Origin: a virus
Strand: one strand, 5' to 3'
DNA: 28,270 nt
Virus record (IMG/VR): IMGVR_UViG_3300032220_000943
Coordinates: 1 to 28,270 of that record
Shown here: piece by piece, positions 1 through 28,270 of the stretch
How the letters are laid out: the number at the start of each line of letters is the position of its first letter
Numbering within the stretch: position 1 is the first letter of the stretch
The notes under the pieces: model-generated
What the model was told of the DNA's origin: nothing
Databases searched by the model: none
What the model saw: only the letters and a program-made list of their open reading frames with translations
Program-made: the position numbers and the translations under genes

Positions 1-1
1 A

Positions 2-640
2 ATTTCTACCAATTCTGAATATATTTTGGCTGAACGTTTACAAACATTGTGTGAACAATATGAGGCAATCCCATTAGCAGACAAACATCAACATAACGGC
101 AAAGCAGGAACACTAGGTCGCATTGATGCATTAACTAAATGGGCCGCTACTTCTAGAAACAATGATTTAGATGAATTAGCTATTCCTAAATTTATTTTAG
201 AAACACATAAAAAATATTGGCATGGTACAGTTTGTGATTCTGCAATGTATGGTCTTTATGGAAACCTATACTTAGAAATGCACAAGATAGATTGTAAAAT
301 GAAGGGTAAAGAATGGTCTGAATTTTTAGACAGATTACATGCTACACTATTTGAATGTTTTACTGATTTGGCAATTTTTCGTAGTAAAGTAGAAAACGCC
401 TATACACCATGGTATGAAAATGCATTTCCTACGCTGGCTGCGGCAAAAAAGAAAAAGTCAATAAGTCCAGCAGATGATTGTGCGTTGTCAATTGTATTAA
501 AAATTATGAAACATGCAGGGGAAACACATGATGCAGTTGGTACTAATACTGCAAATTCTTACGTTAAAGATGGTTTTGATATCTACAATTTTCTTGAAGA
601 TGAAGTACTTGAAACAGTTGAACGGGCAATTTCTAAATGA
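2..640 (+). CDS. Hypothetical protein, truncated at the left edge
   Basis: The frame is open to the first base of the window. The only near-edge start is a TTG at 26 with no ribosome-binding site, so the gene most likely begins outside. The visible 212 residues are soluble and mixed alpha in character, with a lysine run (AAAKKKKS) around the middle and no motif I recognise. Its stop overlaps the next ATG (ATGA at 637-640), so the next gene is probably translationally coupled. Function unknown. Confidence 0.75.
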   Translation: MSTNSEYILAERLQTLCEQYEAIPLADKHQHNGKAGTLGRIDALTKWAATSRNNDLDELAIPKFILETHKKYWHGTVCDSAMYGLYGNLYLEMHKIDCKMKGKEWSEFLDRLHATLFECFTDLAIFRSKVENAYTPWYENAFPTLAAAKKKKSISPADDCALSIVLKIMKHAGETHDAVGTNTANSYVKDGFDIYNFLEDEVLETVERAISK

Positions 641-1077
641 GTGATATTATATTACCGAAGGGTAAATGTGGATGGTTGTATGGCATCACATTAACCTATA
701 ACAATAGAGAGGGATTTGGTATTACCGGACAAACTACACCGCGATCTAGATTGGTTAAAGGTTATTGTAACCCATCTGCAAGCACTCAAACTTTCAGAAG
801 TCTTTGGTATGGGTTTTATCAACATATTATTAGTGTAGAAACATTTATAAAAAATCAGTACGGTGATAAATTATTAGTTTTACTAGACAAAAAGCTAGAA
901 TGGTTTGATCCAGAATATAACATTACTCATCAGGACCTTATACAAATAGTAGAAAAAAGGATAAAAGATAAAAATTATAACATTTATCGGGTACAAAATA
1001 ATCATTTACCTTTTACTCCTAGAACCTCTTATAAAGATTTTAAAAATAACCCTAGTGTGTTTTTAGAAACCATTTAA
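637..1077 (+). CDS. GIY-YIG-like nuclease domain protein
   Basis: 146 residues. The N-terminus reads GWLYGITL, then about ten residues later GFGITGQTTPRSRL. This matches the spacing of the GIY and YIG strands followed by the conserved arginine helix of GIY-YIG nucleases (YGI for GIY, FGI for YIG, Arg near residue 36). A later acidic helix (IVEKRIKDK) could supply the metal-binding glutamate. The family includes free-standing phage homing endonucleases such as T4 Seg proteins, and repair nucleases. It sits just upstream of the phage RNase H gene, a typical setting for a free-standing homing enzyme. The key residues are not textbook, so a degenerate or divergent member is possible. Confidence 0.5.
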   Translation: MSDIILPKGKCGWLYGITLTYNNREGFGITGQTTPRSRLVKGYCNPSASTQTFRSLWYGFYQHIISVETFIKNQYGDKLLVLLDKKLEWFDPEYNITHQDLIQIVEKRIKDKNYNIYRVQNNHLPFTPRTSYKDFKNNPSVFLETI

Positions 1078-1078
1078 G

Positions 1079-1107
1079 TTGACTTTTAATAAATACCAGT
1101 ATATAAT
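1079..1107 (+). promoter_or_regulatory. Sigma70-type promoter placing +1 at the ATG of the RNase H gene
   Basis: TTGACT at 1079-1084, a 17-bp spacer and TATAAT at 1102-1107. The usual start, seven bases after the -10 box, is base 1114, the A of the ATG. There is no Shine-Dalgarno sequence between the -10 box and the ATG, so the transcript would be leaderless. A TAATAAATA sequence lies in the spacer. Confidence 0.75.
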
Positions 1108-1113
1108 ACACAC

Positions 1114-2115
1114 ATGACAAAAAAATATGCCCTCATAGATACTGCAAATACGTTCTTCCGCGCACGGCATGTGGCATCACGAAGTAGCACGGTTGAAGAA
1201 AAGATCGGAATGGCAATTCATCTTACATTAGCAAGTACTAATCAAATTGTTAAACGTTTTGGAATTGATCATGTTGTGTTTTGCTTAGAAGGTAGGTCGT
1301 GGAGGAAGGACTTTTATAAGCCTTACAAAGCTAATCGTGTAGTAGATACAATGTCTCAAACAGAGGCAGAGGTTGAAGAAAACACCATGTTTTGGCAAAC
1401 GTATGATGCATTTTGCACCTATCTTAAAGACCGCACAAACTGTAGTGTATTGCGTGATCCTAAGGCTGAAGCTGATGATCTCATAGCCCGCTGGATTCAC
1501 TTGCATCCAGCAGATGAACATTTTATAATTTCAACCGACAGCGATTTTTACCAATTAATTTCTCCTACAGTAAAACAATATTCGGGTGTCACTGGTGAAC
1601 TAATTACGCTAGAGGGATTTTTCAAAGAAAATGGTAAGCCCGTATTGGATAAGTTAAAGAATCCGAAACTATTAGAGGATCCACAATATATATTATTTCG
1701 CAAAATAATGCGCGGTGACGCAACCGACAACGTATTCAGTGCTTTTCCCGGGGTACGTGAAAAAGGTTCAGCAAAGAAAGCTGGATTGATTGAAGCATAT
1801 GCTGATCGCCATAAGCAAGGCTATGCGTGGAACAATATGCAACTTTCCCGCTGGTCCGACCATGAAGGAAATGAGGTCCGTGTCAAGGACGCATATGAGA
1901 GAAATCGTACCCTAATTGATCTTACGGCACAGCCCGATGACATTAAGCTGTCAGTAGATACAAACATTCGTGAAGGTGTTCGTACAACTACTATTCCTCA
2001 AGTGGGAATACACTTGATGAAGTTTGCGGGTAGGTATGAATTGAACAAGATTGCAGATAACGCAGAAACCTATGCTAGGTGGCTTAACAGCCCTTATACA
2101 GGAGTATTGAAATGA
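1114..2115 (+). CDS. rnh: T4 RNase H-like 5'-3' exonuclease / flap endonuclease
   Basis: 333 residues, close to the 305 of T4 RNase H. This class removes RNA primers and 5' flaps from Okazaki fragments. Visible metal ligands are Asp9 (ALIDTAN), the acidic cluster KAEADDL (Glu119, Asp121, Asp122), STDSD (Asp142, Asp144) and GDATDN (Asp202, Asp205). The basic arch RSWRKDFYKPYKANR lies at 61-75, and a helix-turn segment AFPGVREKGSAKKA follows the last acidic pair. All catalytic positions look intact. The gene overlaps the next by 4 nt. Together with the ligase at 12436 it forms a phage-encoded Okazaki-maturation pair. It is probably read from the strong promoter immediately upstream without a leader. 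Confidence 0.9.
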   Translation: MTKKYALIDTANTFFRARHVASRSSTVEEKIGMAIHLTLASTNQIVKRFGIDHVVFCLEGRSWRKDFYKPYKANRVVDTMSQTEAEVEENTMFWQTYDAFCTYLKDRTNCSVLRDPKAEADDLIARWIHLHPADEHFIISTDSDFYQLISPTVKQYSGVTGELITLEGFFKENGKPVLDKLKNPKLLEDPQYILFRKIMRGDATDNVFSAFPGVREKGSAKKAGLIEAYADRHKQGYAWNNMQLSRWSDHEGNEVRVKDAYERNRTLIDLTAQPDDIKLSVDTNIREGVRTTTIPQVGIHLMKFAGRYELNKIADNAETYARWLNSPYTGVLK

Positions 2116-2393
2116 AATTTAAAATTTGTGGAATAGATTACGAAGTAAAATATAAGACCCCAGAAGAAATGCAAGGTACAATTGGTCTTGCACGATTCAA
2201 TGACCAAGAGATTTGGATTGGTAATCAATTTACTGAACAAACCAAAAAGATTGCATTGTGGCATGAAGTATTACATATACTAGACCATGCATACAATCTA
2301 AAGATGACAGAAGAACAGGTGAAGTTTCAAACACATGCATTAATTGCACTAGTAGAAGATAACCCGGAAGTATTTAAAAATGGCACAACATAG
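2112..2393 (+). CDS. Small HExxH metallopeptidase-like protein
   Basis: 93 residues with WHEVLHILDH at 50-59, an HExxH zinc-binding signature (His51, Glu52, His55). His59 and His74 are possible third ligands. The protein is little more than a beta sheet plus the HExxH helix, like the minimal metallopeptidase-like phage proteins related to ImmA/IrrE or SprT folds. A substrate cannot be inferred. It starts inside the stop of the RNase H gene (ATGA) and overlaps the following gene by 14 nt, so it belongs to the same translated run. Confidence 0.65.
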   Translation: MKFKICGIDYEVKYKTPEEMQGTIGLARFNDQEIWIGNQFTEQTKKIALWHEVLHILDHAYNLKMTEEQVKFQTHALIALVEDNPEVFKNGTT

Positions 2394-3225
2394 TAATTAC
2401 TGGAGTTGCACACCTTTCGCTGATTGGGTGCGTGGTACTCGCAAACTTGATGCGGGTACAAGTGAAGAATGGGATGAATGGACTAACAAAGCCAAAGGTT
2501 ATCACCCTGTTCGTTATTGGTTAGCAGAAGAAGCACTTGGACATATTCAAGATTTTGTAACATATCCTATTCGTAAAATATATGATGTCAAATATTACAT
2601 TAATAACAGGTACGTTACTCGTACTCATGCTCTCACCGCTCATAGCCGTGATATTAAGCCTGGTTCTTGGAGTGATGTTGGCAGTCGCTTCCTTCCATGC
2701 TTATTTAATGAGTTGGTTGATTTTGTCGAGGTCGAGCAAGCCTGGAGCCACATCGCATGGGGAACTAAAGAAGATAGAAAGAAGTATGATGCTCCTTTTT
2801 ATGCTACTGGGTGGTGGCGTTGGCGCACTTGGCGTTGCCCTCAAGCAGGTCTTGATCATCTTGACTGGGCAATGACTCTTAGACTTGATAAAGATATGGG
2901 TGTAGATGAAGATAATCCAGAGTATGGTAAGCCAACTGGTCAAGCATTACGTGCTAAAGAAATTAAAGAACTTTACACATGGTGGACCACTGTATATCCA
3001 AATCGTCCAGATCCACATGATGCTAGTGGTTGGAGTGAATACTGTGAAAGTTTACGAATCAAGTTTGGTACAAACTGGATTGGTAGATCCGATAAAGATA
3101 CTGCAAGTAAAAAAGCAGGCGATAAGGCTCTTAAACTTACTACTAAGATTGAAGCAGCCTACGAAAAAGAAGATGAACAAATGATGATCCGTTTAATTAA
3201 GATTAGAGATAGTTTGTGGACATGA
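2380..3225 (+). CDS. Conserved phage protein of unknown function (Trp-rich)
   Basis: 281 residues, rich in Trp and charged residues (YWSCTPFADWVRGT at the start, WWRWRTWR near residue 145, IRLIKIRDSLWT at the end). From memory this belongs to a family widespread in large tailed phages of aquatic bacteria, with the same N- and C-terminal signatures, and no known function. The protein looks soluble. It overlaps the preceding gene by 14 nt and the next ATG follows one base after its stop. A hydrophobic 97-codon frame lies inside it at 2582-2875, but this gene is the conserved one. Confidence 0.8.
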   Translation: MAQHSNYWSCTPFADWVRGTRKLDAGTSEEWDEWTNKAKGYHPVRYWLAEEALGHIQDFVTYPIRKIYDVKYYINNRYVTRTHALTAHSRDIKPGSWSDVGSRFLPCLFNELVDFVEVEQAWSHIAWGTKEDRKKYDAPFYATGWWRWRTWRCPQAGLDHLDWAMTLRLDKDMGVDEDNPEYGKPTGQALRAKEIKELYTWWTTVYPNRPDPHDASGWSEYCESLRIKFGTNWIGRSDKDTASKKAGDKALKLTTKIEAAYEKEDEQMMIRLIKIRDSLWT

Positions 3226-3226
3226 T

Positions 3227-3676
3227 ATGAAAAAGATTTATTACGAAAAAGTAGGACGTAAGTATGTACCTGTTACAGAATACGATAGTGACTGGATGGA
3301 CAGTTTTCATAAAGGCACACACCTTTTGATGGTATATCCGGGTGGGCAGAGTCGTAGGTTTAATATTGATCCTAACTACGCGGCTATGATTGCGGCCAGC
3401 CGAGTAGCCGAAGAGGCTATAATTCGTGCTATGCACAAAGCCAGTGAACTGAAACCCGTGCGAACTCCAATAACAGAAGGTCAACGTAAGGCTTGGAAAA
3501 AACTAGCAAAAGAGTTTGGCGATGAACTTTGTACGTTGAGCGGCGCTAGTTCACACGATATTGCCGAAGCAGGTGTGAAAGCTATGATGGCAGAAGCTGA
3601 TCAGTTGATGACTAACCCTGCTGTAAAGAAAGCCTACGAACATTTTTTATTGGTTGCTGAATTGACAAAGGATTAA
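3227..3676 (+). CDS. Conserved phage protein of unknown function
   Basis: 149 residues. The N-terminal part is beta-like with the motif YPGGQSRRFNIDPNYAAMI at 38-56, followed by helices through to LLVAELTKD at the end. I recognise the overall pattern as a conserved phage unknown that often sits next to the Trp-rich protein encoded just upstream, as here, with a 1-nt gap. No catalytic motif is visible. Confidence 0.8.
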   Translation: MKKIYYEKVGRKYVPVTEYDSDWMDSFHKGTHLLMVYPGGQSRRFNIDPNYAAMIAASRVAEEAIIRAMHKASELKPVRTPITEGQRKAWKKLAKEFGDELCTLSGASSHDIAEAGVKAMMAEADQLMTNPAVKKAYEHFLLVAELTKD

Positions 3677-3678
3677 TT

Positions 3679-3798
3679 ATGCGTAAATATATAACCAACA
3701 AATTCAATAGTGTATATCTTCCGTATGAAGAAGGTATGATTGAATGGCTAGTTGAGAATTATCCATACAGTAAATATGTTGTGGTGGAGGTTTTATGA
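3679..3798 (+). CDS. Small 39-residue hypothetical protein
   Basis: ATG at 3679, three bases after the previous stop, preceded by AAAGGATT. The peptide (MRKYITNKFNSVYLPY...) is aromatic-rich and ends in YVVVEVL. Its stop overlaps the ATG of the next gene (ATGA at 3795-3798), and its last codons carry the GGTGGAGG ribosome-binding site of that gene. The coupling and spacing support real translation. Function unknown. Confidence 0.55.
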   Translation: MRKYITNKFNSVYLPYEEGMIEWLVENYPYSKYVVVEVL

Positions 3799-3995
3799 AT
3801 GAACGAATTAAACTACTAAAAGAACAGGCTATGGAATGGGTGCCTAATATGGCTGACCCAGATACAAAGATTAGATTGCTCAATGCTGAAAAGTTCGCCG
3901 AGTTGATTGTTCTCAAGTGTGCTGAGATTGCTGATACTGCGGAACCGTTCCTTAGTTCGGACCTGATTAAACAACATTTTGGAGTTGAAGAATGA
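3795..3995 (+). CDS. HFG-family small phage protein, copy A
   Basis: 66 residues. It begins MNERIKLLKEQA, has a central FAELIVLKCAEI helix and ends IKQHFGVEE. Three paralogues lie in this window (3992, 13832, 27969), all with MN at the start, a [FY][AS]ELI[VI] helix and a terminal HFG. Copies A and D share 25 identical nucleotides (3888-3912 and 28083-28107), which suggests recent duplication or recombination. The family is common in large phages and has no known function. The strong ribosome-binding site GGTGGAGG lies about 4 nt upstream. Confidence 0.75.
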   Translation: MNERIKLLKEQAMEWVPNMADPDTKIRLLNAEKFAELIVLKCAEIADTAEPFLSSDLIKQHFGVEE

Positions 3996-4201
3996 ACCAA
4001 CTAATTAAACAATTTGAACCCCAATGCTGGGAGATGACTGAATTTGGTCTTAATTTCAATTATGAAAAATATGCTGAGTTGATTGTTAGAGAATGTGCTG
4101 AAGTGTTTTGGTCAGAAGCCTGTCATGTCAGTGATTTAGCCTACGAAGAATACTATCGCAACAGCATGAAGATTAAACGACATTTTGGAGTTGAACTATG
4201 A
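3992..4201 (+). CDS. HFG-family small phage protein, copy B
   Basis: 69 residues, a diverged paralogue of copy A. The centre reads YAELIVRECAEV and the end IKRHFGVEL. The segment between helix and tail is longer and acidic/aromatic (YEEYYRNSMK). ATGA overlaps at both ends couple it to copy A and to the next gene. Function unknown. Confidence 0.75.
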   Translation: MNQLIKQFEPQCWEMTEFGLNFNYEKYAELIVRECAEVFWSEACHVSDLAYEEYYRNSMKIKRHFGVEL

Positions 4202-4467
4202 TTAACTTTAACTTTAAAATAGAAAATCCATGGAATGACAGATGGCACATGATTTGGTGTAAAAACGGATCATTTACTAAACACAAAGCCTGGGAATTCA
4301 ATGGGTATCTTACAAATAGTATTGTTGAGGTGTATTTTGATTTAAAATTAACCGGTGACCATGCTGGTCTTAAAATTATACTTAGTCTGTTTGGGTACAC
4401 CAGTGAACTTAATATATATGATCGGCGTCATTGGGATTATGAAACAAACAGTTGGGCAACACCATGA
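4198..4467 (+). CDS. Hypothetical phage protein, beta-rich
   Basis: 89 residues, beginning MINFNFKIENPWNDRW and rich in Trp, Tyr and Phe, with alternating beta-type segments. It is coupled by ATGA overlaps to the genes on both sides. It resembles small phage unknowns with the same start, but I cannot assign a role. Confidence 0.7.
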   Translation: MINFNFKIENPWNDRWHMIWCKNGSFTKHKAWEFNGYLTNSIVEVYFDLKLTGDHAGLKIILSLFGYTSELNIYDRRHWDYETNSWATP

Positions 4468-4757
4468 GAAATCAAGCAGATTACTTTAAAGAAAATCGTC
4501 ATGAGGCTAAATATGAATTTGGTCAGCGTATATTTGGATACTGGAATAAGATTCCATTCGTTGGTACAGTTGGCAACGATACTGTAATCAACGATACAAT
4601 TGGACCACAATTCAGTATTCATTTAGATTTACCAATATGCTTTGAGAATGTTACTTATAATGTTATAGTAGACAAACAAAGTAATTTTAAAAAGATTACA
4701 AAATTAATAGAAATGGAAGAAGATGTCAAAACCACTAATCGCAAAACCCGTCGTTAA
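4464..4757 (+). CDS. Hypothetical phage protein
   Basis: 97 residues starting at the ATG overlapping the previous stop (MRNQADYFKENRHEAKYEFG). A TTG slightly upstream has no ribosome-binding site. The N-terminal third is basic and helical, the middle is beta-like (VGNDTVINDTIGPQFSI) and the C-terminus is basic (NRKTRR). It overlaps the next gene by 35 nt. Function unknown. Confidence 0.65.
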   Translation: MRNQADYFKENRHEAKYEFGQRIFGYWNKIPFVGTVGNDTVINDTIGPQFSIHLDLPICFENVTYNVIVDKQSNFKKITKLIEMEEDVKTTNRKTRR

Positions 4758-5181
4758 AAATCAATTCTGGATTGTTACTGATGGTAAAGAAAAGGTAGGG
4801 AATGTTATTGCCGACGGGTCTGGCTTTGAAGTAAAACTCAACGGCAGTAAAACTCATTTCAAAAATACTAATGCAATTAAAAAACAAACTAGTATACAGT
4901 TTGAAACAACCAAGGTAGATAAGAATAAAAAAGAAATACCTTTCAACGAATACCCGACTACAAAGAAGGTATTTAACTCTATACTTGATATCAAGCGCAA
5001 GATTCATCTATTCACAAAGACCCAGAAAAGCAAGTGTTTTCACGCCGCAGGGTGGTATGTTTTGTATCAAGGTGATGAACCAGTTGTAACATTTTGCCCT
5101 AAATACATCTTTATACAGCGGTATGAGTACTTGGGTCCGTTCAAAACAGAGGATGAGGCAAAAAAACTGATAAATATCTAA
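4723..5181 (+). CDS. Conserved phage protein of unknown function
   Basis: 152 residues. It starts MSKPLIAKPVVKNQFWIV with VGNVIADGSGFEVKLNG after it, and has a conserved-looking core LHLFTKTQKSKC-type segment (here IHLFTKTQKSKCFHAAGW) and a C-terminal YLGPFKTEDEAKKLINI. I recall the same architecture in other aquatic phage genomes, always unannotated. The basic middle could bind nucleic acid, but that is a guess. The ATG lies inside the previous gene. Confidence 0.75.
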   Translation: MSKPLIAKPVVKNQFWIVTDGKEKVGNVIADGSGFEVKLNGSKTHFKNTNAIKKQTSIQFETTKVDKNKKEIPFNEYPTTKKVFNSILDIKRKIHLFTKTQKSKCFHAAGWYVLYQGDEPVVTFCPKYIFIQRYEYLGPFKTEDEAKKLINI

Positions 5182-5381
5182 TGATTCATATCAAACGATT
5201 TATTGATAGGGTGGCTAGTATTGAGAGTAGACAGGGCAAAGATGTGGTTATTCCATTAAGTGATGCCCGTGGACTACGTGACGAATTAGCTAAACTATTG
5301 GTAGATTACTATGAAAGTACTGAGGGAAAGCAGAACACTTCCGAAGTTATTCAAGTTGAACTAGTCGGAGGTAAATTTTAA
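5181..5381 (+). CDS. Conserved small phage protein
   Basis: 66 residues: MIHIKRFIDRVASIESRQ, then an ARGLRDELAKLLVDYYE helix and a beta tail VIQVELVGGKF. It overlaps its neighbours by one base on each side (TAATG). The amphipathic helices suggest an oligomerising or adaptor protein. No function is known to me. Confidence 0.7.
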   Translation: MIHIKRFIDRVASIESRQGKDVVIPLSDARGLRDELAKLLVDYYESTEGKQNTSEVIQVELVGGKF

Positions 5382-5674
5382 TGAGTAGAACACAACCAAA
5401 AGTATTATTGGAACTTGTAGATAAGGTAACATACAAGTCTGACCAAATTGTAGAAGCCAGTGGCATATGGGCTGTATTCTATGATGGCCAACCTATTAAC
5501 TTAAAGTCACAACACTATCAAGATCCAGATGCTACTCCTAAATACAAGAAAACAAGTTTTAGTAATCCCGGTCATGCACGTAATCTTTGTCGCAAACTAA
5601 ACACACAATTTAAAACAGACAAGTTTACTGTTGTGTTTATGAATAATGGTACTATAGTGTACCCAGATGAGTGA
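5381..5674 (+). CDS. Hypothetical phage protein
   Basis: 97 residues with a beta-rich pattern (IWAVFYDGQPINLKSQ) and a C-terminal KFTVVFMNNGTIVYPDE. It starts one base inside the previous stop, with GGAGG a few bases upstream, and overlaps the next gene by 8 nt. Unrecognised. Confidence 0.7.
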   Translation: MSRTQPKVLLELVDKVTYKSDQIVEASGIWAVFYDGQPINLKSQHYQDPDATPKYKKTSFSNPGHARNLCRKLNTQFKTDKFTVVFMNNGTIVYPDE

Positions 5675-6056
5675 TAGAAAAAAACTAAAATATACTATCA
5701 CTAGAGCAGTTATGGATCAACTGCCTAGCAACAACATCCCAATTGAAACAATCATAAGTGATTGGTGGTTCACCAAATCAGGTGACAGCCTACGCCTGAC
5801 ACCACAGGGCGATATAAAATTCAAAGAAGCACAAATAGAATATTTTGACCTACCAGTTAAAGTTAAGAAAACCAATTGGTATAAGTTTTTAACTGAATGT
5901 AATAGAAAAATTAAATGTCCATATTACTTTAGTGTAAATAAAAATGTAGAGTCAAAAGAACCTTTCATAAGACTGTACGATAGTAAGATAGCAATGATGC
6001 TAGCACTATATGGTGATATAGAAAGTTATTTAGAATCAGTGAGGATACGACAATGA
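5667..6056 (+). CDS. Hypothetical phage protein
   Basis: 129 residues, basic, with a cysteine pair and aromatic residues (CNRKIKCPYYF) and a C-terminal helix. The coupled start lies within the previous gene and the stop overlaps the ATG of the next. No motif recognised. Confidence 0.65.
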   Translation: MSDRKKLKYTITRAVMDQLPSNNIPIETIISDWWFTKSGDSLRLTPQGDIKFKEAQIEYFDLPVKVKKTNWYKFLTECNRKIKCPYYFSVNKNVESKEPFIRLYDSKIAMMLALYGDIESYLESVRIRQ

Positions 6057-6226
6057 CAGAAGAAAAGAAAAGCAAGAATCCATTCATAGCAATGGCACAA
6101 GAAGCTAAAAAGAAAAACGCAGCAAATCCTGGATTAGGCAAGGCTCCTAAAAGTCAAGGACCTAAAGCAAACACTAAGGGATTTGGTGGGGCAAATGTTA
6201 CACGTAGAGCAGGACGCGGTGGTTAA
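6053..6226 (+). CDS. Small basic Gly/Arg/Lys-rich protein
   Basis: 57 residues: a Lys-rich N-terminal helix (MTEEKKSKNPFIAMAQEAKK) and an unstructured Gly/Arg tail ending RRAGRGG. The composition suggests an RNA- or DNA-binding tail. Its ATG overlaps the previous stop. Its stop lies in a TTAA that also provides the stop of the convergent gene on the other strand. Confidence 0.6.
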   Translation: MTEEKKSKNPFIAMAQEAKKKNAANPGLGKAPKSQGPKANTKGFGGANVTRRAGRGG

Positions 6227-6711
6227 TACCACTCACCTTCATTACGCATACGTTTAATAAAAGACAAGTAATTACTACATACACCGAAGCAACGTAGGTG
6301 TACTGTACTAAACATTGCTCTATCCTGTATCTCAGGTAGAAATATAACACTGGTGTTGTTTATAGCAACTGTGCCCGGTGTAATAATTTTCCCATTACTT
6401 GCTGTCACTGGAGTGTTTTCCATATCAGTAGGGAACCAAAAGTAATTTGGATATAGATTAATAGACTGACTTACTATCCATGTTTGCATTTCAGTATTCA
6501 TTGCATTAAGCCAAAAGCGAGGCCCTCGAAGATATTGCTCAGTAACTTGAGTTATTGGCTGAGTAACGCCCAAATAGAGTATTCCACTTTCACGCCAAAC
6601 ATTAACCATAGTACTAAATCCAGCATTCATGGATTTGGTTATTTGGTTAGGTGTAGCAGCATCTTCAAAATTGGTTCCGTTAAAGATGCCCTGATAAGAT
6701 ATATATTGCAT
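6223..6711 (-). CDS. Hypothetical phage protein, leftward
   Basis: 162 residues, soluble, with beta-type segments (GTVAINNTSVIFLPEIQDRAMF) and aromatic-rich stretches. It is one of only three leftward genes in the window. The ATG at 6711 is preceded on its strand by GACTAAATAC only a few bases away, with no Shine-Dalgarno sequence, so it may be a late gene read with little or no leader. It might be a structural component, but nothing in the sequence proves that. Confidence 0.65.
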   Translation of the reverse strand: MQYISYQGIFNGTNFEDAATPNQITKSMNAGFSTMVNVWRESGILYLGVTQPITQVTEQYLRGPRFWLNAMNTEMQTWIVSQSINLYPNYFWFPTDMENTPVTASNGKIITPGTVAINNTSVIFLPEIQDRAMFSTVHLRCFGVCSNYLSFIKRMRNEGEWY

Positions 6712-6715
6712 TTAG

Positions 6716-6723
6716 TATTTAGT
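6716..6723 (-). promoter_or_regulatory. T4-late-like box ACTAAATA before the leftward gene
   Basis: Read on the minus strand, ACTAAATA ends four bases before the ATG at 6711. T4 late promoters (TATAAATA) start transcription about six bases after the box, so the start would fall at or just inside the ATG. The same GACTAAATAC sequence precedes the gene at 15964. Confidence 0.45.
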
Positions 6724-6761
6724 CTTGTCAACGGATACATGGGCTAAGGCGTTATATATGT

Positions 6762-6932
6762 ATGCAAGACAATAAACAACTTGATTACAATGAAACGAGA
6801 AAAGATAAAACCGAACCGTTTCAGGAACAGTATTTACCCACTGGTTATGATTGGAGATTATCCAATTGTGATGAAAGGCGTAGTGGTCCATGTAAAATCA
6901 AGGATGAATATGTTAAGCATAAATTTCATTAA
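6762..6932 (+). CDS. Small 56-residue hypothetical protein
   Basis: ATG at 6762, ending at 6932: MQDNKQLDYNETRKDK near the start, YDWRLSNCDERRSGPCKI in the middle and EYVKHKFH at the end. The polar, gene-like composition and the fit between the divergent leftward gene and the next ribosome-binding site support it. There is no good Shine-Dalgarno sequence. Two cysteines could form a disulfide or bind metal. Function unknown. Confidence 0.5.
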   Translation: MQDNKQLDYNETRKDKTEPFQEQYLPTGYDWRLSNCDERRSGPCKIKDEYVKHKFH

Positions 6933-6951
6933 CACTAAAAGGAAACTTCAA

Positions 6952-7221
6952 ATGAAAACAATCGCTACTCTTATCGCTACTTTAGTAACTACTGCTGCTT
7001 TTGCCGCTGAGCCTGCTAAGACTCCAGCGGCGCCTGCTGCTCCCGCTGTAACTGCTTCTGCTCCTGCTGCTCCAGCTAAGGAAGAAATGAAGTTAGCCAA
7101 GAAGAAGGAGGACAAGAAAGCTGATGCCACCAAAAGTGCTAAGCCAGCTACCCCTGTCCAAGACAAAAAAGCGACAGCTAAAACTGAGCCTGCAAAACCA
7201 GCAACAACCGCAACTAAATAA
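6952..7221 (+). CDS. Exported Ala/Pro/Lys-rich protein
   Basis: 89 residues. A clear Sec signal peptide (MKTIATLIATLVTTAAFA, cleavage before AEPAK) is followed by a low-complexity Ala/Pro region and a Lys-rich segment (KLAKKKEDKKADATK). AAAGGA lies eight bases before the ATG. Such short secreted Ala/Pro/Lys proteins are common in Betaproteobacteria, so this may be a host-derived gene acting in the periplasm. The mature chain is probably disordered. Exact role unknown. Confidence 0.7.
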   Translation: MKTIATLIATLVTTAAFAAEPAKTPAAPAAPAVTASAPAAPAKEEMKLAKKKEDKKADATKSAKPATPVQDKKATAKTEPAKPATTATK

Positions 7222-7423
7222 TCAAATAGTAGATGATAATGACGATGGTGGTCCAGAAGAATTGGACTATCATCGTGCATACGGTCGTCCTAAGGTTTAC
7301 TATGTAGATGAAACGGTTGTAGATTCAGATGATCAACCATTATCTGATTATGTAACTGTTAGGTTAGCCCTTTCCAGAGCAAAAGCCTTGCAGAAATATA
7401 GAGAAACCTATACAATTGTATAA
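7124..7423 (+). CDS. Conserved phage protein, start uncertain
   Basis: The downstream part is clearly protein-like: LDYHRAYGRPKVYYVDETVV, then LSDYVTVRLALSRAKALQKY. From memory it matches a conserved phage family with the HRAYGRPKV.YVDETV signature. The start is a puzzle. The frame has an ATG at 7124 that overlaps the exported-protein gene by 98 nt in another frame, with GGAGG about 13 bases upstream. The next possible starts are a TTG at 7262 or a rare codon. Residues encoded before about 7226 look like frame-shifted low-complexity sequence, so I suspect initiation nearer 7226-7262. Confidence 0.6.
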   Translation: MPPKVLSQLPLSKTKKRQLKLSLQNQQQPQLNNQIVDDNDDGGPEELDYHRAYGRPKVYYVDETVVDSDDQPLSDYVTVRLALSRAKALQKYRETYTIV

Positions 7424-7426
7424 ATA
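7419..7426 (+). promoter_or_regulatory. Perfect T4-type late promoter TATAAATA
   Basis: An exact TATAAATA followed by CAGTT. The expected transcription start is about 7432, which is the first base of a perfect hairpin. It would drive the small genes at 7478 and 7654. The box overlaps the end of the preceding gene. Confidence 0.6.
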
Positions 7427-7431
7427 CAGTT

Positions 7432-7454
7432 AAGAGTTCTGTACAAAAACTCTT
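7432..7454 (+). promoter_or_regulatory. Hairpin at the predicted mRNA 5' end
   Basis: AAGAGTT at 7432-7438 pairs perfectly with AACTCTT at 7448-7454 around a 9-nt loop. It begins at the start predicted from the late box at 7419-7426. It could protect the mRNA 5' end. It might also be a weak terminator for the upstream gene, but only three T follow it. Confidence 0.5.
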
Positions 7455-7477
7455 TAACACACTTACACGGAGAATAT

Positions 7478-7651
7478 ATGTTAAACCACTTAGCGGGCTA
7501 TTTTTGTAGCCTACTCAATAACTTCAGCAGACCACAGACGTATGGTACTGCATTAGAAGAATACATTGTTAGACATGCACCGCAAAATGCATGTGATGTA
7601 GACCGTCTCACCCGTCAATTTGAAATACAACAATCTAGTAGAGGATGGTAA
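7478..7651 (+). CDS. Small 57-residue hypothetical protein
   Basis: ATG at 7478 with GGAG five bases upstream. It begins MLNHLAGYFCSLLNNF (amphipathic), followed by TALEEYIVRHAPQNACDVDRL and a Gln/Ser/Arg tail ending RGW. The well-placed ribosome-binding site downstream of a late box supports expression. Function unknown. Confidence 0.65.
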   Translation: MLNHLAGYFCSLLNNFSRPQTYGTALEEYIVRHAPQNACDVDRLTRQFEIQQSSRGW

Positions 7652-7653
7652 TC

Positions 7654-7788
7654 ATGCAAGTATTAAAAGCAATATACAATTTTTTTGGTGCGATGAGACA
7701 GGCAAGAGCAGCCTCAACATTAGCACACAACGGAGATCATAAAGGCGCACGTAAACTTATTATGTCTGACTTTAAGGGCTGGATCTAA
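7654..7788 (+). CDS. Small 44-residue hypothetical protein
   Basis: The ATG is two bases after the previous stop, with GAGGA upstream. An N-terminal amphipathic helix (MQVLKAIYNFFGAMRQARAA) is followed by a basic stretch (HNGDHKGARKLIMSDFKGWI). It is probably co-transcribed with the gene before it. Function unknown. Confidence 0.6.
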   Translation: MQVLKAIYNFFGAMRQARAASTLAHNGDHKGARKLIMSDFKGWI

Positions 7789-7790
7789 AA

Positions 7791-7798
7791 ACTAAATA
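7791..7798 (+). promoter_or_regulatory. T4-late-like box ACTAAATA
   Basis: ACTAAATA two bases after the previous stop. The predicted start near 7804 gives a 17-base leader carrying the AAAGGA ribosome-binding site of the gene at 7821. Confidence 0.4.
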
Positions 7799-7820
7799 AC
7801 ATACTAACAAAGGATCCATT

Positions 7821-8066
7821 ATGTTTACACCTGATTTTTATATAGAAATGTTCCAGACCTCAAAAAGAATGGCAACTAATCAAATTTTTAAAGACGAGAG
7901 ATTAAATAAGGTTGCCAACGACTTTATAGATGCCCAAACAGTCTTTGCAAAGATGATAGCAAAGAATACAATAGAGATGTTGTCTTATGCTGCTGATAGC
8001 ATGAGCAAAACAATTTATCCTCATAGTGAGGATGAAACAGTCAAGGCAAAGACTGAGAAAAAATAA
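7821..8066 (+). CDS. Helical hypothetical protein
   Basis: 81 residues, almost entirely helical: MFTPDFYIEMFQTSKRM, then FIDAQTVFAKMIAKNTIEML and an acidic/basic tail ending KAKTEKK. The AQT.FAK...NT pattern faintly recalls phasins, the granule-coating proteins of polyhydroxybutyrate producers, but the match is weak and the protein is short. AAAGGA lies about six bases before the ATG. Confidence 0.65.
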   Translation: MFTPDFYIEMFQTSKRMATNQIFKDERLNKVANDFIDAQTVFAKMIAKNTIEMLSYAADSMSKTIYPHSEDETVKAKTEKK

Positions 8067-8106
8067 GCTAGTTCACACACACCGACATTAACACAAGGAG
8101 ATTAAT

Positions 8107-8379
8107 ATGTCACATTTTGAAACACCAAAATTACCCGAAGTAAAATTCAACAAGAACGGCTACGAAATTCGTGCCGACATTCTAGACATGGCCAAAGGCT
8201 TAGTTAGTGAAGATTATCACTCTAAATTCCGCGGTTGGGAAATGACTGTCGCTAAGGATGAAAAGACTGGACAAATCGTTACCAAAGTTGGTATGCCCGA
8301 ATTCCCAGGTCTAGACAAGATTTTGGAAACTGCTGAAAAGATGTATGCTTTCGTAAACCAAAATACACCTAAGAAGTAA
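8107..8379 (+). CDS. Conserved phage protein of unknown function
   Basis: 90 residues, beginning MSHFETPKLPEVKFNKNGYEI, with an ILDMAKGLVSEDY helix and a final PGLDKILETAEKMYAFVNQN. AAGGAG lies about six bases upstream. I recall similar unknown proteins in aquatic phages. It pairs with the helical protein upstream and is followed by a hairpin that may end the transcript. Confidence 0.7.
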   Translation: MSHFETPKLPEVKFNKNGYEIRADILDMAKGLVSEDYHSKFRGWEMTVAKDEKTGQIVTKVGMPEFPGLDKILETAEKMYAFVNQNTPKK

Positions 8380-8396
8380 TTCTTACCCAAAACAAT

Positions 8397-8412
8397 GCCC
8401 CTTAATTGGGGC
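8397..8412 (+). terminator. GC-rich hairpin, possible terminator
   Basis: GCCCC, TTAATT, GGGGC: a perfect 5-bp GC stem with a 6-nt loop, 17 bases after a stop and just before the next promoter. No T-tract follows, so any termination would be weak or factor-dependent. Confidence 0.4.
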
Positions 8413-8421
8413 GTTCCTACC

Positions 8422-8450
8422 TTGACAATAAATCCATTTAATGTTACAAT
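8422..8450 (+). promoter_or_regulatory. Sigma70-type promoter for the lipoprotein gene
   Basis: TTGACA at 8422-8427, a 17-bp spacer and TACAAT at 8445-8450, giving a start near 8457 and a leader of about 20 bases to the ATG at 8478. The element begins TTGACAATAAAT like the repeated cassette elsewhere, but the rest of its spacer differs. Confidence 0.65.
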
Positions 8451-8477
8451 AGCAGTTGTTGTAACTATGGGCAAGCC

Positions 8478-9749
8478 ATGAAAAAACTTTTATTGTTGTT
8501 GACATTTATACTCGTTGGTTGCGGTGGTGGAGGTGATCCAACTGTTACCGCTAATGTTTCTGCCACAGCATGTGTACTAAAATCATATACTTCTAGTTAC
8601 CCCAATGATTTTTTGGGAACAAACATTATACCAACATCAACCCAACATTTTGATTCTAGTTTCATGCGTGGGATAGGATTAAAAGATTATTACCCACGAG
8701 ACAATAATGGTTGTGCTACTATATCACAATCTGCTAGGTTATTATATCAACAAACACTTGATAGACTTAAAACAGATAATGTTGATACCATTGAAATATA
8801 TCAATATGGTCCAGTAACTGATTTTAATGCAACAACTTGGACAACCGACGAATCAAAATGGCAAATACCTAAAACAGAATTAGTGTGGCTATTACAAGAA
8901 GCACATAATAAAAATCTTAAAGTAACATTAGTCTGGCAACTTTGGCCCACTGACAGCAAAGGTAATACAATCAATAGAACAAACCCTTCATTAACCGAAA
9001 TCACAAAAGTACTAAACGGGTGGAATGATATTATGATTAGTATGGCTAAGGTTAGTAATGATAGTCATGCAGATAATTTACAAATTCAATGGTCAGCATT
9101 TTATTTCCCTTCTCTTACCCAATATCCTGAATTTTCTACACTAGCATTTTTAAAAATTATTGATAATGTTCGTAGCATTTACAATGGTAAATTGTTTATG
9201 GGTACACCTAGATTCTTTGACAAACGAATCATTCAAAAAGTTGATGCTATCATTATACCGATAAGACCGAGCAATTGGTCTTATCTTGAGGATAATAATA
9301 TCTCTACTAACTTAGTTAAGCAACGTACATTAGATTATATGACAGGGATATATTTAGATTTTTCATTGTATTCGGGTATGGATCCAAAAGACATTCCTAT
9401 CATTTGGGATTTTAATATTCAAAGCAGAGATAAAGCATTGAGTCAAGGTTGGGTAGAAGATGGATTCTGTATTAGTTCATTGAACGGACCGATAGTATCA
9501 TGGGATTCTCCTAGTTGTATGCAGAAAAACTACAAAACCGATTTTAGTGTTCAAGCAATTGCGATTGAAGGAATGTTTCAGGCCATAAAAGAACAAACAT
9601 ATTTCAAAACTTACGGGGTTAATTTCAGTACGGGATACTGGCTTACTGACACGTTGACCCCCGGACCTGAGGGATTCCCCAATTTATCGCAGTCAATCCG
9701 GGGAAAACCAGCCGAGGTCATAGTGAAATATTGGTACGGCCGGGGTTGA
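8478..9749 (+). CDS. Lipoprotein with glycosidase-like TIM barrel
   Basis: 423 residues. A lipoprotein signal peptide ends in LVGC (lipidated Cys15) followed by GGGG, so the protein is predicted to be anchored in a membrane. The rest resembles a GTA/GH113-like TIM barrel: LDRLKTDNVDTIEIYQYG, then LLQEAHNKNLKVTLVWQLWP (strand after helix), a central IQWSAFYFP strand, IIWDFNIQ, and the C-terminal SIRGKPAEVIVKYW typical of such barrels. I cannot name the catalytic acids safely. It has its own promoter and a hairpin upstream, like a self-contained accessory gene. Possible roles are altering the infected cell's surface sugars or blocking superinfection. Confidence 0.65.
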   Translation: MKKLLLLLTFILVGCGGGGDPTVTANVSATACVLKSYTSSYPNDFLGTNIIPTSTQHFDSSFMRGIGLKDYYPRDNNGCATISQSARLLYQQTLDRLKTDNVDTIEIYQYGPVTDFNATTWTTDESKWQIPKTELVWLLQEAHNKNLKVTLVWQLWPTDSKGNTINRTNPSLTEITKVLNGWNDIMISMAKVSNDSHADNLQIQWSAFYFPSLTQYPEFSTLAFLKIIDNVRSIYNGKLFMGTPRFFDKRIIQKVDAIIIPIRPSNWSYLEDNNISTNLVKQRTLDYMTGIYLDFSLYSGMDPKDIPIIWDFNIQSRDKALSQGWVEDGFCISSLNGPIVSWDSPSCMQKNYKTDFSVQAIAIEGMFQAIKEQTYFKTYGVNFSTGYWLTDTLTPGPEGFPNLSQSIRGKPAEVIVKYWYGRG

Positions 9750-9790
9750 CATTAAATGGTTTTGGGTATATAATAGAGGCTTAGACAGTC
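9746..9790 (+). promoter_or_regulatory. Promoter cassette, copy 1
   Basis: TTGACA at 9746-9751 overlaps the stop of the lipoprotein gene. TATAAT is at 9769-9774 after a 17-bp spacer, and CTTAGACAGT follows at about 9780-9789. The spacer core TAAATGGnTTTGGGTA is shared with four other copies (10143, 26508, 27056, 27439). Confidence 0.85.
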
Positions 9791-9807
9791 AACAAATGGA
9801 GTATTTT

Positions 9808-10140
9808 ATGATGATTGAAAAAGAAACTAAACACAAATCTGCCGGCAAGTATGCTTGGGTCGCTGAACGTGATGCTAGAATGCGTAGTGTAGTTAACAGT
9901 TCATTGTTTACTGAGATACAAAAAATTCGTGCTGAACAAGTCAAATTGGGCCTAGAAATGGTCTATAGTGCTGATAGAGTTTACATTGAATTTCGCAAAA
10001 CATTTATCAGCGTCAAAGTAGATAATCCCAGTGTGCGTGATCGTAAGGGCCTAGCAATGCTAGAAACTTGCTACGAAAACGAAGATTTTGAAAAGGGAAA
10101 GACAGCACAGGGCGTTACTTATCGTCTGTTTCGCAAATAA
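9808..10140 (+). CDS. Hypothetical early-type protein
   Basis: 110 residues. I chose the ATG at 9808 because GGAG lies six bases upstream of it. The in-frame ATG at 9796 lies just before that GGAG. The protein is charged and helical at the N-terminus (MMIEKETKHKSAGKYAW) with a beta segment (DRVYIEFRKTFISVKVDN). It is framed by two promoter cassettes, as expected for a small early host-takeover gene. Function unknown. Confidence 0.7.
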   Translation: MMIEKETKHKSAGKYAWVAERDARMRSVVNSSLFTEIQKIRAEQVKLGLEMVYSADRVYIEFRKTFISVKVDNPSVRDRKGLAMLETCYENEDFEKGKTAQGVTYRLFRK

Positions 10141-10142
10141 AC

Positions 10143-10187
10143 TTGACAATAAATGGCTTTGGGTATATAATAGAATCTTAGACAGTA
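10143..10187 (+). promoter_or_regulatory. Promoter cassette, copy 2
   Basis: TTGACA at 10143-10148, a 17-bp spacer, TATAAT at 10166-10171, then CTTAGACAGT. It begins two bases after the previous stop and is nearly identical to the other four copies. Confidence 0.85.
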
Positions 10188-10204
10188 ACAAAACGGAGTT
10201 AATT

Positions 10205-10432
10205 ATGAATCTCAATATCAACGATGCAATTTCTTGGACTAGTGCTGCCGGCAGCCTGTCAGGCTATATCTCTAATATTTGTCTCAATCTCAACGCTGCT
10301 AATCAAGTTGTGCCCTGGATTGATGTTACATATATGCACGAAAACGGCCGTGAATGTAGTGTCCGTCTTTGCGCTACTGAATCAAATCTTAAGGCAATGC
10401 GTGTTGCTAAACTTAATACCGAAACTGTTTAA
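10205..10432 (+). CDS. Hypothetical early-type protein
   Basis: 75 residues from the ATG at 10205 (CGGAG about six bases upstream). It reads MNLNINDAISWTSAAGSLSG, then WIDVTYMHENGRECSVRLC and a short C-terminal helix. It lies directly behind a promoter cassette and nine bases before the next gene, so the two are probably co-transcribed. Function unknown. Confidence 0.7.
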   Translation: MNLNINDAISWTSAAGSLSGYISNICLNLNAANQVVPWIDVTYMHENGRECSVRLCATESNLKAMRVAKLNTETV

Positions 10433-10441
10433 GGAATAATC

Positions 10442-11083
10442 ATGTCTCGCTTTCAAAAACCTGCTCCCCTCAATCTTAACGCCGATGATGTTTGGGCGGC
10501 TGCTTGCATGGCACAACGCCTAAATCAGGGCTACATTAAGGTTAGTGAAGATGCTCCATCAGGTCAAAAGAATCGTAGTTTGGTAGAGCATTATCTTGCT
10601 GACACTTCAAAGATCACTGTCGAGGATCGTGAAGAAGGTAAATTGGTTCGCAAATTCTATCAAGCATACACATTCAAAATCCTTAAAGGTATTAAGTTGT
10701 CTGATTTTGACAACACCGCAATGCTACTTGCTAATCGTGAAACTATTGATACAGGTTTTGATGTTGCGGTAATTACTAGTTTGCCTTCAGGCTACGTGCG
10801 TGGCATGAAACGTCAAACAGTGGACCAGCGTATAGCATTCGCTAACGGCGGATTGATCGGTAGGGTAGGTGACAAAGTGTCTCCTACTGTTGAGGTCCTC
10901 AAATCCGTATTCTCGCAAACTTGGAACACACATTACGTTACTGGTATTACTAGTGATGACCAAGTGTTGTTCTTTGCGTACAAACAACAACTAGAAGTGG
11001 GCAAGATGTTTGACCTTTATGGTACCGTCAAAGCACACCGTGATAACACTACTCAACTTAACCGTGTAAAGGTAATCGTATGA
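10442..11083 (+). CDS. Conserved phage protein, possible OB-fold
   Basis: 213 residues. The C-terminal half is beta-rich and has the rhythm of an OB-fold: IGRVGDKVSPTVEVLKSVF, WNTHYVTGITSDDQVLFFAY, EVGKMFDLYGTVKAHRDN, then TTQLNRVKVIV. OB-folds usually bind single-stranded DNA or RNA, so a nucleic-acid role is plausible but inferred. The N-terminal half is helical and charged. Its stop overlaps the ATG of the lipoprotein that follows (ATGA). Confidence 0.7.
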   Translation: MSRFQKPAPLNLNADDVWAAACMAQRLNQGYIKVSEDAPSGQKNRSLVEHYLADTSKITVEDREEGKLVRKFYQAYTFKILKGIKLSDFDNTAMLLANRETIDTGFDVAVITSLPSGYVRGMKRQTVDQRIAFANGGLIGRVGDKVSPTVEVLKSVFSQTWNTHYVTGITSDDQVLFFAYKQQLEVGKMFDLYGTVKAHRDNTTQLNRVKVIV

Positions 11084-11223
11084 AAACAAAATTAGTATTG
11101 GGCATGTTGCTATTGACTCTAATCTCAGGATGTAGTACAATAGCGGGGACAGTAAAGGGAGTTGGTGAAGATGTTAAAATCGGAACTGACTCATTATCTA
11201 AAATTATCAAACCTACTCAATAA
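11080..11223 (+). CDS. Small entericidin-like lipoprotein
   Basis: 47 residues. The signal peptide MKTKLVLGMLLLTLISGC carries a good lipobox (LISGC, lipidated Cys18). The mature part STIAGTVKGVGEDVKIGTD resembles entericidins, tiny membrane lipoproteins of Gram-negative bacteria linked to autolysis. Small lipoproteins are also typical of the outer-membrane half of phage spanins. It is coupled to the preceding gene and followed by two other tiny membrane proteins. The role in lysis or envelope protection is inferred. Confidence 0.65.
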   Translation: MKTKLVLGMLLLTLISGCSTIAGTVKGVGEDVKIGTDSLSKIIKPTQ

Positions 11224-11225
11224 TT

Positions 11226-11354
11226 ATGAAAAACTTTTTTCTAGGAACAATATTCGGTATCGTTATAGCCACGGTAGGCTTTAGTGGAATAGCTAAACTG
11301 CTTGATAACAGCGTAAACAAGACCAAAGCAATTGTAGAAGAACAGGTTAAATAA
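11226..11354 (+). CDS. Small single-span membrane protein
   Basis: 42 residues: one N-terminal membrane helix (FFLGTIFGIVIATVGFSGI) and a charged helical tail (NKTKAIVEEQVK). It starts two bases after the lipoprotein stop, and its own stop overlaps the next ATG (TAATG). N-in with an outside helical tail is the topology of an inner-membrane spanin, but it is very short. Also possible: a conserved small phage membrane protein of other function. Confidence 0.6.
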   Translation: MKNFFLGTIFGIVIATVGFSGIAKLLDNSVNKTKAIVEEQVK

Positions 11355-11443
11355 TGGCTTGGCTAGCGGTTCTATTTTTGATTATAACAGGTCACATAGG
11401 TGCCGCTATGTTGTTAGCATTATTAATTTTACTCTTTAGTTAA
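11354..11443 (+). CDS. 29-residue hydrophobic peptide
   Basis: MAWLAVLFLIITGHIGAAML followed by a second hydrophobic run ending LLFS: essentially one long or two short membrane segments. It is coupled to the previous gene by one-base overlap and is followed two bases later by the next ATG. The tight packing supports translation despite the size. Confidence 0.5.
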   Translation: MAWLAVLFLIITGHIGAAMLLALLILLFS

Positions 11444-11445
11444 GT

Positions 11446-11805
11446 ATGACTAAACTAACATTGTTTGAACAGGATGATACAAGTAACATGTTAGGTAGAC
11501 TAGTTATCCCTACACATACAAAAGAAGCATTGGATAATTACTTTTTCAGGGGTTATGAACCCGGAGGATTTATTACAAGCATACTTACTAATAATTTGTA
11601 TGGTGCCGTAAATAGTGCAGACATTGCCAATCGTCATGCTATCTGGGAAATAGTTACATGGTTAACTACTGATCCAATAGTCCCCATACATAGTTGGGGT
11701 ACCAAAGATCATGTATCTAATTGGTTGGATGATGTTGGTGGCATCAGAACTAAGTTTATTGACAAGATGGAAAAAGAATATATTTGGGAAACACTGAAAG
11801 GTTAA
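11446..11805 (+). CDS. Conserved phage protein of unknown function
   Basis: 119 residues: MTKLTLFEQDDTSNMLGRLV, then FRGYEPGGFITSILTNNLYG, NRHAIWEIVTWL and VSNWLDDVGGIRTKF. I recognise this family as an unannotated protein of large phages, including T4-like phages of aquatic bacteria, with the conserved GYEPGGF.TS motif. No enzymatic motif is visible. It starts two bases after the previous stop. Confidence 0.75.
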   Translation: MTKLTLFEQDDTSNMLGRLVIPTHTKEALDNYFFRGYEPGGFITSILTNNLYGAVNSADIANRHAIWEIVTWLTTDPIVPIHSWGTKDHVSNWLDDVGGIRTKFIDKMEKEYIWETLKG

Positions 11806-11806
11806 T

Positions 11807-12157
11807 ATGAGTGGCTGGAATCAAATTCAACAAGTTCGTAAGCTAGAAGAACGAGCAGATAAACTTGGATTAAAATTTACTGCTTACAAGCATGATGATA
11901 TGTATGGTGAATCTGTAGCATTAGTGCCAAAAGATAAAGACGCATTGCCTATCTACGCCCGAGATGCAGTAATGTTTGCTGGTTCATTAGAAGGTGCCGC
12001 TTACTGGATGCAAGGTGTATTGTGGGCACGAGAATACGACCGTTTGGCTGTTGATCGGAACCTTGACAAAAAGCGTGAACGTAGAGAACAAGATGAACGC
12101 AATAAGCAAATGGTTAAAATCTTGAAAGAAGAAAAACTAAGTTTAGTGCAGACATAA
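11807..12157 (+). CDS. Conserved phage protein of unknown function
   Basis: 116 residues, helical and highly charged, especially the C-terminal third (NLDKKRERREQDERNKQMV), which may form a coiled coil. The central ALPIYARDAVMFAGSLEGA segment has the conserved look of a phage family I have seen next to the gene immediately upstream. One-base gap to that gene. Confidence 0.75.
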   Translation: MSGWNQIQQVRKLEERADKLGLKFTAYKHDDMYGESVALVPKDKDALPIYARDAVMFAGSLEGAAYWMQGVLWAREYDRLAVDRNLDKKRERREQDERNKQMVKILKEEKLSLVQT

Positions 12158-12160
12158 ATA
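12153..12160 (+). promoter_or_regulatory. T4-late-like box CATAAATA, leaderless spacing
   Basis: CATAAATA is followed by exactly five bases and then the ATG at 12166. In T4 late promoters, +1 lies at that spacing, so the A of the ATG would be +1. No Shine-Dalgarno sequence is present. Confidence 0.45.
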
Positions 12161-12165
12161 ATGTT

Positions 12166-12384
12166 ATGCTCAAAAATGTAGTTATCGCGGGGTTATCATT
12201 ACTTTCATTATTAATGTGGATGAAGGTTGACCCAGAATGTGTCAACAATTATGATGATCCAAATGCGGTAACTATAGAATATCAATGCTCTGACCTTTCT
12301 GATTATGAAAACGTACCGCCAGAAGTCGTAGAAGAATGCAGAGATAGGGCAAATCAATCAGTAAATCACAAAAATAACTCTTGA
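12166..12384 (+). CDS. Small exported or membrane-anchored protein
   Basis: 72 residues: a hydrophobic N-terminal helix (MLKNVVIAGLSLLSLLMWM) acting as signal or anchor, then a polar domain with three cysteines (DPECVNNYDD, IEYQCSDL, VEECRDR). No lipobox. I recall the DPECVNNYD.PNAVTIEYQC signature from other phages. The -35 of the ligase promoter overlaps its end. Probably periplasmic, function unknown. Confidence 0.65.
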   Translation: MLKNVVIAGLSLLSLLMWMKVDPECVNNYDDPNAVTIEYQCSDLSDYENVPPEVVEECRDRANQSVNHKNNS

Positions 12385-12409
12385 CAACCTTCCTAATAAA
12401 TAGTATTAT
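12381..12409 (+). promoter_or_regulatory. Sigma70-type promoter for DNA ligase
   Basis: TTGACA at 12381-12386, a 17-bp spacer and TATTAT at 12404-12409, with a start near 12416 and AGGAG at 12422-12426 before the ATG at 12436. A TAATAAATA late-like box lies in the spacer, so early and late reading are both possible. Confidence 0.7.
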
Positions 12410-12435
12410 AGTAGCATAGATAGGAGTATTATACA

Positions 12436-13839
12436 ATGTCATCTAGTTGGATAATTAAATTAAACGAGAGTGATAGTCGCCTTCATAAAGAAGATGTTCT
12501 TCGCCAAGCCCTGGCAGCAAGTGTCCTGGGCAGTATAAATGCAATCAATTTTTTAAAAGGTGTAAAGGCTTGTTATAATCCTTATATCACATTCGGGGTT
12601 CGTCAAGTTCCAGAATCAGATGGTCTAGAGAATCGCACTAATGATTGGAATGCGTTTCAAGAGTTGCTAGTAAAACTTAGCACCCGTGAATTATCAGGTA
12701 ATGCTGCTATTGATGCTGTTAAGAAAATGGCATGGAATTTTGACAGTGTTGAATGGAATAATTTTGTTGCTCCGGTCTTACGTAGAGACCTTCGTGCAGG
12801 GATAAGTGATAAGACAATCAACAAGGTTTGTAAAGGTACTGAATATGAAATTCCAATATTCAGTTGTCAATTAGCAACAACAAGTGAAGATCGTCCTGAA
12901 ATGCAGGGTATTAAACGCCTTGAGCCTAAACTAGATGGTGTGCGTGTATTGATGGTTGTAACACCTAATAATATTGGTGGTGCAGTTGTATCAAGTTTAA
13001 GTCGTAACGGGAAAGAATTTGACAACTTTACTTTGATTGAAGACCAAGTTGCCGATAATTTCAAAAGTATTGTTGAGACTAATAAACGAACATTGAAGCA
13101 AGGTTTTGTATTAGACGGAGAAATTATCAGTAGTTCTTTCCAAGAATTAATGAAACAAGCACGTAGAAAAAAAGATGTTAATTCTGATGATAGCGTTTTT
13201 AATATCTTTGATATCGTTCCTATTGATGAATTCTATCGTGGCACATATGAAGAACCACTAAGTAAACGGCTTAAGATACTAGAGAAGATGCGTCCAGTAG
13301 TTGATACTATGCCCAATGTTGAATTCTTAACAAGCATTAAAGTTAATTTAGATACTGCTGCCGGTAAGAATCAATTAGAACGCTATGCCAAAGATAATGT
13401 GGAAAAGGGTTTTGAAGGTATTATGATTAAGGACCTTGATGCTTATTACGAATGCAAACGTAATACATCTTGGATGAAATGGAAACCTACACTTACTGTA
13501 GATTTAGAGGTTATTGATGTTCAAGAGGGTACTGGAAAAAACAAAGGACGACTTGGTGCTCTTGTTTGCGCCGGCCACGATCAAGGGGTCGATATTTCAG
13601 TCAATGTTGGCAGTGGGTTTACTGATGCTGCTAGAAATGATTATTGGGATAACTGCGATAGCATCATTGGTCGTACTGCTGAAGTCTTATGTGATGCCGT
13701 AACAAAAAATAAAGACGGAACATATAGTTTGCGATTCCCCCGATTTGTTCGCTTCCGTGATGATAAAAGTGCTATAATGATTGAAGAAGAAGTAGAAATA
13801 GAAGAGGTCCCTGATATTGAGGAGACTTTTGATGAATGA
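12436..13839 (+). CDS. ATP-dependent DNA ligase, T4 gp30-like
   Basis: 467 residues (T4 ligase has 487). It seals nicks using ATP through a lysyl-AMP intermediate. The adenylation motif EPKLDGVRV gives nucleophile Lys165. Motif III is SRNGKEF (189-195), IIIa LDGEI, IV EGIMIK and V WMKWKP. An N-terminal DNA-binding region of about 150 residues precedes them, and an OB-fold follows (LEVIDVQEGTGKNKGRLGAL). The acidic tail (EEEVEIEEVPDIEETFDE) is unusually Glu-rich. All catalytic motifs look intact. It is expressed from the strong promoter just upstream and coupled to the next gene by 8 nt. Confidence 0.93.
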   Translation: MSSSWIIKLNESDSRLHKEDVLRQALAASVLGSINAINFLKGVKACYNPYITFGVRQVPESDGLENRTNDWNAFQELLVKLSTRELSGNAAIDAVKKMAWNFDSVEWNNFVAPVLRRDLRAGISDKTINKVCKGTEYEIPIFSCQLATTSEDRPEMQGIKRLEPKLDGVRVLMVVTPNNIGGAVVSSLSRNGKEFDNFTLIEDQVADNFKSIVETNKRTLKQGFVLDGEIISSSFQELMKQARRKKDVNSDDSVFNIFDIVPIDEFYRGTYEEPLSKRLKILEKMRPVVDTMPNVEFLTSIKVNLDTAAGKNQLERYAKDNVEKGFEGIMIKDLDAYYECKRNTSWMKWKPTLTVDLEVIDVQEGTGKNKGRLGALVCAGHDQGVDISVNVGSGFTDAARNDYWDNCDSIIGRTAEVLCDAVTKNKDGTYSLRFPRFVRFRDDKSAIMIEEEVEIEEVPDIEETFDE

Positions 13840-14041
13840 TCTTCTACAAGAATTAATGGTTGAAGCCGGCTTTGCTAGAAGATTTATTCATCCAGCAAAT
13901 CCAGACGGTAAACATATTTCTGTTGATCCAGAAACTAAAAAGAAGGCACAGAAATTTTCTGAATTAATTATCAAAGAGTGTAAAACACTAATAGATGAAA
14001 AGTCAAGTGAAAAATTAACAAAACATTTCGGAATCAAATAA
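13832..14041 (+). CDS. HFG-family small phage protein, copy C
   Basis: 69 residues from the ATG at 13832, chosen because GAGGAG lies seven bases upstream. A TTG at 13817 has none. It has the family pattern MNDLLQELMVEAG, FSELIIKECKTL and a terminal LTKHFGIK. It is the most diverged of the four paralogues. It overlaps the ligase stop by 8 nt and the next ATG by one base. Confidence 0.75.
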   Translation: MNDLLQELMVEAGFARRFIHPANPDGKHISVDPETKKKAQKFSELIIKECKTLIDEKSSEKLTKHFGIK

Positions 14042-14217
14042 TGGAAGCACAATTTAAAGTGGGTGATAAGGTAGAAAAAGTCGGCGGCGACTATACTTTT
14101 GTAGGGCATGTTGTAGCAGTATTTGCTAAACTAAGCGGTGCAATACGTTTGGTCGTTGAAGATGACCGTGGCGTGTTGCATGTTTATAGTGAGAAAATTT
14201 TACGTTCAGTGGAGTAA
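14041..14217 (+). CDS. Small SH3/KOW-like conserved phage protein
   Basis: 58 residues: FKVGDKVEKVGGDYTFVGHV, then LSGAIRLVVEDDRGVLHVYS and EKILRSVE. The alternating short strands and the KVGDKV...G opening resemble a single small beta-barrel (SH3/KOW type) found as stand-alone genes in many phages. It begins one base inside the previous stop. Function unknown. Confidence 0.7.
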   Translation: MEAQFKVGDKVEKVGGDYTFVGHVVAVFAKLSGAIRLVVEDDRGVLHVYSEKILRSVE

Positions 14218-14220
14218 ATC

Positions 14221-15495
14221 ATGGTAACAGTAGTTAAAAGTGAATGGCATCAAGTTGAGAAACGTTATGGCATTAAAATTAATGCCGATATGTTAACTGA
14301 AATTTATCCTGATTTGGATGAAGATGAGATAACTGCAAAACTTGCTGCACTAGAATCAGGTGAAGAAGATGTTGAACAAGTTATCAATGAAGCATGGAAC
14401 AATGATGTAGACATTGATTGGGATTATCTCAACGAAGATGATTGGTGGACTGACCGCAAGGGCGGATATGATGTTACCTACAAAGTAGAAGAATGGAAAG
14501 TACATGAAGATTATGTATCTCCCGTTACTCACAAGTGTACCAAGTGTAAGTGGACTGGTTCACAATATGATGCTCAATGGTCTTGGGAAGATAGTGACGG
14601 CAAAGAATTAGATGAAGCTATTAAGATTTGTCCAATGTGTGATAGTGCTACTGAATTAACAGAAGTAGGTGTTGAAGAAGCTGCCAAGGACGCTGCCAAC
14701 AAAGCTAAGTGGGCTAAAATAGAGGATGAAGATGATGAAAACGTCGGTAATCCGCCGAGTGATGAAGAAATGAAAGAACAATTGGCAGCACTTGTAACTG
14801 AACAAGTGGCTAAGTGGCCCTTCGAAGAAGAAGTGGCAACTGAAGCAGCAGATGTACTTCCAAACTATCCAGCAGGTGAATATACAATTCGTATCTGGGG
14901 CCGTACCCGTGAAATTGGTGTAGGTAAGATTAGTAAACAACAATACGAACACTGGAGTCACGAGGATCATAATGATGACCTCTCTGATGCAATGAACGAG
15001 TCATATGATTATGACGAGAACGATACACCAAAGAAAGCACGATTTGATGCTGCCTACTATGAGTACCAAGATGTACATTCATTCTGGGGCTTTGATGAAG
15101 ATGATACTCATATGACTATCACCGATGAAAGTGGTGAAGAAATTTATGACGGCACCTTAGATGGCTTCATTAGTGAAGCACACGGAGATAATGATAGTCG
15201 TTGGGATGCCACAGAAGAAGTAGAAGAACTATATCCTCATTACTTAGGTAAAGGTTACTTTGTAGTATGGACACAAGGTGGTAAGGGTAGTTGTATTCAA
15301 ACTACGATTGATACTGAAGGTGAAGAGTTTGATCCTCGCAAACTAAAGTATACCACTTGGGATATTGAAGGTAGTTCATGTGTCAATCGTTTGAAATATG
15401 ATGATGTTGAACTTGATGACTATGGTATGGATAGTGAACATGATAACTGGCGTGGACAGTGGTCACAGTTTGATGTTTATCACAACAAGAAATAA
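14221..15495 (+). CDS. Highly acidic zinc-ribbon phage protein
   Basis: 424 residues, extremely rich in Asp and Glu along the whole length. A probable zinc ribbon is formed by HKCTKC (Cys106, Cys109) and KICPMC (Cys137, Cys140). The N-terminal region has LDEDEITAKLAALESGEEDVE. The C-terminal half is acidic and aromatic (YDYDENDTPKKARF, FWGFDEDDTHMTI). I recall relatives in other large phages, unannotated. Such an acidic surface may mimic DNA or bind a basic partner. GGAG lies about six bases before the ATG. Confidence 0.75.
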   Translation: MVTVVKSEWHQVEKRYGIKINADMLTEIYPDLDEDEITAKLAALESGEEDVEQVINEAWNNDVDIDWDYLNEDDWWTDRKGGYDVTYKVEEWKVHEDYVSPVTHKCTKCKWTGSQYDAQWSWEDSDGKELDEAIKICPMCDSATELTEVGVEEAAKDAANKAKWAKIEDEDDENVGNPPSDEEMKEQLAALVTEQVAKWPFEEEVATEAADVLPNYPAGEYTIRIWGRTREIGVGKISKQQYEHWSHEDHNDDLSDAMNESYDYDENDTPKKARFDAAYYEYQDVHSFWGFDEDDTHMTITDESGEEIYDGTLDGFISEAHGDNDSRWDATEEVEELYPHYLGKGYFVVWTQGGKGSCIQTTIDTEGEEFDPRKLKYTTWDIEGSSCVNRLKYDDVELDDYGMDSEHDNWRGQWSQFDVYHNKK

Positions 15496-15504
15496 GGATT
15501 AATC

Positions 15505-15735
15505 ATGCCATACGTATACAAAGAAGTTGAAGTAGATATTGATTTGAGTGACTTTGAAACGGACGATCTAATTGAAGAATTAGAAAGTCGTGGGGAATTA
15601 CCTAAAAAAACTGGCGCTGGTCCATATGATAGTAACGAACTAGTAGAACAGATTTGGATGCGTAGACGTAACGGGCAAGACTATCAAAACCTCTTGGATA
15701 ATTTAATTTATCAAGTTACTGGTCATATAGTATGA
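15505..15735 (+). CDS. Conserved small phage protein
   Basis: 76 residues: MPYVYKEVEVDIDLSDFETD, DLIEELESRGEL, then a helical C-terminus (MRRRNGQDYQNLLDNLIYQV). A family widespread in phages, function unknown. AAGGA lies about six bases upstream. It overlaps the next ATG by 4 nt (ATGA). Confidence 0.75.
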   Translation: MPYVYKEVEVDIDLSDFETDDLIEELESRGELPKKTGAGPYDSNELVEQIWMRRRNGQDYQNLLDNLIYQVTGHIV

Positions 15736-15929
15736 CACATCCTTTAGTAGGTAAATCATATACCTTTGAAGATGGGAATAGGATGGAGATAGTCCAAGTA
15801 AGAGAACAGGATGAACTACGAGGTGGTGCTAGTGTTACTTATTTGGCTTATCAAGGTCCTGGCATTCCACAAAAATTAATACTAAATTTAGAACAATTCA
15901 TTGATATCTACGGTCAGCTATTTGAATGA
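15732..15929 (+). CDS. Conserved small phage protein
   Basis: 65 residues, beta-rich: MTHPLVGKSYTFEDGNRMEI, VTYLAYQGPGIPQKLIL, FIDIYGQLFE. It looks like a small barrel protein. I recall the GIPQKL motif and the HPL.G.SYTF start in other phages. It is coupled to the gene before it. Unknown function. Confidence 0.75.
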   Translation: MTHPLVGKSYTFEDGNRMEIVQVREQDELRGGASVTYLAYQGPGIPQKLILNLEQFIDIYGQLFE

Positions 15930-15930
15930 C

Positions 15931-15960
15931 TATTTAGGTAGTCTATTATAGACTAAATAC
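15931..15960 (+). promoter_or_regulatory. Bulged inverted repeat containing a T4-late-like box
   Basis: TATTTA (15931-15936), a 4-nt bulge, then GTCTA, loop TTA, TAGAC and TAAATA. The right arm contains ACTAAATA (15952-15959), which ends four bases before the ATG at 15964. It lies between a stop and the next ATG, and no Shine-Dalgarno sequence is present. It may be a late promoter, an operator or a structure controlling the start. Confidence 0.45.
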
Positions 15961-15963
15961 AAA

Positions 15964-17640
15964 ATGCTTAAAAGAATATTCAGTTTTTCCAACTTCACCT
16001 TATTAGTAGCATTAACTCTTAGTATTATCGCCGCATGGTATAGTATTATTGGTTTGACTACTATCTTTGCTGGAGCAGTAGTTCCAGTTATCATCATGGG
16101 TTCAGCACTTGAACTCGCTAAGATTACTGCAACAGTATGGTTGCGTAAGTATTGGCATCGTGCCGGATTGCTACTCAAACTATACTTAGTTCCTGCTGTA
16201 ATAGCTATTGCATTTATTACAAGTATGGGTATCTTTGGCTTTTTAAGTAAAGCACACATGGATCAAGGTGTTACATCAGGTGATATACAAGCTAAGATAG
16301 CAATATATGATGAAAAAATCAAAACCGAAAAAGAGAATATTGAAGCAAACCGCAAGGCACTTAAACAGATGGATGAGGGAGTGGACCAAGTACTGGGCCG
16401 CTCAACAACAGAAACGGGTGCCGAAAAAGCTGTGGCTATGCGAAAGTCCCAGCAGAAAGAACGTACTCGCCTTCAAAATGAAATATTACAGTCGCAGAAG
16501 TCTATCCAAGGACTTAACAATGAACGTGCGCCTATTGCCGCCGAGGTACGCAAAGTGGAGGCAGAGGTTGGACCGATAAAATATATCGCAGCATTACTAT
16601 ATGGTGATAATCCTGATGCTAATATCTTAGAACGTGCTGTACGTTGGGTTATTATTTTACTTGTTATTGTTTTTGACCCATTAGCATTGATGTTAGTATT
16701 GGCTGCTAATCAAAGTAAAGACTGGGATGATGAAGAACCTGTTGAAGAAAAAGTAGAAGATATCAGTGAAGATGGGTATAAGACACCGTGGACTACCAGA
16801 CCTAATATACCCGGATATGATGACGAATATATTAAATATCCGGGAGGCGTTGGGATTGCTGAACCTGTAGCAGAAAAAGAATTTGATATTAAAGATCATC
16901 CATACTTGTTTACACCTGCAGGTAGTGATACCCCTCCTGGAATTAAACCAGTTGGCCCGCAAGTATATAAACCAGAAAAAAGTGATGATACACTAGCGCC
17001 TTGCTATAAATGCGGAACACCATTGATGATTGCTCCTGGCATTGGACCGTTCTGTCCAAATAAAGAGTGTGATGTATCAGACAATACAAACGGGGTAGAA
17101 CCGATTGAGATAACGTATATTCCTCCTGCCCCAATTGTTGAAGATGCTCCAAACTTTGAAGCAATTAAAATTGATGGAGAATGGGTACAAACTGGACCAG
17201 TATTTGAAGAAAAACTCAAAGTTGAGTTACCCGATACTATACAATCCAATACTATTCCTTATCAGGAATTGGATGGTGGGTATGTAATGTTTGATAATAA
17301 ACATATGCATAAGGATGTATTATTGGGTATGCGCCCAGATATGTTGAAACTTGTTGCTGATTCGGGTAGAGCAACTAAAACTAGTTTTGGAACATCATTT
17401 CCAAGTATTGCTAGCAAAGGTGATACTTTTGTGCGGGTAGACACATTGCCAAATAAGGTTTACAAATTTGACGGTGTAAGATGGATAACAGTTAACAAAG
17501 AACAATCAACTAGCTACCTTCATGACCAACAATATATTAAATATTTGGTCACTAAGATAGAAGCAGGTGAATATGATATTGAGTTATTATCCGATTCCGA
17601 AAAACAACAAATTGAAGAATACTTGACCAAAAACAATTGA
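15964..17640 (+). CDS. Multi-span membrane protein with coiled coil and C-terminal domain
   Basis: 558 residues. Three membrane segments lie near residues 11-29, 32-49 and 70-94. A Glu/Lys/Gln-rich coiled coil follows at about 106-200, and a fourth membrane segment at 226-248. Next is a Pro/Asp/Glu-rich linker with a possible zinc site (Cys347, Cys350, Cys364, Cys369). The C-terminal domain begins around GDTFVRVDTLPNKVYKFDGV and ends in a charged helix. The layout is like the membrane or coil-containing proteins found in other aquatic T4-like phages, where the role is unknown. A late gene by its upstream box. Envelope anchoring of some phage process is inferred. Confidence 0.7.
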   Translation: MLKRIFSFSNFTLLVALTLSIIAAWYSIIGLTTIFAGAVVPVIIMGSALELAKITATVWLRKYWHRAGLLLKLYLVPAVIAIAFITSMGIFGFLSKAHMDQGVTSGDIQAKIAIYDEKIKTEKENIEANRKALKQMDEGVDQVLGRSTTETGAEKAVAMRKSQQKERTRLQNEILQSQKSIQGLNNERAPIAAEVRKVEAEVGPIKYIAALLYGDNPDANILERAVRWVIILLVIVFDPLALMLVLAANQSKDWDDEEPVEEKVEDISEDGYKTPWTTRPNIPGYDDEYIKYPGGVGIAEPVAEKEFDIKDHPYLFTPAGSDTPPGIKPVGPQVYKPEKSDDTLAPCYKCGTPLMIAPGIGPFCPNKECDVSDNTNGVEPIEITYIPPAPIVEDAPNFEAIKIDGEWVQTGPVFEEKLKVELPDTIQSNTIPYQELDGGYVMFDNKHMHKDVLLGMRPDMLKLVADSGRATKTSFGTSFPSIASKGDTFVRVDTLPNKVYKFDGVRWITVNKEQSTSYLHDQQYIKYLVTKIEAGEYDIELLSDSEKQQIEEYLTKNN

Positions 17641-17665
17641 TTTTTAATCTAAACTAGTGTAGAAT
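17637..17665 (+). promoter_or_regulatory. Sigma70-type promoter for the periplasmic pair
   Basis: TTGATT at 17637-17642, a 17-bp spacer and TAGAAT at 17660-17665. The start near 17672 gives a 26-base leader with GGAG seven bases before the ATG at 17698. The -35 overlaps the previous stop. Confidence 0.6.
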
Positions 17666-17697
17666 ACTATTATTCATTAACTAACTGGAGTATTCCA

Positions 17698-18321
17698 ATG
17701 AAACTTAAACTTGCAGCAATTGCGATTGCTATCGTATTTACTGGCTGCGCTTCTACTAAAAATGAAGCCGATGGTCCTGTAAAGACACAGAAACTTTCTA
17801 CCTCATTTGCAGGTGAAAAAATCAAAATTGAAACTAATTGTACTTGGTACAAGTTTTGGAAAACTGACTGTGAAGTTATGGCAATTGAATCAACTGCAAC
17901 TGCTACCTCATTTGGTGGAACTGCAAATAACCGCAAGACTGCACTTACAGTAGCCGAAATGCGGGCTAACTCACAAGTAGCAGAATTTATCTCTAAAGAT
18001 ATTTCTACTACCCGCGTAACAAACACTATTGCCAAGAACCTTGAAAAGGCAACTGATAAAGTTAAATCTGGCAATAGCGATAACAAAACTGTAGAAATGT
18101 CAGACAAAGAAGCTGCCTCAATCAGTTTGCGGGAAAACAACAACGAAACAGTACATACTCTCACTGAAACTATTCGTACATCATCACAAGCTATACTTAA
18201 AGGTTTTGTAAAAATCAATGAGGAAGTGACTGGTAATCAAGAAGTCTCAGTTACTATTCGTTGGGATAAAGACAGTGAACGTGCTGCCGAAACATTGCGT
18301 AAAAAATTCAAAAGTAATTAA
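17698..18321 (+). CDS. Phage lipoprotein of unknown function
   Basis: 207 residues. The signal peptide MKLKLAAIAIAIVFTGC carries a lipobox (FTGC, lipidated Cys17). The mature part is Thr/Ser/Lys-rich with a helical middle and a beta-type end (GNQEVSVTIRWDKDSER). The middle has the AEMRANSQVAEFI helix often seen in LPP20-like bacterial lipoproteins. It is followed two bases later by a secreted protein with a FlgT/LPP20-like domain, so the two probably work together at the outer membrane. Confidence 0.7.
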   Translation: MKLKLAAIAIAIVFTGCASTKNEADGPVKTQKLSTSFAGEKIKIETNCTWYKFWKTDCEVMAIESTATATSFGGTANNRKTALTVAEMRANSQVAEFISKDISTTRVTNTIAKNLEKATDKVKSGNSDNKTVEMSDKEAASISLRENNNETVHTLTETIRTSSQAILKGFVKINEEVTGNQEVSVTIRWDKDSERAAETLRKKFKSN

Positions 18322-18323
18322 AC

Positions 18324-19328
18324 ATGCTACGGCTACTATGCTTGGTAGCATGTTTCTTATTTGTTAATGATGTACTCGCCGACACCAAATACATTCGTGT
18401 AGTCGGTGAGGGTACTACCATCGAACAAGCAAAAGAAACTGCTTTCCGTACTGCTGTTCAACAACGAGCAGGTGCAATTGTTCTAAGTGAGCGTCAAGCT
18501 AACTCAGGTAAATTAGAGAAAGATAACATATCATTGTTTAGCGCAGGATATGTTGACGATTTCAAAATCATTGATGTAAATCAGAATGGTTCTACTATCA
18601 GAATTACATTAGATGTATTAGTTTCCGAAAGCAAACTACTCAATCAAGTATTGAATACTGGACAGACTACTCAAAGTGTTAATGGTGAACGTGCTGGTGC
18701 TGCATTATCATCATTCATAGATCAAAAGAAAAAGGGTGATAAACTACTTGATATGGTGTTAAGTACCTATCCGCAAAATGCTTTTATAGTAGAACAAAAA
18801 TCATATACATTAACTGTTGATAGCTATCGCAATGCTACATTTAATATACCGTATTCATTGAAATGGAATTATGATTACATTGTTTCAATGAATGAAGCAA
18901 TGTCACTAGTTGAAGATAAAGTTGGGTTACTTGAGCTAATACATCCTGCTCCTAGTAATGTAATCATTATGGCAAAGAATCCCAAAGACTTTTTAATTGG
19001 TAGTAAAAATGTATATAAATTTAATGATATACCAATGCTACGTAGAATTAAAAATAGTATGCTAGGTGACAGAGAAGTAAGAATAATGTTAGAGGTAAGT
19101 GATAATAGTGGTAAGATGTTATATCAAACTTGCTATGTTCCTGATTCCGTTAATGGTAGAAAATCAAGTTTTTACAATACCGGAGAATCACGCTCTTTAA
19201 CAATATTTGGTAATGAGTTTGAAACGGGTACATTAAAAGCCACGCTTGAGCCAGAACTTAATTACATCGTTCAACGTGCTAGTAGAATTGAAGTATCAGT
19301 AGTTCCTGATATTAAATGTCGCTGGTAA
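18324..19328 (+). CDS. Secreted FlgT/LPP20-like periplasmic protein
   Basis: 334 residues. A signal peptide (MLRLLCLVACFLFVNDVLA) is cleaved before DTK. The N-terminal domain reads YIRVVGEGTTIEQAKETAFR, AVQQRAGAIV, then VDDFKIIDVNQNGSTIRITL. This resembles the N-terminal domain of FlgT and LPP20 proteins, in which an Ala-rich helix packs on a sheet. The C-terminal two thirds is unrecognised and beta-rich. It lies two bases after the lipoprotein and probably shares its mRNA. Likely a periplasmic partner of that lipoprotein. Confidence 0.65.
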   Translation: MLRLLCLVACFLFVNDVLADTKYIRVVGEGTTIEQAKETAFRTAVQQRAGAIVLSERQANSGKLEKDNISLFSAGYVDDFKIIDVNQNGSTIRITLDVLVSESKLLNQVLNTGQTTQSVNGERAGAALSSFIDQKKKGDKLLDMVLSTYPQNAFIVEQKSYTLTVDSYRNATFNIPYSLKWNYDYIVSMNEAMSLVEDKVGLLELIHPAPSNVIIMAKNPKDFLIGSKNVYKFNDIPMLRRIKNSMLGDREVRIMLEVSDNSGKMLYQTCYVPDSVNGRKSSFYNTGESRSLTIFGNEFETGTLKATLEPELNYIVQRASRIEVSVVPDIKCRW

Positions 19329-19351
19329 AAATAATAACCAAATTGTAAAAA

Positions 19352-19359
19352 GATAAATT
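19352..19359 (+). promoter_or_regulatory. Late-like box GATAAATT before clpX
   Basis: GATAAATT is followed by exactly five bases and the ATG at 19365, the same spacing as at 12153 and 22779. No Shine-Dalgarno sequence precedes clpX. It differs from the late consensus at the last base, so the call is tentative. Confidence 0.3.
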
Positions 19360-19364
19360 AATAT

Positions 19365-20570
19365 ATGTCCACAGAAAATAAACTAATCTATTGTTCTTTT
19401 TGCAACACCCACAAAGACAAAGTTAAAAAGCTAATTGTAGGTGATGATGTTGCTATATGCAGCGATTGTATTGAATTATGCACCCAACTCATTGAAGATG
19501 ACAATTCAGTAGTTGAATCACCGCCCAAAGAAGAGGAAGTTAAATACGATCCTTCAAGTATTAAGGACTACTTAGATGTCCATGTCATAGGGCAAGATAG
19601 TGCCAAGACAGTACTAAGCGTTGCTATTGCTAATCATTACAAACGTATCACATACCCTTCCAAAGACTTAGATATACAAAAGGGTAATGTACTCATCGTT
19701 GGTCCTACTGGTAGTGGTAAAACATTACTTGCTAAGACTGTAGCAAAATATCTCAAAGTGCCCTTCGTAGTTGCTGATGCTACTTCATTGACAGAGGCTG
19801 GCTATGTCGGGGATGATGTTGAATCAATGATTAGTATGCTGGTTAATGCTGCAGGTGGTGATCCTAGATTAGCAGAACGTGGTATTGTTTTTGTTGATGA
19901 GATTGACAAGATTGCACGTAAAAGTGAAAGCACAAGTGTTACCCGCGATGTATCAGGTGAAGGGGTTCAGCAAGCATTGCTTAAGTTAGTTGAGGGTACA
20001 ATATGTCGTGTCCCGGCAGCAGGTGGTAGAAAGCATCCAGGTGGTGATATGTTAGAAGTTGATACGAAAAATATCCTATTCATATCAGGTGGAGCATTCG
20101 TTGGGTTGAAAGATTTGATCGGTAATCGTAAGAACGGAACAACTATCGGCTTTGGTGCTGATATTAAAGATAGTAAAAAAGAAGGTGATTTGAGTGAGGT
20201 TACACCTGACGATCTAACCAAGTATGGAATGATTCCTGAATTTATTGGTAGATTCACAACGACAGTAAGTATCAAAGAATTGAATAAAGAAGAATTATTA
20301 CGAGTACTTACAGAAGTAAAAAACAACTACATTGACCAATACAAATATCTATTAAGCATTGATGACATTAAATTAACATTTGCTGATGGAGCATTGGAGC
20401 AAATTGTTGAAAATTGTCTGTCTTTAAAGACCGGCGCACGTGGATTACATACTGAAATTGAGCGTTGCCTAATGCCCCATATGTTTAACACAAAAAAATA
20501 CAGAGAAAATAACATAACTGAGATAAATATAACAAGGGAGCAAGTTTTAGAACCAAAATCAATTATATGA
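19365..20570 (+). CDS. clpX: ClpX, AAA+ unfoldase of the Clp protease
   Basis: 401 residues (E. coli 424). It unfolds tagged proteins and feeds them into ClpP. The N-terminal zinc domain has Cys10, Cys13, Cys32 and Cys35. Walker A is GPTGSGKT (113-120) and Walker B is VFVDEID (175-181). The pore loop GYVG (146-149), the RKH loop (222-224) and sensor-2 GARGL (357-361) are all present. The ClpP-docking loop IGF (261-263) is conserved, so it should engage ClpP, whether the phage ClpP at 25115 or the host's. The start lacks a Shine-Dalgarno sequence. The stop overlaps the ATG of the bS21 gene (ATGA). Confidence 0.95.
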
Positions 20571-20788
20571 GTATAAAAGGAAGACGAGTTATTGTTACTG
20601 ACGGGAACGTTGATAAAGCATTACGTAAATTCAAAAAGAAGATAACAGACCAAAATCTGTTACAGGAATTGCGTGATCGGGAACAATATGTCAAACCTTC
20701 TATACAGCGTAAAGTGAATCATGGTTTAGCCAAACGCAGATGGCAAAAATACTTGCGTGACCAGAGTCTTCCCAAAAAACTATTTTGA
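20567..20788 (+). CDS. rpsU: Ribosomal protein bS21 homologue
   Basis: 73 residues. The core [20 protein letters not shown], then [14 protein letters not shown], and the basic C-terminus ending LPKKLF match bS21 in order and length (E. coli bS21 has 71 residues). bS21 sits on the 30S platform near the anti-Shine-Dalgarno end of 16S rRNA and helps initiation. Phage-encoded bS21 is known from large phages and is thought to steer ribosomes to phage mRNA. Here it is translationally coupled to clpX by ATGA, an unusual pairing. Confidence 0.88.
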
Positions 20789-20817
20789 CCTAAATAGTAG
20801 AATTTTTTACACATTTC

Positions 20818-20826
20818 TGATAGAAT
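20818..20826 (+). promoter_or_regulatory. Extended -10 promoter for hsp20
   Basis: TGATAGAAT has the extended -10 form TGn plus a hexamer (TAGAAT at 20821-20826). The start near 20833 gives a leader of about 60 bases. An overlapping AATAAATA (20824-20831) resembles a late box. No convincing -35 is present at 17 bp. Confidence 0.5.
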
Positions 20827-20835
20827 AAATACTTA

Positions 20836-20887
20836 TTGTAGATGCCGATGGTCGGGTCTACAATATAGTCATCTTGCTTAATAGGAG
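20836..20887 (+). promoter_or_regulatory. ROSE-like RNA thermometer in the hsp20 leader
   Basis: Two hairpins fill the leader. The first is TTGTAGA (20836-20842) paired with TCTACAA (20857-20863), with an inner CCGA/TCGG stem. The second pairs TTGCT (20874-20878) with the ribosome-binding site AGGAG (20883-20887) across a TAAT loop. The UUGCU opposite AGGA, with a G opposite G in the middle, is the signature of ROSE elements, which melt with heat and control small heat-shock genes in proteobacteria. The ATG is at 20894. The fold and response are predicted. Confidence 0.7.
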
Positions 20888-20893
20888 AAAAAT

Positions 20894-21352
20894 ATGACAA
20901 AAACTTTACACCTTCGTTCCCTTGACATTCCTCAACTTCACAAATTTGGTATCGGTTTTGATACTATGTTTGAAGATTTGAATAGAATGCATTTTCAACA
21001 TCAACAATCCAACACAAACTATCCGTTATATAACGTAGTCCAAATTACTGAGGACGAGTATATGATTAGTATTGCAGTGGCTGGGTTTGGTCTTGATAAT
21101 CTTTCAATAACAAAAGATAAAAACTTTTTGATTATTGAAGGTAAAAATACACTCAAGGAAGAAGATACACCTGAGATTAACTATCTACACAAGGGTATTA
21201 GCAATAGAGATTTCCGTCGTGAATTTAAACTTGCTGACCATGTTGATATTGTAAATGCTCATCTTGAATTGGGTATTCTTAATGTTCACCTAAAACGTGA
21301 AATACCCGAAGAACAAAAGCCCAAGTCTATTGCTATTACTTATAATAAATAA
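20894..21352 (+). CDS. Small heat-shock protein Hsp20 (alpha-crystallin family)
   Basis: 152 residues, the usual size of IbpA-type proteins. Hsp20 proteins hold unfolding proteins without ATP. The alpha-crystallin domain starts near YPLYNVVQITEDEYMISIAV and runs through NFLIIEGKN, FRREFKLADHVDI and LELGILNVHLKREIPEE, which contains the conserved G-I-L motif. A short tail ends KSIAITYNK with an I-x-I-like motif for oligomerisation. Hsp20 genes occur in T4-like cyanophages. Here the leader suggests heat control, and a terminator follows. The neighbours are clpX, bS21 and clpS. Confidence 0.92.
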   Translation: MTKTLHLRSLDIPQLHKFGIGFDTMFEDLNRMHFQHQQSNTNYPLYNVVQITEDEYMISIAVAGFGLDNLSITKDKNFLIIEGKNTLKEEDTPEINYLHKGISNRDFRREFKLADHVDIVNAHLELGILNVHLKREIPEEQKPKSIAITYNK

Positions 21353-21361
21353 TATAATAGC

Positions 21362-21394
21362 AAGTGTGTAGTCACAGTGGCTACACACTTTTAT
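21362..21394 (+). terminator. Intrinsic terminator after hsp20
   Basis: AAGTGTGTAG (21362-21371) pairs perfectly with CTACACACTT (21381-21390), a 10-bp stem followed by TTAT. The T-run counting the stem end is TTTTAT, so it is a moderately strong intrinsic terminator between hsp20 and clpS. Confidence 0.75.
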
Positions 21395-21402
21395 AACTAA
21401 CA

Positions 21403-21410
21403 TATATAAA
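21403..21410 (+). promoter_or_regulatory. Promoter-like TATATAAA before clpS
   Basis: TATATAAA is followed by CTACT and the ATG at 21416. The CTACTATG end is identical to that before 22792. It could be a -10 (TATAAA) or a variant late box. No Shine-Dalgarno sequence is present, so the transcript may be leaderless. No clear -35. Confidence 0.35.
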
Positions 21411-21415
21411 CTACT

Positions 21416-21721
21416 ATGTCTAAAACAGAAACAAAAATCAAAATTAAGCCTAATCTTGCATTATCAGAGCCTCCATTATTCAAAATCATTTATATCAATG
21501 ATAATGTAACAAGTATGGAATTTGTCGTAGGTAGTTTAATTGATTACTTTAATTATAACCAAGATACTGCACAAACAATTACACATAATATACATGAAGA
21601 GGGTAGTGCTGTAGTTGCCGTTTTGCCCTATGAAATTGCAGAGCAAAAGGGTATTGAGGTTACACTTGACGCACGTAGTCAGGGATTTCCATTGCAAGTG
21701 AAAGTTGAAGCTGAGGCTTAA
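21416..21721 (+). CDS. clpS: ClpS, N-degron adaptor of the Clp protease
   Basis: 101 residues (E. coli 106). ClpS binds proteins with Leu, Phe, Tyr or Trp at the N-terminus and hands them to ClpAP. Conserved here are PPLFKIIYINDNVTSMEFV, with N-degron pocket residues Asn28, Asp29 and Thr32, and His60 in the later helix. The N-terminal extension needed for delivery is present, about 18 residues before PPLF and slightly shorter than in E. coli. No ClpA gene lies in this window, so it may use host ClpA or redirect it. The stop shares TTAA with a convergent gene. Confidence 0.92.
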   Translation: MSKTETKIKIKPNLALSEPPLFKIIYINDNVTSMEFVVGSLIDYFNYNQDTAQTITHNIHEEGSAVVAVLPYEIAEQKGIEVTLDARSQGFPLQVKVEAEA

Positions 21722-22419
21722 ACTGTAATTTCTATTCGTTTAGACCAATAGGGGTTTCTTTTGAAACAACTATTATTAATGTAGTTGATATTATTAATAT
21801 TAGTATCAACTACTTTTCCATATGTGCCATACGCCCAATGCGAAACTTTAGTTTCAGTATCTGCTAATAATGCAATACCTAAATTAAGTTGAGTATCAAG
21901 TGAGTTTGGATGTTCACCAAAGTATAAATCTATACTAGGAACTGAGTTTGAAACAACGATAATCTTTTTAACATCAAGGTGTTTTTGTAGTCGTTCTATA
22001 GTGTTTTTTAGATAAAGTATATCTTCATTGCGATTTACTTCTAGCATTGCGTATACTTCTTCATCACCAACGATAGTATCACCGTACCATCCATTGGCAC
22101 CTATAACGGCAATACCATCAACAATAACTACATGATGATGCATTAACGCTAGATTATTAATGTTGCGACAGGCTTTGTGGATTTCTTCGGTTCGTTTGTG
22201 AATATCAGGTGAATTATGATATTCTAATGAACCTAGAGTATAGAATATACCCTGATAGAATTTAGATAAATGAGATAGGGTTTGCTTAATAGTGCGTAAA
22301 TCTTCACTAATATTTCCTGCTATTATACAGTATAAACTAGTTGCTTTACCTTCCCAATTGAAACTATCTTCGGGGGATAGATTCAAGTCACTAATTAGGT
22401 CAAACCCTATCGTAGTCAT
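21718..22419 (-). CDS. Metallophosphoesterase-fold protein lacking metal ligands (pseudoenzyme)
   Basis: 233 residues with the order of a calcineurin-like phosphoesterase, but almost every metal ligand is replaced. The usual DxH appears as ISDLNL (Asn13), GD as AGNI (Asn36), GNHE as GSLE (63-66), the mid-domain His as VSNSVP (Asn158), and GHxH as AYGTYG (196-201). The surrounding hydrophobic frame is kept, including VDGIAVIGANGWYG. This suggests a catalytically inactive member, perhaps a binding protein or decoy. The ATG at 22419 directly follows the stop of the Lys/Ala/Pro-rich gene, forming a leftward pair. Confidence 0.7.
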   Translation of the reverse strand: MTTIGFDLISDLNLSPEDSFNWEGKATSLYCIIAGNISEDLRTIKQTLSHLSKFYQGIFYTLGSLEYHNSPDIHKRTEEIHKACRNINNLALMHHHVVIVDGIAVIGANGWYGDTIVGDEEVYAMLEVNRNEDILYLKNTIERLQKHLDVKKIIVVSNSVPSIDLYFGEHPNSLDTQLNLGIALLADTETKVSHWAYGTYGKVVDTNINNINYINNSCFKRNPYWSKRIEITV

Positions 22420-22722
22420 TTATTTTGCAATGCTAATCTTAGGCTTTTTTGGTGCTTTTGGTTTAGCTGGTGCTTTAGCTGCCGCAGGCTTTGCCGGTGC
22501 TTTAGCTGCCGCCGGCTTTGTTGCTTTTGGCTTAGCAGGCGCTTTAGCTTTAGCAGGAGCAGTTTCAGCTACAACTGGAGCAACTACAGGCTCAGGAACA
22601 GCTACAGACGGGGCCGGAGTTGTTGCTTCTACTTTGTAAGGTGCTGGTGTTGCGACTGGCGCGGGTGTTGCTACCGGGGCTGGGGATTCAATCCCGAGTA
22701 GACTTTTTAGAAATTTGATCAT
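22420..22722 (-). CDS. Basic Lys/Ala/Pro-rich repeat protein
   Basis: 100 residues from the ATG at 22722, chosen because AAGGAG lies six bases upstream on its strand. The N-terminus MIKFLKSLLGIES is amphipathic. Next come Val/Pro/Thr repeats (APVATPAP twice), then Lys/Ala/Pro repeats (APAKP, AAAKAPAKP) ending PKKPKISIAK. This resembles histone H1-like or AlgP-like tails that bind DNA without sequence preference. Repeat length may vary between relatives. It is read leftward with the pseudo-phosphoesterase. Confidence 0.65.
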   Translation of the reverse strand: MIKFLKSLLGIESPAPVATPAPVATPAPYKVEATTPAPSVAVPEPVVAPVVAETAPAKAKAPAKPKATKPAAAKAPAKPAAAKAPAKPKAPKKPKISIAK

Positions 22723-22739
22723 AATTTTCTCCTTCATTG

Positions 22740-22747
22740 TATTTACT
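22740..22747 (-). promoter_or_regulatory. Late-like box AGTAAATA, leftward
   Basis: On the minus strand, AGTAAATA followed by CAATG puts a start near 22734, giving a short leader that begins with the ribosome-binding site AAGGAG of the gene at 22722. It is divergent from the box at 22779. Confidence 0.4.
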
Positions 22748-22778
22748 ATCGGGTAGAAAATTTATAATTTTTTTTGAA

Positions 22779-22786
22779 GATAAATA
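22779..22786 (+). promoter_or_regulatory. T4-late-like box GATAAATA, leaderless spacing
   Basis: GATAAATA, then CTACT, then the ATG at 22792. The exact 5-base gap puts a T4-type late start on the A of the ATG. No Shine-Dalgarno sequence is present. A TTG at 22774 lies upstream of the box and is not a credible start. Confidence 0.55.
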
Positions 22787-22791
22787 CTACT

Positions 22792-24309
22792 ATGCGTGAA
22801 TTTATTAATATTATTGAACAATTAAACGAAAGCACTGGCTTGGCCGGTCGTAAAGCCGGAGACGTTTTTAGAAACGAAAACGGAGATGAGGCAATATTTA
22901 ATGATATTAAATTCTTTCCAGAAGGGGGCGGTAAATTTACCCCCGAAGAACTAGATCAGGCCTTAGGAGAAATTCAACAACAAGTTCCAAATATTCAATG
23001 GCAAAATAGTCGTTCCGGAAGAACCGGTGGATTCGCAATAATCTCATTCGGTAATTTTGTTATTGGACAATATCTACAGGAAGTTAAACCATCAAAAACT
23101 GATAACAAAGTATCAAATACATTTACAGTAGATGGAACAACATACAAGTTTGGTGGTAAGGCTGCTGCAAAAGCAGATGCAGGATTAAGTCCACAAGATT
23201 TACTAGTAGATAAACTTGATTTAACTATCCCTGCTATAATGAATCAACTTGCCAGCAGTCTAGGAACAGACAATCCATTGTATGCTGTAGCACACAATAT
23301 TGCAATGGGTCAACCATTGCCCATGACATTTGATGCACCAGAGGGAGTTAGCTTCTCTGCCTTCCGTGATTATTTCTGTGAGATACTTCAACCAATAGCA
23401 TTACAAAAAGGTCAATATACAGGCAATGCAGGTGAGGCAGCGAATAGGTTTTTAGGTGGGTCATTCCAAAAAACATTAATCAGTTTTGATGATAGCAAGA
23501 CAGCAGGTCTAAGCGATAGTGTTATGTCTACTAAAGATGGACGTAGTGTATTAGTCAGTACTAAAGGTGGTAAAGGTGCTACTGCTAGCGCATCAAACTT
23601 AATTGACCAAATTGACAAGATTGCAGAAACGCCAGACGGTGGAAAATTCTTAAACAAACATAAAGAAATAGTTGACTTATTACGTGAAATACAAAATGCA
23701 GGGCAAGCAGGTGCACCATTAATGTTAGGTGTGCGTTACGGTATTATTAGTCCCGATGATGCTGAAATGATAAGAGCGTTTAAGAAGATAGGTCCAGTCA
23801 GTATGGATAATCTTGATCAACTTGGGCTAAGTGAAAATCTATTAAACTTAGCACAAACCCGAGATACAAAAGATCCTGATAATGTAAACCTATATTATCA
23901 CTTGATGGCAGCAGTGGCACATAAAGCAGCAGATGAAGTAAACGATAAAACAAAATTCAGTTCCGCTGCTGCTGATATATTAAACAATGGTGCATTGATT
24001 CAAGTTTACACTAAAGCAAATGAAGGTAAAGGTAAATGGACCTTGCAAGAATTCAATACTGTTTATCCTGGGGAAAGCATCAAGGGTGTCTATCTATCAG
24101 CAGGTAAAACATATTACAGTACTGATATAAAAGGTAATTATACATTCAAAATTGATAAAGGTTCAGGTGTCTCTAAAGATGAAGAAGAAAAACCTTCAAC
24201 GATAGGAAGAGCAAAACGTGCAGGCAGTGATTTAGCAGCAGCAGCAAAGAACATTGTCAATCCTGTTAATAAGCCAAGAGAGACTGGCACAAGGTCTAAA
24301 CGAAAATAA
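22792..24309 (+). CDS. Candidate capsid-targeted late protein
   Basis: 505 residues. The N-terminus MREFINIIEQLNES resembles capsid-targeting sequences of T4 internal proteins: an amphipathic helix ending in LNE followed by Ser. That fits the (L/I)xE cleavage rule of the T4 prohead protease (cut after Glu13). The middle has SDSVMSTKDGRSVLVSTKGG, an Asp242...Ser256-Thr-Lys258 pattern faintly like PD-(D/E)xK nucleases. The C-terminus is Ala/Lys-rich and basic (GTRSKRK). It is preceded by a late box. If packaged it could be an injected DNA-binding or DNA-cutting protein, which is inferred. Confidence 0.6.
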   Translation: MREFINIIEQLNESTGLAGRKAGDVFRNENGDEAIFNDIKFFPEGGGKFTPEELDQALGEIQQQVPNIQWQNSRSGRTGGFAIISFGNFVIGQYLQEVKPSKTDNKVSNTFTVDGTTYKFGGKAAAKADAGLSPQDLLVDKLDLTIPAIMNQLASSLGTDNPLYAVAHNIAMGQPLPMTFDAPEGVSFSAFRDYFCEILQPIALQKGQYTGNAGEAANRFLGGSFQKTLISFDDSKTAGLSDSVMSTKDGRSVLVSTKGGKGATASASNLIDQIDKIAETPDGGKFLNKHKEIVDLLREIQNAGQAGAPLMLGVRYGIISPDDAEMIRAFKKIGPVSMDNLDQLGLSENLLNLAQTRDTKDPDNVNLYYHLMAAVAHKAADEVNDKTKFSSAAADILNNGALIQVYTKANEGKGKWTLQEFNTVYPGESIKGVYLSAGKTYYSTDIKGNYTFKIDKGSGVSKDEEEKPSTIGRAKRAGSDLAAAAKNIVNPVNKPRETGTRSKRK

Positions 24310-24322
24310 TTGGAGTAGTATC

Positions 24323-25057
24323 ATGGCGGTGCGAAAATCTAAATTTGATTGGTCAGCATTAAACAGATACGAGTTAACCGAATATCTTAGTTCGCTACAT
24401 CCTAAAATAGTTAACAATGAAATGTCTGTGGAAAAGTTCCACAGAATCATAGGTAATCACATAAAGAAACATATCCCAATTAAGTTAAAAAAATGTAAAG
24501 ATAGTTGTGTTGATGCAAATTGTATTTGGGTGGGCGGCGCATATTACAGTGATTTAGATAAACAAAAACAAAAATCAATTGAATTAGTACTGGTTTACAA
24601 AAGCCAAACAAATACAATTAAGATCACCCCAATTAATTTCAAAAGGTCATGTCATACTATTACACATACGATAATGCATGAATTGATTCATATGCGACAA
24701 TATCGCCGTAGAAAATTCAAAGAATTGCCTGACTACAATAGCACAGCAGAAAAAACAGAGCAACGTGAAACACAATCCTATCTTGGATGTAGTGATGAAA
24801 TTGACGCTTATGGATTTAATATAGCCTGTGAATTATTATGGACATTCAAAAATGACAGAAACAAAGTAATTGAATATCTTAATAAAAATCAAAAAGGTCT
24901 ACGTGGAAATCATAACAGTTGGAGAATGTATTTAAAAGCATTCAATCACGACCATGAACATCCAATTATAAAACGAGTAAAACAAAAGGTTGTACGATAC
25001 TTGCCAAACGCAATGTATGGTAAACCCTATCGTAATAAAGATTGGATAAATCGTTAA
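24323..25057 (+). CDS. HExxH metallopeptidase-like phage protein
   Basis: 244 residues from the ATG at 24323, with GGAG seven bases upstream. A TTG at 24254 lacks one. The signature MHELIHMRQYRRR gives His119, Glu120 and His123. A downstream SDEIDAYGFNIACELL offers Glu159 or Asp161 as third ligand, a pattern seen in other phage SprT/Zn-protease-like proteins. The N-terminal 100 residues are basic with three cysteines. It follows the candidate packaged protein by 13 bases, so it is likely co-transcribed. It could process a virion or host protein. Confidence 0.7.
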   Translation: MAVRKSKFDWSALNRYELTEYLSSLHPKIVNNEMSVEKFHRIIGNHIKKHIPIKLKKCKDSCVDANCIWVGGAYYSDLDKQKQKSIELVLVYKSQTNTIKITPINFKRSCHTITHTIMHELIHMRQYRRRKFKELPDYNSTAEKTEQRETQSYLGCSDEIDAYGFNIACELLWTFKNDRNKVIEYLNKNQKGLRGNHNSWRMYLKAFNHDHEHPIIKRVKQKVVRYLPNAMYGKPYRNKDWINR

Positions 25058-25066
25058 CCATAATAG

Positions 25067-25095
25067 TTGCAACTAACTAGACTTTCTGTTATACT
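25067..25095 (+). promoter_or_regulatory. Promoter for clpP with extended -10
   Basis: TTGCAA at 25067-25072, a 17-bp spacer and TATACT at 25090-25095, with TG one base before the hexamer (extended -10). The start near 25102 gives a leader of about 13 bases holding AAGGA. clpP therefore seems separately controlled from clpX and clpS. Confidence 0.6.
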
Positions 25096-25114
25096 TACAA
25101 TTTTAAGGAAGTAT

Positions 25115-25702
25115 ATGAGTTTAGTACCAATGGTTTTAGAACAAACAAGCAAAGGTGAGCGTAGTTATGATATCTACAGCCGCATGTTGCGTGACCGTGT
25201 GATTTTGCTTGAAGGTGAAGTACATGATCAAATGGCAAATCTAGTTGTTGCACAATTGCTTTACTTGGAAAGTGAAGGAGAGAAAGATATCAGTGTTTAT
25301 ATCAACAGTCCCGGTGGTAGTGTAACTGCTGGTATGGCAATCTATGATTGTATGCAATTCATTAAACCCGATGTTATGACTATCGTAATGGGGCAGGCAT
25401 GTAGCATGGGTAGTTTGCTTGCACAAGCTGGTGCTAAAGGTAAGCGTTATATGTTGCCCAATGCAAGGCACATGATTCATCAGCCATCCGGTGGCGCCCG
25501 TGGTCAAGCCACTGACATGGAAATTCAAGTTAAAGAAATTCTAGCGATGAAAAAGAGCCTCACGCAAATCTATGTTGACCATAATAGTGTTGGCAAGACA
25601 TACGAAGAACTAGCTAAGGATATGGAACGTGATTATTTTATGAGTGCAACTGAAGCAGTAGCGTATGGGTTGGCAGATTCGGTACTAAAAAAGCGCCCAT
25701 AA
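25115..25702 (+). CDS. clpP: ClpP, serine peptidase of the Clp protease
   Basis: 195 residues from the ATG at 25115, with AAGGA five bases upstream. In-frame sequence before it is promoter and leader. ClpP forms a 14-subunit barrel that degrades proteins fed by ClpX or ClpA. The catalytic triad is Ser97 (GQACSMGS), His122 (MIHQP) and Asp173 (ERDYF). The N-terminus [19 protein letters not shown] begins where E. coli ClpP starts after self-processing, so no propeptide is made. Heptamer and handle segments are intact ([14 protein letters not shown]). It overlaps the next gene by one base. Confidence 0.95.
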
Positions 25703-26502
25703 TGGTCTACCTTAATAAGTTATATCATGTTAATTATCTCTCCGGGTGTTCTGGAACCTTTTTACAAGATATTCTAATACAGTTTGCAAATAAAGATTGT
25801 AATCAATCCGTTTCGTATTTAAATAAAATAAATGCTCACGGGAGTGTGTTAGTTTTAAACTATAATTCCAATTTTGAATTAGAATCTGAAAACCCAACTG
25901 GTTTTTTATGTTATAACTTACATGACCCCGATAAGCCTTTTGTTGATCAAATTAAAGTATTAAACAATAATCCCATAGTTACTGCCGACCATCAAATACC
26001 AGAATGGGATAAAATTTTTCAAAAATTTCCAAATGCAAAAAATATTATAGTTCAAGTTGATAACCGATCAGCATTCAGAATAGAAGCTAATATTTTTTAC
26101 AAAATATATTCGGAACATTATAAGCAATCACCAAATGATATATATGTAGCTACTTATTGGGACGGGTTGAAAAAACAAAATCCTTCTTTAAACAATTATT
26201 CAATGGATGATTATCCTATTGATGAATTATTAGTAGCTATAAAAAATCTTGCAAAAACAAAAACTACAAATTACCCAATTACAGGAATTTATAGACATGC
26301 TTACCCTATACCCGAAGAATATTCTGATAGGGTTATAGCAATAAACTATTTTGATGTAATTAATAATAAAGATTATATATTAGAAACTATTTCAGCTTTT
26401 ATCGGAGAGCCAATTAAACCTTGCATTATAGAAACATATAATAGCTATTTGGAACGACAACACAATTTATTCCCCTGGTTGAACGACTCAGACACTTATT
26501 AA
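25702..26502 (+). CDS. Possible sulfotransferase-like protein
   Basis: 266 residues. The start YHVNYLSGCSGTFLQDILIQ has a glycine-rich turn as in the phosphosulfate-binding loop of sulfotransferases. The middle segment NAKNIIVQVDNRSAFRIEAN is in the expected place for the 3'-phosphate motif. The end has FIGEPIKPCIIETYNSYLER as in phage sulfotransferase-like proteins. It looks more A+T-rich than its neighbours (many Asn, Ile, Lys, Tyr), so it may be a newer arrival. It begins one base inside the clpP stop. Assignment is tentative. Confidence 0.45.
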   Translation: MVYLNKLYHVNYLSGCSGTFLQDILIQFANKDCNQSVSYLNKINAHGSVLVLNYNSNFELESENPTGFLCYNLHDPDKPFVDQIKVLNNNPIVTADHQIPEWDKIFQKFPNAKNIIVQVDNRSAFRIEANIFYKIYSEHYKQSPNDIYVATYWDGLKKQNPSLNNYSMDDYPIDELLVAIKNLAKTKTTNYPITGIYRHAYPIPEEYSDRVIAINYFDVINNKDYILETISAFIGEPIKPCIIETYNSYLERQHNLFPWLNDSDTY

Positions 26503-26507
26503 ATCGG

Positions 26508-26552
26508 TTGACATTAAATGGTTTTGGGTATATAATACAATCTTAGACAGTT
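26508..26552 (+). promoter_or_regulatory. Promoter cassette, copy 3
   Basis: TTGACA at 26508-26513, a 17-bp spacer, TATAAT at 26531-26536, then CTTAGACAGT. It starts five bases after the previous stop and is preceded by CGG as in copy 1. Confidence 0.85.
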
Positions 26553-26568
26553 AATTAAAGGACTACAC

Positions 26569-26841
26569 ATGCGTACCCCGACTATAATTTATGGCTTGAA
26601 AAACTCTCAAAAAGTCCGTATTATTTTCAAGGGCGATGGCTCTGAAAACGACATTGGAATGTATATGACAATCAAGCAAATGACCGAGCAATTTGCTACA
26701 GTTAACGCCCGATCTTTGGCTTGGGAAGTATTAATCCAATTATCTAATATGCGTCAGGAAGCACAAAAATATAACGAACTTGTCCCGTCAGGAATTGGTA
26801 CTACGATCCGGGGCAAGCAAATTCAAGTGGATCTAGTATAA
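26569..26841 (+). CDS. Hypothetical early-type protein
   Basis: 90 residues: MRTPTIIYGLKNSQKVRIIF, KGDGSENDIGMYMTIKQMTE, then a helical C-terminus ending GKQIQVDLV. AAAGGA lies about six bases before the ATG, directly behind promoter cassette copy 3. Its stop overlaps the ATG of the next gene. Function unknown. Confidence 0.7.
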   Translation: MRTPTIIYGLKNSQKVRIIFKGDGSENDIGMYMTIKQMTEQFATVNARSLAWEVLIQLSNMRQEAQKYNELVPSGIGTTIRGKQIQVDLV

Positions 26842-27059
26842 TGTATAATTTACTTTACATGGTTGTGGTAGCACAGGCTCCGTTGACATTCTTCCTAGGA
26901 AACTATAATGATTTACCTAGTTGTCAGAATGCTATCCACGAAATCTACGCAACCAGGCTAAATGTACCCGGACAACGTAACCCAGAATTGGAGAAAGTTA
27001 TCCAAATTCAGATGGATTTAAAGAAGGAATTCGTCTGTATTCCGGTGAAAAAAGGTTGA
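26841..27059 (+). CDS. Small exported or anchored protein
   Basis: 72 residues. The hydrophobic N-terminus MYNLLYMVVVAQAPLTFFLG may be a signal or anchor. The rest has two cysteines (LPSCQNAIHEIY and EFVCIPV) that could pair in the periplasm. The stop overlaps the -35 of promoter cassette copy 4. Function unknown. Confidence 0.65.
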   Translation: MYNLLYMVVVAQAPLTFFLGNYNDLPSCQNAIHEIYATRLNVPGQRNPELEKVIQIQMDLKKEFVCIPVKKG

Positions 27060-27100
27060 CATTAAATGGATTTGGGTATATAATACATACTTAGACAGTT
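27056..27100 (+). promoter_or_regulatory. Promoter cassette, copy 4
   Basis: TTGACA at 27056-27061 overlaps the previous stop, as in copy 1. A 17-bp spacer, TATAAT at 27079-27084 and CTTAGACAGT follow. From the -35 through the AAAGGA ribosome-binding site it is almost identical to copy 3. Confidence 0.85.
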
Positions 27101-27117
27101 AATTAAAGGACAAGAAA

Positions 27118-27435
27118 ATGACAGATACAGAATTCGACACTAAATTTGACTACTACGAGACCGTTCGTGAGGAGTTGGGACTAAGTGCTATTTGGTCTAT
27201 CTTTGAAGTAGAAAATCTCAGCGAACCCCATCCGTTCAAGGATGCTAAAATTGTTTCTTACAAGGTCTATCATGGTAAGGAATATCAGATTGAAATCAAT
27301 GGTTCTACTTGGGCCGCATTGTATGTTGCGGCTAATGCTGTCATTCGTGATAGCCGCGACTATCATGTTTTCATTGAAGCCTTCACCCCAAATGGTAAAA
27401 ATCCTGAAATTCTGCAATTGTCAACTGGTTCTTAA
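27118..27435 (+). CDS. Hypothetical early-type protein
   Basis: 105 residues: an acidic N-terminus (MTDTEFDTKFDYYETVREEL), beta segments (AKIVSYKVYHGKEYQIEING) and a helix (WAALYVAANAVIRDS). It lies between promoter cassettes 4 and 5 with AAAGGA seven to eight bases upstream. It looks like a small soluble takeover protein. Function unknown. Confidence 0.7.
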   Translation: MTDTEFDTKFDYYETVREELGLSAIWSIFEVENLSEPHPFKDAKIVSYKVYHGKEYQIEINGSTWAALYVAANAVIRDSRDYHVFIEAFTPNGKNPEILQLSTGS

Positions 27436-27438
27436 TAG

Positions 27439-27480
27439 TTGACAATAAATGGATTTGGGTATATAATAGAGTCTTAATCA
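27439..27480 (+). promoter_or_regulatory. Promoter cassette, copy 5
   Basis: TTGACA at 27439-27444, a 17-bp spacer, TATAAT at 27462-27467, then CTTAATCAGT, the only copy that departs from CTTAGACAGT. It begins three bases after the previous stop. Confidence 0.83.
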
Positions 27481-27501
27481 GTTAATTACAGGAGTTTGAA
27501 A

Positions 27502-27969
27502 ATGGGTACACGTTCACGAATTGGTGTTATGCATGGCGACAAGCTGAAAAGCGTTTACTGTCATTGGGACGGTTATCTGTCGCACAACGGCAAGATCCTG
27601 CAAGCACACTATGATAGTGCTAAGGCAAATCATCTGGTATCATTGGGTGATATTTCAAGTCTGCGGCCCGAAATTGGTGTTGCTCATCCTTTTAGCACGT
27701 GGGATACTGATATGGCCCCGGCAGAATATGAGGCACAGTTTGCAAACATGACTACATTTTACGGCCGTGATCGTGATGAAACAGGTGTTGACTTTACTGT
27801 GGATCAATCGTATGCAGAATTCCTGAGCAAGGATTATGATTACGAATACTACTACATTATGAACGATGGTGTGTGGTATGTTGGTGTTGCGTATGATGTT
27901 GACGGCATGGTGCCCGGACAACTGTATGTCTTGTCTGAGCAATTGGCTAAGTTAACAGAGGAAGTATAA
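27502..27969 (+). CDS. Conserved phage protein of the MGTRSRI type
   Basis: 155 residues from the ATG at 27502 (AGGAG seven bases upstream). A TTG at 27496 is too close to that site. It begins MGTRSRIGVMHGDKLKSVYC, then HWDGYLSHNGKIL, LVSLGDISSLRPEIG and a WYVGVAYDVDG end. I recall many phages carrying proteins with this MGTRS start and GDISSL motif, all unannotated. The stop overlaps the next ATG by one base. Function unknown. Confidence 0.8.
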   Translation: MGTRSRIGVMHGDKLKSVYCHWDGYLSHNGKILQAHYDSAKANHLVSLGDISSLRPEIGVAHPFSTWDTDMAPAEYEAQFANMTTFYGRDRDETGVDFTVDQSYAEFLSKDYDYEYYYIMNDGVWYVGVAYDVDGMVPGQLYVLSEQLAKLTEEV

Positions 27970-28199
27970 TGAACGAACGAATTAACAAACTGGCTCTACA
28001 GGCTGGGCTTGTACGAGTCGGTGATTTTGGAATGAAGCGATGGGAAGGTCCACAGTCAGACAGTATCAAAGACCAAGATTTAGAAAAGTTCGCCGAGTTG
28101 ATTGTTCAAAAATGTGCTGATATTGGTCAACAATATGCTGACGGCAATTATGAAGTTTATAATCAGATTTTAGAACATTTTGGATTGGAAGAAGAATAA
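27969..28199 (+). CDS. HFG-family small phage protein, copy D
   Basis: 76 residues: MNERINKLALQAGLVRVG, a central LEKFAELIVQKCADI and an end ILEHFGLEEE. It shares a 25-nt identical stretch with copy A, 24 kb away. Coupled at both ends by one-base overlaps. Function unknown. Confidence 0.75.
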   Translation: MNERINKLALQAGLVRVGDFGMKRWEGPQSDSIKDQDLEKFAELIVQKCADIGQQYADGNYEVYNQILEHFGLEEE

Positions 28200-28270
28200 T
28201 GGAAGCAGTAGTAGAAACAACAGTATGGTCGGGTGATGTTCAACCCAATCATAAATACTTGCTTGATGGT
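28199..28270 (+). CDS. Hypothetical phage protein, truncated at the right edge
   Basis: The ATG at 28199 overlaps the previous stop (TAATG). The 24 visible codons read MEAVVETTVWSGDVQPNHKY and on to the edge. I recall similar N-termini in other phage unknowns. The AATCATAAATAC inside it resembles a late box but is coding. Confidence 0.55.
   Translation, partial: MEAVVETTVWSGDVQPNHKYLLDG

Follow-up and report, generated by a model that had tools for sequence, protein, structure and literature searches.

A ROSE-type leader element upstream of phage hsp20 genes, a probable RNA thermometer

Described ROSE elements and phage thermometers

The ROSE elements of Pseudomonas, two-hairpin structures in leaders of 61-62 nt, are proven RNA thermometers (PMC3669281). 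The phage element described here resembles the Pseudomonas ibpA ROSE, to whose leader type the Rfam family RF02523 aligns (PMC3669281), in comprising two hairpins in a leader of about 60 nt upstream of an IbpA-type gene. It also shares the bulged G, a hairpin I of the UGCCG...CGG type and the motif U(U/C)GCU imperfectly paired with the Shine-Dalgarno (SD) sequence. Unlike the Pseudomonas elements it is phage-borne and preceded by late-promoter-like or sigma70-like boxes, has a weaker hairpin II core, scores below the Rfam cut-off and also occurs in front of dnaK and of small genes.

The classical ROSE elements of Bradyrhizobium hspA and E. coli ibpA (Rfam ROSE and ROSE_2) similarly block the SD sequence of a small heat shock gene by a 3' hairpin containing U(U/C)GCU with a bulged G, and the core of E. 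coli ibpA (UCUCGCU...AGGAG) is close to the form found in cyanophages. Whereas the classical bacterial elements are composed of three to four hairpins in longer leaders (PMC3669281), the phage element has two. The ROSE class as a whole covers 5' UTRs of about 60 to more than 100 nt with two to four hairpins, and the phage element, with its two hairpins directly before hsp20, falls within this range. Small heat shock genes are furthermore controlled at translation by thermometers in Synechocystis (hsp17) and in Anabaena, where one case has been called ROSE-like (PMC4166951). Synechocystis hsp17 has a single short hairpin, whereas the cyanophage leaders have two, with a bulged G in both.

The thermometers known from phages are those of lambda cIII, of SPbeta blyA (fourU) and of the sigma70 gene in gut Caudoviricetes (fourU) (PMC11182007, PMC10586365, PMC4166951). 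In these systems the temperature control of phage translation was demonstrated by experiment, whereas the hsp20 element is predicted; on the other hand, they are neither of the ROSE type nor linked to chaperone genes. The sequence-only reading that preceded this analysis knew of no well-described phage thermometer of the ROSE type, and we likewise found no ROSE element reported in any phage within the open-access papers searched in full text. The genome paper of phage Melnitz, for instance, mentions no thermometer, although it names hsp20 and a glutamine riboswitch (PMC9004378). Judged by the open literature searched, no phage ROSE element would have been described before the present one, whose new traits are a start-codon stem and additional chaperone targets. 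According to a review from 2014 ROSE elements are always tied to small heat shock genes (PMC4166951), and a later paper extends them to ABC transporters (PMC11342760). A ROSE element in front of phage dnaK, if true, would extend them to this gene as well.

The hsp20 locus and its two-hairpin leader

The window, i.e. the whole stretch of DNA analysed, is a virus record of 28,270 bases, in which the locus of interest comprises hsp20 and its leader. The gene is part of a small proteostasis cluster in the order ClpX-like ATPase, bS21 homologue, hsp20 and ClpS, with the following features:

19365-20570, + strand: gene of a ClpX-like ATPase (Pfam zf-C4_ClpX 1.1e-12, AAA_2 2.8e-30)
20567-20788, + strand: gene of a homologue of ribosomal protein S21 (bS21; Pfam Ribosomal_S21 5.3e-13), directly upstream of the leader
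20825-20831, + strand: late-promoter-like box ATAAATA (TATAAAT in the T4 late consensus), 4 nt 5' of hairpin I
20836-20863, + strand: hairpin I, UUGUAGAU / GUCUACAA and CCG / CGG, with the loop AUGGU and the bulged G20844
20868-20872, + strand: GUCAU, forming the lower stem of hairpin II, able to pair with the start AUGAC at 20894-20898
20873-20878, + strand: anti-Shine-Dalgarno CUUGCU with the ROSE motif U(U/C)GCU, G20876 bulged
20883-20887, + strand: Shine-Dalgarno AGGAG, paired to CUU(G)CU
20894-21352, + strand: hsp20, IbpA-like small heat shock protein of 152 aa (Pfam HSP20 7.9e-15)
21416-21721, + strand: gene of a ClpS adaptor, downstream of hsp20 (Pfam ClpS 4.6e-23)

The hsp20 product matches PHROG 432 Hsp20 (2.8e-37), and among the NCBIfam models it scores 118 bits with IbpA and 80 bits with IbpB, both under the cut-off. 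The bS21 homologue (20567-20788) ends about 50 nt 5' of the putative thermometer, and a similar gene was also detected before dnaK in a related contig (L062).

The ROSE-type element spans positions 20836-20898, between the bS21 homologue and hsp20. The stable 5' hairpin noticed in the sequence-only reading is present as hairpin I, which reads UUGUAGAU-G-CCG-AUGGU-CGG-GUCUACAA from 5' to 3' and is predicted at every folding temperature tried. Hairpin II (20868-20898) is the weaker 3' hairpin holding the SD sequence, and its proposed parts were all located: UUGCU at 20874-20878 within the anti-SD sequence, AGGAG at 20883-20887 and ATG at 20894. Since GUCAU can pair with AUGAC, so that the start codon can be included too, the element extends two bases beyond the end at 20896 given in that reading. 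Its naming of the ROSE type, with hsp20 as the target, was right, as was its placing of UUGCU opposite the SD sequence, whereas the register with a G opposite a G was replaced by the better supported one of C20873-U-U-(G20876 bulged)-C-U20878 on A20883-G-G-A-G20887, in which all five pairs are standard. This register is preferred because the third base, U or C, always faces a G and because the outer pair covaries in relatives. G20876 lies unpaired between two helices, and its flanking partners are paired in 98-100% of the unique sequences. The element is not of the fourU type, as the anti-SD sequence is CUUGCU and no UUUU lies opposite AGGAG.

Among all 4227 Rfam families the best match of the window was ROSE_3 (RF02523), with 28.3 bits and E=0.04 for the whole window or E=0.00043 for a stretch of 301 bases. 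The sequence-only reading had suggested a comparison with the Rfam ROSE models, and the leader indeed aligns to ROSE_3 at full length (model positions 1-69 of 69) with one non-standard pair, though its 28.3 bits do not reach the gathering cut-off of 43 bits. At gathering thresholds there was no Rfam match in the window nor in 20 related loci, suggesting that the curated cut-offs miss the phage forms. The likeness of the leader to ROSE_3 is real, though it lies outside the curated family. In Melnitz and C48C1, too, ROSE_3 matches at the start of hsp20, with 34.1 and 26.8 bits, respectively. As a yardstick only, the same tool gave 69.2 bits for the Pseudomonas-type ROSE of “Pseudomonas phage Y7” (L307, OQ572409.1), an UNVERIFIED record of 22.6 kb with an ibpA-like gene; this ROSE element and its gene may be host DNA.

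A covariance model (R1) built from the close freshwater relatives, with the window excluded, found the leader site with 75.5 bits (E=6e-14), the next match in the window scoring 10.6 bits. When bacterial genomes were scanned for the freshwater core, 12 sites were obtained, of which only three, in alphaproteobacteria (L204, L208, L212), precede hsp20, while most of the others look like chance matches.

Covariation and distribution among phages

The close group consists of loci picked by the Hsp20 protein alone (67-91% identity), and the leader is the same in nearly all of them. In 35 distinct close-group leaders, the window left out, 98.3% of the cells of the two-hairpin structure are paired, as compared to 42-46% with one side slid, and changes on both sides occur in 80 cells (shuffled mean 26.7). 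The covariation in related phage leaders, which the sequence-only reading had proposed to check, is strong: both sides have changed at seven of the nine pairs of hairpin I in these protein-selected relatives. The GUCAU/AUGAC stem and the SD helix are near-invariant within the close group, and the GUCAU stem is without covariation there.

Four further groups were selected by their Hsp20 proteins, namely freshwater group 2, whose query is about 33% identical to the Hsp20 protein of the window, and the Mosig-like, P-SSM4-like and S-RSM4-like groups. Together the five groups amount to 389 viral loci whose upstream sequence is 60 nt or longer, and these yield 274 distinct leaders. Of the 274, 269 have a hairpin interrupted by a single bulged nucleotide, which is a G in 261 of them. 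After shuffling, the median score of the natural hairpins was attained in 0-0.4% of trials in groups 1-3 and in 4-9% in groups 4-5, where the stems are shorter. The motif [U/C]GCU...GGA with a start codon behind it occurs in all 274 distinct leaders, its conservation being partly by construction as the motif served as anchor. One close-group hsp20 leader (L061) passes the motif search by chance, the real element being located before the upstream dnaK. R1 also matches next to the start of hsp20 in every one of the 80 loci of freshwater group 2.

With the U(U/C)GCU motif being the search anchor, the free evidence for the bulged-G helix comes from the outer pair of hairpin II. Over 155 unique sequences this pair is C-G in 104, G-C in 27, U-G in 21 and of another kind in three, amounting to 98% paired, and HTVC103P adds an A-U form of the SD-pairing column (AUCGCU...AGGAU). 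These changes between C-G, G-C, U-G and A-U argue for hairpin II being a genuine bulged-G helix. The second base of the motif, in the same 155 sequences, is U in 105 and C in 50 and always lies opposite a G.

Judging from the sequences, a ROSE-type element is carried by nearly all protein-selected relatives across five divergent Hsp20 groups. A palindrome that arose before an ordinary SD sequence by chance and was inherited by close relatives through lineage inertia would fit both the Rfam score under the curated cut-off and energy tests that do not stand out (see below). However, this explanation is already contradicted by the two-sided changes at seven of nine hairpin I pairs and by the conservation across the five groups. 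Furthermore, the strict motif was found in only two of 114 other SD leaders of the close-group loci, both of them dnaK leaders. Chance or inertia is therefore hardly credible.

Among the phage isolates, with Y7 left aside, the per-locus search with R1 detected a match at the hsp20 start in 13 of 14: Melnitz (45.9 bits), S-CRM01, Bellamy, Mosig, S-RSM4, HTVC103P, HTVC115P, Syn33, Phosso, S-SCSM2R, S-SSM5, C48C1 and P-SSM4. Most of these scores are weak (11-25 bits), yet the position is identical each time. The usual cyanophage form combines a UUCG-type tetraloop with CUCGCUU. In S-TIM5 the per-locus search with R1 gave no match at the hsp20 leader, though its predicted fold comprises both hairpins of the same plan with a bulged G. 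The S-TIM5 leader (L296, 1374-1446) reads ACGCUU...AAGGUGG, in which A-U seems to have replaced the U-A pair adjacent to the bulge. A genome-wide search of the 14 isolates, with stricter filters by which several weak hsp20 sites of the per-locus search were lost, was also carried out; in the isolates searched the element was located before hsp20 only.

In contigs from IMG/VR the element also precedes other genes. Many freshwater contigs contain a second copy before a phage-encoded DnaK gene. In L061 it is a full-length dnaK (1112-2989) that has the element, and hsp20 follows directly without one of its own, while in L062 dnaK (1042-2931) and hsp20 each have one. A ROSE-type leader was likewise detected before dnaK in eight further phage contigs (L569, L574, L575, L576, L577, L101, L152, L291), where dnaK usually lies just upstream of hsp20. 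In freshwater group 2 dnaK lies upstream of hsp20 in 77 of 80 loci, and in 37 of 37 loci with a partial model match at the locus edge a dnaK start lies right behind it. One contig of 94 kb contains three elements, located before dnaK, hsp20 and a small gene of no assigned family, and in the large contigs G001, G004, G008 and G009 the element precedes another small gene family. The ROSE-led small genes lie on the + strand at L579 1555, L580 1562, L581 1556 and L583 1558, and also in L574 and L582 (MFKLPHIEV...).

The small proteins of the large phage contigs have 82-93 aa and begin with MFTLDATIDAVQ..., MFNSVIEAVQ... or MFKLPHIEV.... The name phasin-like was considered for them and dropped, as it was unsupported by Pfam, NCBIfam and PHROGs.

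The placement before dnaK bears on the possibility that the hairpins are the site of another regulator, such as a host RNA-binding protein or RegA, a translational repressor of phages, or that they shield the late mRNA at its 5' end, the likeness to ROSE being incidental. Hairpin I is strong and conserved and has a bulged G, so that it could be a protein site, and in several cyanophages the gene next to hsp20 on its upstream side encodes RegA. However, the U(U/C)GCU helix pairing with the SD sequence covaries at its outer pair and aligns to ROSE_3 at full length, an end-protecting hairpin would not need such a helix, and the presence of the same module before dnaK counts against an incidental site. 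We consider this explanation improbable.

Promoter boxes, probable temperature response and possible autoregulation

Most leaders of two groups have TATAAAT or ATAAATA no more than 30 nt before hairpin I (48 of 54 in the close group, 48 of 51 in the Mosig group), at a median distance of 11-11.5 nt counted from the start of the box. Freshwater group 2 instead has boxes of the form TTGACA-N16-18-TATAAT (41 of 55). With promoter boxes of either type at these positions the leader would begin at hairpin I, promoter use and transcription start being presumed from where the boxes lie.

With respect to the start codon, the AUG of the short Pseudomonas ROSE is predicted to be unpaired (PMC3669281), whereas in the freshwater phages the GUCAU stem would cover it. 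An upstream GTCA and an ATGAC start occur together in 98 leaders of the freshwater set, neither occurs in 10, and the mixed cases number 12 and 4; three of the four cases of GTCA without ATGAC are mis-called starts. The two are associated (Fisher p=2.6e-6), in a statistic that ignores kinship.

Taken as a whole, the element probably acts in cis as a ROSE-type RNA thermometer controlling the translation of the phage's own Hsp20. Transcription would start just 5' of hairpin I, from a promoter that is of the late type in this phage group, yielding a leader of about 60 nt in which hairpin I presumably is the stable fold keeping the register of hairpin II. At low temperature the SD sequence AGGAG would be hidden within hairpin II by CUU(G)CU, and the start codon by GUCAU/AUGAC, and warming would open the weak G-bulged helix and allow ribosomes to initiate. 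The role of hairpin I and the melting in the cell are inferred, and temperature would be the signal in vivo by virtue of the membership in the functional class of ROSE elements.

When the leader was folded at different temperatures, as the sequence-only reading had suggested, hairpin II became weaker with heat, like its counterparts in E. coli and Pseudomonas: between 20 and 37 C the energy of its core in the window goes from -3.3 to -1.2 kcal/mol, and from -6.5 to -2.9 kcal/mol with the start-codon stem included. On the other hand, the predicted accessibility of the SD sequence in the full leader barely changes with temperature. Most phage hairpin II cores are weaker than those of E. coli ibpA (-7.1 to -4.6 kcal/mol from 20 to 37 C) and of Pseudomonas (-7.3 to -4.4 kcal/mol), which would fit a lower working temperature. 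In most leaders the cost of opening the SD sequence is not above that of dinucleotide shuffles. Since the Pseudomonas ROSE control fails this test too, the test has little power and was not used as evidence.

Taking into account that lake or ocean temperature changes little during an infection cycle, a signal related to the infection could be the real one. The leader might be mainly autoregulatory, the phage Hsp20 binding its own ROSE-type leader and blocking translation until it is titrated by unfolded or aggregating proteins; such a leader would report the folding load in infection instead of or besides temperature. E. coli IbpA represses its own translation via the 5' UTR and requires Arg93 for it (PMC10474464). 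The phage Hsp20 is closer to IbpA than to IbpB, and 13 of 14 phage Hsp20 proteins share the arginine at the position of Arg93, where IbpB has Gln. However, an arginine of this type may be general in small heat shock proteins and is not diagnostic of autoregulation, and autoregulation and a thermometer are compatible with each other. A mainly autoregulatory leader seems rather unlikely, while self-repression by the phage Hsp20 is a live addition to the thermometer.

The widespread phage-borne element is a genuine ROSE type with a likely function as thermometer. Hsp20 belongs to the core genome of cyanophages, and a role in capsid maturation has been suggested (PMC3037559). A thermometer at hsp20, maintained across phages that infect cyanobacteria, SAR11, OM43 or uncultured freshwater hosts, would place the timing and amount of the chaperone under selection, and the leader would offer a direct handle on the effect of water temperature on infection. 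More tentatively, ROSE modules before hsp20, dnaK and small genes in one genome might form a regulon that tunes chaperones to temperature and, via the binding of Hsp20 to its leader, to folding load in T4-like and other aquatic phages, unnoticed so far in a core gene of cyanophages.

In relatives the gene 3' of hsp20, which is clpS in the identified cases, has a hairpin of its own, e.g. CAGTAGCGGGAC...GTCCCGCTACTG, just before the SD sequence AAGGA (L024 1155, L025 2514, L035 3512, L036 3510, L041 3512, L061 3509). It is a different leader structure, possibly regulatory or the terminator of hsp20.
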